Assembly (NCBI GenBank): GCA_024998685.1
Contig: JACOEH010000009.1
Location: forward strand, 1 to 64,000
Length of the DNA: 64,000 bases
Reading direction: 5' to 3'
From: Nitrospira sp.
Lineage (GTDB): Bacteria; Nitrospirota; Nitrospiria; Nitrospirales; Nitrospiraceae
Below, piece by piece: positions 1 to 64,000 of this stretch. A program made the translations under genes and the position numbers. Within the stretch, counting starts at the first letter, position 1. Each line of letters begins with the position of its first letter. The notes under the pieces were generated by a model that searched no databases, was not told the origin of the DNA, and saw only the letters and a program-made list of their open reading frames with translations.

Positions 1-317
1 ATCAGGTCTATCAGTATGTACATTGTTCGCTCACAAGCGCCGCAGGATTCAGGTTAAATGGTTCGTTGAATGGTTTAATAAGCAATTGAAATAGTTACAT
101 GTTCAGTGAAAAGTGGGTTTAGATGCTGTTTCGTGCATTGGGCTTTAAATGAGGTTGAAGCAAGATTTTGATACCCTCCCCCTCTTTAGAGGTAAAGCAA
201 TACCACAAGAGAATGCGCTATGTTGCAGCCGCAGGGGAGTAAAAAACCTTCATTCAGGGAACGCATGAAGAAGGGATCGTATCTCAATCAAGACACCACC
301 AGGGAGGTGAGAGAGAA
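1..317. other. AT-rich leader region before the small RiPP-like gene
   Basis: I see no gene here. The stretch is visibly richer in A and T than the rest of the window and has no long open frame. It presumably carries the promoter of the 53-residue peptide gene that starts at 318, since an AGGGAGGTGAG ribosome-binding site sits at about 301-311. I could not pick out a convincing -35/-10 pair. Confidence 0.5.
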
Positions 318-479
318 ATGAAAGCCACGAAAGAAACGTATGTCAGACCAGTCCTTACGAAACATGATCTGTTGCGTGACATCACTGCGGCCTATTCCGG
401 CAGCGGCGGTGGTGGCGTAAGAGACCGCATTGAGGATATTGTCTGCCGAGTCTTTCCTCGTCTCCCGCGCTGCAACTGA
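318..479 (+). CDS. 53-aa putative RiPP precursor with lasso-type leader
   Basis: This short ORF starts at ATG 318 behind a strong AGGGAGGTGA ribosome-binding site. Its first half carries Y8-x-x-P11-x-L13, followed by H16, a Leu-Leu-Arg-Asp-Ile stretch and T23. This resembles the leader pattern (YxxPxL ... T) recognised by PqqD-like RRE domains in lasso-peptide systems. The second half is AYSGSGGGG followed by a charged tail with C43 and C52, the latter in an Arg-Cys-Asn C-terminus. In classical lasso leaders the conserved Thr is at -2, so the core would start at A25, but no Asp/Glu then falls at ring position 7-9. A core starting at G28, S29 or G30 would put D36 at position 9, 8 or 7. No B, C or transporter genes of a lasso system lie beside it. 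A terminator follows at 538-574. The leader resemblance is seen; the product class is inference. Confidence 0.6.
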   Translation: MKATKETYVRPVLTKHDLLRDITAAYSGSGGGGVRDRIEDIVCRVFPRLPRCN

Positions 480-490
480 AACTGTCTACT

Positions 491-521
491 CGCTGGTCAG
501 TCGAGCATGGATTGACCAGCG
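491..521. repeat. 9-bp perfect inverted repeat downstream of the peptide gene
   Basis: CGCTGGTCA at 491-499 is the exact reverse complement of TGACCAGCG at 513-521, with a 13-base loop. It lies between the stop codon of the small peptide gene and the terminator, so it could be an RNA hairpin in the 3' untranslated region or a protein-binding site. No T-tract follows it. Confidence 0.5.
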
Positions 522-537
522 CAGCACACCGAGTTAT

Positions 538-574
538 AAGGGCCATCCCCTACAGGGGATGGCCCTTTGTTTTT
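538..574 (+). terminator. Rho-independent terminator of the small peptide gene
   Basis: AAGGGCCATCCCC and GGGGATGGCCCTT form a 13-bp stem around a 4-base loop (538-567), followed by TTTGTTTTT on the plus strand. The T-run is on the plus side only, so this terminates the peptide transcript and not the convergent gene ending at 597. Confidence 0.85.
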
Positions 575-596
575 ATGGCTCATGCAGCTTAGCGGG

Positions 597-1304
597 TCAT
601 TGGATCGCCTTGTTCACTTCGGTGGAGTAGCTGCTCTCGCCCGCACTGTTGTACGCTGTGACGGCGAAATAGTACAGCTTGCCGACGGTCAGACTGTTCA
701 CGGTCGATGTTGTGGCCTTGCCGACATTAATGGTTCGAGTATAGCGTCGGGGCGCCTCCCCCACGTAAATTTTATAGCCGGTGACGGTGCCGGTGACCGC
801 GTTCCACCTGAGTGTGGCGGTAGATGCCGCAGGCGGCGGGGATGAAGAGGCCGACGAGGTACCGGACGAGATGACCAACGTCACAGGGATACTTTGAGTG
901 AACCAGGTGCCCTCCTTGACTGTGATGGTGGCTCTGTATGTTCCCGCTGCACGTCCGCTGGTATTGACGGCGACCGTGAGGGTCGCCCGTGTGGTTTCGG
1001 ATTGGCTGGCGGGTGAGACCGTCAACCAAGTCGCATTGTCTGAGGCCGTGAGCGTCGCCTTGTAGGTAGGGGCTTTGGTGAAGGTTAGTGTCTGCTTCGG
1101 TGGGTTTGTACCCTGCCTAGCGTTGAAGGTCAATGAGCTCGGACGAACAACGTGGGACGCCAAGCTCTCAGAAGTAAGTCCCAGGCAGAGGAATGCCGTG
1201 ATTACGATCACCTGCCGGAACCAGGGTGTGGCCGAAGTCGTACGATGAGACCGAGCCGTTCGATTAACGTGTGTCATTATTAAAGAATGCTGCATCAGTG
1301 TCAT
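597..1304 (-). CDS. Secreted BACON-like plus fibronectin type III protein
   Basis: Predicted exported protein of 235 aa. A hydrophobic segment around residues 32-46 ending in Ser-Leu-Ala-Ser-His looks like a signal peptide with a long N-region. Residues about 54-145 resemble a BACON/Ig-like beta sandwich, with the characteristic WLTVSPASQ and AGTYRATITV strands. After a Ser/Ala linker, residues about 164-235 form a fibronectin type III domain (TLRWNAVTGTVTGYKIYVG ... YYFAVTAYNSAGES). Such modules bind carbohydrates or proteins at the cell surface, but the partner is unknown. The FN3 domain is paralogous to that of the lipoprotein encoded immediately upstream (1367-1981). The start at 1304 is uncertain, because ATG at 1295 is also possible. 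Confidence 0.75.
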   Translation of the reverse strand: MTLMQHSLIMTHVNRTARSHRTTSATPWFRQVIVITAFLCLGLTSESLASHVVRPSSLTFNARQGTNPPKQTLTFTKAPTYKATLTASDNATWLTVSPASQSETTRATLTVAVNTSGRAAGTYRATITVKEGTWFTQSIPVTLVISSGTSSASSSPPPAASTATLRWNAVTGTVTGYKIYVGEAPRRYTRTINVGKATTSTVNSLTVGKLYYFAVTAYNSAGESSYSTEVNKAIQ

Positions 1305-1366
1305 GGCCTTTCTTCGATGATGGACGTTTCACTACGGATGTTCGTCCACACAAGAGATGTGTACGG

Positions 1367-1981
1367 TTAAGATTGAATTGAAGGCGTCGTCACCGTGATC
1401 TCATTCGAGCAGAGACTCTCCGACTCGTTGAACGCACGAATAGCGAAAGAATATCGGGTGTTGGGTTCCAGCCCGGTAATCGTTGCGGCTGGAGCTTCGA
1501 CGGTCTTGCTTTCCCCGGACGAACATGAGCTTTGTTCTTCTGAATCGAACTCTTCTGAAGAGTTTGAAGCTGGCTCTTCTGAAGCAGGCTCTTCCGGACT
1601 TGACTCTGCTGAGCTTGGTTCCGCTGCCGGTTGCTTTCGATAATAAATGTCGTAACCTGCCACACTCATGCCTGGAGGGTGAATCCAAGTCACATGCGCG
1701 ACCACTCCCGTTGGAGTCGGAGTCATGGTAATCGTGGGGTCTTCTTCTCCGTCGGCGTCCGCCGCCCCTGAATGGTGTGCTTGATTTGAGTCCGAACCCG
1801 CCGAGTCCGAACCCGCCGCAGCGTCCGTCGGCGTAGAAAGGCTCGAAATTACCGGTCCCCCCGCTCCATCGTTTGAGCAACCGGCCAGTGGCATAAGCAA
1901 GGGAATGACAACTATAAGGTGAGACATCGAGAAGCTCGATTTTCCAAATGCAATGCCGGCCGAAGTCCTAACCGGAGACAT
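1367..1981 (-). CDS. Lipoprotein with FN3 domain split by an acidic Ser/Glu-rich insert
   Basis: Predicted 204-aa lipoprotein. A hydrophobic stretch ends in the lipobox LAGC with Cys at residue 35. The start at 1981 is preceded by AAAGGAG. The mature protein has a low-complexity linker (Asp/Ser/Ala repeats) and then a fibronectin III fold: a VTWIHPPGMSVAGYDIYYRK half, about 45 residues of Ser/Glu/Pro-rich insert, and the closing half ATITGLEPNTRYSFAIRAFN. The insert sits in a loop where the neighbouring FN3 protein has only a few residues, and it contains two closely spaced cysteines' worth of Ser-rich sequence (SSCSSGES). Function unknown. It is probably exposed at the cell surface or in the periplasm and expressed with the adjacent FN3 protein. 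Confidence 0.7.
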   Translation of the reverse strand: MSPVRTSAGIAFGKSSFSMSHLIVVIPLLMPLAGCSNDGAGGPVISSLSTPTDAAAGSDSAGSDSNQAHHSGAADADGEEDPTITMTPTPTGVVAHVTWIHPPGMSVAGYDIYYRKQPAAEPSSAESSPEEPASEEPASNSSEEFDSEEQSSCSSGESKTVEAPAATITGLEPNTRYSFAIRAFNESESLCSNEITVTTPSIQS

Positions 1982-2473
1982 AGATATACTCCTTTAATGA
2001 GTTATATTGGGCTGTAATAGTATTAAGGTCTGTACCTAGTAAGACAGAGAGCTTCACAACAAGTCGTGATTTCCTAGAAGGACAGGAGGTACAGCAAGAG
2101 TGGTGCCGAGAGGAAATGATCGGATGAGCTTAACTTTTCAATACTTTGAACGGTAGCCGAGACTTAAAAGTGTAGGTGTGAAGGGTTCAACCTTCACAAG
2201 ATCAAGAAGGAACAGAAAGTCCATATGATTGATGACAGCAATAATGTGTTTCAGCATGTAAGGCAGGAGATCGATAATGCCGGCTGGTCGGATCGTGACA
2301 GAAGAGGGCATACCTTCTGTGCCCACGACCGTACATACGTCTGCGACGAGAACCTGGACTCTATCCGGTGACTATGGTACTGCTCGCAAGGATCGGCACA
2401 TGGCCGATCCGGCTCGCGGCGCGTAATCAGCGGAATCTTCAGTGATCACTTAGGCGGAAGGGATACGGCGTTG
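1982..2473. other. 492-bp intergenic region between divergent genes
   Basis: It should contain the promoters of the lipoprotein (minus) and the outer-membrane protein (plus). A small inverted repeat, GTGAAGG at 2178-2184 and CCTTCAC at 2191-2197, is visible. A 48-codon plus-strand ORF (2225-2371) and a 62-codon minus-strand ORF overlap here, but neither has a convincing ribosome-binding site or a recognisable product. Confidence 0.4.
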
Positions 2474-3454
2474 ATGGACGTACGGCGGATACAGACTCAG
2501 TTGTGTGTAGTCATTGCTCTTCTGTTGCTGGTTACTTCGTCCGCTCCAAGCTGGGGACAAGACTCTGATCCTCAAGTACGGCCGCGCGTGGAATTATCCG
2601 TAAGGTCGTGGCTGTTTACGTCGGGCGAAACACAATGGAGTCACGATGCTTCCGGACTCGATTCCACATTGGGCGACCCTACCTCTAAACTCACGTATAA
2701 GGACAACGATACCCATCTTGTCGGGCTTGGGGCGAAAGTGCATCTCAATCGTCGGTTATTCTTGGACGGGGAATTCGGCTTCTCCGTCGATTTTGATCGA
2801 GGGTCACTGATCGATGATGATTATCTGACAGGACAACGATTGTTCTCGCGCACAAGCAGCGACATCACCGGGAAGGGAACTTGGTATGTCCAGGCAAATG
2901 CGGGGTATCGTGCAGCTGAATTTCAGAACGGCCGCGGCCATTTCGATGTGCTGGCAGGGTTGCAGTATTGGAGAACGACGTACGAGGCAACCGGGTTTAG
3001 TCGAATCGTGTGCGATTCATCGGTCATTAGTTGCAATCCCCCTGCGTCTCACTTGCCGGCGATCAAGAATACGACTCATTGGATTACGCCGCTCCATGTC
3101 GGAGGACAACTCGAATATCGGGTCACGCAAAGAGTGAGCGCGAATGTGAAGATGACATTTTCGCCCGTCAGCGTCGTCTTCAACGAGGATATCCATTTTC
3201 TACGCGGCGATTTGCAACAGGACCCGAGCTTTTCGATGTGGGGCCTCGGATTAGGTGCAAGCGCCGAACCCTCAATACGTATCAGGCTGACCCGTCATCT
3301 TTCGCTCACAGGTGGGTATCGCGTCATGTGGAACAGGACCTATTATGGTAGATGGGTCAATCATCCCATTGGAAGCGGGTCCGAAAGTGCTCCTCTCCAT
3401 GAGTTTCAAACGATCCGCCATGGCGTCATTGTCGGGCTGACCGGCTCGTTTTAG
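2474..3454 (+). CDS. Predicted outer-membrane beta-barrel protein
   Basis: Exported protein of 326 aa. A signal peptide with the core CVVIALLLLVTSS ends near Trp-Gly-Gln at about residue 28. The rest alternates polar and aromatic residues (VELSVRSWLF, KVHLNRRLFLDGEFGF, WYVQANAGYRA, GGQLEYRVTQ) as expected of transmembrane beta strands, and the chain ends in Phe, typical of BamA-inserted proteins. I could not place it in a named family; resemblance to omptin-like or Pom-type barrels is only general. A TTG codon sits directly before ATG 2474; I prefer the ATG because the purine-rich GGAAGGGA is well spaced for it. It converges with the helicase gene ending at 3475. Confidence 0.7.
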   Translation: MDVRRIQTQLCVVIALLLLVTSSAPSWGQDSDPQVRPRVELSVRSWLFTSGETQWSHDASGLDSTLGDPTSKLTYKDNDTHLVGLGAKVHLNRRLFLDGEFGFSVDFDRGSLIDDDYLTGQRLFSRTSSDITGKGTWYVQANAGYRAAEFQNGRGHFDVLAGLQYWRTTYEATGFSRIVCDSSVISCNPPASHLPAIKNTTHWITPLHVGGQLEYRVTQRVSANVKMTFSPVSVVFNEDIHFLRGDLQQDPSFSMWGLGLGASAEPSIRIRLTRHLSLTGGYRVMWNRTYYGRWVNHPIGSGSESAPLHEFQTIRHGVIVGLTGSF

Positions 3455-3474
3455 ATTACTCAATGATGGATGAG

Positions 3475-4530
3475 CTATCGTCTCGGGCGTCCTGCCGGTA
3501 GAGTTTCTTCTTCATACTCATGGAAGAGTCGCGTGGCCTCTGGATGGAGTTGACTGGGGTGGCCGTAGGGAATCCCGAGCGTTCTGAACAGCGGCGTCAA
3601 TTTCCCGTTGGGATGCAGATAACCGGCTCTGAGGGGCACGGTGCGTTTGCTGTGACGGACGAGCCTGCAGACAGTGGATCGGATCGATGTCAGCCAATCG
3701 GCGATGTCCTCTGGGTTGCCGATCGAAGCGGAGAGCAAAAGGAGTCGAGCCTGCCCAGGACAAAAGATGATGGTTTCTTCCCACACCACTCCTCGCTCCG
3801 GATCGGCAAGGTATTGCGATTCGTCCAAAATCACCAGCCCCAACGTATCCAATCTGACGTCGATCTCCCCGCTGGCGGCATCATAGAGCAGATTTCGCAG
3901 GATCTCCGTCGTCATGATGAGCAGCGGCGCTTGCCCGTTCTCCTGGCGATCTCCGGTGAGAATGCCGACTTTCTCAGGGCCGAAGATTCGAGAAAACTCC
4001 GTATATTTCGTGTTGGATAAGGCCTTGAGCGGCGAGGTGTAAATGACGCTGCGATTGTCTTCCATGGCCCGGCGGGCCGCTTCAACGGCCACATACGTCT
4101 TTCCGCTGCCGGTGGGAACGCTGATCACGACGTCGGTCTCATTCAAAGCGGACAAGGCCTCGCTCTGCCAGGGATCCGGCACAAACGGTTGAGGAGAAGG
4201 AACGCCGAGGCCTTCCAGCCAAGTCGATAGCGAGACGGCGGTTTCAGCAGAATCCGGCTCAGCTCCACGTGGCGATGCTTTCTTATGAACAATCACCGGC
4301 GCACGACGGATGCGGGACGATCCGGCATCCGATCGGGCGTGTTGCCCATCGATCAAGGTCTGGAGATCGGATTCAAGACCGGCACGATTCTGGCTCGAAT
4401 GCTGAAGAAGCAATTCGATCAGCCGCCTCTTGCCGGCACGAAAGTGCCGATGGACGCGTCCACGGGCCAGGCGATGCAAGAGTGCCACGGGTTGCTGTGC
4501 GAGAAGTTTTTCAAGTTCTTCGGTGGTCAT
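3475..4530 (-). CDS. N-terminal (RecA1) half of a split Ski2-like DEAD/DEAH helicase
   Basis: A 351-aa protein with only the first RecA-like domain of a superfamily 2 helicase. Motifs in order are Walker A VPTGSGKT (about 138-145), motif Ia TSPLKALSNTKY (165-176), motif Ib (around 203-215), the Walker B box DESQ (236-239) and motif III SASIGN. After motif III it runs into the LHPNGKLTPLFR linker typical of this family, then stops at about the place where a full-length protein would enter RecA2. Motifs IV-VI are absent here and are encoded in the gene transcribed before it (4618-6477). The two halves together would equal one complete Ski2-like RNA/DNA helicase, but in inverted order. The start at 4530 lacks a clear ribosome-binding site and lies next to a 16-bp tandem duplication. 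Function of the assembled enzyme is inferred. Confidence 0.8.
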   Translation of the reverse strand: MTTEELEKLLAQQPVALLHRLARGRVHRHFRAGKRRLIELLLQHSSQNRAGLESDLQTLIDGQHARSDAGSSRIRRAPVIVHKKASPRGAEPDSAETAVSLSTWLEGLGVPSPQPFVPDPWQSEALSALNETDVVISVPTGSGKTYVAVEAARRAMEDNRSVIYTSPLKALSNTKYTEFSRIFGPEKVGILTGDRQENGQAPLLIMTTEILRNLLYDAASGEIDVRLDTLGLVILDESQYLADPERGVVWEETIIFCPGQARLLLLSASIGNPEDIADWLTSIRSTVCRLVRHSKRTVPLRAGYLHPNGKLTPLFRTLGIPYGHPSQLHPEATRLFHEYEEETLPAGRPRR

Positions 4531-4554
4531 AATTTGAGGTGGTCATGATTTGAA
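4522..4554. repeat. Tandem duplication of 16 bp at the helicase start
   Basis: GGTGGTCATAATTTGAG is followed at once by GGTGGTCATGATTTGAA, two near-identical copies in direct orientation. On the minus strand this produces two successive ATGACCACC stretches, so two possible start codons for the RecA1 gene. Confidence 0.6.
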
Positions 4555-4617
4555 GTGCTGAGGACTGAGTCGCAGGATAGCTCAGTCCTGAAGCCTCGGC
4601 CCTCAGTCCTACACGAC
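4553..4617. repeat. CTCAG-type inverted/direct repeat cluster between the helicase halves
   Basis: AGGACTGAG at 4561-4569 pairs with CTCAGTCCT at 4581-4589, and a second CTCAGTCCT follows at 4602-4610. The preceding AAGTGCTGAG also occurs in the nuoE/nuoCD gap at 38287, so this looks like a dispersed intergenic repeat family. Confidence 0.55.
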
Positions 4618-6477
4618 TCACGGCAGTTCCTCCAACACTCCTCGTCGGATCAACGTGATCGCGTGCGAAGTGGATTCAGCGAGGCCGGGGTGGGTAAATT
4701 TTAAAGCCTGCACTTGTGACAAAAACTCCAAGGTTCTGGCCAATAATCGGTAGATATCGCCTTCTGCCATCGTGGTCAATCGACAGAGTCCGATCCATGT
4801 GAGAGTGGGGTCGGCGATCCAGCGCTCAACCAAGGCCGCCACATCGGCGCGTAGGAGGGGAGGATCTTCGTAGGGAGAGAGACTTTCCGCCAACTTGCGA
4901 ACCTGTCCGAGGAGAGAACTCAGCCCCGGACTGATGCGCGGAAATGCGCCGGGACGGTCATCATCGTGGGCCAAACTGGCCAAGACGCCGGCGAGGAGGG
5001 ACGGATCTGCTCCCGTAAAGGCTTCAGCGCGGATCAGTTCGGTAATCAGCAGCGAATGATCGATCCGGATAAGCCTCGCCCACTCCCCATCCGCCGTCAA
5101 TTGTGTCGCCGGGCTGAGATACCCGAATTTCTGCAGCACTTCCACTCGCTCCTGGAAGCGATGCCACAAACTGGTCCGCAGCGCTTGTATGGATTTCGTA
5201 TGGCGCTGTTGCTCCTGGCGAAGTCGCGACGCAGTCGTGAAGTCTTTCTGACAGGCTGGTCGCGAAGAACACGTCGGGCAGGGAAAGTCACCCAACGATT
5301 GGACGATGGCATCAGACAACGGTTCGAGACCGGTCGATACGAGGATGGGCAGCACGGGTAAACGCGGCGGAAGTTCTTCCAATTGATGACTCAATCGATC
5401 GAACGTTCCGGTGGAACACCAAGGATAGGTCGGCGTCTCCGCGAAGTCGTATGTGCGGTCGTAGACTTCCTTCACGCTGGTGACAGGGCATTCGGTGACG
5501 GCGTTGTCCGGTCGTAAGACGGTGAGCATGGAATTCTTTTGCCCCTTACTCCGATATTGCCGGAGCACAATCCCCCGGCCTCTGCCGAGTCCTACGACAC
5601 GCCCCGGCGTCAGGAACGGCAACCTGGCTGAAATCTCCGGCGATTCGGACCGGTGTGTCTGATGTCGCGTGTGGCGGTGTCTTCGCGCGTGGTCGAAGGT
5701 GTGCCATTGGGTGATCCAGTCCGTGCAGACGCGGGGACCGAACGGTTCCATCTGCCCATGCAGTGCGTCCAGTTTTTGCTCGAGGAGTTCAGCGCGCTGA
5801 TTCAATTGGAATTGAGCGAAACTCTTGGCCAAGATTCCTTGAATCTGCTCATGGGGATGGGCCTTTAACAGGTTCAAGACCATCGGGTAGCTGATGGTAA
5901 ACTGGCTGTCGATGGCCTCCGGCTGTCCGGTCAATCCTTTGGTCAGAACCATCAGATCGATATACGGAGAGGGAGTCACGATCGCAAATCCCACATGATC
6001 TTTTCCGCGGCGGCCGGCTCGTCCGGCGATCTGCTGGACTTCGCCGATGGTCAAGTCGGTGAAGTCACGGGACTTGCGGATGCTCGATTGTGTGATCACG
6101 ACCGTGCGGGCTGGAAAATCGACACCCGCCGCCAAGGTCGTCGTTGCGAATACCGCATCGAGATGACCTTGTCGCATCAGCTCCTCGACGGCGATTTTCC
6201 AAGAAGGCAGATGCCCGGCATGATGGGCGGCAATGCCGACCCGCCTCACGATAGGAATCAAGGGGTGCTCGGCAATGCTGGGGTGCTGAGTCATGACCCG
6301 TTCGAGCGCGACGGCGATCGCCTCCTGTCGTGCCGGAGGGAGCACGAGATCGGCGTGGTCGAAGGTCTCCATGGCCTCGTCACAGGCCCGGCGTGAGGTG
6401 AGAAACACGATGGCCGGCGTGAGATGCTTGTGGCGGAGCGCAGTGATGAGATCAACCGGATGGATCGACGGAGGCAT
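4618..6477 (-). CDS. C-terminal (RecA2 plus accessory) half of a split Ski2-like helicase
   Basis: A 619-aa protein that begins directly with the RecA2 domain. Motif IV PAIVFLTSRRACDEA is at about 21-35, then the AAHHAGHLP loop, motif V TTTLAAGVDFPAR (about 112-124) and motif VI QQIAGRAGRRG (about 147-157). The remaining 450 residues resemble the winged-helix/ratchet region of Ski2/Mtr4-like enzymes and include a Cys cluster (CPTC...C). There is no Walker A or DExH motif, so it cannot hydrolyse ATP alone. It overlaps the end of glgC by 26 bp and lies upstream of the RecA1 gene (3475-4530), the reverse of the order within a normal single-chain helicase. The natural reading is that the two products associate, but this is inference. 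Confidence 0.8.
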   Translation of the reverse strand: MPPSIHPVDLITALRHKHLTPAIVFLTSRRACDEAMETFDHADLVLPPARQEAIAVALERVMTQHPSIAEHPLIPIVRRVGIAAHHAGHLPSWKIAVEELMRQGHLDAVFATTTLAAGVDFPARTVVITQSSIRKSRDFTDLTIGEVQQIAGRAGRRGKDHVGFAIVTPSPYIDLMVLTKGLTGQPEAIDSQFTISYPMVLNLLKAHPHEQIQGILAKSFAQFQLNQRAELLEQKLDALHGQMEPFGPRVCTDWITQWHTFDHARRHRHTRHQTHRSESPEISARLPFLTPGRVVGLGRGRGIVLRQYRSKGQKNSMLTVLRPDNAVTECPVTSVKEVYDRTYDFAETPTYPWCSTGTFDRLSHQLEELPPRLPVLPILVSTGLEPLSDAIVQSLGDFPCPTCSSRPACQKDFTTASRLRQEQQRHTKSIQALRTSLWHRFQERVEVLQKFGYLSPATQLTADGEWARLIRIDHSLLITELIRAEAFTGADPSLLAGVLASLAHDDDRPGAFPRISPGLSSLLGQVRKLAESLSPYEDPPLLRADVAALVERWIADPTLTWIGLCRLTTMAEGDIYRLLARTLEFLSQVQALKFTHPGLAESTSHAITLIRRGVLEELP

Positions 6478-7690
6478 GCAGCTTCATTCCCTTTGAGATG
6501 ACCACGAGGCCTGATTCAGTGACGGTAAACCGTTGCATGTCGGCCTCTCGGTTGTACCCGATTTCCGTCTGAGGAGGAAGCGTCACATCCTTGTCGATGA
6601 TGGCGCGTCTGATGCGGCTCTGCGCGCCGATGGTCACATTTTCCATGATAATGGACTCCCGGACATCCGCATGGTCTTGCACGCGGACATTGGGGGATAA
6701 AACAGAATTCTGGACCCGTCCGCCCGACACGATGCAGCCGCCGCAGACGATCGAATCGAGGGCGACTCCCATTCGCCCTCCTTGGAAATCCTGTGCGAAG
6801 ACGAACTTGGCCGGCGGAAACTGTCCTTGATAGGTTCGGATCGGCCATTCGGAGTCGTACAGGTTGAATTGAGGATCGACGGCGACCAAATCCATGTTCG
6901 CTTCCCAGTAGGCGTCGAGCGTCCCGATATCGCGCCAGTACTGCACGGCCTTTTTGTTGGCATCTTGAAATTTGAAGGCGTAGACACGCCCCTGTTCGAT
7001 CATTCTGGGAATGATATTTTTCCCGAAGTCATGCGCGCTGCCCTCTCGTGCATCGGCGATCAGGTGTTCGCGGAGCGCTTTTGTGCGGAACAGGTAAATG
7101 CCCATCGACGCAAAGGCATGAGCGGGATCGTTGGGGAGCGGAATGGGATGCGCCGGCTTTTCATCGAAGCGGGTAATCCGGTAGTCTTCGTCCACCGCGA
7201 TGACTCCGAAGCGGGTGGCTTCCTGGACGGGAATGTCGAGGGCACCGACGACCGCATCCGCGCTCTTGGCGATGAGCCAGTGGTACATCTCCGCATAGTT
7301 CATCTTGTAAATGTGATCGCCGGCGAGGATCAGCAGGAACTCCGGCTGCTCACCATCGATCAAGAACAGATTCTGATACACGGCGTCGGCGGTGCCGCGG
7401 TACCAATCTTCGCTGATGCGCTGTTGAGGAGGGACTGAGGCGATATATTCGCCTAGTTCCGCGTTGAGAATATTCCAGCCGACCCGGATATGGCGATCGA
7501 GCGAGTGCGACTTGTATTGAATGAGCACGACGATCTGACGGAATCCTGAGTTCAAGCAATTGCTTAAGGTGAAGTCAATGATACGATACTTCCCGCCGAA
7601 AGGGACAGCCGGCTTCGCGCGTTGGTCCGTCAACGGAAAGAGTCGCTCGCCTTTCCCGCCGGCCAATACCATCGTGAAAATGTTCTTCAT
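6452..7690 (-). CDS. glgC: Glucose-1-phosphate adenylyltransferase
   Basis: ADP-glucose pyrophosphorylase, which makes ADP-glucose from glucose-1-phosphate and ATP for glycogen synthesis. The open frame extends upstream to 7927, but the family start is the ATG at 7690, giving 412 aa. The nucleotide-binding signature GGKGERLFPLT lies at about residues 10-20, followed by RAKPAVPFGGKYRIIDF. The substrate-binding DEKPAHP segment and a C-terminal left-handed beta-helix region (ENVTIGAQSRI, hexapeptide style) are present. The extra 79 codons upstream have no family resemblance and overlap the region before the divergent plus-strand gene. The gene is translationally close to the helicase half downstream (26-bp overlap). 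It pairs functionally with the glucan phosphorylase at 45971-48493. Confidence 0.93.
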   Translation of the reverse strand: MKNIFTMVLAGGKGERLFPLTDQRAKPAVPFGGKYRIIDFTLSNCLNSGFRQIVVLIQYKSHSLDRHIRVGWNILNAELGEYIASVPPQQRISEDWYRGTADAVYQNLFLIDGEQPEFLLILAGDHIYKMNYAEMYHWLIAKSADAVVGALDIPVQEATRFGVIAVDEDYRITRFDEKPAHPIPLPNDPAHAFASMGIYLFRTKALREHLIADAREGSAHDFGKNIIPRMIEQGRVYAFKFQDANKKAVQYWRDIGTLDAYWEANMDLVAVDPQFNLYDSEWPIRTYQGQFPPAKFVFAQDFQGGRMGVALDSIVCGGCIVSGGRVQNSVLSPNVRVQDHADVRESIIMENVTIGAQSRIRRAIIDKDVTLPPQTEIGYNREADMQRFTVTESGLVVISKGMKLHASVDPSG

Positions 7691-7826
7691 CGGCCGAATT
7701 CTAGCAGGACCTCTACGAAATAGAAAGGAAGGGGAATCGTTGACTTCCCGTTCTATGCGGATAATACTAGGCCCAGCCCCGGTCGTGCGTGCCGGCTCGA
7801 AAGGAGCCTGAAGTAAAGGAGTCAGC

Positions 7827-8126
7827 ATGAAGCGAGATGTCGTTGTCGCCGCGCTCCCTCGAAGCACCAACAGACGAGTGACGAAGCTTCCGACGAAGTC
7901 CTCCGCCAGGTCCTTGAACGATGTCACATGGCGTCTGGAGAGGTTGGAAGGGCAGATGCAAAAACTGTCCGAACTTGTTCGGGATCATGCTGAAGATATG
8001 GATCGTCTGGTGAAAATTGTCGCAGAAAACAGCGATATCATCCGCCGGCAGTTGCTTCGGAAACATCATGAGAAAGTTCGGGTGAGGAAACATTTGCGGG
8101 AGGTAGACGCTTCCACGGAATGTTGA
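7827..8126 (+). CDS. Small coiled-coil protein of unknown function
   Basis: A 99-aa basic protein with a good ribosome-binding site (AAAGGAG, 5-6 bases before ATG). Residues about 35-70 (WRLERLEGQMQKLSELV ...) show heptad spacing of Leu/Met/Val, so a coiled coil is likely. No signal peptide or membrane segment. It is divergent from glgC, and its upstream region covers the spurious N-terminal extension of the glgC frame. I do not recognise a family. Confidence 0.6.
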   Translation: MKRDVVVAALPRSTNRRVTKLPTKSSARSLNDVTWRLERLEGQMQKLSELVRDHAEDMDRLVKIVAENSDIIRRQLLRKHHEKVRVRKHLREVDASTEC

Positions 8127-8311
8127 TCGAGGCGCTGCGCCCTGCCGGCTACTCCGCTGCCCTATATTATTCTCAGCCTCGCGCAAATTAGGATTTCTCG
8201 GAACCTCTTTCATTGCCCTATTCACGAGTGCATCGAGTATAATTGCCGCGCCTTCTCGGTGCGGAGAAGGTACGCCTTCGCATATACGCAGCATATGGCT
8301 GTGATGAGAGA

Positions 8312-9637
8312 ATGGTTCAACGACTACGTATTGCCTCCCTCTGCCTCGCCGTCTCAATCGGGAGTTCCGTTGGCGGTGAGTCCTTGTCAGCCGGGCAGGT
8401 GATGAGCGTCGCTTCGGCTGAAGCCCCAGCGGTTGCCGTACCCTCAGCACGTCCTCTACGCATGAGCCTCGAAGAGGCGATCGGACTCTTTCTCCGCCAA
8501 AATCTCGACCTATTAATCGCGAAATACGGGATTGCGTTCAGCAAGGGACAACAGATTACCGCCCGACTGTTTCCGAATCCCGTCGCCTCAATGGGACTGG
8601 TGAGCTCGCCGGTCCAGGGCCGCACGCTGGGGAACAGCGGACAGGTTTTCCCTCAGATCCAGCAGTTGTTTGAGTTGGCGGGTAAACGAGGGTATCGGAT
8701 CGAGAGCGCGGAATACGGACTGCAGTCTGCGGAGGCCGCCTTTGAAGATGCCGTTCGGCAACTGAGTTTCGCCGTCAAGGATGCCTACTACCGTGTCCAA
8801 CTGGCGCGGAGACGGCTGGCATTGGCGGAGGAAAATAGAGATCGGTTCTCGCGGATTCTCGAGGTCAATACGATTCGATTCAAGAAGGGGTTTATTGCCG
8901 AGGTGGATTTGATCCGTATCCGGTTGCAGTTTATCGACTTTCACTCGCAAGTGATTCTGGCCATTCAAGAAGCGCAGTCGGCTCGATCGGATCTTCGACA
9001 ATTGTTGCGGTCTTCGCCGGCGAGCGACCTGGAACTGACCACCGAACTGGATTACAAGCGGGTGGATCCGGACATCGTCAAGCTCCGTACTGTGGCCATC
9101 GACGCGCGCCCCGATGTTCGCACAAAGCGGATGACGCTGTCACAGCGCGAGGCCGAACTGAAGCTCGCCAAAGCATACCGGATTCCCGATGTCACCGTCG
9201 GCGCGGGCTACGCCGTTCAAGGCCCGCATGGACCCGACAATTCTAATCAGATGGAGTTCAGTCTCGGCATGCCGCTGCCGTTGTTCAACCGCAACCAAGG
9301 CGGTATCATGCAGGCGGAGGCTGCGATGCAGGTTGCAGGAGCTGACCTCGGCAAGACGTTGAATCAAGTCGAGAATCAAGTAGACGTCGCCTATCGCAAC
9401 TTGATCGAAAGTCGTCGATTGGTCGAAGCGTTCCTGGGAGGGGTGCTTGATGATGCGCGCTCGACGATTGCGATCGTCGAGCGCGCCTATGAACGGGGTG
9501 GAGTCACTCTGCTTGATTTGCTCGATGCCGCGAGGACGTCGAGGACGATTCAGCAAAACTATATTGAAGCCTTGTTCAATTACCAACGGAATGTGATTCA
9601 ACTGGAGAGTGCCGTCGGACAGGAACTCGCATCATGA
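8312..9637 (+). CDS. TolC-family outer-membrane efflux protein (CzcC/CusC type)
   Basis: Outer-membrane channel of a tripartite heavy-metal or drug efflux pump. The open frame begins at 8243, but the signal peptide (MVQRLRIASLCLAVSIG) begins at the ATG at 8312, which I take as the start, giving 441 aa. Two OEP repeats are recognisable by SLEEAIGLFLRQN near the N-terminus and the long amphipathic helices with QLARRRLALAEENRDR and EAELKLAKAYRIPDV. It is followed by the adaptor gene (9678) and the RND pump (10914) on the same strand, forming a CzcCBA-like operon. The substrate cannot be read from this protein. Confidence 0.85.
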   Translation: MVQRLRIASLCLAVSIGSSVGGESLSAGQVMSVASAEAPAVAVPSARPLRMSLEEAIGLFLRQNLDLLIAKYGIAFSKGQQITARLFPNPVASMGLVSSPVQGRTLGNSGQVFPQIQQLFELAGKRGYRIESAEYGLQSAEAAFEDAVRQLSFAVKDAYYRVQLARRRLALAEENRDRFSRILEVNTIRFKKGFIAEVDLIRIRLQFIDFHSQVILAIQEAQSARSDLRQLLRSSPASDLELTTELDYKRVDPDIVKLRTVAIDARPDVRTKRMTLSQREAELKLAKAYRIPDVTVGAGYAVQGPHGPDNSNQMEFSLGMPLPLFNRNQGGIMQAEAAMQVAGADLGKTLNQVENQVDVAYRNLIESRRLVEAFLGGVLDDARSTIAIVERAYERGGVTLLDLLDAARTSRTIQQNYIEALFNYQRNVIQLESAVGQELAS

Positions 9638-9677
9638 TGCAGCCGGTAAGAATCGGGTTGAGGTCTCAGATTCACAG

Positions 9678-10850
9678 ATGAAAGCCTTTCCGGGGTATTC
9701 CCGCAAGCGTTTCCACGATCTTTCCTTAGCCCACGCCTTGATCCTGGTCCTCTTGTTTCTCTCCACATGCGGTCCGAACGACCAGCCTCCGAGACTCGAT
9801 GCGTCCACACACCGGCCGGCCAAGAACGGGACGCTATCTCAGGTCGGGACGGAGCCTCATGTCGAGACGATGATTGTCGAGTTCAGTCCGTCTCGGCAGG
9901 GTTTGACCCTCTCGGGTAAGATCGCCTACGGCGAGGACCGATACTCGCGGATTTCCTCTCCTTTACAGGGGCGTGTTGTGGAAGTGCGAGCCCGTCTGGG
10001 GGGGAGGGTAAAAGCCGGGGATATTTTACTGGTCGTCGATAGTCCGGATATCGCGCAGGCTTACTCAGAATATGTCAAGGAGGATTCTGAGTTGCAGTAT
10101 GCGACGAGGGCGCACGAATTGGCGAATGACCTGTATGAAACCAAGGCACTGGCTCTTAAGGACTTGAAGCAAGCGGAAAACGAATTGGTCAAAGCCCGAG
10201 CGGAGTTTCGCCGCGCCAAAGAACGGTTGCTTTCGCTCTGGATTGCGCCGGACGAGTTGAGCAAGCCGCTGGATAAACAACGGATCACGTCACGATACGA
10301 GATGAAGAGTCCGTTGACCGGGGTCGTCGTCGAGCGTACCGTCACGCCTGGACAGTCCGTGACCGGAGATCCCGCCAATGTGCTCTTTACGGTCGCTGAC
10401 TTGGATGTCCTGCAGGTCGTGGCCGATGTCTACGAGCGAGACCTCGCACTCGTACGAGAAGGTCAGTCGGCTGTCGTGAAGGTGGAAGCGTATCCTGATG
10501 TTGACTTTCCGGCCAAAGTCATAGCGGTGGGGGACGTGGTCGATCCTGCGACAAGAACGATCAAGGTTCGGGCCCGCGTCAACAATGAGACGCACAAGCT
10601 GAAACCGGAAATGTTCGCTCGGCTGCAACTCGACGTGAGCGGCACCGGACCGTTTCTCATCGTGCCGCGTGAAGCGGTCCTGGAACTCGACGGCAAGCAG
10701 TTTGTCTATGTGGTTGAAGAAGGAAATCGGTATATGAAGCGGGACGTGAAGACCGCGAATATTTCGTCGGATCAGATTCGCGTCCTCGAAGGGCTGACGC
10801 AAGGAGAGCGGATCGTGACCAAAGGTGCCGTCTTGATAAAAGGGCAATAG
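9678..10850 (+). CDS. RND efflux periplasmic adaptor, HlyD/CusB family lipoprotein
   Basis: Membrane-fusion subunit linking the inner-membrane pump to the TolC-like channel. The open frame starts at 9609, but the hydrophobic segment and lipobox LSTC (Cys31) fit a start at ATG 9678, giving 390 aa. Features in order are a barrel-sandwich lipoyl half (GRVVEVRARLGGRVKAGDILLVVDS), an alpha hairpin, the second lipoyl half (SPLTGVVVERTVTPGQSV), a beta-barrel domain and the membrane-proximal domain. The N-terminal Met/His-rich metal-binding extension seen in some CusB proteins is absent. It lies 63 bp before the pump gene. Confidence 0.85.
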   Translation: MKAFPGYSRKRFHDLSLAHALILVLLFLSTCGPNDQPPRLDASTHRPAKNGTLSQVGTEPHVETMIVEFSPSRQGLTLSGKIAYGEDRYSRISSPLQGRVVEVRARLGGRVKAGDILLVVDSPDIAQAYSEYVKEDSELQYATRAHELANDLYETKALALKDLKQAENELVKARAEFRRAKERLLSLWIAPDELSKPLDKQRITSRYEMKSPLTGVVVERTVTPGQSVTGDPANVLFTVADLDVLQVVADVYERDLALVREGQSAVVKVEAYPDVDFPAKVIAVGDVVDPATRTIKVRARVNNETHKLKPEMFARLQLDVSGTGPFLIVPREAVLELDGKQFVYVVEEGNRYMKRDVKTANISSDQIRVLEGLTQGERIVTKGAVLIKGQ

Positions 10851-10913
10851 GTCCCGGGCGCCTGATCGGCTGGTCCAGCCTGTCGTTGCAGTGCCGCTGG
10901 ATGCGATGAATCC

Positions 10914-13900
10914 ATGATCGCCAGAATCGTCGAAGTGTCGCTGGTGCAGCGGTTCTTGGTCTGCGCGCTCGGGTTTCTGCTCTTATTCGGGGGGCTCTAC
11001 GCTTTTCATCTTCTCGACATTGTGGCCTATCCTGATCCGTCCCCTCCGATGGTGGAGTTGATCACCCAACTTCCGGGATATTCGGCCGAGGAAATTGAGC
11101 GGCAGATTACGATTCCTATCGAGGTCGCCTTGAACGGCACTCCAAAACTCACGGACATCCGGTCTCTCTCCATTTTCGGACTCAGTGATATCAAGGTGTA
11201 CTTCGATTTCGGCAGCGACTTCTTTCGAGATCGCCAGGAAGTGTTGAATCGGCTCAATTCCGTTCAACTGCCCCAAGGGGTGCAGCCCATGCTTTCTCCT
11301 TGGTGGGCCATCGCCGAGATCTATCGGTATGAGTTGACCGGTCAGGACACGAGTTTGACCGATCTAAAAACCATTCAGGACTGGCAGGTCAGGCGGGCGT
11401 TCAAACGTGTGCCGGGTGTCATCGATGTGACGACGTTCGGCGGCACGACGAAGGAATATCATGTCGATATTGACCCGGGAAAATTGATCGGCTACGGCGT
11501 CAATCTTTCGCAAGTCATGGCCGCCTTAACGAACAGCAACGCCAATGTCGGTGGCAACTATTTGACGATCGGCGCGCAGAGTTACAACATTAGAGGGCTG
11601 GGCCTCATCAATGATCTCGATGACATTGAAAACGTGATGGTGGCGGAAAAGGAAGGGACACCGATCTTCGTCAAGACGTTGGGGAAAGTGACGATCGGGC
11701 ATCGCGTGCGGCTCGGCAAAGTCGGGATCGACGACCGCGATGACGTGGTGGAAGGCGTCGTACTGCTCCAGCGCGGTGCTCAGGCGTTACCGGTCCTCGA
11801 TAAAATCAGAGCGAAAGTCAAGGATCTCAATGAGGAGAAGTTGCCGGATGGAGTCAAGGTCAAGACCTTTTATGATCGGACCGCCTTGATCCATACCACC
11901 GTGGAAACGATCACGGACATCCTCATCAGCGGAATGGCGCTGGTATTCATCACTCTGGTTGTGTTTCTCGGCCATCTCCGCGCGGCCTTTATTGTCGCGC
12001 TGACCATTCCGCTCTCGCTGTTGTTTACCTTCACGATGATGGTGTTCGTCGGGGAGTCTGCAAACTTGATCTCCTTGGGCGCGATCGACTTCGGGATCAT
12101 TGTGGACGCGACGTTGGTGATGGTCGAATGCATCTTTCTCCAGTTAGCGCACCGGAAGCCGCAGGGGCTCACGATTCACCAACACATCATCCGAGCCGCC
12201 GGCCAGGTCGGAAGGCCTATTGTCTTTTCCACCGCGATCATCGTGGTGGCGTTTGTGCCGCTTTTTACGATGAGCGGAGTCCCTGGAAAGATCTTTGCAC
12301 CTATGTCGATCACCTATGGGTTTGCTCTGGTGGGTGCTCTCTTGATGGCATTGACGCTCGCTCCTGTCATGTGCTCCTTTCTCTTGCGGTCGCCGATCAA
12401 GGAGACCGACACGGCAGTCGTCAGGGTCATGCGCAAAAATTGTTTGCGGCTTGTTGCATGGGCGCTGGAGCATCGGATGTCCGTGGTCGGTTTCGCGACA
12501 TGCCTGGTAGTGTTTGCCTTCCTTGGGCTGCGATTGGTGGGCGGTGAGTTCATGCCGCCTCTGGAGGAAGGGAATTTATGGGTCCGAGCGACGATGCCCG
12601 TCGATATTTCTTTTGATCAGGCCGACCGACTCACGAACGACATCCGTCGCATGTTTCGGGAATCGCGGGAAGTGGAAACGGTCGTTTCCCAGCTGGGACG
12701 GCCGGATGATGGAACGGACCCCACCAGTTTTTTTAATGCGGAATTCTTGGCAAATCTCAAGCCTGCATCGGAATGGCGCCGAGGGGTGAGCAAAGATGAT
12801 CTGATCGAAGAAATCGAGCATCGACTGAACACCATCCCCGGCGTTATTTTTAATTTCTCTCAGGTCATCGAAGACAATGTCGAAGAAGCGATGTCGGGTG
12901 TAAAGAGTGAAAACTCGATCAAATTGTTCGGCTCCGATTTGAAGATCATGGAAGCAAAGGCCGTCGAGATTGAATCGGTGATGAAAACGGTTTTCGGCGT
13001 GAAGGACTTGGGCATCTTCCGGCTGACCGGTCAACCGAATTTGTTGATTCAAGTCGATCGCGAAGCGAGCGCCCGTTATGGACTGCGGGTCTCCGATGTG
13101 AATGCAGTCGTTCAGGCCGCCGTCGGCGGTCAAGCCGTGACCCAGGTCTATGAGGGAGAGAAGTTGTTCGACTTAGTCGTCAGGTTCCTTCCGGAATATC
13201 GGCGGGACGTCGAGACCATCGGCAATATTTTGGTGAGCACGCCGAATGGAGCGCGTATCCCGCTCAAACAGGTGGCAACCATTACCATACAGACCGGAGC
13301 CTTCATCATCTATCGAGAGAATAACGAGCGGTATATTCCGATCAAATTCAGCGTACGGGACCGCGATCTCCAGGGTACGGTCGAAGAGGCGCAGGCAGAA
13401 TTGGCGCAGAAGGTCACGTTGCCGAATGGATACCGCATAGAGTGGGCAGGGCAGTACGATCAGCTCAAGGATGAGCAAAAACGGTTGGCGAAGGTCGTTC
13501 CGGTGAGTCTGATCATCATTCTCTTTTTGCTCTATACCGCGTTCGGCTCACTGAAGAATGCATTGCTGGTGCTGGCCGCGGTACCCTTTGCGCTGATAGG
13601 AGGCGTGCTGTCGCTGGTGATCACTCATACCGACTTCAGTATTTCAGCCGCCGTGGGAATGATTTCGACCTTGGGCGTCGCAATATTGGGCGGCGTGTTG
13701 TTGATCTCGCGCATTGAAGAGTTCCGAAGGGAAGGGGTTGAGTTGCGGCAAGCCGTGATACGCGGCGTCGATGTCCAGATGCGTCCCATTCTGATGGCGA
13801 CCTTGAGCGCGGCTCTCGGACTATTGCCCGCTTCTCTGGCGACCGGCATCGGCGCTCAAGCGCAGCAGCCGTTGGCACGCGTGGTGGTTGGAGGGATGCT

Positions 13901-13985
13901 GACGGCGGCTTTCTTGATTCTCGTGGTGTTGCCGGTTCTCTACGAAATCGTGCATCAGCGTGATACTCTTAAAGCTCAGGAATAG
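10914..13985 (+). CDS. HME-type RND efflux pump (CzcA/CusA family)
   Basis: Inner-membrane proton-driven exporter of 1023 aa. It has the RND layout of TM1, a large periplasmic loop, TM2-7, a second loop and TM8-12. The heavy-metal-efflux signature in TM4 is visible as GAIDFGIIVDATLVMVE at about residues 390-406, supplying the proton-relay Asp residues. The loop motif PGYSAEEIERQ and the TM-adjacent SLLFTFTMMVF also fit. It forms an operon with the outer-membrane and adaptor genes upstream. HME-RND pumps usually export Cu/Ag or Co/Zn/Cd; which one is not clear from what I can see. The HEAT-repeat gene follows, with its GTG start 46 bp after the stop. Confidence 0.9.
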   Translation: MIARIVEVSLVQRFLVCALGFLLLFGGLYAFHLLDIVAYPDPSPPMVELITQLPGYSAEEIERQITIPIEVALNGTPKLTDIRSLSIFGLSDIKVYFDFGSDFFRDRQEVLNRLNSVQLPQGVQPMLSPWWAIAEIYRYELTGQDTSLTDLKTIQDWQVRRAFKRVPGVIDVTTFGGTTKEYHVDIDPGKLIGYGVNLSQVMAALTNSNANVGGNYLTIGAQSYNIRGLGLINDLDDIENVMVAEKEGTPIFVKTLGKVTIGHRVRLGKVGIDDRDDVVEGVVLLQRGAQALPVLDKIRAKVKDLNEEKLPDGVKVKTFYDRTALIHTTVETITDILISGMALVFITLVVFLGHLRAAFIVALTIPLSLLFTFTMMVFVGESANLISLGAIDFGIIVDATLVMVECIFLQLAHRKPQGLTIHQHIIRAAGQVGRPIVFSTAIIVVAFVPLFTMSGVPGKIFAPMSITYGFALVGALLMALTLAPVMCSFLLRSPIKETDTAVVRVMRKNCLRLVAWALEHRMSVVGFATCLVVFAFLGLRLVGGEFMPPLEEGNLWVRATMPVDISFDQADRLTNDIRRMFRESREVETVVSQLGRPDDGTDPTSFFNAEFLANLKPASEWRRGVSKDDLIEEIEHRLNTIPGVIFNFSQVIEDNVEEAMSGVKSENSIKLFGSDLKIMEAKAVEIESVMKTVFGVKDLGIFRLTGQPNLLIQVDREASARYGLRVSDVNAVVQAAVGGQAVTQVYEGEKLFDLVVRFLPEYRRDVETIGNILVSTPNGARIPLKQVATITIQTGAFIIYRENNERYIPIKFSVRDRDLQGTVEEAQAELAQKVTLPNGYRIEWAGQYDQLKDEQKRLAKVVPVSLIIILFLLYTAFGSLKNALLVLAAVPFALIGGVLSLVITHTDFSISAAVGMISTLGVAILGGVLLISRIEEFRREGVELRQAVIRGVDVQMRPILMATLSAALGLLPASLATGIGAQAQQPLARVVVGGMLTAAFLILVVLPVLYEIVHQRDTLKAQE

Positions 13986-14031
13986 GCGGTTGACGGATGC
14001 ATTGGACAATAAAGAAAGGAGCGCCATCATC

Positions 14032-14826
14032 GTGAGGCAATCTTTCCTATTCAGATTGGGAATGATTTGGATGCTTGGCCTGGTGGGTGGAGCGGAACCA
14101 TCGTACGCATGGGCGGATCACATCCGGGTCTGGCAAGTTCAGGTGCCCTATGAAGCGCCGCCGAAGAGTCAGGATGTGCCGGATGTCTCGATTCCCGTCA
14201 ATAAGAACCCGCTCAGCCCTGAAGAACTCAAGCGCACGGAAGCCTTGCTGCCGTTGCTTGAAGGGAAACAGGAGTTCTGGGCCATGGGGGAATTCGTGCA
14301 TTTGGGAGAGCCGGCTGTTCCCGTCCTTGTTCAGGCTCTGACCATGCCGAGCCCGCGGATTCGGTACAATGCAATCGAAACCTTGCTGATGATGAAGGGG
14401 GTCGCCGGGGTGCCCGCCCTTGTCTCCACCGCAAAGGAGCCCGGCGAAATTCCTCGGGTGCGGGAACATGCCCTGCGTGTTGCTGTCCGTCTGGATTCGA
14501 CGAAAGCGCCCGAGGCGATTGAAGCCATGGCAAAAGATCCCAATCCATCCATCAGAAAAGCGGCGGTGTTCGAAGCGCGGTACGTCCGGCAGAAGACTAT
14601 CATTCCCATCTTGATTCCGGTGGTGAGCGACGACGAGCGCTTCGTGGCGCTGTCGGCATTGCAATCACTCTGGATTCTGACTCGCCATGAGACCGAGTTC
14701 CACGATTGGGATACATCGACCAAGCAGGATCGTGCGGCGTGGTCGAGCGAATGGACGGAGTGGTGGGACGCCAATAAGGAGACCTTCGAGATTCCCGAAC
14801 CGCAACGGCCGAAGCGGGGTTCGTAA
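14032..14826 (+). CDS. Exported HEAT-repeat protein downstream of the efflux pump
   Basis: A protein of 264 aa if started at GTG 14032, which has AAGGAG 10 bases upstream and is directly followed by a signal peptide (FRLGMIWMLGLVGG...YAWA). The open frame extends back to 13960 inside the pump gene without a ribosome-binding site. The mature part has alpha-helical HEAT-like repeats (LGEPAVPVLVQAL, GVAGVPALVSTA, EAIEAMAKDPNPSIRKAAVFEA), often protein-interaction scaffolds. A Trp-rich C-terminal segment (WSSEWTEWW) follows. Position suggests co-transcription with the RND operon, but a role in efflux is only a guess. Confidence 0.75.
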   Translation: MRQSFLFRLGMIWMLGLVGGAEPSYAWADHIRVWQVQVPYEAPPKSQDVPDVSIPVNKNPLSPEELKRTEALLPLLEGKQEFWAMGEFVHLGEPAVPVLVQALTMPSPRIRYNAIETLLMMKGVAGVPALVSTAKEPGEIPRVREHALRVAVRLDSTKAPEAIEAMAKDPNPSIRKAAVFEARYVRQKTIIPILIPVVSDDERFVALSALQSLWILTRHETEFHDWDTSTKQDRAAWSSEWTEWWDANKETFEIPEPQRPKRGS

Positions 14827-14897
14827 AAGCCGGGAACTTGCGGGCCCCGAGATTCCTGTGTTACGTATAACAGGATATGAGGCTCATGAGCTGAACG

Positions 14898-15422
14898 ATG
14901 CTGAAGATCGCCAAGCTGGGTAATCCTATCCTTCGCAAAGCTTCCGCTCCGATCGATCCGCGTGAGATCAAATCGTCCGAGATCCAGCGGCTGATCGACG
15001 ACATGTTTGAAACGATGTATGACGAGCCGGGCATCGGGTTGGCCGCTCCCCAAGTTTCACGTTCGATTCAATTGGCCGTCATGGGTTGCAAAGGGGAGGG
15101 CGGATTTCCCGAAACGGTCCTCATCAACCCTTCGATTGTGTATTATGGGCCGGAACAGGTGGAAAACTGGGAAGGTTGTCTGAGCGTCGATGGATTGAGG
15201 GGCAAGGTGACCAGACCCTCATTGGTGCGGGTCAAGGGGCTGGATCGGAAGGGCAAGGTCCTGGATTTTGAAGCGACCGACCTCTATGCCGTATGCATTC
15301 AGCACGAGCTTGATCACTTGATCGGCAAAGTCTTTCTTGATCGCATGGCGGATATGTCTACCCTCACTCAGCTGCACGAATTCTCGCAATATTGGCAGAA
15401 AGAGCCGACGAGCGTGATTTAA
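14898..15422 (+). CDS. def: Peptide deformylase
   Basis: Removes the N-formyl group from nascent proteins using a metal ion. All three family motifs are present: GIGLAAPQ (45-52), EGCLS (92-96) with the metal-ligand Cys, and QHELDH (135-140) with two His ligands and the catalytic Glu. The length of 174 aa is normal. It sits between the HEAT-repeat gene and an ABC exporter, and fmt is not seen nearby. Confidence 0.97.
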   Translation: MLKIAKLGNPILRKASAPIDPREIKSSEIQRLIDDMFETMYDEPGIGLAAPQVSRSIQLAVMGCKGEGGFPETVLINPSIVYYGPEQVENWEGCLSVDGLRGKVTRPSLVRVKGLDRKGKVLDFEATDLYAVCIQHELDHLIGKVFLDRMADMSTLTQLHEFSQYWQKEPTSVI

Positions 15423-15444
15423 TGCCTGCCGCGCTGAATCGATT

Positions 15445-17169
15445 GTGAAGTCCCTTTTTCGCGTTCTGCAATATCTTCGTCCTCACCGCGCGCTTGCGGT
15501 CGCGACCCTCGTCTGCGCCGCATGCGCGACGGCGATGGAGCTGGTGCCTCCCTGGGTCATCAAGATCATTATCGACGATGTGATTCAGGCGAAGCAGGCG
15601 TCGTTGTTGCCATGGGCGATCGGTCTTCTGGTCGGCGCCCACGTGCTCAAGAACCTGTTTGCGTCACTCAGAATCCGGCTGAATAATCAACTTGAGCAGA
15701 CTGTCGTCCACGACCTTCGCCGGCATATCTTCTCCGCTCTCCAACGTCTGTCCATCACCTACTTTGAGAATCGCTCGACGGGAGAGATCATGTCCCGGGT
15801 GACCAACGACACGGAGCATGTCGAGCGGATTTTCATCGACGGGGTCGAAGGCATGCTGACGGCGTCGTTGACTCTTATCGGGATCACGGGTCTCTTGTTC
15901 ATGCTCAATTGGAAGCTGGCGGCGCTTTCTTTCTTGCCGATCCCGTTACTTGCCTTGTCCGCGAGCTGGTTTACGTCGAAGGTCCATGGATATTATCGGG
16001 AGACCCGTCAGAGCGCCGCCGAACTGAACGGCTATCTCCAAGATGCCCTGTCCGGTATCAGGGAGACGATGGGGTTCGGGCGGCAGAGGCACGAACAAGC
16101 GCGTTTCGACCGGCTGAGCCGGGCGTATAGCGAGAAGAACCTCAAGGCGATGGTCTTGTGGTCGATGTATTCGCCGGGCATGATTCTGGTTGCCGCCTTT
16201 GGGACCGTCTTGATCCTCTGGTACGGTGCGGGGGAGGTCATGGAAGGCCGCCTCACACTCGGCGAGTTGGTGTTGTTTCTGTCCTACCTGGCGATGTTCT
16301 ATGTCCCCATCAATCAGATTCATTCCGTCAATCATATGCTGCAACATGCATTGGCGGCGAGCGAGCGGGTCTTTGATGTGTTGGATACGATCCCGGAAGT
16401 CGCCGATCGTCCAGGAGTGGTCGCTCCGGTCCATCGCGCTCATGGGGCAGTTCGATTCGACCGGGTCCGATTCCACTATCGCGCCGACGTTCCGGTGCTG
16501 AAAGGATTTTCGACGGCCGTACCGGAGGGAGAGCGTGTGGCACTGGTCGGGATGAGCGGGGCGGGGAAGAGCACTCTGCTGAAGCTGTTGATGCGGTTTT
16601 ACGACGTCACAGAGGGCGCGATCGTTATCGACGGGAAGGATATTCGCGATGTGCCGATTGCGTACCTACGGCAGCAGATCGGGTTCGTGCAACAAGAGCC
16701 GTTCTTGTTCAACGGGACGGTTCGAGACAACCTTTTATACGGCGACTTGCATGCAGACCAAGCTCGGCTGGAAGCAGCTGCACGCGCTGCTCGGGCGCAT
16801 GAGTTCATCACGGCGTTGCCTGAAGGGTATGACACCTGGATCGGAGAACGAGGCGTCAAACTGTCGGTCGGGCAAAAACAGCGGGTTTCCATCGCTCGGG
16901 TGCTGTTGAAGGATCCGCCGATCGTCATTTTTGACGAGGCCACCTCCAATATTGATACGGAAACCGAGGTGAAAATCCGCGAAGCATTGGCCGAGCTCAC
17001 CATGGGCCGAACCACATTCATCATCGCCCATCGTTTATCCACGCTTCACGATGTGGACCGAATTTTGGTGCTCGATACAGGTCGATTAGTGGAGGAAGGC
17101 CGGCATGACGAACTGCTGAGCCGAGGAGGAGTGTACGCAGGTCTATACGAGGCTCAGTTTCAAGTGTAG
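15445..17169 (+). CDS. ABC exporter, MsbA-like half transporter
   Basis: A 574-aa protein with an N-terminal six-helix exporter domain and a C-terminal ATPase. Walker A GMSGAGKST is at about 369-377, the signature LSVGQ at about 473-477, Walker B IVIFDEATS at about 492-500, and the switch His in IAHRLS. The start is GTG 15445, because the only nearby ATG (15422) runs into a stop after eight codons. Half transporters of this type homodimerise to flip lipids, lipid A precursors or peptides; this one could be MsbA, but lipid A genes are not adjacent. The gap to def is 22 bp, so the two are probably co-transcribed. Confidence 0.9.
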   Translation: MKSLFRVLQYLRPHRALAVATLVCAACATAMELVPPWVIKIIIDDVIQAKQASLLPWAIGLLVGAHVLKNLFASLRIRLNNQLEQTVVHDLRRHIFSALQRLSITYFENRSTGEIMSRVTNDTEHVERIFIDGVEGMLTASLTLIGITGLLFMLNWKLAALSFLPIPLLALSASWFTSKVHGYYRETRQSAAELNGYLQDALSGIRETMGFGRQRHEQARFDRLSRAYSEKNLKAMVLWSMYSPGMILVAAFGTVLILWYGAGEVMEGRLTLGELVLFLSYLAMFYVPINQIHSVNHMLQHALAASERVFDVLDTIPEVADRPGVVAPVHRAHGAVRFDRVRFHYRADVPVLKGFSTAVPEGERVALVGMSGAGKSTLLKLLMRFYDVTEGAIVIDGKDIRDVPIAYLRQQIGFVQQEPFLFNGTVRDNLLYGDLHADQARLEAAARAARAHEFITALPEGYDTWIGERGVKLSVGQKQRVSIARVLLKDPPIVIFDEATSNIDTETEVKIREALAELTMGRTTFIIAHRLSTLHDVDRILVLDTGRLVEEGRHDELLSRGGVYAGLYEAQFQV

Positions 17170-17260
17170 CTTGAGGCGACGAGTGTTGACTTTCTCGCTT
17201 CAGAGATGTTGCCGATGCGACGAGGAGGTCGGTATACTGCAGGATCAAGAGGAATGATCG

Positions 17261-17455
17261 ATGGTGCTGCTGTACGAGAGTGATCCGCTGGATGACGAAC
17301 ATGCACGCGGACGTTTCTACCATGTCTGCAGAGGTCGGATCGATCGGACTCCCTTGAATGTTCCGGAACCGGATCGTCCGTACGAGTGTTCACAGTGCGG
17401 AATTGATCTCGAAGCCGAGGATTTCTTCGTGGCCCTTCAGAAAGGATCGGTGTAG
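17261..17455 (+). CDS. Small zinc-ribbon-like protein of unknown function
   Basis: A 64-aa protein with AGAGGA about 7 bases before ATG. It contains C23 and a CSQC pair near residue 43-46 in a short hydrophilic sequence, compatible with a half zinc ribbon. It is followed after 5 bases by a second small Cys-pair protein, so the two are likely one transcription unit. No family recognised. Confidence 0.55.
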   Translation: MVLLYESDPLDDEHARGRFYHVCRGRIDRTPLNVPEPDRPYECSQCGIDLEAEDFFVALQKGSV

Positions 17456-17460
17456 GAGCA

Positions 17461-17670
17461 ATGACCGGGAGTGTCGGGAGAAAAACGGTAGGGGTTTCGC
17501 GAGGCCTGATGATGCTGTGCGAGACCTGTTATGCTCAAGTCGTCAACGAAAAACTTCCGGACGGAAAGAACTTCGTGGCCGACTTCGAAGCCTTGTTGGA
17601 TAGGATCTGTCCCGGTTGCACCGACATCAATCGGCCCCTTATCGACGACATGGCCGGGAGCGGCGAGTAG
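17461..17670 (+). CDS. Small two-CxxC protein of unknown function
   Basis: A 69-aa protein started at ATG 17461 behind TAGGAGCA. Two Cys pairs, C20-x-x-C23 and C50-x-x-C53 (CETC and CPGC), would make a complete four-Cys zinc site. It is encoded just 5 bp after the preceding small Cys-containing gene. It might be a small metal-binding regulator or accessory protein. No family recognised. Confidence 0.6.
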   Translation: MTGSVGRKTVGVSRGLMMLCETCYAQVVNEKLPDGKNFVADFEALLDRICPGCTDINRPLIDDMAGSGE

Positions 17671-17842
17671 CTTCCCTGATCACGCGTTCGTCGCGACCTG
17701 CCGATACATGGGTTCGCTGGTGAGTCCGACGTACTGCCCGGCTGAGGGTGCTGCAGTGGTGGAGGCGGCACGAAGGACTCACGAAGAGAAAACTACCAAA
17801 CCATGCGCCACGGTTCATTTTTCAATGACCCATCATCGGCGC

Positions 17843-18910
17843 TCATTTCTTGTCACTCATTCTTATGACCGCCAAGCCATCAGAAAATGGGCGAACCTCC
17901 TCGAATTGTGGAGGAATGATCATCTTTCCGGTTTTGTCGATGAAGCCCCACTTCCCATCCATCGAGACCCCGGCCAATCCTTCAGAAAATGAGCGCGTGT
18001 CGATCGCTTCGACAGACGCGGCTCCATTTTCAAATTGAGGGCGGATCGCGAAGCGTCCTGCCTTGTCGATATATCCCCATTTGTCGTTCACGAGTACCGG
18101 AGCCAATCCATCGGTAAACTTTCCGGCTGCCTGAAACTCCGGTCGGATAATCGCCACCTCACCCATCTTGTTGAGATACCCCCACACGTTGCCTCGGAGA
18201 AGCGCCGCCATTCCTTCGGAGAAAGGTCCCATGGCTTCAAATTGCGGTTGGATCACAAACTGGCCCTCCTTACCGATATAACCCCACCGATCATGCGCCA
18301 GAACTGCTGCAACCCCGTCCGAAAACGGTTCAGCCCCATCAAACCGTGCTGGAACGACGGCCTTTCCCGTCTTGTCGATATAGCCCCATTTATTGCCGAT
18401 GAGGACCGCCGCACGCTCATCGGAGAACGCTCCTGCCTCATCAAATTGCAGCGGGATAACCATCTTCCCAGCCGTATCGATATAGCCCGCCAGATTGCCG
18501 CGGATAACCGCCGCCAACCCCTCCGAAAAGGCATCGGCCGCCTTGAACCGCGGAGGGACGACGATCTTTCCGGCCTTGTCGATGTATCCAAATTTGTGGC
18601 GCATGATGATCACCGCTCGGCCGTTCGAGAAAGGGCCGACCTCATCGAACTGTGGCCGGATGACCATGGTTCCGCGCTTGTCGATATATCCCCACTTGTA
18701 GCCGACCCGAACCGCCGCCAGCCCTTCCGAGAATGAGTCTACATCCTCAAACGTGGGAGAAATGTCGAGAGTTCCGTTCTTGTCGACATAGCCCCACTCA
18801 GCCCAGCTTTCATCATGGCGTAAGAAGGCGGAGAGGAGAAATACGATGGTAATGAAGGACTGCAGCAGCCTGGCTCTCGTGGTCGTCATTCTTTGGAATA
18901 AGTCAACCAT
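17843..18910 (-). CDS. Exported WG-repeat (KWG-like) protein
   Basis: A 355-aa protein with AGGAGGG 7-8 bases before ATG 18910 and an N-terminal hydrophobic signal (SFITIVFLLSAFL) ending near Ser-Trp-Ala. The rest is nine tandem WG repeats of about 33 residues with the core WGYIDKxGxxVIxPxFxxxxxFSEGLA. One copy is lengthened by an extra ENGAASVEAIDTR segment. WG repeats form beta-propeller-like or solenoid structures that bind other proteins; the role here is unknown. It is monocistronic, with the 193-bp inverted-repeat element upstream. Confidence 0.85.
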   Translation of the reverse strand: MVDLFQRMTTTRARLLQSFITIVFLLSAFLRHDESWAEWGYVDKNGTLDISPTFEDVDSFSEGLAAVRVGYKWGYIDKRGTMVIRPQFDEVGPFSNGRAVIIMRHKFGYIDKAGKIVVPPRFKAADAFSEGLAAVIRGNLAGYIDTAGKMVIPLQFDEAGAFSDERAAVLIGNKWGYIDKTGKAVVPARFDGAEPFSDGVAAVLAHDRWGYIGKEGQFVIQPQFEAMGPFSEGMAALLRGNVWGYLNKMGEVAIIRPEFQAAGKFTDGLAPVLVNDKWGYIDKAGRFAIRPQFENGAASVEAIDTRSFSEGLAGVSMDGKWGFIDKTGKMIIPPQFEEVRPFSDGLAVIRMSDKK

Positions 18911-19000
18911 GAAGATCCCTCCTGAGCCTTCACCGCACGGAACGGTCGTGTTGGTCCATCACAGACGTCTCTGATACCTTCCACCTCGGACTTCCATTCG

Positions 19001-19193
19001 AGCCCGCATTATTCATGAACGCTTCTGCTGCAATCGCGGATTCGCTGCTGCGACGAGCCTTCGGCGGGCAGGCTCGCCCCCTCGCAACCTCGACATACTG
19101 TTTCAAGTATGCCTCGGTTCCTTGGAGCTCGCGTGCCCGTCTCGCTGCACGACTGCGCGATTTCGCCACGAACCGTCATGAATAATGCGGGCT
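19001..19193. mobile_element. 193-bp MITE-like element with 18-bp perfect terminal inverted repeats
   Basis: The ends AGCCCGCATTATTCATGA (19001-19018) and TCATGAATAATGCGGGCT (19176-19193) are exact reverse complements. The interior is GC-rich and holds further short inverted segments. It also gives a minus-strand frame rich in Ala and Arg, which I regard as a by-product. There is no transposase, so this is best described as a miniature inverted-repeat or palindromic repetitive element. I did not see a second copy in this window. Confidence 0.75.
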
Positions 19194-19316
19194 AGACATT
19201 TCAGGGCCACCATTGAGCCGCGTTACGCCACGGGCCAAGGCGAACTCGTCCTTGCCGCTGGAGCGTCATGGAGGCTCCACTACGTCTCCTCCAGTGAGAC
19301 TCGCGGATTTGTCTGT

Positions 19317-20144
19317 TCACGGCTTCTTGTCCGGAGCAATGGCGACGTCCGTTACTTTGTGCTCATCATCCACGAGGAGTACGGCGACATCGCCTGAGGA
19401 AAGCGTCGCCACCCTCGTCTGGATGAGCGGCCTCACCTTGTACGTGTGGTCTTTTCCGTCTTCGGTGCGGATGACGATGGTATTGTCTTTTAAGGGCGTC
19501 ACGATTCTGCCCGAGACCTGGGCGAGGTTGCCCTTCAAAGGAGATTGTTTCTGCCAAAGCTCCGCCGCGCGATGGACCGCCTCCTTGCTTCCAAAGGTGA
19601 CGTCGACGATCTTATCCAGCTCGTCGATGAGAAACACGGCATCCACGCCGACAGGAACCGAGGCGACCTTGCTTCGCGCGACCGGCCGAATGAAATGGGA
19701 CTCTTCTTTGCCGGCGACTGTGCGCAATACCGCCTTGTCATGTCCGGTCTCCAGCGGCTCGGCGAGCTGACCTCGAACGACCACGTGGCGGCTCGACTCT
19801 CCCGTCACATGCACATCCACAAGAAGATTTTGGTCGTTGACGGTCAGTTCGATCCGATCCCCCACTTTTAAGGCCGGCAGCCCCTTGGCCTTCCGGACCT
19901 CCATCGGAATGTATCGAGGTTGCAGTTCGCCGGTATTAATTCGCGCCTGATCGCTTCTGATTTCCTCCACGGTGCCCAGCAGCACCCTGTCTCCGGAGAG
20001 TAGCTGTTGGTGCGTTGACTCCGTCTGGGTCGCCGCGCCGCTGAAGGACGCCGTCGAGAGCCACCACACCGACAGAACGATGAGTCGTGCTAACCACTTG
20101 CCTGCTAGAAAACGCTCCTTCTCGGAATGCCGTTGAGCCCACAT
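19317..20144 (-). CDS. Exported protein with three internal repeats, unknown function
   Basis: A 275-aa protein. ATG 20144 is preferred over GTG 20150 because AAGGAGG is 8 bases before the ATG. A hydrophobic segment (WLARLIVLSVWWLSTASF) and Ala-containing cleavage region suggest export. The mature part holds three copies of a roughly 58-residue unit (about 57-113, 125-184, 212-270). Each begins with a Gly-(Thr/Gln/Arg) strand and ends in a GD(R/V)xx...(L)VDV(H/T/A) type strand. Copies two and three share xRPxxxxxVAxxxxGxxxVxLxDxxxKxxDVxx. This looks like an OB/SH3-type small barrel repeat, but I cannot name it. Confidence 0.7.
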   Translation of the reverse strand: MWAQRHSEKERFLAGKWLARLIVLSVWWLSTASFSGAATQTESTHQQLLSGDRVLLGTVEEIRSDQARINTGELQPRYIPMEVRKAKGLPALKVGDRIELTVNDQNLLVDVHVTGESSRHVVVRGQLAEPLETGHDKAVLRTVAGKEESHFIRPVARSKVASVPVGVDAVFLIDELDKIVDVTFGSKEAVHRAAELWQKQSPLKGNLAQVSGRIVTPLKDNTIVIRTEDGKDHTYKVRPLIQTRVATLSSGDVAVLLVDDEHKVTDVAIAPDKKP

Positions 20145-20150
20145 CTTCAC

Positions 20151-20594
20151 GCCCTCCTTCCATTCTGGTAGATCAGCGTACAGTTAGAGATTCTTTCTGA
20201 GCCGGACGACCTTTCCCCACACGGCATCCTCGTTCGTCACCGGAATGTCGTCATACTTCCGGTTCAGCGGATGGAGAATGCAAGGGTAAAAGTCCCCTCT
20301 GATTCGGCCGCAACAGTCAGCAACTGAATCAACGAACTATGGATCCGCTCAGTCGGTTCATTTCATGATCTCCCTCGATTCGACATCCTGAACCGCTTTC
20401 AAACATCTTACAGATGTCCCCGTCTCGCGCTATCGGGAAAACAAAGATTCGTTTGTCGAATCGGACGACAAGAGGCTCGTCGTTTTATCGAGGACAACGA
20501 TGAGGAGGGGAGACGGATAGACAATGAAGAGTAGGGTGCACGATCGGACCGGATACCGGACGGTCCGTTCGGATGCAGTTGCGATCTGCAACCG
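20151..20594. other. 444-bp gap between the triple-repeat protein and the GH15 gene
   Basis: Apart from the S24-like remnant at its left end, I see no gene. The right part (about 20340-20590) holds no recognisable feature. Confidence 0.45.
20184..20336 (-). pseudogene. C-terminal remnant resembling a LexA/S24-type peptidase
   Basis: The minus strand reads RGDFYPCILHPLNRKYDD, then IPVTNEDAVWGKVVRLR, then a stop at 20184. The pattern HPLN(R/P)xY...P...EDxxxxGKVV is typical of the last strands of S24 family repressors/UmuD-like proteins. An in-frame TAG lies just upstream and there is no start codon, so only a decayed tail remains. The family call rests on a short match. Confidence 0.4.
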
Positions 20595-22601
20595 CTACCT
20601 CGGAAGCTTCTGCCACCGTCTCACATATTCTTGAACCGCGGTGACGAACGCCGCATGACTCCAGGTCAGAGGGGAAACCGAAAGTGGAACGCCGGAGTAC
20701 GGGTGAATCTGTTCCGAGAACACTCCCGAAGGCAGAGCGTGGCGGGCGCACCATTCGAACAGCGGCAGCGCTCTTTTCAGGTCTGCCTTGCTGTTCGCCG
20801 TTGCAATGAACCACTGAGCGAGCCAGAGCGTGCAGATGAACCAGGAATTTCCGGGAACGTTCTTAAGATCCTGACTCTGTCTGTGGTAGTAATCGCCCTC
20901 GTATCGAGCCATGCCGCCGATGTCGGTCTTCACCCAGAGGCGTTCTTGCACGGCCTGCATGGTCCGCACGATGCGCGGATCGTCCGGTGGAAACATGCCG
21001 AAATACCACAGCCCGAACAGCGACGAATCAAGAGTTTCATCGAAGGTCCAACTCCCATCCGATGTTCGATTCGCCATCCTGGCAAAACGATTCAATTCCG
21101 GGCGATAGAGATGCTTTTCCACTCCATCCTTGATGTGGTCGGCTGCAGTGGTGTAACGCTCAGCGAGAGCCATCTCTCCGAAGGCTTTCGCGAACCGAGA
21201 TGCAGCGATGAGACCGCCCCACACGGCTCCGCAGGTAAAGGCCAAGACGCCGTGCCGTTCTTCCCAGAGGTCATAGGAAGGCAACGGCAATCCCATGGCT
21301 GCATCGCGATAATTCGCCATGAAGTCAGCGGCGCGGACGATCAGCGGCCGGTACAGCGGTTTGATGTACTCGACATTTTTCCACGTCTCGAACCGGTTCC
21401 AGAGCGCCCAGAGGACAAGCGCGGTCTCGTCTTCCTGAATCGGCAGCTCCTTGCGGCCGTCGCGCACCCATGGATGCCAGCTCGAGGCCAACGTGCCGTC
21501 CGGATTGTATTTGTGGAGCAAATATCCCTCCTTGGTCAGGACCCGGTCGCAGAAGGGATAGAAGGGACGCGGGACTTCCAGAAATCCCGCCAAGTCCAGC
21601 GCATACGCGACCATCGCGCCGTCACGAGGCCACATGTAAGAATAGGTATCGCGCACCTCAGAGGCGATGTCGGAGTCGTTGGCGGCAAGGACGGCGCCTT
21701 CGTTGTCGATCTGTGTGCGCATGATGAGAAGACTCAGATGGTAGAGTCGACACATCTCAACCGGCAGATCGGCGAAGTCCGGCCGGTGTGCGTCCAACCA
21801 GAGCTGCCAGTACGAGGCGGTCCGATCGATAAACGTCCAAGGGCCACGGTGACGCACGGACCGGTTGAGTCGTGTCACCTCCTCAAAGTTTGCGCCGACC
21901 GCCAACCAATAGTACGCCGTTTGCGCGGCGCGGGCCGGCACAGTGAGATGGATTGCTATGGTGGAATCGACCGATCCTTGCGCAATCGGGTTCTCGGAGA
22001 GCAGACCATCTTCGGCGTCCTTCCAAGTCCCCAGCAGATTCTGGACCTCCTTGTGGCCGCAGGCCCATTGATGGAGGCCGATGTGCCAACTCTCGACGGA
22101 ATCCGGCGCATCCTCCGGTCGTTTGCCCGGCACAGCCGCGTTGATGAGGAACCACCGCGAGCCTTTGTAATGGTAGATCGCTCGTCGCTCCGGTTCGTAA
22201 TAGGCCGTGTCGCCCAGTTCGTGACCTGAGATATGAAAGTCATGATGGAAAAACAGCCGGACCTTGCGGTCACGGTCTGCGGCGTTTCTTACTTCGATAC
22301 GGCGAAGATAGAGATTCTCATGAAAATCGACGGCGTCCTGACAACTCAAATCAAGTTGGAGATCCGGATGGGAGAGGGCGACCTGAGTCGTCAGTGTTTC
22401 GTGGGAATATTGCAGTTGCCGACTCCAACGTGGGTCGTCCAGCCATGCGAACCGCCCATCGACCCAGACGCCGAAACGACAGACATGCCCATCGGTATGA
22501 TTCTCCAAGCCAACATGCGGCCAATAGAGATCACGAAGCTGATAGGTGCCGTCGAAGTTGACGAGCAACGACCCGTTGCCAAGAGGTAGATCACGCGGCA
22601 T
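20595..22601 (-). CDS. Glycoside hydrolase family 15 (glucoamylase/trehalase-like)
   Basis: A 668-aa protein if started at ATG 22601, which has AAAGGAC 7 bases upstream; the frame extends to 22658 without support. It has an N-terminal beta-sandwich domain (residues 1-260) and a C-terminal (alpha/alpha)6 barrel. Signatures include TYSYMWPRDGAMVAYAL, LYDLWEERHG-like SYDLWEERHG supplying the general acid Glu, and the closing SPLTWSHAAFV. There is no signal peptide, so it acts in the cytoplasm, where it would release glucose from glycogen, maltodextrins or a related alpha-glucan. Trehalase activity is also known in this family. Neighbouring gap and the glycogen genes in the window fit intracellular glucan breakdown. 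Confidence 0.88.
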   Translation of the reverse strand: MPRDLPLGNGSLLVNFDGTYQLRDLYWPHVGLENHTDGHVCRFGVWVDGRFAWLDDPRWSRQLQYSHETLTTQVALSHPDLQLDLSCQDAVDFHENLYLRRIEVRNAADRDRKVRLFFHHDFHISGHELGDTAYYEPERRAIYHYKGSRWFLINAAVPGKRPEDAPDSVESWHIGLHQWACGHKEVQNLLGTWKDAEDGLLSENPIAQGSVDSTIAIHLTVPARAAQTAYYWLAVGANFEEVTRLNRSVRHRGPWTFIDRTASYWQLWLDAHRPDFADLPVEMCRLYHLSLLIMRTQIDNEGAVLAANDSDIASEVRDTYSYMWPRDGAMVAYALDLAGFLEVPRPFYPFCDRVLTKEGYLLHKYNPDGTLASSWHPWVRDGRKELPIQEDETALVLWALWNRFETWKNVEYIKPLYRPLIVRAADFMANYRDAAMGLPLPSYDLWEERHGVLAFTCGAVWGGLIAASRFAKAFGEMALAERYTTAADHIKDGVEKHLYRPELNRFARMANRTSDGSWTFDETLDSSLFGLWYFGMFPPDDPRIVRTMQAVQERLWVKTDIGGMARYEGDYYHRQSQDLKNVPGNSWFICTLWLAQWFIATANSKADLKRALPLFEWCARHALPSGVFSEQIHPYSGVPLSVSPLTWSHAAFVTAVQEYVRRWQKLPR

Positions 22602-23205
22602 GTGACGTCCTTTTCTCCATGCATTCCTGCCGATCGGGATGAACCGATAGGATCGCACGCCTATTCACGGATCTTTTCACGGTTGCGTGCAATCCGTATC
22701 GGCTTGCCCCATCCCTCAAATGGAATCATCCAGATTGAATTTTGGTTTTGTTTGAGTCTGCTTGCGCGACGTGTCGCACCTCGCTTTCTCGTTAAGAGTC
22801 GCCCCTACGACGTTTCGCTCTGTGTGCCGTCCCTCACGGCGACGTTACCCAGACCTCTATCTTGGTCGGGATTACTCAACAGCGGGAATGATCAGCAAAG
22901 TGAAAGACGGTTGTTCATGCAAGAAACGCACTGTCATAGACTCCACCTTTCGATCACGACAGAACTCGAACTGGTGAGTGCACGCGGTTTCCGGACTGCG
23001 ATCAATCTCCGCATGATCTTTGCTGAACTGAAAGTGGGTGCTGCAATCACAAGGGAATCTTGCCGTGAGGAAACGAGGCCGCAAAGATGAAAGCAGCTTT
23101 GCACTGTGCGGTCTGTGTGAAATGACTCATGAAGACACTGGGAGTAACCCTTGCACGCTTGACGCTATCTCAACTCTTTTAGACTTTACGAAGGGAGAAG
23201 CTGCG
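22602..23205. other. 604-bp upstream region of divergent genes
   Basis: It lies between the start of the GH15 gene and the start of the 98-aa gene at 23206. Open frames here (for example 22762-22977) have no ribosome-binding site or recognisable product. I see no repeats of note. Confidence 0.35.
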
Positions 23206-23502
23206 ATGGTAGACCTGACTGATGACGCGTTATGGATCAACAAAAACGTCCAAGTGGTCACAAACTATCTGACGAAAGAATTCGAGAATTTTGCTGTCGG
23301 GTATCACGCCGACAGACCGCTCACCCATACTTTTACCGTCAATAACGAGAAGAAACTCTTTAAGTTGGTGATCGGATGGCCTACTCTAGCAGATAGAGCG
23401 TTTACCTCGGAGAGAATTAACCGCTTACTCACAGAGGACGTTGCACAAGAAATGCGGCTCCACGGAGAGAACGGCTATCGCTGGACGCCTTCTGAGCCTT
23501 AA
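23206..23502 (+). CDS. 98-aa hypothetical cytoplasmic protein
   Basis: The open frame begins at 23038, but ATG 23206 has AAGGGAG 8 bases upstream and gives a compact 98-aa protein. It has mixed alpha/beta character (VQVVTNYLTKEF, LTHTFTVNNEKKLFKLVIGW, then a helix ERINRLLTEDVAQEM). No signal peptide, membrane segment or family that I recognise. The stop codon overlaps the stop of gap on the other strand by 3-4 bases. Confidence 0.6.
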   Translation: MVDLTDDALWINKNVQVVTNYLTKEFENFAVGYHADRPLTHTFTVNNEKKLFKLVIGWPTLADRAFTSERINRLLTEDVAQEMRLHGENGYRWTPSEP

Positions 23503-24518
23503 CGTAAGGTGGTCGTCTTTGACGCTCCGGCGATTCTGACGGCTTCCCTAATCATCTGAGACGTATATCCCCACTCGTTATCGTACCAGCTCATCACTTT
23601 GACGAGGTTCCCGTCCACCACCTGGGTCAGTTCCAGATCCACGATCGACGCGCGTGGGTCCTGAATGATGTCCGAGGAGACGAGCGGTTCGTCGGTCACG
23701 CCGAGCACGCCTCGGTATCGGTCGCTGTCCGCTTCTTCCCGGAAGATCGTGTTGACTTCATCAACCGTCGTGCGCCGGCTCGTGAGGAACACGAGATCCG
23801 CGAGGGAGCCGATCGCCAGCGGAACGCGAACGGCAAGGCCGTCGAACTTCCCCGCGTACTGAGGCAAGGCCTTGGTCGTCGCCACGGCGGCGCCGGTCGA
23901 AGAAGGAATCAGATTAGCGGCGGCAGCCCGGCCCCGACGTCGCTTCTTATTCGGGCGATCGACAATCGCCTGGGTGGCGGTGTAGGCATGCACCGTGGTC
24001 ATGATGGCCTTCTCGACCCCGATTCTTCTTCCCATGACCTCGACCACAGGGGTAATACAGTTCGTCGTGCAACTGGCACAGGAAATAATGCCTGTGGTTG
24101 GCCCCTTCGCCGTATTCACTCGATGGACCATGGTGGCGATTTCAGGGCCTTTGCCCGGCGCCGAAAGAATGACGGTCTTGGCGCCCGCCGCCAGGTGACG
24201 TTCCAAATCTGTTGACCGGTTAAACACCCCCGTACATTCCAGCACGATATCGATCGCCAGTTTCTGCCAGGGCAACTTGGCCGGGTCTTTTTCTCTGAAT
24301 AGGGGGTAGGTCTTCTCCTTGATCCTCAGGCCATCGGGGGCAGGAACGACCTTTTCATGGTAACGTCCGTAGACCGTGTCGTAGTTCAGCAAATACGCAA
24401 GATCGTCGGCAGCGTTGAGATCATTGACCGCTCGAAGCTCCAGCTCCGGTGTCTCAAGGATGATTTTGAAGGCTGCGCGCCCGATTCTGCCTAGTCCGTT
24501 AATCGCAATCGTGGCCAT
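23499..24518 (-). CDS. gap: Glyceraldehyde-3-phosphate dehydrogenase, type I
   Basis: Glycolytic/gluconeogenic enzyme of 339 aa. The start ATG 24518 gives MATIAINGLGRIGR, with the NAD-binding Gly motif at 8-13 (Leu replaces the usual Phe in NGFGRIGR). The catalytic Cys is in SCASCTTNCITP at about 150-161, with the later His in TVHAYTATQ. AAAGGAG is 11 bases before the ATG. The protein ends by overlapping the convergent plus-strand gene. It links the aldolase/pentose-phosphate block to lower glycolysis. Confidence 0.96.
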   Translation of the reverse strand: MATIAINGLGRIGRAAFKIILETPELELRAVNDLNAADDLAYLLNYDTVYGRYHEKVVPAPDGLRIKEKTYPLFREKDPAKLPWQKLAIDIVLECTGVFNRSTDLERHLAAGAKTVILSAPGKGPEIATMVHRVNTAKGPTTGIISCASCTTNCITPVVEVMGRRIGVEKAIMTTVHAYTATQAIVDRPNKKRRRGRAAAANLIPSSTGAAVATTKALPQYAGKFDGLAVRVPLAIGSLADLVFLTSRRTTVDEVNTIFREEADSDRYRGVLGVTDEPLVSSDIIQDPRASIVDLELTQVVDGNLVKVMSWYDNEWGYTSQMIREAVRIAGASKTTTLR

Positions 24519-24550
24519 ATTACGTTTCACTCCTTTTCCTTTGGAATTGT

Positions 24551-24904
24551 CTATGCCAGCTGATCGATGAACTCTTTGAGAGCCACCGCCTGATTGTGTT
24601 GCTCATCGGTTGCCCCATACACCAACGTGATCGTTTCATGGCGGGAGCGCTGTGCCAATTCCTTGAGCGCTTCGATCCCTCCGGACTCGGTCAGTTCCTT
24701 TCGGTAACGGCGACGAAATTCTGCCCACTTTGCAGGCTCGTGACCGAACCATTTGCGTAATGCGGTGCTCGGTGCCAGCTCTTTTCTCCATTCGCCGACT
24801 TTCGCCCGTTCCTTGCTGAAACCGCGCGGCCAGACACGATCGACCAAAATTCTGAGACCGTCGTGCTTGTCGGGATCGCTGTAGACGCGTTTGATCTGTA
24901 TCAT
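24551..24904 (-). CDS. DUF488 family protein (YeaO-like)
   Basis: A 117-aa protein with the family pattern IQIKRVYSDPD, a VDRVWPRGFSK block at about 22-32, and RWFGHEPAKW-like KWFGHEPAKW followed by FRRRYRKEL. GAGGTG precedes the ATG by 5-6 bases. The biochemical role of DUF488 proteins is not settled. It lies 32 bp upstream of gap on the same strand, so it may be co-transcribed. Confidence 0.9.
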   Translation of the reverse strand: MIQIKRVYSDPDKHDGLRILVDRVWPRGFSKERAKVGEWRKELAPSTALRKWFGHEPAKWAEFRRRYRKELTESGGIEALKELAQRSRHETITLVYGATDEQHNQAVALKEFIDQLA

Positions 24905-24930
24905 CTTCGCACCTCTGTGAAATCGCTTAG

Positions 24931-25052
24931 CAGGATGCTGAAAAAGTCCGCCAGCGGCGTTCTCACGTCGCTCAGAGGCTCAACGTACCGAAACGTACGC
25001 CTCACCTCCTCGCTCGCTGCGGCGTTGCTGGACAGCCTTTTTGAGCATCCTG
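24931..25052. mobile_element. 122-bp palindromic repetitive element (MITE/REP-like)
   Basis: CAGGATGCTGAAAAAG (24931-24946) pairs with CTTTTTGAGCATCCTG (25037-25052) with one mismatch. Inside, partly complementary arms (TCCGCCAGCGGCGTT / GGCGTTGCTGGACAGC) close on a GTACCGAAACGTAC palindrome, so the whole element can fold into one long hairpin. From memory, near-identical elements recur in Nitrospira genomes. It has no coding capacity. Confidence 0.75.
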
Positions 25053-25155
25053 AAGTGGTTCTGGCATTAGCACCGATCGGAACACTTCAGCCCTATCTCA
25101 GCCATATCCTCGGCATCAACTAAGTGTTTTTGCAGCCTGTTGGTGCCTGCCGATC

Positions 25156-26058
25156 TTATGCCACCCACCCCCTTCGGTCGAGCCCATCCAGCAACAGATG
25201 AAAATAAATCAACCCGGCGTACGGTCGCCACTTGCGCAGCACTCGGCGGACATGGTCATAGTCCGGCGGTCGTTTCAGCCGCAACCATCGATGGAGACCC
25301 TTCTGTGCCCCAACATCATCGCCCGGAAACTGGTGAATCCGTCCGAGGCCGCGCAGCAGCGTGTATTCAGCGGTCCAACGCCCCACTCCTCGCAACTTCA
25401 TCAACCGGTTTATTGTCTCAGCGTCATCCATGGTCGCGAAACCATCGGGGTCGAGTGTGCCTTCCCTCATCGCTCGGGCTGCATCAATGACGGTCTGTCC
25501 CTTGCTTCGGCTATATCCAAACGCTCTCAGCGCTTGGGCGTCGACCTTGCTCAGATCGTCGGGACGTGGAAACGCACGGTCTTCGCTGCGGCTCCCTAAC
25601 CCATAGCGCTCCGTCAAGCGATTCAACAGGGTGATCCCGACGGTCAAGCTGAGTTGCTGGCAAGCGATTGCGTTGACCAATGCTTCAAACACACTGGGGA
25701 AACGCGGCGGCTTCATCCCGAGAAAACGCCGGGCCAATTGATGCAGCTTCGTTTCCTGCGATGCCAGCCGATAAAACTTGCGAAGATCTATCCGGAGGCC
25801 TAACAACCTGTCCAATGCAGCCGTCACGTCGGCTTGCGCCCTCGACGGCAGACCGGCACCCGCGACGGTGACGGCCAGCGTGCTGTTCTGCTGGGTGACG
25901 GCCACCTGAACCGGCATGGCATCGATGACCAGTGTCCGCCTATAGACCCCTTCTTCCCAACGATCCATGGTATTGTTCGGACGCCGCCGCAATGTCCAGA
26001 CGGTGAGATCAAGCCGGAAGGGTTGCACCGGACGCAATGTGAAGTCGATCGCCTTCAT
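25156..26058 (-). CDS. DNA-3-methyladenine glycosylase II-like (AlkA family)
   Basis: A 300-aa base-excision repair enzyme. The helix-hairpin-helix/GPD signature is clear near the C-terminus: LRGVGRWTAEYTLLRGLGR followed by FPGDDVG, where the second of these Asp residues is the expected catalytic one. The preceding region (PSVFEALVNAIACQQLSL) is the usual entry to the HhH domain. The N-terminal 100 residues resemble the TBP-like domain of AlkA. No clear ribosome-binding site is seen before ATG 26058. It would remove alkylated purines from DNA. Confidence 0.9.
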   Translation of the reverse strand: MKAIDFTLRPVQPFRLDLTVWTLRRRPNNTMDRWEEGVYRRTLVIDAMPVQVAVTQQNSTLAVTVAGAGLPSRAQADVTAALDRLLGLRIDLRKFYRLASQETKLHQLARRFLGMKPPRFPSVFEALVNAIACQQLSLTVGITLLNRLTERYGLGSRSEDRAFPRPDDLSKVDAQALRAFGYSRSKGQTVIDAARAMREGTLDPDGFATMDDAETINRLMKLRGVGRWTAEYTLLRGLGRIHQFPGDDVGAQKGLHRWLRLKRPPDYDHVRRVLRKWRPYAGLIYFHLLLDGLDRRGWVA

Positions 26059-26110
26059 GGTTCAGCATTCGATCAACCGATCGGTGCGTGGCTGAGCCCG
26101 CACGGGCCGC

Positions 26111-26320
26111 TCAATCCGGTTTCAACGCCTCCTCCAGATCGGCGATCACATCCTCGATATCCTCGTAACCGACCGAGATTCTCACGAGCCCGCTCGTGAG
26201 CCCTTGCCGCTCCATGACCTCTTTCGGCGTCGCGACTGGGTCATTGAAGCCGGATGCTCGATCAACGTATCCAGGTGCCCAAAGACACCGCCGACGTGCA
26301 CAGCCTCCATCTTTGTCAGC
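26111..26320 (-). pseudogene. Frameshifted C-terminal remnant of a trans-sulfuration PLP enzyme
   Basis: The minus strand encodes GGVFGHLDTLIEHPASMTQS in one frame, and then ATPKEVMERQGLTSGLVRIS plus VGYEDIEDVIADLEEAL in another, ending at 26111. Together these match the tail of cystathionine gamma-synthase/lyase-type proteins (SLIEHPAxMTH ... GLVRxSVGxEDxEDLIxDL). The frame changes after Met-Thr-Gln-Ser, and everything upstream, including the PLP-lysine region, is missing. Clearly a decayed gene. Confidence 0.8.
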
Positions 26321-26322
26321 GC

Positions 26323-26457
26323 CTAGTCAGCGTCCGGTCGGTCCCGTCGCTCATTGACTCCCAAGTCGACCTCATAAAGCCTCTCGTGGCAACGAGGGTC
26401 CAAGTAGCGCGGAGTCAGTCCGAGCTGTAAGACCACACCGTTCTCTTTCTCCACCAT
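26323..26457 (-). pseudogene. 44-codon ORF in front of the trans-sulfuration remnant
   Basis: An ATG at 26457 has a good AGAGGAG ribosome-binding site, and the frame stops at TAG 26323. Past that TAG the same frame continues into the first part of the remnant at 26111-26320, so it may be the 5' end of the same deleted gene. The 44 residues themselves are not recognisable as a PLP enzyme. Confidence 0.35.
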
Positions 26458-26515
26458 CGAATCTCCTCTTGCCTGCATCGCTACGACGGTCGCTCGGCTT
26501 TGTCAGCCAAGCGAG

Positions 26516-27970
26516 TCATGATCCGGTCACACCTTTCTGTATCGTCTGGACGAGACGGATCAGCGGCGCCGGATAGAGGCCGAGCCAGAACAAGCATCCG
26601 CTGAGCGCGGCGAGCACCAGACCGTCGGCATATGAAACGTGTGGAGCCTGAGCTGTATCAGCCGGGCGAACGTCGCGACGCCCATCGGCGGCCATGACGA
26701 CGATCACCCGCAAATAATAGAACAGGCCGATCACGCTGTTGCCGACGAGCAGCACGATCAGCACCCACAGGGAGGACTCGACTCCCGCGGCGATCACGTA
26801 AAACTTGCCGATGAAACCGGCTGTCAGCGGGATCCCGGCAAGCGACAGCAACATGATGGTGAAGACCCCGGCGAGCCACGGCCGGTTCCAGAACAGAGAC
26901 CGGTAGTCGTCCAGCGCCTCGGCTTCGCTTCCCGGTTTGGACAAGACGCTGACGACACCGAATGCGCCGAGGGTCGTGACGAAATAGGCGGTCAGATAAA
27001 ACGTCACCGCTTCGACCGCCAAAGGGCCGGCGGCCAGAAACGCGACCAAGAGATACCCGAGATGAGCGATCGAGGAATAGGCGAGCAGACGCTTGATGTT
27101 GTCCTGCAGCAATGCCAGTAGATTGCCCGCGAACATGGACAAGACTGCGATTCCCGCCATAGCCCACCAGAGCATCTCGGAGCGAAAGGCGGCAATCTCC
27201 ACGAAATAGCGGAGCAGCAGCGCGACCATGGCGCCTTTCGAGACGGTCGCGACGAAGGCCGTCACAGGAGCCGGTGCGCCTTGGTACACATCCGGCGCCC
27301 ACATATGGAACGGCACCACGGCCAGCTTGAAGCCCACCCCGGTCAGAATCAGCACCAGACCGACAAGAAAGATCGAAGGAAGCGCGGCCGTGCCGGCCAA
27401 CAAGGTCGCGGTGCGGGCAAACTCCATCGTGCCGGACTGGAAGTAGATCAGGGCCATCCCGAACAGCAGGAACGCCGAGGAGGTGCCCGACAGAATCAAG
27501 TACTTGATGCCGGCTTCGAGCGGGCGGACGTCGGTGCGCACATACGCGATGAGGACGTACAGAGATACGCTGAGCAATTCCAGTCCGAGAAAGAAGGCGG
27601 CGAAATGCGACGCGGCCGCCAGCGTCATGGCCCCCAGAGTCGCGAACAGCAGGAGCGCGTAGAACTCCTCGCGCTGGCCTTCCTGTTTCTCCAGGTATCC
27701 GTAGGACAGAATCGTTACGGCGAGGCTCGCGGCCAGAATGAGCCCGGCGTAAAAGAGCGCGTAGGCGTCGAGACGGAGCAGCGGCGTGACTTGGCGGGGC
27801 GCGACCCCGGCTGCGACGGGGAGCGTGAAAAACGCCGCGGCCAATCCCAGCGAAGTCACGACCGCGACACACCTGTGATCGCGATGAAACGCCGCGAGCA
27901 GCAGCACGCCCAGCGACGACAGCGCCGTCACCAGCAACGGAAGCAGTGCGATGAAATCTTCCGGGGCCAT
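26516..27970 (-). CDS. nuoN: NADH-quinone oxidoreductase subunit N
   Basis: Last gene of the complex I operon; one of the three antiporter-like proton-pumping subunits in the membrane arm. It is 484 aa of mostly membrane helices. The family core is visible as KLAVVPFHMWAPDVYQGAPAPVTAF (Lys and the Pro-rich discontinuous helix), followed by IKRLLAYSSIAHLGYLLV. It starts 4 bases after the nuoM stop, so it is translationally coupled. The degenerate region after its stop (25-26.5 kb) holds no further nuo gene. Confidence 0.96.
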   Translation of the reverse strand: MAPEDFIALLPLLVTALSSLGVLLLAAFHRDHRCVAVVTSLGLAAAFFTLPVAAGVAPRQVTPLLRLDAYALFYAGLILAASLAVTILSYGYLEKQEGQREEFYALLLFATLGAMTLAAASHFAAFFLGLELLSVSLYVLIAYVRTDVRPLEAGIKYLILSGTSSAFLLFGMALIYFQSGTMEFARTATLLAGTAALPSIFLVGLVLILTGVGFKLAVVPFHMWAPDVYQGAPAPVTAFVATVSKGAMVALLLRYFVEIAAFRSEMLWWAMAGIAVLSMFAGNLLALLQDNIKRLLAYSSIAHLGYLLVAFLAAGPLAVEAVTFYLTAYFVTTLGAFGVVSVLSKPGSEAEALDDYRSLFWNRPWLAGVFTIMLLSLAGIPLTAGFIGKFYVIAAGVESSLWVLIVLLVGNSVIGLFYYLRVIVVMAADGRRDVRPADTAQAPHVSYADGLVLAALSGCLFWLGLYPAPLIRLVQTIQKGVTGS

Positions 27971-27973
27971 GCG

Positions 27974-29476
27974 TTATCTCCTCGAGATGAGGGCGGTCGT
28001 CTCGCCGAATCCGCGCAGGTTCTGGAGAGCCTGCCCCGCAGTGTCGAGGACCGGCTGCGGATAGAGGCCCAACCAGACCTGCACGGCGATCATGGCGCCC
28101 AATGTGAACAGATAGCGTGTCGAGAGATCCGGCGCCGTCCAACTTTCGTCGGCCGGGCCGTGAAATATCCGCTGCATGATCGCCAGGGAATAGATGACGG
28201 CGGCCACGAGACCCAAGGCGGCGAGCACGGTCACGAGCACATTGGCCCGATAACTTCCCAGCAGCACCAGAAACTCGCCGAGGAAGTTTCCCGATCCGGG
28301 CAGCCCCAGGGAGGCGATCGAAAACACGAGCGTGATGGCGCCGAATCGAGGAACGGTCGTCCATAGGCCACCCATGCGGCGCATGTCGCGGGTGCCCAGA
28401 CGCTCCTGCAGCGCGCCCGCCAGGATGAACAGGGCGCCGGTCGTGATCCCATGAGCGAGCATCTGCATGACCGCTCCTTCCAGCGCGACGGCATTCCAGG
28501 AAAAGACGCCGAGGAGCACGAATCCCAAGTGGCTGATGCTGCTGTAGGCCACGAGTCGCTTGAGATCGGTCTGCGCGAAAGCCAGCACCGCGCCATAAAG
28601 AATTCCGACCATGCCCAACACCATCGCGACCGGCGCGAACGCCTGAGCCGCGTCGGGGAAAAGCGGCACCGCGAACCGGATCAAGCCGTAGGCGCCGGTC
28701 TTTAATAGAAGTCCCGCAAGGATCACGCTCCCACCGGTCGGCGCTTCGGTATGCGCGTCGGGGAGCCAGGCGTGCAACGGCACGGCCGGAAGTTTCACCG
28801 CAAAGGCGGCGAAGAATCCCAGCATCAACCACAAAGCCACGGTCTGGTCCATCGTGGTGCCGAGCAATTGCTGGTAATCGAACGTCACCACGCCGGTCTG
28901 TTGAGCATGGATGAACGTCAGGCCTAAAATGGCGATCAGCATCAGCAGGCTGCCGGCCTGCGTGAAGATGAAAAACTTGACGGCTGCATACATGCGATGC
29001 TCGTGGCCCCAGACGCTGATCAAAAAATACATAGGGACCAACATCACTTCCCAGAAGACGAAAAACGCAAACAGGTCCATGGCCAGGAAGACACCGAGCA
29101 CGCCGGCCAAGACCCACAGTAAATTGAAGTGAAAGAATCCGACGCGCTCCCGGATTTCGGTCCAGGAGGCTACCACCGCCGTGACGCCGAGAAAAACGGT
29201 CAAAAGCACGAGGAGCAAGCTGAGCCCGTCCAACGCCAGATGAAATGTGATGCCGAAGCGAGGAATCCAGGGTATGCGCAGGTCGGCCAGCCAGACTCCC
29301 TGGTTCGAAAGTGAAACTGCGGTTTCTCGCTCAGTCCAGAGGGTGAGTGCCAGGACAAGATCGATCGCCAACGCGCCCAGCGCAATCCAGCGCGGCCACT
29401 GCGATCCTCGCCGTTCGAGCATCCAGGCAGCCGGGCCTGCCGCAAGCAAGAGGACAATCAGCCAGACAAGGATCAT
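27974..29476 (-). CDS. nuoM: NADH-quinone oxidoreductase subunit M
   Basis: Antiporter-like proton-pumping subunit of complex I, 500 aa. The open frame runs back to 29734, but ATG 29476 is the family start (MILVWLIVLLLAAGP) and overlaps the nuoL stop as ATGA. Family signatures include the Glu-bearing FFVFWEVMLVPMYFLI helix, VKLPAVPLHAWLPDAHTEAP and LKRLVAYSSISHLGFVLLG. Only one nuoM copy is present in this operon. Confidence 0.96.
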   Translation of the reverse strand: MILVWLIVLLLAAGPAAWMLERRGSQWPRWIALGALAIDLVLALTLWTERETAVSLSNQGVWLADLRIPWIPRFGITFHLALDGLSLLLVLLTVFLGVTAVVASWTEIRERVGFFHFNLLWVLAGVLGVFLAMDLFAFFVFWEVMLVPMYFLISVWGHEHRMYAAVKFFIFTQAGSLLMLIAILGLTFIHAQQTGVVTFDYQQLLGTTMDQTVALWLMLGFFAAFAVKLPAVPLHAWLPDAHTEAPTGGSVILAGLLLKTGAYGLIRFAVPLFPDAAQAFAPVAMVLGMVGILYGAVLAFAQTDLKRLVAYSSISHLGFVLLGVFSWNAVALEGAVMQMLAHGITTGALFILAGALQERLGTRDMRRMGGLWTTVPRFGAITLVFSIASLGLPGSGNFLGEFLVLLGSYRANVLVTVLAALGLVAAVIYSLAIMQRIFHGPADESWTAPDLSTRYLFTLGAMIAVQVWLGLYPQPVLDTAGQALQNLRGFGETTALISRR

Positions 29477-31458
29477 GAGAGCACCACCAAGGCGACGATC
29501 ACGACCGATCCCGCGGCGAGGATCGCCGCATACCAACGGACCTGCCCTGTTTGCGTCCGGTGGAGCACGGCAAAGAACTGCCGGATCAGCCAGGCGAGAC
29601 CGCTGTAGGCTTGGTCGATCAGATCGTCCTTGTTCGCCTGCGCCACCCAGAGGAACGGACGCACGAACCATGTGTCGTACAGACGATCGAAGCCCCAGCC
29701 CTCGACCCAAAATCGGGACAGGGCGCTTCCCCATGCCGTCCCTGTCACTGCCGTGACCAGGCCGGGACGGCGCAAAAACAGGACGTACGCGACGGCGATC
29801 CCAAGCAAGGCGGCGAGCATCGTCACGATCTGCAACGCCGATTCAGTCGTGACCGAGGTCGTCGTCTCAAGGGACGGGAGAACCGAGCGCGTGAATTCAC
29901 TGAACAGGGACACATCACCGAGCACCCTCGGTACCTCCAGGAATCCGGCGACCAGCGAACCTGCCGCAAGCACGATCAGCGGGCCCTTCATCATCAACCC
30001 GGGTCTTGAGCCGACTTCCGTCTTGGCTTCTCCGAAAAAGACGTTGAACACGAGACGAAAACTGTACAGCGCCGTGAGGAAGGCTCCGCACACGCCGGCG
30101 CCCCAGAGCCAAGGACTCCCGAGCGGCGAAGCCCAGGCTTCCCACAGAATCCAGTCTTTGCTGTAGAAACCGGCGGTCACCAGCGGAAACCCGGCCAGTG
30201 AGGCGGCACCGATGAGGAACGTCCAGAAGGTCACAGGCAGGGCGTACCGCAAGCCGCCCATTCTGTAGATGTCATGTTCTTCGTGGAGACTCTGGATTAC
30301 GGCGCCGGCCGCCAAAAACAGCAGCGCCTTGAAGAAGGCATGGGTGGTGAAATGAAAGAGCGCCGCCGCCCAGGCTCCGACCCCGAGCGCGAGAAACATG
30401 TAGCCGATCTGGCTGATCGTGGAATAAGCCAGCACGCGTTTGATGTCCCGTTGCACCAGAGCGCTGCAGGCAGCCAGCAACAGCGTCACGGCGCCGATTA
30501 CGGCTACGGCGGTCTGCGCGATCGGTGCCAGACTGTATAAGACATGGGTACGCGCGATGAGGTACATGCCTGCGGTCACCATTGTGGCGGCATGGATGAG
30601 CGCGCTCACCGGTGTCGGGCCGGCCATGGCGTCGGGAAGCCAGGTCTGCAGCGGGAGTTGCGCAGATTTGCCGATCGCCCCGCCGAGCAGCAAGAAGGCC
30701 GCGATCGTCGCGAGGCCTGAGCCGACCGGCCACTGTTCAGCCGCGCGTGCCATGAGATCCTGAATGTTCAATGTGCCGAGATGCGTGAGCAACACAAACA
30801 GTCCGATCGCCAGCGCGACGTCGCCGAGCCTCGTTACAATGAAGGCCTTTTGGGCCGCAGCGCCGTTGGCCGGGTCGCGATACCAGAACCCGATCAATAA
30901 GTAACTGCAGAGCCCCACTCCTTCCCAGCCGAGGTACAAGAGCAACAGATTGTCGGCCAGCACTAATGTGAGCATCGCGACAACAAACAGGTTCATGTAC
31001 GCGAAGAAGCGCCGGTATCCGCTGTCATTCTCACCCGCCCGCCCCGCGGGCGCCGAGACGCCCGCCTGCCCGATTCCACCCGCCCGGCCCAAGCCGGCCG
31101 GGACCGGCTCCTTCCCGTGGTCGAGCATGAACTCGGCGGAATACAGATGAATGAGGAAGCCGACCAGGGTGATGACCAGCATCATCACCAACGACAGTGA
31201 GTCCAAGTAGAAGCCGATGGCCGGGCCGAAGCCGGAGATCTGCAGCCAGGTCCACAGTATTTGATCGTAAGGTCGACCGGGAGCACCCGATAGTCCGGCG
31301 AAGGCGAATCCGACGAGTCCGGCCACGGCCAGCGACAGGCCCACCGACCCGACTCCGATCAGCGCGATCGTCCTTCTCGAGAACCATCCGCCGGCCACGG
31401 CCAAGGCCAGGAATCCGAGGAGAGGAAGCGCTGGAACCAACCAGAGGAGGTCGAGCAT
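29473..31458 (-). CDS. nuoL: NADH-quinone oxidoreductase subunit L with Gly/Ala-rich loop insert
   Basis: The largest antiporter-like subunit, carrying the lateral amphipathic helix, 661 aa from ATG 31458 (one base after the nuoK stop). Signatures are LGWEGVGLCSYLLIGFWY, KSAQLPLQTWLPDAMAGPTPVSALIHAATMV and KRVLAYSTISQIGYMF. Residues about 116-147 hold an unusual low-complexity insertion rich in Gly, Ala and Pro, located where other NuoL proteins pass directly from DHG to the YxRFFAYMNLF helix. The inserted DNA is extremely GC-rich. Confidence 0.95.
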   Translation of the reverse strand: MLDLLWLVPALPLLGFLALAVAGGWFSRRTIALIGVGSVGLSLAVAGLVGFAFAGLSGAPGRPYDQILWTWLQISGFGPAIGFYLDSLSLVMMLVITLVGFLIHLYSAEFMLDHGKEPVPAGLGRAGGIGQAGVSAPAGRAGENDSGYRRFFAYMNLFVVAMLTLVLADNLLLLYLGWEGVGLCSYLLIGFWYRDPANGAAAQKAFIVTRLGDVALAIGLFVLLTHLGTLNIQDLMARAAEQWPVGSGLATIAAFLLLGGAIGKSAQLPLQTWLPDAMAGPTPVSALIHAATMVTAGMYLIARTHVLYSLAPIAQTAVAVIGAVTLLLAACSALVQRDIKRVLAYSTISQIGYMFLALGVGAWAAALFHFTTHAFFKALLFLAAGAVIQSLHEEHDIYRMGGLRYALPVTFWTFLIGAASLAGFPLVTAGFYSKDWILWEAWASPLGSPWLWGAGVCGAFLTALYSFRLVFNVFFGEAKTEVGSRPGLMMKGPLIVLAAGSLVAGFLEVPRVLGDVSLFSEFTRSVLPSLETTTSVTTESALQIVTMLAALLGIAVAYVLFLRRPGLVTAVTGTAWGSALSRFWVEGWGFDRLYDTWFVRPFLWVAQANKDDLIDQAYSGLAWLIRQFFAVLHRTQTGQVRWYAAILAAGSVVIVALVVLS

Positions 31459-31459
31459 C

Positions 31460-31789
31460 TCAGCCCCACAGACGGGACATCGCGTCGGCATCGAGCGTCT
31501 TGAAGTGCCGGTAGAGCTGCAGCACCAACGCCAGACCGACGGACACCTCCGCCGCCGCCAATGTCAGGATAAAGAGAAACATGACCTGCCCGTCCGCTTG
31601 TCCCCAGTGAGCTCCCGCCACGATGAACGCCAGCCCGGAGGCGTTCAACATGATTTCAACCGACATCAACATAAAGATGAGGTTCCGTCGAACCAGGAGC
31701 CCGATCAGTCCGAACACGAACAACACCCCGGCCAGCAACATGCCATGGGTCAGGGGAATCGACAGAGACACAGCGCTCACCTCAGGCAT
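31460..31789 (-). CDS. nuoK: NADH-quinone oxidoreductase subunit K
   Basis: A 109-aa protein with three membrane helices. The Glu residues used in proton transfer are in [16 protein letters not shown] and [14 protein letters not shown]. It overlaps the end of nuoJ by 8 bases. Slightly longer than the usual 100 aa at the N-terminus; a start a few codons inside is possible. Confidence 0.95.
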
Positions 31790-32288
31790 CCTCGCTGTTC
31801 AGACGTCGCCCTAAATGATAGGCGCCGACCAGCCCCGGCAGCAGGAGCATGGAGGCCAGCTCGATCCCGATCAGGTAAGGACCAAGCAGCACGACGCTCA
31901 CCTGTTTGGGAGTCTGAACCGTGATGCCGCCGGCCTGACTCAGGATTCCGGAGCCGAACAGATAGAGCAATTCCCCGAGGAGGGTCGCCGACAGGATCGA
32001 CGGCCCGATCCACATTCTCGGTGTGAGCCAGCCCGCTTCCTGCTCGATCGCCCGACGTCCGAGATTCAGCATCATGACCACGAAGACGAACAGGACCATG
32101 ATGGCGCCGGCGTAAATAATGATCTCCAACATGGCGATGAACGGCGCGCCGAAAATGAAGAAGACCACGGCCACGGCCAGAAAAGACACGATCAAGTACA
32201 GCAGCGCATGCACCGCGTTCAAACTGGTGATCGCGAGGCCGGTCGAAACAGCCGCCACCAGCGCCGCCAGATAGAATGCTCCCGTCAT
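31782..32288 (-). CDS. nuoJ: NADH-quinone oxidoreductase subunit J
   Basis: A 168-aa membrane subunit with five predicted helices. The conserved [22 protein letters not shown] helix, which contains the pi-bulge region implicated in coupling, is at about residues 56-77. ATG 32288 overlaps the nuoI stop (ATGA). Confidence 0.95.
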
Positions 32289-32800
32289 GGCATCAGACTC
32301 CGCACATCGACGGGCGCGGCTTCGTGCTCGGCCTCGCCCTTGTCCTTCCCGCCGATCCGGACGCCGGAGACACGGTAAAAGTTGTAGCCGGGGTATTTGC
32401 CGGTTCCGCTGATCAAGAGATCCTCCTTCTCGTAGACGAGGTTCCGTCGGTCGTGCTCACTCATCTCGAAGTCGGTGGTGAGCTGGATCGCATAGGTCGG
32501 ACAGGCTTCCTCGCAGTACCCGCAGAAAATGCACCGGGAAAAGTTGATGCGGAACCATGCCGGATAGCGGCGTCCATGCTCGTCTTCCGTCGCTTGGAGC
32601 GCGATGCAGTCCACCGGACAGGCGACCGAGCAGAGATAACAGCCGACGCAGCGCTCCTCCCCATCCGGATCGCGCGACAAAATAATTCGCCCTCGCCATC
32701 GCGGCGGCAGGTACGGCTTCTCGTCCGGATACTGGATGGTCACCGGGCGCGTGAACGCGCGAAGAAAGACCAGCCAGATTCCTTTCAACAGTTTCAGCAT
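32285..32800 (-). CDS. nuoI: NADH-quinone oxidoreductase subunit I (2x [4Fe-4S])
   Basis: Peripheral arm subunit carrying clusters N6a and N6b, 171 aa. Two ferredoxin motifs are visible: [15 protein letters not shown] and [15 protein letters not shown]. The N-terminal amphipathic helix ([13 protein letters not shown]) anchors it to the membrane arm. It begins 7 bases after the nuoH stop. Confidence 0.96.
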
Positions 32801-32807
32801 GTCGTTC

Positions 32808-33770
32808 TCATTTCGACGGATGACCGGCCAATACCAGCGCTCCGGTGACCGTGAGATTCACCAAGGCCAGCGGCAGCATCACCTTCCAGCCGAACGCCAT
32901 GAGCTGATCGAACCGCAGGCGTGGGAGCGCGGCCCGGAGCAGGATGAACAGACAAATGAACAGAAAGGTCTTGATCGAGAACCAGATCGCCGGCGGCAGC
33001 CAGGGGCCTTGCCAGCCGCCGAAGAACAGCACCGTGATCATGGCTGAAATCAGGATGATGCCGAGATACTCTCCCACGAAGAACATGCCGAACTTCATGC
33101 CGGAATATTCCGTGTGGAATCCGGCCACCAGTTCGGCTTCCGCCTCTGGAATGTCGAAGGGAATCCGTTTGGTTTCGGCCAGACCGGCGATCAAGAAAAT
33201 GATGAACCCCAGAATTTGTGGAATGCAGAACCAGAGGTCTCGCTGGGCTTCGACGATGTCTCCGAGGTTGAAGGACCCAGCCAGCATCACGACCCCCATG
33301 AGTGACAGGCCCATGAACACCTCGTAGCTCAGCATTTGCGCCGAGGCACGGAGCCCACCCAGCAGCGAATACTTGTTGTTGGAAGCCCACCCGGCGAGCA
33401 CGACGCTGTAGGCCGACAGGGAGGACATGGCCAGAAAGAACAGGAGCCCGATGTTCAGATCGGCCACGACGATCGACGGCGTGAACGGCACCACCGCGAA
33501 CGACATGAGAACGGTGACGATGATCACGGCGGGAGCGATCACGAACACCGCTTTGTCGGCGAACGGAGGCACCCAGTCTTCTTTCATGAAGATCTTGATC
33601 ATGTCGGCCACCGATTGGAGCAAGCCGAACGGCCCGACGCGGTTCGGGCCGTAGCGTTCTTGCCAAAAGCCCAAGAGTCGTCGTTCCAGCCAGATCAACA
33701 GAGCGCTGAGAGTCAAGAGTGTGACCAGCACACCGGCGATGATCGGTAATCGGAATGCGACTTCATTCAT
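32808..33770 (-). CDS. nuoH: NADH-quinone oxidoreductase subunit H
   Basis: Membrane subunit that forms the quinone-binding chamber with NuoB and NuoD, 320 aa. The open frame extends to 34220 inside nuoG, but [10 protein letters not shown] at ATG 33770 is the family start and overlaps the nuoG stop (ATGA). Signatures are [24 protein letters not shown] and [19 protein letters not shown]. Confidence 0.96.
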
Positions 33771-36493
33771 GGTTCCGGGACCCGGATCAACGGGCTCCAT
33801 GTCGGGAGGACGGCATCGGTAAAGCCGGAAACGATCGTCAGCGCCGCCGTTCCGCGCGGAACGGCGGCGTTCAGCTTCACGGGTACGCGATGAGACTTGT
33901 TGTCGAGCATGAATTCGGCCTGCTCGTCGGCCTTGAATCGAAGCGTGGCTGCATCTTCCGGGTGCAACATCAGGGCCGGTTCCGGAATCCGTTCGGCCAT
34001 GACGGAGGCGCGCGCGCTCAGTTCCTCGCTTCCGAAAATCTGATACCACGGCAGGATCAGCCAGCCGTCGTCGCGAATCTGAAACAACTGTGGCGCTTCG
34101 GAAAAATAAGTCACCGTCCTCTTGTCGGATGATTCGATCAACCGAACACCGGGCATCTCGTGTCGCAAGGGTCCGCCGACGTCGCTCTGAAATTTGTTCA
34201 ACGCCTGGACCGAATTCCACCGGGGACTCCAGTAGTGGGTGATGAGCGGGGAGGGCGGTTGGCCCAGATACCCTTCCATCGAGAAGGCCAGCGGGGAATC
34301 GGCGTCTTCAACCGGTTTCGGTTCGTGCATGATCAACGGCGCATGCATAGCGGTTCGTCCTGTGAAACGGTGCGTCTGTCGCGGCACTTTCTGTCCGACG
34401 ATGCGGAACGTTTCCGGCGGCGCCACTTCTGCGAGCCGCTGAAACGCCGGGATCGCGTTCGCAAGAGCCGCCACGACGTCATCCAGCCGGTTCCAGGCCG
34501 CCATGTTCGATTGTCCGGGATGCTCAGATGCGACCGCCAGGTCTCGTATCCAACGCCAGCTTTCTTGAATATCCCCCTCGACGGGAAAGACTTGGTAGAA
34601 ACGTTGGGCTCGTCCTTCGCTGTTGACGAGCGTGCCGTCCGATTCGGCGAACGTGCCGGCAGGGAGCAAGACATCGGCTTTGGCCGTGGTGTCATGTTCC
34701 AAGTGATCGAGGATGATCACTTTCGAAGCGGTCTTGAGAAATGTATCCACCGATAGGGTATCGGCCCTGCGATACAGATCATTTTCCAGAATGAGAACCG
34801 TGTCTGCCGCCCCGTTTTTCACGACACTGAACGCATCCTCGAGGTTTTTGCCTCCCAATATGGCGAGACCTAGGCTGTTTGACTCCGGAAGGCAATAGCA
34901 GAGTTTCGCGGGCGTGCCGATTTTGCAGAGCGCCCAGGCCACGTTCGCGGCCGATTGAATCACCGCTTCGCTCTTGCAGGCGGTCCCGGAAAGAATCACG
35001 GGACGAGCCGCCTGTCGCAACGCAGCGGCGATGCGTTCCGCCAAAGAACGTATCGTGGGAGACGGAGTCGCCGTCGGCGACGCGTGGTCCAATTCATGCG
35101 CGACTGCGAACCCGAGAGCAGCCAGATCGTCCGGCGCGCCATGATAGGTTTCGGTCGCGATGTCCGCAAACCAGCTACTGTGCGGAGCGGCGATGAATAG
35201 CGGACCAGGCTGCGCGTGGGTCGCTTCCCGCACGGCGGCGTCATGCCAGCGTGGGATGTCCAGCTTGTCGACAAGCTGCATCGGTTGCTGACGGACCGAC
35301 TGCCGCACCGCCAAGGCCAATCTCGGCGCCGTGTTGACCGGGTCCTCGCCCAAGACCAGTACCGCGTCAGCCTGTTCCACATCATGGATCGAGGCTGAAG
35401 ACGCAGGTCCGCGCCTGAGAATATCGAGGATGAGGGAATTCAAACCGGCGTCGCGAGCGGAGAGTCCGAGAGAGAATCGTTCCGGTCCGACCAACTCGCG
35501 AAGCGCGAAATTGGATTCCAGCGAGGCGCGGGGTGAGCCGATACCGATGATGCGGGAAGGCTTGTCGGCCAGCAGCGATCCAAGCTCGCGAAGGATCATA
35601 TCCTTATCCATCGGGATCGTCTGGTCATGCCGGTTTGACCGGAATATCGGTCGGCGGATTCGTCTTTCGTTGTTGACGAAGCCGTATCCAAAGCGCCCCC
35701 GATCACAGAGAAAATACCCGTTGACCTCGCTATGGTACCGGTTGAGGATGCGGCGGAGCGTGCCGTAACGTTCTCCGGCAATCGTGTTGCAGCCCAGGCT
35801 GCAGTGCGCGCAGACGGACGGAGCGGTCTGTAAATCCCATTTGCGGGTATAGTGCGGCATCAAGGTCTTGTCGTCGAACACCCCGGTCGGACAGACTTCG
35901 ATCAGGTTGCCGCTGAATTCGTTTTCCAGTGTGCCGTCTTCATGCCGGCCGAAGTAGACGTGGTTGCGCGAGCCGAACGCGTCGAAATCCCGCCCGCCCG
36001 CATAATTTCGATACAAGCGCACACAGCGATAACATTGAATGCAGCGATTCATCTCATGGGTGATGAACGGACCGAGGTTCTGATTGCGGAAGGTGCGCTT
36101 GGTGAACCGATAGCGGCGATAGGTATGGCCTGTCATCACCGTCATGTCCTGGAGATGGCATTCACCGCCTTCATCGCAGACCGGACAATCGTGAGGATGG
36201 TTTGCCATCATCCATTCGATGACGCTCGCGCGGAAGGTCTTCGCCTCGGGATCCTCGATCGAGATGCGGGTGCCGTCGGCGGCGGACGTCATGCAGGCCA
36301 TGACCAGACGCCCTTCGCGATCTCGCTCATCCCTGAACTGCTTGACCGCGCATTGCCGGCAGGCTCCGACTGAGCCCAATGCCGGATGCCAGCAGAAGTA
36401 CGGCAGATTGAAGCCGAGCGAGAGGCAGGCCTGCAGGAGATTCTCGCGCTCGTCTACCTGGTAGGGACGATCATCGACGATGATACCGGCCAT
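33767..36493 (-). CDS. nuoG: NADH-quinone oxidoreductase subunit G
   Basis: Large peripheral-arm subunit, 908 aa from ATG 36493 ([13 protein letters not shown]). The N-terminal 2Fe-2S domain has [17 protein letters not shown]. Then [18 protein letters not shown] and CIQCYRCVR ... CPTG carry the [4Fe-4S] sites, and CAHCSLGC gives the N7-type Cys motif. The remainder is a molybdopterin-oxidoreductase-like domain without cofactor ([36 protein letters not shown]) and a C-terminal aspartate-decarboxylase-like fold. It overlaps nuoF by 40 bases. Confidence 0.95.
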
Positions 36494-37797
36494 ATTCTTG
36501 CTCCGTCCGCTCCATCGCGCCCGTTGCCCCATGGGCAACGTCTCTCATGGATGTGCCGCTCAAAATCGGCCCGACAATATTTCAAAAGGCTTTGTAAAGG
36601 GTCCATCGCTCCAGGCGCCAAGGCGCAGAACGTCCGCCCAGGGCCGAGCAACTTCGTGTGCATGGCGAGGACGTCGATGTCCTCCATCCTTCCCTGTCCG
36701 TCCTCCAGACTCTGGAGAATTCGTTCCGTCCAGGACAGTCCCTCCCAGCAAGGCGTGCACCATCCACAAGATTCCTGCGCAAAGAAGTGTTCCAAGTTTT
36801 GCGTGAACCCGACGGGGCAAGTCTGATCGTCCAACAGGATCATCGTGCCGGTTCCCATGCGGCTGCCTCCTTGTGGGATCGATTCGAAGTCCATGGGCAG
36901 ATCAAGATGCTCTTCCACGAGCATCGCCGTTGACGCGCCTCCCGGCAACAGGCCTCGGAATGCGAACCCATCACGCATACCGTCCGCATGCTCCTCCAGA
37001 ATTTCACGAATCGAGGTGCCCATCGGAAGCTCCCAGGCTCCGGGCCGTTTCACGTTGCCGCTCACGCCGTAAATTTTGGTTCCCCCGTCCTTTCCTCGGC
37101 TCAGATGCCTGTACCACTCGACGCCGTGAGTAATAATATGAGGGACGTTACAGAGGGTCTCGACGTTCTGGACGATCGTAGGTTTGCCCCAGAGTCCGAC
37201 GACTTGCGGAAAGGGCGGCTTGGCCCGAGGGATCGCGCGCTTCCCTTCCAGCGCGTTGAGCAAGGCGGTCTCTTCTCCACAGATGTACCGGCCGGCGCTG
37301 GTGTGCAAGTAGATGTCGAAGCTGAAGTCCGAGCCGAGCAGGTTACGGCCCAAGTACCCCTTGGCTCGAGCCTCCCCGATGGCCTTCCGCAGGCGGGCGG
37401 CGGCAATCCCATACTCCATCCGAAGAAAGATGTAGCCCACGTCGGCTTGGATCGCGTAGGCGCTGACGATCATGCTTTCGATCATCTGGTGAGGGTCGCC
37501 TTCCAGCAGGAGACGATCCTTGAACGTGCCTGGTTCCATTTCATCCGCGTTGACCACGAGATATTTGGGGCGCGGCGCATCCGGTCCCATCGGCACGAAA
37601 CTCCACTTCTTGCCGGTTGGAAACCCGGCGCCGCCGCGACCACGCAAGGTGGAATCGGTCACGAGTTTCTGGATGTCCGGCGGCGCCATCGTTCGCAGTG
37701 CCTTGCGCACCGATTCATAGCCGCCGGCCTTCTCGTATTCGGTGAGCCATAAAGGATCGGCGTTCGGCTTGATATTTCGTGTCAGCGGTCGTTCCAT
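36454..37797 (-). CDS. nuoF: NADH-quinone oxidoreductase subunit F (NADH/FMN site)
   Basis: Carries the NADH-binding site, FMN and cluster N3; 447 aa. The NADH motif RGRGGAGFPTGKKW is at about 52-65, the FMN region at YICGEETALLNALEG, and the cluster ligands at ESCGWCTPCWEG plus a distant Cys in RTFCALA. The C-terminus overlaps nuoG by 40 bases, an unusually long overlap for this operon, and ends in a short Arg/Trp tail. Confidence 0.96.
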   Translation of the reverse strand: MERPLTRNIKPNADPLWLTEYEKAGGYESVRKALRTMAPPDIQKLVTDSTLRGRGGAGFPTGKKWSFVPMGPDAPRPKYLVVNADEMEPGTFKDRLLLEGDPHQMIESMIVSAYAIQADVGYIFLRMEYGIAAARLRKAIGEARAKGYLGRNLLGSDFSFDIYLHTSAGRYICGEETALLNALEGKRAIPRAKPPFPQVVGLWGKPTIVQNVETLCNVPHIITHGVEWYRHLSRGKDGGTKIYGVSGNVKRPGAWELPMGTSIREILEEHADGMRDGFAFRGLLPGGASTAMLVEEHLDLPMDFESIPQGGSRMGTGTMILLDDQTCPVGFTQNLEHFFAQESCGWCTPCWEGLSWTERILQSLEDGQGRMEDIDVLAMHTKLLGPGRTFCALAPGAMDPLQSLLKYCRADFERHIHERRCPWGNGRDGADGARIWPVSSSMIVPTR

Positions 37798-37807
37798 TGT
37801 TTCGGAT

Positions 37808-38272
37808 CTACGGGTATTGCTCTAAGACACGATCGACTTTCTCGGTCGTCAGATTTCCGTGCAGATCATCGTCGACCATCATGGTCGGAGCACGGTCGCA
37901 TGCGCCGAGGCAAACGATCGGGAGCAGCGTGAATCGCCCATCGAGCGTCGTCTCACCCATCGAGATCCCCAGCCGGGCTTGAAGACTCTTACGCATGGCG
38001 TCGCACCCGCATGTCCAACAACTGATGCTGTCGCACAGGAGGATGACATGCCTCCCGACAGGCTTGCGAAAGATGAGGTTGTAGAAGGTCGCCACGCCGT
38101 CCAGCTCATCGCAGGTCATGCCGAGCAAGGCGGCGACGCTCTTGAGACTCTCGTCGGAGACCCAACCGCGATGTCGCTGAACGACCTTCAATGCCTCCAC
38201 ACACGCGGCCTGCTTATCAGGATAATGTGAGAGCTCTTCTTCGATTTCGGCTTTCTCGATATCCGACAACAT
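37808..38272 (-). CDS. nuoE: NADH-quinone oxidoreductase subunit E
   Basis: A thioredoxin-fold [2Fe-2S] subunit (cluster N1a), 154 aa. Ligands are in CDSISCWTCG and CLGACDRAPTMMV. Two adjacent ATG codons at 38275 and 38272 could start translation; the frame extends to 38314 without support. The segment before the gene is a repeat cluster and not a normal short operon spacer. Confidence 0.93.
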   Translation of the reverse strand: MLSDIEKAEIEEELSHYPDKQAACVEALKVVQRHRGWVSDESLKSVAALLGMTCDELDGVATFYNLIFRKPVGRHVILLCDSISCWTCGCDAMRKSLQARLGISMGETTLDGRFTLLPIVCLGACDRAPTMMVDDDLHGNLTTEKVDRVLEQYP

Positions 38273-38275
38273 CAT

Positions 38276-38385
38276 TAAGTAGTTGTAAGTGCTGAGTCCT
38301 GAGTTCTCGATCATGAATTCCGAGTGATGACATGCTTCCGGTTCAGAAAACTCAGCACTTCCAACTCAGTACTCAGAACGTCCCT
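38276..38385. repeat. CTCAG-type inverted repeat inside the nuo operon
   Basis: The 110-bp gap between nuoCD and nuoE contains AAGTGCTGAGT at 38287-38297 and its exact reverse complement at 38350-38360. Further imperfect ACTCAGTACTCAG-type units are present. The AAGTGCTGAG core recurs between the helicase halves at 4553. Every other junction of this operon is under 10 bp or overlapping, so this element looks inserted. Confidence 0.65.
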
Positions 38386-40131
38386 TCACCGGTCCACGTC
38401 CGCCAGCACAAAATCCACGCTGCCGAGGATGGCCAGGAGATCCGCCAGCAAGAGGCCTCGCGAGATCAACGGAACCATCTGCATGTGCGGGAAGGACGGC
38501 GTCCTGATGCGCACGCGGTAGGGCCATGGAGTGCCGTCGCTGACCAGGTAATAGCCGTTATTCCCCTTGGTGGCCTCAATCCCGACGAAGGCCTCGCCTG
38601 CCGGAATGACCGGGCCCCAGCTCACGCTCAAAAAATGCGCGATCAGTGTTTCAATATCGTGCATCGTCCGTTCTTTGATCGGCGGTGTGGTCAACGGGTG
38701 TTCCGCTTTGTACGGACCTTCCGGCATGTGGTTGAGGCACTGCTCGATGATCCGGAGACTCTGCCGCATTTCCTCGACGCGGACGACGGCGCGATCGTAA
38801 CAGTCGCCGTGCATGGCGATCGGAACGTCGAATTCGAACTGGTCGTAACCCGAATAGGGCCGTTGTTTCCGAAAGTCCCACTCGAATCCGGTCGCGCGAA
38901 GACCGGGACCGGTCACGCCCCAGTCGATGGCTTCGGCGGTTGAGTACCGGCCGATGCCCTGTGTGCGGGCTTTGAAGATGGCGTTCCGCATCACCAGGTC
39001 GTCGTATTCGGCCAGCCTCGGCGGAAGGTAATTCAGGAACTCCCGGACCAGTTTGTCCCAGCCTTCCGGCAGATCCTGCGCGACGCCGCCGATGCGGAAC
39101 CATTCCGGGTGCATCCGCCCGCCGCAGATCGCTTCCACGATGTGAAAAATACGCTCCCGATCGGTGAACATGTAAAAGACCGGGGAGAGCTGGCCCACGT
39201 CCTGAGCGAAGGTGCCGTACCAGACGAGATGGCTCGCGAGCCGGAAGAATTCCGCCATCATGACGCGGATGACTTTGGCGCGATCCGGGACGACGATGCC
39301 GGCGAGTTTCTCTACGGCGAGGACATAGGGCAGCTCGTTCATGACGCCCCCGAGGTAGTCGATCCGATCGGTGTACGGAATGAATGTGTGCCAGGTCTGG
39401 CGCTCGCTCATCTTCTCAGCCCCGCGATGGTGGTAGCCGATGTCGGGTACCACGTCGACGATTCTCTCTTCATCCAATTGGAGAACCAGACGCAAGATTC
39501 CGTGGGTGCCGGTATGAGCCGGTCCCATATTGAGGAACATGAAATCGGATGTCTCGCGCGAACGTTTCATTCCCCACTCTTCAGGACGGAACTTGAGGGC
39601 CGCTTCTTCCGTTTCCTGTCTGTCCTCCGGCAAGTAAAACCGGCCCATCTCGGTGGCCCGAGCCGGATGATCTTTTCGCAGAGGATGGCCTTGCCAGGTC
39701 GGCGGCAGCAAAATCCGTCGGAGATGCGGATGACCCACGAAGGTGATGCCGAACAAGTCCCAGACTTCCCGCTCATACCAGTTGGCGGCGGGCCAGAGAT
39801 CGGTGATGGTGGGAAGAGAAGCGACTTGTTCCGTAAGAGGGATCTTCAGACGCAAGTCTTCATTCCGCTCGAACGAGAGCAAGTGATACACCACCGTGAA
39901 ATCGCTGGGAGATTGGCCTTGTCTCACCCTCCGAACCCGCTCATCGATCGCAGTGAGGTCATAGAGCATTTTGTAGGGCCGCTCCACCTCAGTCTTCAGG
40001 TAGCCGAGCACCTCGCGCGCCCTCTCCTTCGTCGTCCAGACGGTGGGAATCCCGTCACCCGTCTCTTGTCGCCCGAACGTGCCCGCCCCGAACCGATTGC
40101 AGAGATCATCGACGATTGCTGTCTGCGTCAT
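38386..40131 (-). CDS. nuoCD: NADH-quinone oxidoreductase fused subunits C and D
   Basis: A 581-aa fusion of the two subunits near the quinone site. The NuoC part (about 1-170) has [26 protein letters not shown] and the RKDHP motif. The NuoD part follows from about 185 ([17 protein letters not shown]) and continues with [25 protein letters not shown] and the C-terminal FVLADVDR. The frame extends to 40461, but ATG 40131 overlaps the nuoB stop (ATGA), which fixes the start. NuoCD fusions occur in several bacterial groups. Confidence 0.96.
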
Positions 40132-40811
40132 TTCCACTTTTCCTGTTTCAACTCGGTCACCGGTAACCTGTCTATCGTCAACAAATCCGTCGCTTGCCCT
40201 CTCTCCGTTCGTTTGCGATCGCGCTGCGAGGGCATCAGCGGTCTCGACACTGGCCGGTCGTCCATCACCCAGCTCAGTGGCCGCCGCTCCCGGCCGACCT
40301 GTTCCTGTAATCGCAACAGGCCTTCCATAAACGTATGCGGAGGAGGGGGGCAGCCGGGAAGATAGACATCCACCGGCAGGAAGGAATCGACCCCCTGGAC
40401 GACGGAATAAATGTCGTACATGCCGCCGGAATTGGCGCAAGATCCCATAGAGATCACCCAACGAGGCTCCATCATCTGCTCGTATAGCCGCTTGATGATC
40501 GGCGCCATCTTCATGAAGACGGTTCCGGCGATGACGATCACATCGGCTTCACGCGGACTGCCCCGGACCACTTCGGCGCCGAACCGCGCGATGTCATACT
40601 GGCTCGTGAGGCTCGTCGCCATCTCGATGTAGCAGCAGGACAGACCGAAGTTGAGCGGCCAAAGCGAGTTCTTGCGGCCCCAGGCGATCAGGTCCTGGAG
40701 GCGTGCCGTCACGACGCTGCGACGCACCGCTTCATCGAGCGTCCCGTCGCCGATCTCCGATCTATCTTCCGACTGATGACCGGAGATCGGCTTGCTGAGC
40801 CACCAACCCAT
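40128..40811 (-). CDS. nuoB: NADH-quinone oxidoreductase subunit B (cluster N2)
   Basis: Carries the terminal [4Fe-4S] cluster N2 that reduces quinone; 227 aa from ATG 40811 behind AGGAG. Ligands are [18 protein letters not shown] and LPGCPPPP. The C-terminus has an extra tail of about 50 Arg/Asp/Thr-rich residues (after [10 protein letters not shown]) beyond the usual end of the family. The start overlaps nuoA by 50 bases. Confidence 0.95.
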
Positions 40812-41208
40812 TCCGTTGCTCCTGTCTGGGCGCTTCAATCCGCCGCTGAGAGGTTCCCCAATTCAGCGCGCCGACTCGCCACACATAGGCCAGCGCGATA
40901 CACAGAACCGCGATGAAGACGAGCATTTCACAGAACCCAAGCCAGCCGACTTCCGGTACCGCTACGGCCCAGGCGAATAGATACACCGCTTCCAGATCGA
41001 AGATAACGAACAGCATCGCGACCAGGTAAAACTGTATGGGCAACCGGACATGGGCCGAACCGGTGACGGCGATTCCACATTCATAGGGTTCGTCGGTTGC
41101 CTTCTCCCGATGCCGTTCGCCCAAGAGAGCGGAGATGCCGATCATGCCCGCCGCAACGATCAGGACCGCGATGAAGTAGCCGACGAGGGGCCAGAGGTGT
41201 TCGGTCAC
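40762..41208 (-). CDS. nuoA: NADH-quinone oxidoreductase subunit A
   Basis: First gene of the operon; a 148-aa membrane subunit. Start is GTG 41208 with GGAG 8 bases upstream. Three helices are visible, and the conserved loop [21 protein letters not shown] precedes the [13 protein letters not shown] helix. The C-terminus has about 25 extra hydrophilic residues (after [11 protein letters not shown]) that overlap nuoB. Confidence 0.95.
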
Positions 41209-41519
41209 CGATGATCTCCATGATGAGACGTGACGTGGGAAACGGGAGACGCGCGTCGTGGCAAATATATTCTCATTTCATACAACGGCGACCATTCGGC
41301 AGAATTGGATATTGTCTGTCGAACTTTATGGGCGAGAACATGTCGTCATCGTGAGGACAGACATACCGAGAGAGCATGCATACACGGAGCTGTAGCTGAA
41401 CAGGAGCGCGCGTGACAATCTCTCATGGCCTTTCTTCGCCCGCCCTGTCACAGCGAAAGACTGAGGTGTGGATCGCCGTTCCGCAGACAGATGCATTGTG
41501 CTCACAGGCCTCAGATTTA
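41209..41519. other. 311-bp region upstream of the nuo operon
   Basis: It separates the nuoA start from the end of the universal stress gene on the same strand and should hold the nuo promoter. I see no gene and no strong terminator or operator I can name. Confidence 0.4.
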
Positions 41520-42176
41520 TCACTCGACGACCCATACCGCGCATCCGGTTGCCTGTTGCAGCAGCTTCCGCGTGATGCCTCCGAAAAAGAGTTTTTTCAG
41601 TCCTGATACGCCGTGCCGGCCGACCACGATGGTCTGATAACGGCCTTTTTGAGCCTCTTCGAGAATGGTTCCGGCGACATCGTCTTCGTAGCCGAACTTC
41701 AGACGGATCCGAGAGGCGCGAAAACCGGTCTTCTCCAGCGTCTGACGAGCCTTCGACAAAATATTGGATTCCAGTCTTCGCTCCTTCCGATACCAGGTCT
41801 CCCGATCTTTCCGGAGTTGCTTGCCTAACTGCTCCTCACGAACGGGATCTTCAGATCCTCCATGCTCCCGCAAAACCGGTGGCAGCGGGTTGAGAACATG
41901 AAAGAGCGTGACATTCACATCGGAAGTGGTACGGAGAAGTCGCCCCACATATTTCACCGCCCTGGTTGAATCCTTGGAGCCGTCAACCGCGACCAGAACC
42001 CGAACGGAGAGGTTATTGTGATCGGTCGAGGGCCGCCTCCCTCCCCTGAGGCTCAATGTGTCTCGGTCGGCTCGCTTCGAGAATAGGCGCGGGGGGTGGG
42101 CAGAGCGCGAGGTGGCCAACTCCCACTTCGTGGTCGATGTCTTCGGAATCGGATATCGTCCATTTTTTCTCGTCAT
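41520..42176 (-). CDS. Universal stress protein family protein
   Basis: A UspA-fold protein. The conserved first strand is VRVLVAVDGSKDSTRAVKY at about 58-76, and the ATP-binding signature is GRHGVSGLKKLFFGGITRKLLQQA near the C-terminus, matching G-x2-G-x9-G(S/T). The annotated start at 42176 gives 218 aa with about 57 extra N-terminal residues of no clear fold. No ribosome-binding site is evident there, and no in-frame ATG lies closer to the domain, so the start is uncertain. It lies between the nuo operon and a two-component pair. Confidence 0.85.
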   Translation of the reverse strand: MTRKNGRYPIPKTSTTKWELATSRSAHPPRLFSKRADRDTLSLRGGRRPSTDHNNLSVRVLVAVDGSKDSTRAVKYVGRLLRTTSDVNVTLFHVLNPLPPVLREHGGSEDPVREEQLGKQLRKDRETWYRKERRLESNILSKARQTLEKTGFRASRIRLKFGYEDDVAGTILEEAQKGRYQTIVVGRHGVSGLKKLFFGGITRKLLQQATGCAVWVVE

Positions 42177-43014
42177 TGAAACATTATCGAAAAGATGAGG
42201 TTCACCAGCTCAAAACAAGCAGTCTTCTCCACGTGTCTAGTGCAGGGAAGATAGACCCTATCGCGTCATTGCACTATCGCAGTTTATAGGTTCGATGATG
42301 TCGTAAATTCTTGGACGTGATGTGCCCTGATGACAAGAATGGCTGGGACACACCCGATCTGCTTCGAACTGGTTAAAGGCGACCGATCGGTGTCGATCAT
42401 GATCCTCCATCCTTCTCATCTTCTTCGAGCATTTTCGCCCGACGCGCACAGTGTAAAAGGCGAATAACGGTCTGATGGCCGACTCATCCTCAACATGGGT
42501 TTGTCGTACATTCCCCATCCCGTTGGTTTTAAAACTCTTTCCGAGTAAGTTCGCAATGCCTCTGTCGTCCATTCGAGACGGACTAAGACTTGCCACGTTC
42601 TCACTGTCTCTGAGAACGTGATGAAGCCCCCACTCAAAGATTCAAGCTTGGACCTGGGTATTGTCCTAGGTGAAGAGATTGTCATGTTAGCTTAGTTTAA
42701 CCGAGCCAACGTCATGGGATGGATACTGAGGGAATTCCCTTCAAGGGGTATCGCAGCGGTCGGCGCGTAATGAGCAGCGCACACGGCCATCTCTATATAT
42801 TGATGCTGTTTCCGGCAGCCGGATGAGAAGTGAGGCCGCTGCCGAATGGAACTGAGGCTCTTCGATGAGCGCGAAACCATCATCAATTGAGCTGTAACAA
42901 GAAGAGGGACGGGAGACGCCATTCCTGCGATCGAGAGCCTGAATACATTCCATTGTCCGGGCTCAGGTGTCGAGGTCTGTCCTCTTCTCTCAGACAAAGA
43001 AGGATGAGGGCATC
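42177..43014. other. 838-bp non-coding region before the sensor kinase
   Basis: Several short frames overlap here on both strands, but none has a ribosome-binding site with a recognisable product. The only clear structure is the inverted repeat at 42594-42620. It probably holds the promoters of the stress protein and the kinase. Confidence 0.4.
42594..42620. repeat. 10-bp perfect inverted repeat in the intergenic region
   Basis: CACGTTCTCA (42594-42603) and TGAGAACGTG (42611-42620) are exact reverse complements with a 7-base loop. No T-tract follows on either side, so it is more likely an operator or RNA hairpin than a terminator. Confidence 0.55.
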
Positions 43015-45195
43015 ATGCAAGAATCCCAGGTGTTTGCCGAGTGGAAACGGTTTACCCATGGCTTGACGACCGAGGGCGCTGTGCGCCCGATGATCCTGGA
43101 TTCATGGACCCGATGTCTCAGGGCCGGCGTAGCTGCGGAATCTGCGCGTGTCACGCTTCGGCGAGTCGGCGAAGACGAGCTGAGGCAACGACTGGAACGG
43201 AACCGCGAATTGGTTGAGATCACGCAGCGGCATCTGCGGTTGATTTCTTCTTTTCTGGAACCTCTCGCACATGTGATTTATCTGGTCGATCGAGAAGGCA
43301 TTGTTCTGTACGTTCAGAGGAACGATTCGGATTCCATGCGGGACGTAGGATTGCTTCCGGGCTATGATTGGTCGGAGCGCACCATGGGTACGAATGGCGC
43401 CGGGACGGCATTGGTGACGGGCCAGCCCGTCACCGTGATCGCGTCTGAACACTTCATCCGGCACTTCCACGACTCCACCTGTACCGCCGCGCCTATCCAT
43501 GACGAGAACGGAGGCGTGATCGCGGCAATCGATGTCTGCACGGCGACGGAGAATGTGACGGCGGAACGTCTGGCGAGCGTCGCGCAACTCGCTTCCATGA
43601 TTGAACAGGAGCTCAGCTCAATCCGTCGACGCGACGGACTCGTCCGCCGATTACAAGACCGGTGCGCGCAACTGGAGGCGGAGAGGACGGACCGCTCCAG
43701 GACCAATCCGACACTCGGTGAAGATACACTCGGTTTCCGCGAGTTGATCGATAGGCTCTCCGTCGCCGTCTATGTCTGTGATGTGCGCGGAGTCATTCTT
43801 CATTACAACCGCTGCGCGGCTCAGTTGTGGGGGCGCGAGCCTCGATGTGGAGACCCCGGCGAACGCTTTTGTGGGGCGCCGAGACTTTATCTTCCCGATG
43901 GGACAGTCCTCCCTCACGAACAGGCTCCGATCGCCCAGGTGTTGCGCACGGGCCTCTCTCAGGGAAATCGGCAGGTGATCCTTGAACGTCCGGACGGGTC
44001 CCGCCGCATGGTCCTGGTCAATCCTGTCCCGATCAGGAATAAGGCGGGAGAAGTGAGCGGCGTCGTGAATTGCATGCTGGATATTACGGACCACAGACAG
44101 ACGAAAGAGGCGTTAAGAAGTCGAGACAGCCGTCTCGCGCAGATCTTTCGCAGCGTGCGCATCGCGCTCTATGAAGCAGAAGGCGTCGAACCCTTCGGAG
44201 GAATTTGGGTCAGCGACAACATCGAGTCGCTCTCCGGTTTTCCCCCCAGGCGGTTTACCGAAGATTCCAAGTATTGGGCGTCCCGACTGCATCCTGACGA
44301 TCGCGATCGGGTCTTCGACACCTTTGCCGCGCTCGCCGACCGAGGGAGCCTCAGTTGCGAGTATCGATGGCAGTGCGCCGACGGCACGTATCGGTGGTTT
44401 CTCGACCAGGCGGTGCTTCAGCATAATCCCGATGGACGGGCGGCCGTAATCCTTGGGACCAGGCAGGACATTACCGAGCGGAGAGAAGCCCACGAGCAAC
44501 TGCAGCAGTCGCTCAAGCAATTGCGTATGCTCTCCCGTCACATCGAAGTGGTGAAAGAAGAAGAACAGACCAGGCTTGCGCGAGAGATCCATGACGAAAT
44601 GGGGGTCCTGATGACCGGTCTGAAACTGGACCTCGCACAGATGAGGGATTTGCTCGGCGCGGCTGATTTGCAGACGGCGGCCGTTTCATTGCGGAACAGG
44701 ATCGCCTCGATGGACGAAACCCTGGATCAGACCATCACCGTGGTGCAACGTGTCGCCGCCGATCTTCGCCCTCGCGTGCTGGACGACCTGGGTCTTGTCG
44801 CGGCGATTGAGTGGCAGGCCGACGCATTCAGGTCGCGAACCGGAATTCGTTGTGATGTGATCATCGAGACGGATGATCCGAGGATCGATTCCGAACGGGC
44901 CACGGCATTGTTTCGAATCTGTCAAGAAGCCCTCACGAATGTCGCTCGACACGCTCACGCCGCCTGTGTCACCATTCGGCTCGGCGAGACCATGGATCAA
45001 GTCCTGCTTGAGATAGAGGACGACGGTGAGGGCATTCCGACCGAGAAACTTATCGACCGGATGTCGATCGGGCTGCTCGGCATGCGCGAGCGGGCGGAAC
45101 TCCTTGAAGGAGAAGTCCATATTACAGGGAGGCCCGGCAAAGGGACGATCATTACGGTGCGAATGCCGACCGCTCATGCGCACAGGGATGTGTGA
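43015..45195 (+). CDS. NarL-system-type sensor kinase with AcoR-like GAF and two PAS domains
   Basis: A 726-aa soluble sensor histidine kinase from ATG 43015 (the frame extends to 42967). The N-terminal 220 residues resemble the sensory region of AcoR-type sigma-54 activators (ILDSWTRCLRAGV, then a GAF-like GTNGAGTALVTGQPV and CTAAPIHDENGGVIAAIDV). Two PAS/PAC units follow at about 235-365 and 370-490. The HisKA_3 dimerisation helix has EEQTRLAREIHDEMG with the phospho-accepting His near 526, and the HATPase part has QEALTNVARHAHA and GLLGMRERAELLEG. There are no membrane helices, so it senses a cytoplasmic signal. The partner regulator is encoded 90 bp downstream. Confidence 0.9.
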   Translation: MQESQVFAEWKRFTHGLTTEGAVRPMILDSWTRCLRAGVAAESARVTLRRVGEDELRQRLERNRELVEITQRHLRLISSFLEPLAHVIYLVDREGIVLYVQRNDSDSMRDVGLLPGYDWSERTMGTNGAGTALVTGQPVTVIASEHFIRHFHDSTCTAAPIHDENGGVIAAIDVCTATENVTAERLASVAQLASMIEQELSSIRRRDGLVRRLQDRCAQLEAERTDRSRTNPTLGEDTLGFRELIDRLSVAVYVCDVRGVILHYNRCAAQLWGREPRCGDPGERFCGAPRLYLPDGTVLPHEQAPIAQVLRTGLSQGNRQVILERPDGSRRMVLVNPVPIRNKAGEVSGVVNCMLDITDHRQTKEALRSRDSRLAQIFRSVRIALYEAEGVEPFGGIWVSDNIESLSGFPPRRFTEDSKYWASRLHPDDRDRVFDTFAALADRGSLSCEYRWQCADGTYRWFLDQAVLQHNPDGRAAVILGTRQDITERREAHEQLQQSLKQLRMLSRHIEVVKEEEQTRLAREIHDEMGVLMTGLKLDLAQMRDLLGAADLQTAAVSLRNRIASMDETLDQTITVVQRVAADLRPRVLDDLGLVAAIEWQADAFRSRTGIRCDVIIETDDPRIDSERATALFRICQEALTNVARHAHAACVTIRLGETMDQVLLEIEDDGEGIPTEKLIDRMSIGLLGMRERAELLEGEVHITGRPGKGTIITVRMPTAHAHRDV

Positions 45196-45212
45196 TGCCG
45201 AACTATCCGGCT

Positions 45213-45233
45213 AGCCTGTCGATTCGACAGGCT
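45213..45233. promoter_or_regulatory. Hairpin between kinase and regulator genes
   Basis: AGCCTGTCG and CGACAGGCT form a perfect 9-bp stem with a 3-base loop between the kinase stop (45195) and regulator start (45286). No T-run follows, so it may attenuate or stabilise the transcript instead of ending it outright. Confidence 0.5.
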
Positions 45234-45285
45234 CTTCGAACCGACTGTCTCACGACCATCGGCGTCACGAACCGACGGAGGCCTC

Positions 45286-45909
45286 ATGTTCAAGATTCTG
45301 CTCGTCGATGATTTCCCTGTTCTCCGGGAAGGCGTCAAAGATGTCTTGAGCAAGGTCATGCCTATCACAATCGGAGAAGCCGCCGATATCTCGGAAATGC
45401 TTGAACTCATTCGGACTCAATCCTGGGATGTCGTCGTCCTGGATGTCAATATGCCGGGAGGAAGCTCCATCAGCGCGCTTCGTGAGGTCAAACGCGAACA
45501 TCCCAGGCTTCCTGTCCTCGTGCTGAGCATGTATCCGGAGGAACAGTACGCGTTACGGATGTTTAAGGCCGGCGCCAATGGATACCTCACCAAAACGGCC
45601 ATCCCCACCGAATTGGTGCAAGCCGTCAAGAAAGTGCTCGGCGGCGGCAACTACGTCACTCCCCGGATTGCCGAGCAACTGGCCGTCGCGTATGGCGTTC
45701 CCGCCATGCATCGCGATCAACTCAGCAACCGCGAGCTGGAAGTCTTATGCCTGATCGCGTCGGGCAAGACATGCACCGAAATCGCCGCGGAACTGTCTCT
45801 GAGCGTGACCACCATCATCACCTATCGGGCGCGCATTCTCGAGAAACTCCACCTAAGAAACAACATGGAACTCACGCGTTACGCGCTCGAACAAAAACTG
45901 GTTGTGTGA
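45286..45909 (+). CDS. NarL/FixJ-family response regulator
   Basis: A 207-aa two-domain regulator. The receiver domain has the acidic pair D8-D9, the phospho-acceptor D53 in VVLDVNMPGG and the Lys in GYLTKT. The C-terminal LuxR-type helix-turn-helix has LSNRELEVLCLIASGKTCTEIAAELSLS and ends in MELTRYALE. GGAGG lies 4 bases before the ATG. It should be phosphorylated by the upstream kinase; its target genes are unknown. Confidence 0.95.
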   Translation: MFKILLVDDFPVLREGVKDVLSKVMPITIGEAADISEMLELIRTQSWDVVVLDVNMPGGSSISALREVKREHPRLPVLVLSMYPEEQYALRMFKAGANGYLTKTAIPTELVQAVKKVLGGGNYVTPRIAEQLAVAYGVPAMHRDQLSNRELEVLCLIASGKTCTEIAAELSLSVTTIITYRARILEKLHLRNNMELTRYALEQKLVV

Positions 45910-45970
45910 CCAGGTCGGCGTGTTTCCGCATGGTTGGCCGGCTGCTCAACGTCCGCAATGCTGTTCTCCA

Positions 45971-48493
45971 CTACCGAGCCCAGGCGATGTGGTGAGTTTC
46001 AATCGGGACCGCCGCCTCAGGGTGGGTAGGCACGACGCGGGGAGTAAAGTGGTCAGACGGCCGCTCGGACTTGACGCTGCCCTGGTACACATGCCAGCCC
46101 GGCATGGTCGATGCCGCTTCCTCTCTGATCAATGGTCGGCACAGGGGGGATTGTCCTTCTTCCGGATCGGCATAGAGTTCGACCCTGACAGCGGCAGGCG
46201 CCAGCCCGCCTAAATAGATCGACACCAAGAAGCGCCACAACCCATCTTCGCGCGTGATGCGCACTTCTCCAAAGCGAATGCTCGGCCAATGTTGTTCCAG
46301 CGCAGCTTGCCAAGCAAGGAGCTGTTTCACCAAGCGTTCGCCTTTCGTCGCCCGCTGGCGATAGGTTTTGGTCGCGGGAAGGTAGAGGGTCTCTACATAC
46401 TCGCGCAACATGCGATTGCTGCTGAATGCGGGAGTGAGCCGGGCCATGCTTTCTCTGATCCGATCGACCCACTTGCCTGGGATGCCTCGCGCATCGCGGG
46501 TATAGAACTCCGGCACAATCGTTCCTTCCAACAGATCATAGAGCTGACCCGCCTCGACGGTGTCCCACTGCACATCGTCGTGCTCTCGACCGTCGCCCAC
46601 AGCCCAGCCCACTTCCGGGGCGTAGGCCTCAGCCCACCAGCCGTCCTGTTCAGAAAGGTTGAGCCCGCCGTTAACCAGGACTTTCATTCCACTCGTACCG
46701 CAAGCCTCCCAGGGACGTCTGGGCGTGTTGATCCAGACATCGACACCCCGCACCAGATGCTGAGCCAAGGCCATGTCGTAATCCGCGATGAAAATGACCC
46801 GCCGGCGAACCTCCGGCGAGCGCGCGAAACGCACGAACTGTTGGACGAGTCGCTTGCCCTCTTCATCCTGTGGATGAGCCTTTCCAGCCACCACAAGTTG
46901 GACCGGCCGTTTGGGGTGGTTCAAGAGCCGGGCCAACCGTTCGGGATCATGGAGCAACAACGTGGGACGCTTGTAGGCGGTGAATCGCCGGGCGAATCCG
47001 ATCGTCAAGGCCTGAGGGTCGAGAGCCTCCCGGATCGCCGAGACCGCCTCGGGATCGATACTGAGCAACTGATATTGATGCACCAGTCGTTGGCGCGCAT
47101 AGTTCACGAGGGCTTGCCGGCCTTGCGCGCGCAACTTCCAAAGGTCTTCGTCCGATACATCGCGGATCGCTTTGGGAAGTTCCTCCAAGGGGCCTTGCCA
47201 TCGCTCCTTGCCGCATGCCTCGCTCCAGAGAGTATCCGCCCATTCGGAGTTCCACGAGGGCACATGCACTCCATTGGTCACCGACGCCACAGGCACTTCG
47301 CGCTCCGGCCATCGTGGATAGATCGGTTGAAACAGCCGGCGGCTGACCGCGCCATGCAGCTTGCTGACCCCGTTTACCAAGAGACTTCCCCGCATGGCCA
47401 GCGCGGCCATGGTGAAAGGTTCCTCCGGATTCTGCCGGTCCTTCCGGCCTAAGCGGAGCAACTCCTCCATCGTCATCCCCAATTGTGCGACATAGTCGAG
47501 GAAAGTCCGTCGGATCAGGTCGGACGGAAATGCGTCGAAACCGGCCGCTACCGCAGTGTGCGTCGTAAAGATCGTGCCGGCTCTCGTCGCGCACCACGCT
47601 TCTGCGAAGGATTGCCCGGTCTTCTGCATGTGGCTTCGAGCCCGTTCCAACACCGCAAAGGCCGCGTGCCCCTCGTTGAGATGGCAGATGTCCGCCTCAA
47701 TGCCCAGCGCGAGGAGCATGCGCCAGCCGCCGATACCCAACACCATTTCCTGAATCAGACGGAGCTCCGGTCGGGCGTCGTAGAGTTTGCCCGTAATGCC
47801 TCGGTCGAACGGGCTGTTGAGCTGGTCATTGCTGTCCAACAAGTATAACGTGGTCCGTCCGACCTGCACGAACCAGACACGAAGAAATACGGTGCGACCC
47901 GGCAACTCGAGTGGGACGCGAAGCCATTCTCCCGTGGCCGGCATGACCGGTTGAATCGGAAGGCTGATCGGATCGTTGTATGGAAAGGCTTCGATTTGCC
48001 ATCCGTTGCCGTCCAGGAGTTGGCGGAAATATCCTTCTTGATAGAGGAGGCCGATGCCGACCATCGGCACATCGAGATCGCTGGCCGTCTTCAGCATATC
48101 TCCGGCCAGAATACCCAAGCCACCGGCATAAAGCGGAAGCGCCTCGCCCAGCCCGAACTCCATGCTGAAATAGGCGATCGTCTTGAGCGCCGGGTGAGGA
48201 TAGCACTCGCGACACCATCCGCGCTCGGCCAGATAGCTGCGCCTCGCGGCCACAACCTGTCGGAGTTCATTTCTAAACGCCGGATCGTGCGCCGCACGCT
48301 CCAACCGGTCATGCGACACGTACTGGAGAACCGCTCGCGGATTGCGGGTTTGCTCCCAGATATCGGGATCGAGCATCTTCCAAAGCCTGTCGCTGCTATT
48401 GACCCATGTCCACCTGAGATCGAGCGCCAGCTCCGCGAGCGATTCCAATTCCTCGGGAAGCGCGCGGAGCATCACGAATGGGTGCTTACTCAT
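45971..48493 (-). CDS. glgP: Alpha-glucan phosphorylase (short GT35 type)
   Basis: Releases glucose-1-phosphate from glycogen or maltodextrin with phosphate and PLP. It has 840 aa and the features of the archaeal/bacterial alpha-glucan phosphorylase family: the DUF3417-type N-terminus (LPEELESLAELALDLRWTWVNSS), YFSMEFGLGEALPLYAGGLGILAGD at about 110-134, TNGVHVPSW, and the PLP-lysine box EACGTSGMKVLVNGGLN near 610. AAGGAA is 8 bases before the ATG. Together with glgC and GH15 it indicates a full glycogen cycle. It lies 176 bp downstream of zwf on the same strand. Confidence 0.94.
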   Translation of the reverse strand: MSKHPFVMLRALPEELESLAELALDLRWTWVNSSDRLWKMLDPDIWEQTRNPRAVLQYVSHDRLERAAHDPAFRNELRQVVAARRSYLAERGWCRECYPHPALKTIAYFSMEFGLGEALPLYAGGLGILAGDMLKTASDLDVPMVGIGLLYQEGYFRQLLDGNGWQIEAFPYNDPISLPIQPVMPATGEWLRVPLELPGRTVFLRVWFVQVGRTTLYLLDSNDQLNSPFDRGITGKLYDARPELRLIQEMVLGIGGWRMLLALGIEADICHLNEGHAAFAVLERARSHMQKTGQSFAEAWCATRAGTIFTTHTAVAAGFDAFPSDLIRRTFLDYVAQLGMTMEELLRLGRKDRQNPEEPFTMAALAMRGSLLVNGVSKLHGAVSRRLFQPIYPRWPEREVPVASVTNGVHVPSWNSEWADTLWSEACGKERWQGPLEELPKAIRDVSDEDLWKLRAQGRQALVNYARQRLVHQYQLLSIDPEAVSAIREALDPQALTIGFARRFTAYKRPTLLLHDPERLARLLNHPKRPVQLVVAGKAHPQDEEGKRLVQQFVRFARSPEVRRRVIFIADYDMALAQHLVRGVDVWINTPRRPWEACGTSGMKVLVNGGLNLSEQDGWWAEAYAPEVGWAVGDGREHDDVQWDTVEAGQLYDLLEGTIVPEFYTRDARGIPGKWVDRIRESMARLTPAFSSNRMLREYVETLYLPATKTYRQRATKGERLVKQLLAWQAALEQHWPSIRFGEVRITREDGLWRFLVSIYLGGLAPAAVRVELYADPEEGQSPLCRPLIREEAASTMPGWHVYQGSVKSERPSDHFTPRVVPTHPEAAVPIETHHIAWAR

Positions 48494-48668
48494 GATGAGT
48501 TCCTTGCCCCCTTATAAAGGGTTGTCGATGGCACTTTTCAGGTGATGCACGCCGGCCTGTGGCGCCGGCTGCTCATGTCTCTCTCCGGCAGTTGGATCGC
48601 GACCTCCCGAGGAAGTCCGAACGCTCATGAAATTCGGATGCCGGATCAACCCGCAGCACGATGCTGGC

Positions 48669-50045
48669 TTATATGGCTCCTTGCGGATTATGCCAACCGC
48701 CCTCGCCGATGATCCGATCCGCCTCGTTGGGGCCCCAGGTGTTCGGCTCGTAGTCATACAGCGGCGTCGCTGACGTGAGGATGGGGGCCACGGCGCGCCA
48801 GGCGGCTTCCACTGCGTCTTCGCGCGCGAAGAGCCGGGCATCACCGCTCATGGCGTCTCCAATAAGACGTTCATAGGGATCCATATCGTCACCTGAGCCT
48901 TGATGCGCGACCAACTCCGTTCGTTTCCCCACCAGCGCCTCTCCCGGAAGCTTGACGTTTGTTCCCAGCGCGATTGAGACGTTTGGGCTGAGCTGAAACC
49001 GGATATAGTCGGCGAGCGGTGGCTCGTACTCATCCAATACGGGACAGCATGGTCGCTTGAACTCGATCAGCACCTCGGTGGCTGTCACAGGAAGACGCTT
49101 TCCGACGCGCACATAGAAGGGCACGTTTGCCCACCGATCACCGTCGAGGTAAAAACGAAGCGCAGCGAAGGTTTCGACCCGCGAGTCGGGAGCTACGCCC
49201 TGTTCCTGACGGTAACCGCGGAACTGGCCGCGTACGACATCGTAAGGGTTGAGCGGCCGGATTGTTTTCAGGGCGCTCGCCCGCGCCTCTCGTACCGACT
49301 CATGATCGTTCCCCGCCGGCTCCATCATGGTCAAGCACGCGATCACCATCAACATGTGGTTTTGCACCACATCGCGAATTGCTCCCGCTTCCTCGTAGAA
49401 ACGACCTCGGCCGGCCACCCCCAAACGTTCCGCCATCGTGATCTGCACGCGCTCAATGTGACGGGCGTTCCAGACCCCTTCAAAGAGCGGGTTGGCAAAG
49501 CGGAAGTAGAGTAAATTCTGGACCGGTTCCTTTCCCAGATAGTGATCGATGCGAAAGATCGCCTGCTCCGGAAACGAGGCGCGAAGTGTGCGATTCAGCG
49601 CTTGCGCCGACTTCAAATCTCGACCGAACGGCTTCTCGACGACCACACGGGCGTCCCGCGCGCATCCGGTCTTGTCCAACCCTTCGAGCACCGTCGCGAA
49701 TATGCTGGGAGGAACAGCCAGATAGTACAGTGGATGCGCGGCGCCGCTGAGTTCCTTCCGTAGACGCTCGAAAGTCGCTGTTTCGCCGTAGCCGCCGCTG
49801 ACATACCTGAGCAATCCCGAGAGCTTGGTAGAAGCCTGAACATCCAGGCCGGGATGTTTCGCCAGACTTTCGCCGACTCGAGCTCTGAACTGTTCGAGAC
49901 TCCATTGAGTTCTCGCCACCCCGATGACCGGCGCATCCAGGCGACCGCGCCGCACCATAGCCTGCAAAGCCGGAAAAATCTTCCTATGTGCGAGGTCTCC
50001 GCTGGCCCCGAATAGGATGAGCGCATCCGATTGTGAGACTGCCAT
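48669..50045 (-). CDS. zwf: Glucose-6-phosphate dehydrogenase, copy 1
   Basis: First step of the oxidative pentose-phosphate pathway; oxidises glucose-6-phosphate with NAD(P). 458 aa. The dinucleotide motif GASGDLAHRKIFPAL is at 13-27, and the substrate/catalytic site is IDHYLGKEPVQNLL at about 167-180. A second zwf paralogue is encoded directly upstream (50266-51645), separated by 220 bp. GAGGAG precedes the ATG. The two differ throughout, so they are old paralogues and not a recent duplication. Confidence 0.94.
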   Translation of the reverse strand: MAVSQSDALILFGASGDLAHRKIFPALQAMVRRGRLDAPVIGVARTQWSLEQFRARVGESLAKHPGLDVQASTKLSGLLRYVSGGYGETATFERLRKELSGAAHPLYYLAVPPSIFATVLEGLDKTGCARDARVVVEKPFGRDLKSAQALNRTLRASFPEQAIFRIDHYLGKEPVQNLLYFRFANPLFEGVWNARHIERVQITMAERLGVAGRGRFYEEAGAIRDVVQNHMLMVIACLTMMEPAGNDHESVREARASALKTIRPLNPYDVVRGQFRGYRQEQGVAPDSRVETFAALRFYLDGDRWANVPFYVRVGKRLPVTATEVLIEFKRPCCPVLDEYEPPLADYIRFQLSPNVSIALGTNVKLPGEALVGKRTELVAHQGSGDDMDPYERLIGDAMSGDARLFAREDAVEAAWRAVAPILTSATPLYDYEPNTWGPNEADRIIGEGGWHNPQGAI

Positions 50046-50265
50046 ACTCAGGCTCCTCGTGGGGCGACTCCTTGACCCCTATGTCTCCCAAGCTCAGACC
50101 TCATGGCCCACAGCCCTGCCGCATTTTCCAGCGAGGCGGGCCGCCGGTCCCCATGCTCCTATTCGTAATAAGAGCCCTCCCTTCTATCTATCCTTCTGCT
50201 CAAGGAGGAGGTACACACAGCGCGGGGATTGTCGTTAGAGACGGACCACGATCCCGTGTTGTGCT

Positions 50266-51645
50266 TCAGCTTGTCACAATCGGGTTTTGCCAACCTCCGG
50301 GAGGCGCGACTTTCTGATCGACCTCAGTGGGCCCCCAACTGCCGGGCGCATATTCGTAGACCGGGGTGTCGGTCTTCAGCACCGGATCCACGATGCGCCA
50401 GGCCTCTTCAATGTAATCTTCTCGGGCGAACGATGTCGCGTCTCCGGCCATCGCCTCTCTGAACAGCCGCTCGTATGCATTCATCTCTTCGGCACCGGGG
50501 TGACGACTCGCCAGGAGCTCTACCTGCTGGCCGGTTGTTTTCTCTTCCGGGTCCATGACCATCATGCCGAAGGCACTTGTCGTATCGGGACTGATGCGGA
50601 AGCGGAAATAGTTCTGCGCAGGAAGGCAAGTCGGAAAGACAGTCGGCGGTCGGCGCAAGCGGATGACGATCTCCGTGCAGGTCACGGGGAGCGACTTTCC
50701 GGCTCGGATGTAGAACGGGACGCCTTGCCAGCGCCACGAATTGACGCTCAGCTGCATGGCCGCGAAGGTTTCGACTGTCGAATCGGACGCCACGCCGGCT
50801 TCCCTCCGGTAACCTCGAAACTGCCCGCGGACAAGATGTTTCGCCTCCAGCGGCGGAATGGCCTTCAGAACCTTGACCTTTTCATTTCGGACCGAGGTGC
50901 TGTCGGTCTTCACCGGCGGCTCCATGGCCAGATACGCTAAGATCTGCAAGAGGTGATTCTGAACCACGTCGCGGATCGCGCCGGTTTGCTCGTAGAACGC
51001 GCCTCGGCCCTGGACTCCGAAATTCTCCGCCATCGTGATCTGTACGCTGTCGATCTGATTACGGTTCCAGAACGACTCCAGAAGCACGTTCGCGAAACGG
51101 ACGAAGATCATGTTACGCACCGGACGCTTGCCGAGGTAATGGTCGATGCGAAAGATCGAGTTCTCGTTGAAGGAGCCGAGGAGAATCCGATTGAGTTCCT
51201 GGGCCGAGGCGAGGTCATGCCCGAAAGGCTTTTCAACGATGACGCGGGCATTCTCGACACAGCCCGCTTTAGCCAGTTGTTCCACGACCGGTCCGAACAG
51301 CGAGGGAGGGATAGCGAGGTAGTGGATCGGCCGCTGTGCGGACCCCAATTCTTTGCGGATAGCCTGAAAGGTCGCGGCGTCCTTGTAGTCGCCCTCGACA
51401 TAGCGCAGCAGATCGCCCAGCTTGTCGAAGGCTGCCGCGTCGAGTCCGCCGCCGTGCCGCTCGATGCTCTCCCGCGCATACGAGCGGAATCGGTCGAGGT
51501 TCCAATCGACCTTCGCCACGCCGATGATCGGTACGTTCAGGTAACCGTGTTTCACCATCGCGTGCAGCGACGGGAAGATTTTCTTGTGCGCCAAGTCGCC
51601 CGTGGCGCCGAAAAAGACCAGGGCGTCGGAATGGAGACCATTCAT
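50266..51645 (-). CDS. zwf: Glucose-6-phosphate dehydrogenase, copy 2
   Basis: Paralogue of the adjacent dehydrogenase; 459 aa. Motifs are GATGDLAHKKIFPSL at the N-terminus and IDHYLGKRPVRNMIFVRFAN. It has Arg in the catalytic block (GKRPVRN) where copy 1 has GKEPVQN. It starts 12 bases after the gnd stop, so it is co-transcribed with gnd. The cofactor preference of each copy (NAD or NADP) cannot be told by eye. Confidence 0.94.
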   Translation of the reverse strand: MNGLHSDALVFFGATGDLAHKKIFPSLHAMVKHGYLNVPIIGVAKVDWNLDRFRSYARESIERHGGGLDAAAFDKLGDLLRYVEGDYKDAATFQAIRKELGSAQRPIHYLAIPPSLFGPVVEQLAKAGCVENARVIVEKPFGHDLASAQELNRILLGSFNENSIFRIDHYLGKRPVRNMIFVRFANVLLESFWNRNQIDSVQITMAENFGVQGRGAFYEQTGAIRDVVQNHLLQILAYLAMEPPVKTDSTSVRNEKVKVLKAIPPLEAKHLVRGQFRGYRREAGVASDSTVETFAAMQLSVNSWRWQGVPFYIRAGKSLPVTCTEIVIRLRRPPTVFPTCLPAQNYFRFRISPDTTSAFGMMVMDPEEKTTGQQVELLASRHPGAEEMNAYERLFREAMAGDATSFAREDYIEEAWRIVDPVLKTDTPVYEYAPGSWGPTEVDQKVAPPGGWQNPIVTS

Positions 51646-51657
51646 CGCTTCTCCTCC

Positions 51658-52677
51658 TCACTTCGCGGATTTTTCCACATGGCCGCCGAATGCATAGCGC
51701 ATCGCCGAGAGCAGTTTATCCGCAAAATCCGCCTCACCGCGCGAGCTGAACCGCTCATACAGCGCCGCCGTCAAGACATGAGCCGGCACAGCCTCATCGA
51801 CGGCGGCCTTGATCGTCCAGCGTCCCTCGCCCGAATCCGAGACCCTTCCCGTGAATGTCGAGAGGGTAGGATCCTCGATCAGGGCGCTCGCCGTCAGATC
51901 CAACAACCATGAGGCGATCACGCTGCCGCGCCGCCACACTTCCGCGATGTCAGGCAGATTGAGGTCGTATTGGTAGTGCTCGGGGTCGCGCAACGGCGTC
52001 GTTTCGGCATCGACGTCATGTGTCTGCTTGCCGACGTTGGCGGCGCGCAGGACACCGAGTCCCTCGGCATACGCGGCCATGAGGCCGTATTCGATGCCGT
52101 TGTGGACCATCTTGACGAAGTGACCGGCGCCGTTTGGGCCGCAGTGCAGATATCCCTCCTCAGCGGTCCCGCCGACCCGTTCACGCCCCGGCGTACGTGG
52201 TACGCTGTGACCTCTGCCGGGAGCCAGCCGGGCGAAGATCGGATCGAGATGCGTGATCACTGTCGGCTCGCCTCCGATCATCATGCAGTAGCCGCGATCA
52301 AACCCCCAGACCCCGCCGCTGGTCCCCACATCCACATAATGGATTCCTTTCGGTGCGAGTTCCTTGGCGCGTCGGATGTCGTCTATGTAGTATGAATTTC
52401 CGCCGTCGATGAGGATGTCGTCGGACTCAAGATAGGGGAGGAGATCGGCGATCATCTTGTCGACCGCGGCTGCCGGGACCATCAGCCAGACCGCCCTCGG
52501 TTTCGTGAGTTTCTTGACGAAATCGGCGAGCGTGGAAGACCCCACAGCGTTTTCCTTGGCCAACTCCTGCACGATTTTCGACGACAGGTCGTAGACCACG
52601 CACTGATGCCCCCCCTTGAGCAGCCGCCGCACCATGTTCGCGCCCATCCTTCCCAGACCAATCATGCCGATTTGCAT
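51658..52677 (-). CDS. gnd: 6-phosphogluconate dehydrogenase (decarboxylating), short type
   Basis: Second dehydrogenase of the oxidative pentose-phosphate pathway, forming ribulose-5-phosphate and CO2. 339 aa from ATG 52677 (AAAAAGGAG just upstream; the frame extends to 52722). N-terminal Rossmann motif [12 protein letters not shown], then GGNSYYIDD and the catalytic-site [19 protein letters not shown]. The short length matches the YqeC/GndA-like class. It has an insertion with a Pro/Arg/Gly-rich loop before the catalytic block ([16 protein letters not shown]). Confidence 0.93.
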
Positions 52678-52797
52678 AGATCGCTCCTTTTTGTGAACGG
52701 ATCGCTCTATCGAGACAAACAAGTTTCAAACACCTGCGCAAAGTCCGCCCCAAGAATGGAAGGGGCAAGTCTCATGGCATCTGTGTTCATGGCCGCT

Positions 52798-53697
52798 TCA
52801 AGTGTTGGATGCATCAAAGATGCTTTGAATGCATGTATCCAGCATGGCGTTGAACTCAGCATCGGATTGCTGGGCCGTCAGCCCTTCCACCAGCGCCCGC
52901 GAAAAGCTTGCCACGATGCCGTGATTTCTGCGTAGGCGATCATTGGCTTCTTCCCGTCCATATCCGCCCGACAGCGCAACGACCCTCACGACATTGGGAT
53001 TTTGGACGCACTCGACGTAGAAATCGTCTTGCTCCGGCAGCGTGAGCTTGAGCATGACCGATTCACCTGTTCGCAGGTGATGGAGTTGCTCGAGGATGCT
53101 TGCTTTGAGCAACTGCTCGGCCTTGGCCTTTTCCCGGCTGTGAATGTCGACTTCCGGTTCGATGATCGGCACGAGGCCGGCTGCGATGATATGCCCGACC
53201 AGATCGAATTGCTGGCTCACGATATCCTGGATGCCTCGAGGATTGGCTTGCTTAATCAATGAGCGCATCTTGGTTCCGAAGATGCCGTTCATTTTGGCTT
53301 TGCCGAGCAACGGGGCCAGCGCGGGAATCGGTTTCATCAGCTGGACTCCGTCCTTCTCGGCTGCGAGGCCCTTGTCTATCTTCAGAAAAGGCACAATGCC
53401 TTTCACGTTCCAGAGATAATCCGCGGTAGGCCGCTTTTCGACATTCCTGTCCATGGTGTTTTCGAAGAGGATGGCGCCGATGATCCGCTCGCCGGTGAAG
53501 CTGGGGCTGGTCATGATGCGCGTGCGCATCTGATGCGCGAGCGCGAACATTTCGTCCTCGTTGGACCACGCATTGTCTTTGATTCCGTACAGACGCAGCG
53601 CACCGGGCGTGCTGCCGCCGCTTTGATCCAGCGCCGCAATAAAACCGGGATGGGTCTTCATCTTTCGGTGCTGTTCGTCAACGCCGGGAGTTCTCAT
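52798..53697 (-). CDS. Fructose-bisphosphate aldolase class I
   Basis: Cleaves or forms fructose-1,6-bisphosphate by Schiff-base chemistry, 299 aa. It closely fits the Fda-type bacterial class I aldolases: [17 protein letters not shown] near the N-terminus, [26 protein letters not shown], the presumed Schiff-base Lys in VMLKLTLPE, and VVALSGGY. Its ATG overlaps the pgi stop as ATGA, indicating translational coupling. The C-terminal [19 protein letters not shown] is typical of the family. Confidence 0.94.
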
Positions 53698-55337
53698 GTC
53701 GTCTGCCTCAGTGTTCGGTAACGACGGATCAGGTTGTTGGTTGAACTATCATGGCTGAGAGCGGGCTCCTCCTTGTTTTCGAGTTCCGGAATAATGCGCT
53801 GAGCCAGCATCTTGCCTAACTCCACACCCCACTGATCGAACGAATCAATGTTCCAGATCGCGCCTTGTGTAAAGACGCTGTGCTCGTAGAGGGCGATGAG
53901 CTTGCCGAGCGTTTCCGGCGTGAGCCGCTCGGCCAGGATCGTGTTCGATGGTCGGTTACCTTCGAAGACCCTGTGGGGGACGAGCCAATCCGGCGTGCCC
54001 TCCGACTTGACCTGCTCAGGCGTCTTGCCGAAGGCCAACGCTTCGGTCTGGGCGAAGACGTTCGCGACGAGCATGTCATGGTGCCGTCTGAGCGGGTGCA
54101 GCGGTTGCATGAACGCGATGAAATCGCACGGGATGAGCCTGGTTCCCTGGTGGATCAACTGATAGAAAGAGTGCTGGCCGTTGGTGCCCGGCTCGCCCCA
54201 ATAGATCGGGCCCGTATCCCAGGCAACGAGACTCCCATCCAGCGTGACCTGTTTGCCGTTGCTTTCCATCGTCAACTGCTGCAGATAGGCGGGAAAGCGC
54301 TTCAGGTACTGTTCATACGGTAGGACCGCGATGGTTTGGGCGCCGAAGAAGTTGGTATACCACACAGCCAGCAGACCCATGAGAACCGGCAAATTATGCT
54401 CGAACGGAGCGGTGCGAAAATGCTCGTCCATTTGATGAAACCCGTCGAGCATGGCACGGAATTGTTCGGCGCCGATGGCGATCATCGTCGAGAGACCGAT
54501 CGCGGAATCCATCGAGTAGCGCCCGCCGACCCAGTCCCAAAACTCAAACATGTTGGCGGGGTCGATGCCGAACTTCGTCACCTCCTTCGCGTTCGTTGAG
54601 ACGGCGACGCAATGCTTGGCGACGGATGTGTCGTCGCCTCCCAAGCCGGCCAGCAACCACTTGCGGGCCGTGTGGGCATTGGTCATCGTCTCCAACGTCG
54701 TAAAGGTCTTTGAGGAAATGATAAAGAGGCTCTCCGCCGGGTCGAGATCACGGACGGCTTCCGCGAAGTCGGTGCCATCGACGTTGGAAACGAAGCGAAA
54801 TGTGACGGCGCGTTCGCTGTAATGTTTCAGCGCTTCATAGGCCATCACCGGTCCGAGGTCGGACCCTCCGATGCCGATGTTGATGACGTTGCGAATGCGC
54901 TTGCCGGTATGGCCTTTCCAGGCGCCGCTCCGCACGCGATCGGAGAAATCCGCCATCTTGTCGAGCACGGCATGGACCTGAGACACCACGTTCCGGCCAT
55001 CGGCGAGAATCGATGCGCCTCTCGGCGCGCGCAGGGCCATGTGCAGGACGGCTCGTTTTTCCGTGACATTGATTTTTTCTCCTCGAAACATGGCATCGAT
55101 ACGCCCACGCAAGTTTGATTCCTCCGCCAGGCGCAGGAGCAGCCGGAGGGTTTCGTCTGTCATGCGGTTCTTCGAATAATCGAAGTAGAGGCCCGCCGCC
55201 TGGGCTGTCATGCGCTCGCCTCGCTTCGGATCATTCGCGAAGAGATCGCGCAGATGCAGCGCGCGGATATCCTGATAATGCGCCGCGAGGTCTTTCCAGG
55301 CTTGGCGTTCAGTGAGCGGTGCGACCGGTGCGTTCAT
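53694..55337 (-). CDS. pgi: Glucose-6-phosphate isomerase
   Basis: Interconverts glucose-6-phosphate and fructose-6-phosphate, 547 aa. The start is ATG 55337 behind AAAGGGGGA; the frame extends to 55388. Signatures are [31 protein letters not shown], the [12 protein letters not shown] segment, and [23 protein letters not shown] with the catalytic His. Sits between the aldolase gene and two transaldolases. Confidence 0.96.
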
Positions 55338-55466
55338 GTCTTCCCCCTTTCGACTCTTGAATCGCGAGACCCGACGGTGTCGAAGCACATTCCGCCCGCC
55401 ACCGTCCTGAATGCACCATGGACGAAATACAAGGTCGCCCTGTTTCTATAGCGGCGCCACTTCCAT

Positions 55467-56555
55467 CTAGCTCGCCTTCGCAAGAGCCGCGCTCTTGAAA
55501 GTGATCACTCTCATGAGATCGTTCCAGGAATTCACGAACGACTTCGCTCCTTCGTCCTGCAACCTTGCGGCCAACCCATCGACGTCGATGCCCGCTTTGG
55601 CGAACTGATCCAATGTCGCCTCGCTATCGCCGCCGTCAGCCGACATGATCTCGTTGAACTCGCCATGATCGGCGAGGGCCTTTAAGGTACCCTCCGGCAT
55701 CGTGTTCACCGTAAAGGGCGCAGCCAGGGCCTTGATATACAGCACATCGGAGGCTTGAGGGTCTTTCGTTCCCGTGCTGGCCCAGAGCAGACGTTGCGGA
55801 CGGGCGCCGACGTTGTAAATGCGCAACCAGCGCGGCAAGTCGAGCTGACTGCGAACTGCCTTGTACGTGCGTTTGGCGATGGCGATGCCGAGCCTGTTGC
55901 TCAGAGGGGCGGGCACCTTGCCCGCCACGGCGGTGTCCCAACGGCTGACGAACAGCGAGGCCACGGATGCGACCTCGGGGTCGCGTCCTGCATCGATGCG
56001 CCGTTCGATCCCGCGCAAGAAAGCCTCGGCCGCCGCCAAGTACTGCTCACGGGAGAATAAGAGGGTCACATTGACAGGCACGCCGGCGAAGATCGCCTCC
56101 TCGATGGCGGGCAGCCCTTCCTTGGTGCCGGGAATTTTGATCAAGAGGTTGGGACGACCGGCCCGGCCGTGCAGACTCTTGGCTGCGGCGAGGGTGCCGG
56201 CGGTGTCATGGACCAGAAGAGGCGAAACCTCTAACGAGACCCATCCGTCCACCCCGTTGGTTCGGTCGTAGATGGGTCGAAAGAGGTCCGCCGCCCGGGT
56301 GAGATCCTCCAATGCGAGCTCGAAGAAGAGCTCCTCTTCCGACTTGCCCTCTTTGATCTTCCTACGGATTGCCGCATCGTAAGCGGTGCTGTTTTTGATG
56401 GCGTGGTCGAAAATGGTTGGATTGGAGGTGAGTCCCGTCACCGATAGCTCGTCGATATAGCGCTGGAGCGTACCGCTGGTCAGCAAGTCGCGCGTGATGT
56501 TATCGAGCCAGAGGCTCTGGCCCAGATTATGGAGCAATTGTGTCGCTTTCATCAT
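55467..56555 (-). CDS. tal: Transaldolase, copy 1
   Basis: Transfers dihydroxyacetone units in the pentose-phosphate pathway, 362 aa. It shows the bacterial/actinobacterial-type long transaldolase pattern: LGQSLWLDNITRDLL, VTGLTSNPTIFDHAI, NLLIKIPGTKEGLPAIEEAI, PVNVTLLFSREQY, and the Lys in LLWASTGTKDP. A second transaldolase is encoded 211 bp upstream. Downstream of it lie pgi and the aldolase gene. Confidence 0.93.
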   Translation of the reverse strand: MMKATQLLHNLGQSLWLDNITRDLLTSGTLQRYIDELSVTGLTSNPTIFDHAIKNSTAYDAAIRRKIKEGKSEEELFFELALEDLTRAADLFRPIYDRTNGVDGWVSLEVSPLLVHDTAGTLAAAKSLHGRAGRPNLLIKIPGTKEGLPAIEEAIFAGVPVNVTLLFSREQYLAAAEAFLRGIERRIDAGRDPEVASVASLFVSRWDTAVAGKVPAPLSNRLGIAIAKRTYKAVRSQLDLPRWLRIYNVGARPQRLLWASTGTKDPQASDVLYIKALAAPFTVNTMPEGTLKALADHGEFNEIMSADGGDSEATLDQFAKAGIDVDGLAARLQDEGAKSFVNSWNDLMRVITFKSAALAKAS

Positions 56556-56766
56556 GTCACCTCCGCGAGTCGATCACACAAGTCATATTATTGAGTCCAC
56601 CACGGCGTTCGATCCGGGAGCTTCTTTGGCCGGCGCGCAGGTCGCGTCGGCATGTACCATCGGAGGGCCCGCACCGACAATTCAGATACATTGACTCCCA
56701 TCATCGCTGTCGGCGCGAGGCCGAAACAGGATAAAGCGGAATCCCGACCGCCGACATCGGGAAAAT

Positions 56767-57906
56767 TCAGAAAGACCGATCCAACGGTACCTTCAATGTC
56801 GACATGCGCTTTCGCTCGATGCTTTCTATGAGACCATCGAATGCCCTGATGAATTTCAGGATGCCCTCTTCCTCGAGTCGATCGCTCAACTTCTCCACAT
56901 CGATCCCGCTTGTGTGGAGACGATCAAGCACATCCCGCGCCTGCGCTATTCCTTCTTCCAATCGAGCCGCCGGACGGCCGTGATCGCGATAGGCATTCAA
57001 TGTCTCCAACGTCAGTGTGTTCACGGTATCAGGACCGATCAGCGCCTCCACATACTTCACGTCGCTTTCACTCGGATTCTTCGTGCTCGTACTGGCCCAG
57101 AGCAGTCGCTGGGACCTTGCCCCTTGAGCGGCCAGCGCGCTGAAACGCTCGCCGTGGAAGATCTCTTTATAGATCTCGTACGCTGCCATCGCGCAGGCGA
57201 TGGCCGTCTGTCCGAGGGCATGGCATGACCTGTCGTCATCGCTCTCTTGCCGGCGCTGATCCGATAAGGAATCCACGAGGGTGTCGATTCTGCTGAGGAA
57301 AAAGCTGGCCACCGATGCCACGCGGCCGAGAGGGAGCCCTTTTGCCATACGGGCCGCCAACCCTTCGAGGTAAGCTTCACAGACATCGCGATAGCGGGAG
57401 AGACCGAACAGCAAGGTGACGTTGACATTGATGCCCTCTGCGATGAGCTGGCGGATGGCGGTGATCCCCTCGCGGGTCCCGGGCACTTTGATCATCACAT
57501 TCGGCCGATTGAGCAGTCGCCAAAGACGGCGCGCTTCCTTCACGGTTCCCGCCGCATCATCAGCCAGGTCCGGGGAGACCTCCAAGCTGACGAAACCGTC
57601 TCTTCCCTCCGTCTGATCATAGACTCGCCTGAACAGGTCGGCGGTGCGTCGCACATCGTCGAGCGTCAGATCCTCATAAATCTCACGAGAAGTTTTGCCC
57701 TCCAGTGCGAGTGCGTGTATTCGGTCGTCGTAATCACGGCTCCCCACGATGGCTTTCTCAAAAATGGAAGGATTTGACGTGACTCCCTGAACGCCGCAGT
57801 CCTCCATCAACCGCTGCATTTCGCCGGAGGTCACCATGCCTCGTCGAATGAAGTCCAACCAGGCGCTCTGTCCAAACGTCTGAAGGTGCAATAGCGGATT
57901 TGTCAT
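56767..57906 (-). CDS. tal: Transaldolase, copy 2
   Basis: Paralogue of copy 1, 379 aa from ATG 57906 (AAGGA just upstream; the frame extends to 57939). Motifs are FGQSAWLDFIRRGM, GVTSNPSIFEKAI, VMIKVPGTREGI, INVNVTLLFGLSRY, and LLWASTSTKNP. It is first in this part of the block and slightly longer than copy 1, with an insert near SDQRRQESDDDRS. Whether the two copies differ in substrate preference is unknown. Confidence 0.93.
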   Translation of the reverse strand: MTNPLLHLQTFGQSAWLDFIRRGMVTSGEMQRLMEDCGVQGVTSNPSIFEKAIVGSRDYDDRIHALALEGKTSREIYEDLTLDDVRRTADLFRRVYDQTEGRDGFVSLEVSPDLADDAAGTVKEARRLWRLLNRPNVMIKVPGTREGITAIRQLIAEGINVNVTLLFGLSRYRDVCEAYLEGLAARMAKGLPLGRVASVASFFLSRIDTLVDSLSDQRRQESDDDRSCHALGQTAIACAMAAYEIYKEIFHGERFSALAAQGARSQRLLWASTSTKNPSESDVKYVEALIGPDTVNTLTLETLNAYRDHGRPAARLEEGIAQARDVLDRLHTSGIDVEKLSDRLEEEGILKFIRAFDGLIESIERKRMSTLKVPLDRSF

Positions 57907-58213
57907 GACATCCTTCACGCGTTCGCCCGCTCTATTCACGAGGGTTCGTCACGACACTGCGGGAGACGACAGGTTTCCCGTGTCTTTGTCCTGACCGGGA
58001 TTGATATATCCATTCGACCGGTCACAACATCGTGAAAGCTCGCATCATCTTGTCGAAATGCGCAGTCTTGTGCCTGTCATTTCCTTGAGGACAAGAAATG
58101 GGGCACACAATGGAATTTGGCGACAGGCGACGAGGACAACTCGTCATCCGCCAAGCCTTGCAACAATGAGCCGTCGCGTCACAGCGCTGCCTCTCTTTCG
58201 TCAGACTCTCCTC
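57907..58213. other. 307-bp intergenic region upstream of the sugar block
   Basis: No gene seen. It likely contains the promoter for the transaldolase-led minus-strand block. An imperfect inverted repeat built on CATTTCCTTG and CAAGAAATG lies near 58078-58100. Confidence 0.4.
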
Positions 58214-59323
58214 TTAGATGTCCATGATGGCCTGAATGAGACCCAAGAAGGCGATCAGCCAAGCTGTGACTGCAACGTACAGCATCAGGTGGGCGCCGGC
58301 GATGAATGCCGGCAGGTCCAACAGGCGGCCTATCCCAAAGGTCGAGGTCGCATACATCCCCAACGGAAAGACCAGGCTCCAGTATTGTGACTGGTAGCGC
58401 ATCGGCATCCGCTGATACGCGTGACGCCATACTCCCAAGGCCAGCAGCAGCGGAATCCACCACGTGGCGGTCACCCAGAAGAACAGAGTGAGTCCTTTCA
58501 GGAACGGCAACAGTTCCTGCACGATCGTCCAGTCCGCAGCCTTCACAATCAGGTGCGTTCCGGCCACAACCGTAATGGCTTCAGCTCCCATACCGATCCA
58601 ATACGGCGGAGTGAGCATGTCAGCCGACAGCGGAATGAAGATCAATCGATAGGTGATCATTGTGATGATGAGGGCATAGAGGAACCCTCCCAGCAAATAC
58701 AGACTCAGTGAGATGAGGAACAGGCTATCGCGCCAGCTGCCCAGATGCGAGGCGAGGAGCGTCCCGAGTATTGCAACAGACTCAGTTGAGACGGTGGCTA
58801 AAAGCCAAGTGCCCGTCAATCCTCGCTCAAGAGTGGGTTTGGGTTCGATCACGAAGCCGGCAAGGAAGAACGCATAGAGCAGCAAGATCCACAAAACACC
58901 GCCGAAGAACCACAGCGCAAGCCCACATGTCACGTTGCCGACTAAGAGCACCACCTGACTGCCGAGCACACAAGTTCCGGCCACGATCGTGAGACATTCG
59001 GGAGCGCCCGCGCTACCGATCAAATCGGACCACATCTGCCGCCTGATCAGTATGAACCGGATCATCATGAGGAGCCAGAGGACCCCATAGCCGAGAGCCG
59101 CGACTCCGAAGAGAGCCCAAGCCAGCACCGGCAAATCAGCAAGGTGCGCCCCCACCGAAATAATACCTGTGGCCATGACAAAGGCAAATGAGCCGAGAGG
59201 AAGCTCTCGAATGGCATTCACAATGCGCGTTCGAAGCCTGTGAGCACCATGTTCTCGCGGGGCTTCGTCGCAAGCGTGGTCGGCGACCCTGAACCGATGA
59301 TGCGAGCCGTTGTTCCCGCACAT
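58214..59323 (-). CDS. TDT-family transporter (tellurite resistance/C4-dicarboxylate type)
   Basis: An integral membrane protein of about 369 aa with around ten hydrophobic segments. The first helix region, LPLGSFAFVMATGIISVGAHL, is characteristic of the TehA/Mae1/SLAC-like family, which conducts anions, C4-dicarboxylates or sulfite. The start is uncertain: ATG 59323 and GTG 59329 both lack a clear ribosome-binding site. It lies between the sugar block and the nar operon, and both neighbours are separated by more than 100 bp. The substrate cannot be predicted. Confidence 0.8.
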   Translation of the reverse strand: MCGNNGSHHRFRVADHACDEAPREHGAHRLRTRIVNAIRELPLGSFAFVMATGIISVGAHLADLPVLAWALFGVAALGYGVLWLLMMIRFILIRRQMWSDLIGSAGAPECLTIVAGTCVLGSQVVLLVGNVTCGLALWFFGGVLWILLLYAFFLAGFVIEPKPTLERGLTGTWLLATVSTESVAILGTLLASHLGSWRDSLFLISLSLYLLGGFLYALIITMITYRLIFIPLSADMLTPPYWIGMGAEAITVVAGTHLIVKAADWTIVQELLPFLKGLTLFFWVTATWWIPLLLALGVWRHAYQRMPMRYQSQYWSLVFPLGMYATSTFGIGRLLDLPAFIAGAHLMLYVAVTAWLIAFLGLIQAIMDI

Positions 59324-59451
59324 AGACACCGCACACTGATGCAGGCGAGTAAGGTTGACGTCGAGAAGATCAAGCGTTCACATCTCGATCGCGAGGTCAC
59401 GGCCTCGCATGCGTCCCGGTAATTTCAACGTACACGGCAAGCCGTCCGTCT

Positions 59452-60972
59452 TTAAGATGCTCCGTCCTCAAATTGTAATCGCTCTTCCTCCTCTTTCTGC
59501 AGCGCCGTGATCAGTGTTTCCTCTATTCGTCGCTGCACTTCTGTGCGTTCCGTCTCTGTAAGACAGGTCTTGGCCTCCTGAATGGCCGCTGTCAGCAACC
59601 CCGAAGCGAAGGAAGAAGAACTCTGTGAGAGGACCGTGGCCATTGCGACGACTTCAGCGTAGATGCTCTGATCAAGCTCCAAGACAAGTTGTCTTCCGTG
59701 GTGGCGTATCACCCCTGATCCGGTTGCGGCAGTGGACCGGATTGTCCGGATCAACGCCCCCACAGGACTGCCGTGCTCGAACCCAAACATGACCATATTC
59801 AGAAAACGGTTCTCGAACTCCTTTTTCGCTTCATAGACCCAACGCCCCTGCTTGAGCCCGGTGATGTCTCCCACAGGCACACGGAGCGCGGACATATAGG
59901 CGGCCTGGTCTTGTCCGGTCCCCATCACCCGTTGCGCATGTTCGATGGCGACGCTTCTGAGAGGCTGCCCGCGCAAGCTTGCGACGAGATTATGAGCGGC
60001 GATGCGCACCTCTTCCTGGATCGCATCCACGGTTCGGGGAAGACCGACCTCCACCGGAGTCGGGGAGGCCTGGCTGGGGGCGATGCAGATGCCCGCCGCG
60101 AATACGTTCTCGTATTGCTCGCTTCGTAAATACTGATCGACCTTGAGCAACCCATGAGCATCGGTTGGAAGCGCGCTGTTGGTGAGGGCCGGAATGCCTC
60201 CGAAGCGCGGCCAGTAGACACCGAACACGTAGGGGATGGACTCTTTCTTCGCACGTCCACCATCTGTGTGTCTCGCCACCTGGATGGCGTCCTCGGCGGC
60301 GCCGATGGTTTCAGCGTTTCCGATCCACTGAATGTCATGGGCCGCCAAGGCATGGGTCAAAGACTCGCGCAGGGCCGACCCGCCGATGCCCAAATGCCCG
60401 GAGTAGGGTTCCGGAGTGATGATGGAGATCGGCACGCGGCGCCTGATCCCGCGCCTGCGAAGATCGGCGTCGACAAGAAACGCATACTCGTACACGGAGC
60501 CCAAGATCGACGCGCCGGGCGCGGCTCCGATCACAATCGGACCGGACCGACTCGCGAACCGTTCGTAGGCTTTCCGCGTCGCCAGCGCCTGTTCGAGATC
60601 GAGCACGGAGTGGAGCTTCGCAAGCCCCGGAATCTCCCGCCATCGAGGAACAGCGCCGCAGGCGATCACGATGGAATCGTAGGAGAGTTCCCGTGCCCCG
60701 TCGACCACGATACGACTGCAATCGGCATCGATGGCCGTCACCGATCCGTGGACGAAATCGATCCCGCGCCCCTCTAAGTGAGGTTTGATTGGGAGAGCGA
60801 TGTCGGACTCGACGCGCCAGCCGACCGCCAGCGCTGGATTGGACGGGACGAAGTGGAAATACTCCCGGTCTGATACGACGGTAATGCGGGCGGTGGAACC
60901 GAGCCACCGTGTGAGTTCATAGGCGGCAGGGACACCCGCAATGCCGGCGCCGATCACGATGATGTCCTGCAC
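59452..60972 (-). CDS. FAD-dependent pyridine-nucleotide-disulfide-type oxidoreductase (SQR-like)
   Basis: A 506-aa flavoprotein. The start GTG 60972 has GAGGAG 5 bases upstream; the frame runs on to 61308 inside narI but without sense. The N-terminus is DIIVIGAGIAGVPAAYEL (FAD dinucleotide fold, residues 3-20), followed by a second nucleotide fold (GPIVIGAAPGASILG). The FAAGIC motif before residue 300 is typical of sulfide:quinone or NADH dehydrogenase II-like enzymes. The last 100 residues form a helical extension ending in a Glu-rich coil, beyond the usual family length. It lies 35 bp after narI, so it is probably the last gene of the nar operon. Its electron donor and acceptor are unknown. 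Confidence 0.8.
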   Translation of the reverse strand: MQDIIVIGAGIAGVPAAYELTRWLGSTARITVVSDREYFHFVPSNPALAVGWRVESDIALPIKPHLEGRGIDFVHGSVTAIDADCSRIVVDGARELSYDSIVIACGAVPRWREIPGLAKLHSVLDLEQALATRKAYERFASRSGPIVIGAAPGASILGSVYEYAFLVDADLRRRGIRRRVPISIITPEPYSGHLGIGGSALRESLTHALAAHDIQWIGNAETIGAAEDAIQVARHTDGGRAKKESIPYVFGVYWPRFGGIPALTNSALPTDAHGLLKVDQYLRSEQYENVFAAGICIAPSQASPTPVEVGLPRTVDAIQEEVRIAAHNLVASLRGQPLRSVAIEHAQRVMGTGQDQAAYMSALRVPVGDITGLKQGRWVYEAKKEFENRFLNMVMFGFEHGSPVGALIRTIRSTAATGSGVIRHHGRQLVLELDQSIYAEVVAMATVLSQSSSSFASGLLTAAIQEAKTCLTETERTEVQRRIEETLITALQKEEEERLQFEDGAS

Positions 60973-61007
60973 CTCTTCTCCTCTGATTTCGCCTCTCGGT
61001 GACTGTC

Positions 61008-61700
61008 TTACCGCTGGCGCAATCCAGGGCGCACCACCTGATAGGGCCGCAAGAGGTAGACTACCAATGCAAATCCGCTCCAGATGTGCACGAGTCTGCT
61101 GAACGGGATGAGAGCAAACAGAGTCATCCCTAATACCATATGAACTTGATAGACCGGCGGCACCTCTGTCACGAAAGAAGCGGCGCCACCGTGAAACGTG
61201 ACGATATGACGGGCCCACTGAGCCAAGGGTGTCAGGTTGCTTCCTGACAGTTCCTGGGCGGAAAAATATAGCGTGCCCAAGCCGAAGGACAGGGTGATGA
61301 GAATCCATACAAGCACGACCATATCCATCACGCGCGTGGTCGCGCGGATCCTTGGCTCCGTCACACGCCGATGGATGAGCATGGCGAGTCCGATCAAGCA
61401 GGCGAATCCGAAGAGTCCACCGCTGATCATAGCCGTCAACTGATGCCCCTGCAGACCGATGCCCAGCATCCCAAACACTTCCGGCATGAGAAGGCCGATA
61501 ACATGTCCCAGGAAGAGGAACAACACGCCGATGTGGAAGAGGTTGCTGCCGAATCGGAGCGTTCCTCGCCTGAGCAACTCGCTTGAATCGCTGGTCCAGG
61601 TATACTGGCCCCGCTCAAAACGCAGCAAACTGCCCAGGAGAAACACGGAACCCGCAATGTACGGGTAGATTTGAAAGAAGAATTCGTGAAGATTGGCCAT
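61008..61700 (-). CDS. narI: Respiratory nitrate reductase gamma subunit (cytochrome b)
   Basis: Membrane anchor that takes electrons from quinol and passes them through two hemes b to NarH. 230 aa with five helices. The four heme-ligand His are at positions 56, 66, 187 and 205, which agree in number and place with the Escherichia coli protein. The C-terminus (RPYQVVRPGLRQR) is the usual basic tail facing NarH. It is encoded after narJ in the standard GHJI order. Confidence 0.94.
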   Translation of the reverse strand: MANLHEFFFQIYPYIAGSVFLLGSLLRFERGQYTWTSDSSELLRRGTLRFGSNLFHIGVLFLFLGHVIGLLMPEVFGMLGIGLQGHQLTAMISGGLFGFACLIGLAMLIHRRVTEPRIRATTRVMDMVVLVWILITLSFGLGTLYFSAQELSGSNLTPLAQWARHIVTFHGGAASFVTEVPPVYQVHMVLGMTLFALIPFSRLVHIWSGFALVVYLLRPYQVVRPGLRQR

Positions 61701-61727
61701 GTCACATCCTCATCGTCTCGAATCGCT

Positions 61728-62366
61728 TCAGGTCTCACGATGACTGTCGCCGCCAGGCGGTTCTTTCGTCAACGTTCCCGGCACTCCCATTCGGATCCCG
61801 GACTGCTTCCGCCGAAAAAGTCGCTTCATGCTGCGAATTGGGGACGAGACTCCGGACAACGCGGAGCCGGGAGTCAGCGCCATCAGGGCGTCGAAGGCTC
61901 CAGCGTAGGGAGAACAGACATCAGCGAGCCGGCTATGCAGGGTCTCCACGACATCTTCGATGCCGGCGAGTCGCCCTTGAACCTCCTCCGGCGGAATCAG
62001 GGACAGGAACTCGAGGAACAGCGGAAGAAAATCCGGCAATTCCAGGCTCGTCGGTTCCAGACCAAACCGTCGGTATTCTTCGACTAGTCGAGCCATCGCC
62101 TCACCCCGCTCGCGGGAATCCCCCATCGTGTGCTCGAAGACATGCAGTGAATGGGCGGCATTTCGATCAAAGGTCTCCACGTATGTCTCTTGCACGTCGA
62201 TCAACGCTCCGCGCTGCAGATGGTTGAACAAGCCGTCGAGTCGACGCCCCGCACGCCGACCTTGTCCGATCTCGGTGGACACCATCGCGCGTAACTCACC
62301 GACCGATTGCAACCACTCCTGTTCGGGATAGGTCAAGAGCAAGGCGACGGCTTTATAGATCTTCAC
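61728..62366 (-). CDS. narJ: Nitrate reductase maturation chaperone
   Basis: Chaperone for insertion of the molybdenum cofactor into NarG; not part of the final enzyme. 212 aa, all helical, with the TorD/DmsD-like YKAVALLLTYPEQEWL N-terminus and LPDFLPLFLEFLSLIPPEE. The GTG start overlaps the narH stop (GTGA). A basic C-terminal tail of about 30 residues extends past the usual fold. Confidence 0.92.
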   Translation of the reverse strand: MKIYKAVALLLTYPEQEWLQSVGELRAMVSTEIGQGRRAGRRLDGLFNHLQRGALIDVQETYVETFDRNAAHSLHVFEHTMGDSRERGEAMARLVEEYRRFGLEPTSLELPDFLPLFLEFLSLIPPEEVQGRLAGIEDVVETLHSRLADVCSPYAGAFDALMALTPGSALSGVSSPIRSMKRLFRRKQSGIRMGVPGTLTKEPPGGDSHRET

Positions 62367-63907
62367 GGCCTGCGGTTCCCTCTTCGGATCTCATCGACAC
62401 TGATGAATTGTGCGTTCGACCGTTCTTTACCGGCGAACAGGCTGGCCCCCGTCACCCCCTCGGAAAATCGGCTGTCGGCGGAAAAGCCGCAGGAGCCTTG
62501 GTCATCGAAGCTGTGCGACATGGCTTCCTGATGGCTGGTTGGAATGACGTACCGGTCTTCATAATCGGCGATCGCGAGGTACCGGTACATCTCCTCGATC
62601 TGGCTCTCGCTCAATCCCACCGATGGCAGCAACAGGGCTGCATCGTCTCCCATGTCTTTCTTCCGCATGTAGCGGCGCATCGCGAGCAACCGATCCAACG
62701 CACGCACGATGGGCTCCTCATTTCCCGCCGTCAGGAGATTTGCGAGGTAGCGTACAGGAATCCTGAGGGAGGACGTATCGGGAAGCCCGTCCGGTTCAGG
62801 AGCTGCGTTCTCGACTGAACCAGCGGCCGGTGAGAGGGGCGGGATGTACCACACCATGGGCAAGGTCCGGTATTCAGGATGGAGTGGAAACGCCAGACGC
62901 CATTCGACCGCCATCTTGTAGATGGGAGACCGTTTGGCCGCCTCCAGCCAATTGTCTGGAATCCCGTCCTGCCTCGCCTGCATCTGCACGGCCGGATCCT
63001 TGGGGTCGAGAAACAGTCCAAGCTGGGCCTCATACAGATCCTGTTCCTGTTCGACGCTCGCCGCTTTTTCGATGCGGTCCGCATCGTAGAGCATCACGCC
63101 CAAGTATCGCAGGCGACCGACACAGGTCTCCGAGCAAATGGTCGGCTGGCCGGATTCAATGCGCGGATAGCAAAAGGTGCATTTCTCGGCTTTGCCTGTG
63201 TGCCAGTTATAATAAATCTTCTTGTAGGGACATCCGCTGACGCACATCCGCCATCCACGGCACTTATCCTGGTCGACGAGCACAATGCCGTCTTCTTCGC
63301 GTTTATAGATCGAACCGGACGGGCAGGATGCGACACAGGTGGGATTCAAACAATGCTCGCAGAGCCGCGGAAGGTAGAACAGAAAAGTGTTTTCGAATGA
63401 AGCCAGGAGATCCGGATCAATGCCATCGGCATTGACGTCTTTGAGTCGCTCCGCTGACTCGCCGCCAAGATCGTCCTCCCAATTCGGACCCCCGTCGATC
63501 TTGTCCTTGACCTCCCCGGTGATAATGGACTTTGGGCGGGCTGTGGGCACCATCGGACTCTCGGGCGCGCGCTGGAGCGTGTCGTAGTCGAAGGTAAACG
63601 GCTCGTAATAATCGTCGAGCTGCGGCAAGTTGGGGTTCGAGAAAATGTTGGTCAGGATTCGCCACCGAGCGCCTTGTTTCGGCTCGATCGTGCCGTTGCC
63701 TTTGCGCTGCCAGCCGCCGTTCCAGCGTTCCTGGTTTTCCCATTCATGGGGATAGCCGACGCCCGGCTTCGTTTCGACGTTGTTGAACCAGACATATTCC
63801 ATGCCTTCCCGCGACGTCCACACGTTCTTGCAGGTAATGGAGCAGGTGTGACAGCCGATGCATTTATCAAGGTTCATGACCATAGCCACCTGCGCCCGGA
63901 CTTTCAT
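62363..63907 (-). CDS. narH: Respiratory nitrate reductase beta subunit
   Basis: Iron-sulfur electron-wire subunit, 514 aa. The first cluster uses C16, C19, C22 and C26 (CIGCHTCSITC). Others are CEHCLNPTCVASCP, CRGWRMCVSGCPYKK, where Trp replaces a ligand as in NarH [3Fe-4S] sites, and CTFCYPRI ... CSETC. The NVETKPGVGYPHEWE segment and overall pattern match cytoplasm-facing NarH, and not the periplasmic NxrB familiar from Nitrospira. GGGAGG is 4 bases before ATG 63907. The C-terminal 50 residues are Ser-rich and poorly conserved in appearance. Confidence 0.94.
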   Translation of the reverse strand: MKVRAQVAMVMNLDKCIGCHTCSITCKNVWTSREGMEYVWFNNVETKPGVGYPHEWENQERWNGGWQRKGNGTIEPKQGARWRILTNIFSNPNLPQLDDYYEPFTFDYDTLQRAPESPMVPTARPKSIITGEVKDKIDGGPNWEDDLGGESAERLKDVNADGIDPDLLASFENTFLFYLPRLCEHCLNPTCVASCPSGSIYKREEDGIVLVDQDKCRGWRMCVSGCPYKKIYYNWHTGKAEKCTFCYPRIESGQPTICSETCVGRLRYLGVMLYDADRIEKAASVEQEQDLYEAQLGLFLDPKDPAVQMQARQDGIPDNWLEAAKRSPIYKMAVEWRLAFPLHPEYRTLPMVWYIPPLSPAAGSVENAAPEPDGLPDTSSLRIPVRYLANLLTAGNEEPIVRALDRLLAMRRYMRKKDMGDDAALLLPSVGLSESQIEEMYRYLAIADYEDRYVIPTSHQEAMSHSFDDQGSCGFSADSRFSEGVTGASLFAGKERSNAQFISVDEIRRGNRRP

Positions 63908-63934
63908 AAGACCTCCCTCGATGAACGTCTCATA

Positions 63935-64000
63935 TCACTCGAGCGTGAGCGTCTGGTCGCACCGGATCGACGTCCCATGTGACACGATCGAGCTTCCGCA
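63935..64000 (-). CDS. narG: C-terminal end of the nitrate reductase alpha subunit (partial)
   Basis: Only the last 21 codons before narH lie in the window. The GC3-rich minus frame ends in SIRCDQTLTLE with a stop at 63935-63937. Two other frames are open as well; one ends at 63930 but has a weaker third-position GC bias, so I prefer the first. Identity as narG is inferred from the conserved narGHJI order, and not from the sequence itself. Confidence 0.5.
   Translation of the reverse strand, partial: CGSSIVSHGTSIRCDQTLTLE

Follow-up and report, generated by a model that had tools for sequence, protein, structure and literature searches.

A precursor peptide gene at the edge of a contig

The window analyzed here is a stretch of 64,000 nucleotides from a Nitrospira genome (G000), corresponding to positions 1–64000 of contig G000:C13. 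Close to its start lies a precursor peptide gene, A (318–479, + strand), an open reading frame encoding 53 aa (MKATKETYVRPVLTKHDLLRDITAAYSGSGGGGVRDRIEDIVCRVFPRLPRCN) that is supported by homologs and by a leader profile. The signals that the first-pass annotation had described for this 53-codon frame are borne out: a good ribosome-binding site, GGGAGGT (302–308, +), can be read directly from the sequence with the ATG 9 nt downstream, and the gene is followed by its own intrinsic terminator (538–573, +), formed by a 13-pair hairpin (538–567; −27.2 kcal/mol, z −5.6) and a T-run. Further upstream, a four-genome comparison revealed a conserved element, TTTAGAGGTAAAG-CAATACCA (185–205, +), an imperfect inverted repeat of the form CTTTA-GAGG-TAAAG. 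With up to four substitutions allowed, the window, G023, G001, and L101 all have this element ahead of the orthologous precursor, no other locus in the comparison has it, and in G017 it has diverged; it is a possible operator or 5′-UTR element.

Whole-length homologs of the peptide were recovered from G023 (90% identity; complete genome, E = 2.6e-24), G001 (75%), and G017 (54%), with a further ortholog on a contig of Nitrospira sp. isolate GZL_ISSM_2_bin.53 (L101). Across the 10 pairs formed by the five orthologs, pN/pS ranged from 0.18 to 0.73 for the whole gene, from 0.10 to 0.46 for the leaders, and from 0.13 to 1.19 for the cores; on comparative grounds, the frame is a real gene under purifying selection. 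Searches with the 53-aa peptide returned no Pfam family, and its sole NCBIfam match was a sub-threshold hit to lasso_cyano; the leader profile matched no PDB chain, and an Rfam search of the whole window gave no match. Convergent to the precursor lie two secreted or lipoprotein genes (597–1304 and 1367–1981, both −), whose C-termini read as Fn3-like; the pair is kept beside the precursor in G023, G001, and G017, and may represent unrelated neighbors.

The partner operon apparently lies across a contig break

The precursor ATG has 317 nt of contig upstream of it (window position 1 is C13 position 1), and the contig begins with an insertion-sequence-like end (1–55, unstranded) carrying an inverted terminal repeat at 41–55, the reverse of AACCTGAATCCTGCG. 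This 15-mer occurs in nine copies in the G000 genome, six of which sit 36–55 nt from a contig start, while the copy on contig C59 lies 36 nt from the contig end in the orientation opposite to that of the window copy. Homology of the window to G023 and L101 restarts directly after the repeat, and on both sides of the repeat the flanking sequence, from C59 and from C13, can be matched to the intergenic region of G023. On C59 (L067) we found an operon of five genes: B1 (2807–3238), K (3292–4353), N (4350–5573), B2 (5563–6078), and an ABC exporter (6095–7912). In the single-contig genome G023 (locus L032), the precursor comes next after B1, K, N, B2, and the ABC gene, with its ATG ~310 nt past the last of these, and in L101, K, N, B2, ABC, and the precursor are all on one contig. 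The partner operon was apparently split from the precursor by an insertion-sequence copy between C59 and C13, a join that rests on synteny with relatives and not on reads.

The gene had initially been described as an orphan with no cyclase, protease, or RRE gene beside it. We reject the orphan status, since a contig break separates the precursor from its operon: the partner genes looked missing because the contig ends beside the precursor, whose upstream neighbors in G023 and L101 are the partner operon, found on C59 in G000. The description of the neighborhood stands with respect to the cyclase, whereas for the protease and the RRE it is true only inside the window, where the contig ends; RRE-containing proteins, for which a genome-wide check had been proposed, were found in G000. 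The same genome also holds a second cluster on contig C78 (L031), with its own 51-aa precursor.

The gap between exporter and precursor is also interrupted in relatives. The G001 contig likewise breaks there, at a different repeat, and in G017 (L034) transposase-like genes sit between the two. Different mobile or repeat elements were observed in this gap in L034 (~9.9–11.2 kb), at the L067/window junction, and at the L068/L033 junction; with three orthologous loci affected, the gap looks like a hot spot for insertions.

Sequence and structural features of the partner proteins

The family scores given here refer to the G023 and C78 proteins, and the C59 proteins were assigned with profiles made from these families; the conservation counts for K and B2 come from a tally of distinct sequences with bit-score floors of 400 for K and N, 150 for B2, and 100 for B1. 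B1 is a PqqD-family RRE (PF05402, E = 2.9e-19). Among solved RREs, its sequence matches PbaB1 (2.7e-8) and TbiB1 (3.2e-6), with LppB weaker at 1.7e-3; by this measure B1 is nearer to lasso RREs than to LppB. In an alignment to 9x8z_B, the Asn equivalent to LppB N33 is present in 54/54 distinct B1 proteins and the Asp equivalent to D70 in 51 of the 54. B2 scores 46.4 bits against the lasso B2 model NF033537, above its cut-off of 33, and keeps Cys87 and His121 in all 39 sequences. The exporter is an MsbA-like ABC protein.

K is HprK-like at sub-threshold scores, reaching 58 bits against TIGR04352 (HprK_rel_A; cut-off 200) and 30.1 against PF07475 (cut-off 33.3). Its H168, P-loop GxSGxGKT, and DD206–207 are invariant (47/47), and the AlphaFold model of a relative (L079, pLDDT 86.5) superimposes on HPr kinase 1ko7 with Z 13.0 at 2.6 Å over 134 residues, and on the related PEPCK fold with Z ~15. 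A K query against plasmids gave no match. N is a PF14907 nucleotidyltransferase (E = 1.1e-61); a sequence search against PDB found no chain, and a model (L101, pLDDT 88.2) matched nucleotidyltransferase folds, with ANT(2'')-Ia at E = 4e-4 and FKRP and MenAT1 weaker.

Leader, core, and a conserved serine

The predicted leader comprises residues 1–24 (318–389, +) and follows the pattern KExYVxPxLxKHxLLRDITA, marked by Y8, P11, L13, H16, L19, D21, and T23. Among 22 diverse precursors, K5, Y8, P11, H16, L19, D21, and T23 are invariant, and the consensus of the Nitrospira leader reads YxxPx[LV]xKHxLLRDITAxxS. Lasso leaders are cleaved with Thr at position −2, and by this rule the leader would end after A24, placing the putative core at residues 25–53 (390–476, +; AYSGSGGGGVRDRIEDIVCRVFPRLPRCN). 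The core has two Cys, both kept in 5/5 orthologs. Because the lasso Thr(−2) rule is applied, with B2 replacing an SpI-like peptidase, the invariant Ser27 (codon 396–398, +) becomes core residue 3; it is the proposed phosphorylation site, by virtue of its conservation and of the core S3 precedent in linear polyphosphorylated peptides (LPPs) discussed below.

Conservation of this serine was assessed in a set of 83 precursors, excluding the degenerate-leader ORFs L042 12350, L038 3919, and L034 16101 as well as the window's own peptide; the loci come from two collections that partly overlap in genomes, and exact duplicates were collapsed. Ser occupies core position 3 in 48 of 51 distinct ITA-type precursors, with Ser making up 8.4% of all core residues. 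The other core positions in these precursors are mostly variable. Gly at core 4 (44/51) is nearly as conserved, so conservation of the Ser–Gly pair might have a different cause. VTA-type precursors carry an invariant Ser at core 4 (16/16), and in TG-type precursors core 3 is Tyr in 8/16, Ser in 7/16, and Pro in 1/16. Phosphorylation of a C-terminal Ser, as in paeninodin, was rejected, since the window core ends in Asn and a single ITA-type core of the 51 ends in Ser.

The clusters lack a lasso cyclase

Given the lasso-type B1 RRE, B2 peptidase, and YxxPxL...T leader, we considered whether the gene encodes a true lasso peptide whose cyclase lies elsewhere in the genome. Lasso-type cyclases (NF033535, E ≤ 1e-85) were detected in 10 of 79 genus genomes; seven of the 33 genomes with K have one, placed on another contig or ~2.5 Mb off (G090). 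A lasso-like core is also found in part of the family, as 12/51 ITA-type precursors, mostly from ATP-grasp clusters, combine a small residue at core 1 with Asp or Glu at core 7–9. Against these points, at the same threshold no such cyclase was found in G000 or in the other genomes that make up the remaining 69/79. The four large PF00733 proteins of G000 have exopolysaccharide amidotransferase or asparagine synthase as their best models; the genome has two further PF00733 matches, both short. Across 66 scanned loci, cyclase-scale matches (~1000 bits) were confined to three lasso control loci (L070–L072), the rest giving no cyclase match or 38–43 bits at genes read as PurF-like, apart from L032, where an exopolysaccharide-type gene ~4 kb before B1 scores 90 bits. 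The window core, AYSGSGGGG, has no Asp or Glu at positions 7–9 and is therefore without a lasso acceptor acid. With no cyclase in the cluster or, at this threshold, in G000, and no acceptor acid, we reject a true lasso product, a reading we regard as highly improbable. For L070 and L071, which are genuine lasso loci, no precursors were recognized nearby.

These results agree with much of the first-pass annotation, which had read the gene as a RiPP precursor with a lasso-type leader (Y8, P11, and T23 are indeed invariant in the 22 precursors), had noted a core that does not fit a lasso, and had offered an RRE-dependent, non-lasso class as an option, now matched by an operon with an RRE and a missing cyclase. 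Its proposed comparison with NCBIfam lasso-leader models gave a match to NF033528, albeit at 15.1, under the cut-off of 33, and the peptide that it expected to be conserved is kept in G023, G001, and G017, with its family found by leader profile in 31/79 genus genomes.

Comparison with linear polyphosphorylated peptides and other known systems

The closest precedent for the Nitrospira system is provided by the LPPs, described in 2026 from the lpp cluster of Paenibacillus alginolyticus (PMC13381572). LPP clusters hold the same set without a macrolactam cyclase and with an SpI-like peptidase; the leader reads YxxPxVLxHQxIxFETxxS and is cleaved after T(−1), LppB N33 and D70 hold Tyr leaders, and core S3 is a proven phosphorylation site in Bacillota, bearing kinase-dependent phosphates (PMC13381572). 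The same account reports no detectable activity of LppN in its own system and gives LPPs as restricted to Bacillota (PMC13381572). Measured against this account, the Nitrospira clusters share a discrete RRE, an HprK-like kinase, an NTP transferase, an MsbA-like exporter, and the lack of a macrolactam cyclase; a YxxP leader with Thr near its end and, beyond it, a Ser at core position 3 (by our placement of the core start in Nitrospira); hypervariable cores with one to several precursors per cluster; and a B1 that keeps the Tyr-fixing Asn and Asp equivalents of N33 and D70.

They differ from the described LPPs in several respects. The peptidase is a transglutaminase-like B2 instead of the SpI-like LppS, and G000 has no match to the SpI-like model (TIGR02228, E ≤ 1e-5), B2 standing in its place. 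Further, the Ser lies four residues after the Thr in Nitrospira but three in LPPs, the RRE is by sequence nearer to those of lasso clusters, the phylum is not Bacillota, and ATP-grasp, hydroxylase, or radical SAM genes are present in addition in some Nitrospira variants. The Nitrospira system would therefore work like an LPP system while falling outside the LPP definition on its peptidase, and it may have arisen independently.

Two other groups share part of this composition. Paeninodin- and pseudomycoidin-type lasso clusters have B1, B2, an HprK-like K, N, an ABC exporter, and a lasso-type leader, and in pseudomycoidin the nucleotidyltransferase attaches hexoses (PMC8498205); the Nitrospira system differs in having no cyclase, no C-terminal Ser, no acceptor acid in the window core, and Tyr rather than Trp in the motif. 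The SynChlorMet and HprK_rel_A cassettes (NCBIfam TIGR04248, TIGR04249, and TIGR04352) show the same pairing of PqqD-like and HprK-like proteins, with weak similarity to B1 and K, but the scores are far below the curated cut-offs, and the window's cluster has no ScmE/ScmF-like radical SAM gene. Lasso-like RREs that lack a peptidase and cyclase had been recorded by the thousand with RRE-Finder (PMC7470986), and RiPP clusters of Nitrospira had been counted, without naming, at several in each genome surveyed (PMC9765116). Our search of open-licence papers found the Nitrospira system reported here described in none of them.

A proposed linear, phosphorylated product

Taken with the operon composition, these comparisons lead us to favor, with a probability of roughly two in three, a reading in which the product of the gene matures, by leader cleavage and probably by phosphorylation, into a linear RiPP, with LPP-like action and lasso-type B1/B2 processing. 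In the proposed pathway, B1, as a discrete PqqD-type RRE, would bind the leader motif Y8-x2-P11-x-L13, and the HprK-like kinase K would then phosphorylate the invariant Ser27 (core Ser3), after which N (PF14907) may put a nucleotide or sugar-phosphate group on the Ser27 phosphate. The transglutaminase-like peptidase B2 would cleave after T23-A24, and the MsbA-like ABC protein would carry out export, after which the two Cys of the peptide may pair in an extracellular disulfide. The pathway would form no macrolactam ring at any step. An envelope or biofilm role for the peptide would be a guess.

Phyletic distribution and cluster variants

Of the 79 genus genomes, 33 have K, as do 64 of the 395 genomes sampled across the phylum, mostly from the same family. 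The leader profile matched 33/79 genus genomes, of which 31 were convincing; the matches in G074 and G078 were weak, with an in-frame stop, and were counted as chance. All 31 genomes with a convincing precursor also carry K, and the two genomes with K and no precursor, G004 and G088, both have K at a contig edge.

The operon frame recurs with additional enzymes in several genomes. G021, G024, G025, G029, and G032 combine a B1-A-K-N-B2-ABC set with a second set of two ATP-grasp genes (TIGR04187-like), two fatty-acid-hydroxylase-like genes, and TG-type precursors, while in G007 and G033 a set includes a radical SAM gene and precursors ending in AFFGSFRP or AFFGTFRPK. Such sister clusters, sharing the same frame, lend some weight to an alternative in which the core is modified chiefly by another, trans-acting enzyme encoded at a distant site in the genome, such as an ATP-grasp or radical SAM protein, with K and N as accessories; yet these genes are absent from the window's cluster and its close relatives (L031, L032, L034, L067, and L068), where K and N are present, and we consider this alternative quite improbable. 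Among individual loci, L038, L039, L040, L041, and L042 have the ATP-grasp and fatty-acid-hydroxylase-like gene pairs, which come with dedicated precursors and another B1/K/N set; we saw no description of this kind of RiPP cluster. L050 (7703–12023) and L048 (4511–8378) place a radical SAM gene with B1, B2, K, N, and a short AFFGSFRP/AFFGTFRPK precursor, B2 in L048 being marked by a profile match only.

A third arrangement, typified by N. defluvii (e.g. L112, FP929003.1), comprises B2, B1, A, K, and N, with cores of 9–13 residues, mostly of the form IQLSRVxxxxx, and no ABC gene recognized inside the loci. Short cores without a recognized exporter would suit a phosphorylated peptide that serves mainly as a signal or regulator and not as an exported antimicrobial natural product. 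The window's cluster, however, has an ABC exporter and hypervariable cores, fitting a secreted specialized peptide, and we judge the signaling role unlikely here.

Returning to the linear phosphopeptide, a broader scenario, which we put forward tentatively and short of an outright preference, is that cyclase-free phosphopeptide RiPPs arose in Nitrospira independently of those in Bacillota, the lasso frame of B1, B2, kinase, transferase, and exporter being kept while the ring-forming step was dropped or exchanged, with one leader system leading to several chemistries in one genus (phosphorylation only, ATP-grasp plus hydroxylation, and radical SAM). If true, linear phosphopeptide RiPPs would not be confined to Bacillota and could be built with lasso-type processing. 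Nitrospira, a genus of central nitrite oxidizers and comammox bacteria whose natural products are little studied, would then provide a natural series, a single leader/RRE/peptidase set being combined with different modification enzymes, so that how RiPP classes switch chemistry becomes directly testable.

Two side observations concern peptides at other loci. A Methylomirabilota contig (L117) holds two leader-like ORFs, LTKHKPLRDITA and LTKHKLLRDITG (924–1049 and 2509–2634), with no B1, K, or B2 near them. On the Ca. Nitrospira defluvii chromosome (FP929003.1), L112 encodes a 37-aa precursor (8986–9099) with a 12-residue core, IQLSRVLDRTPA, beside B1, B2, K, and N, and short cores related to it occur in several Nitrospira.
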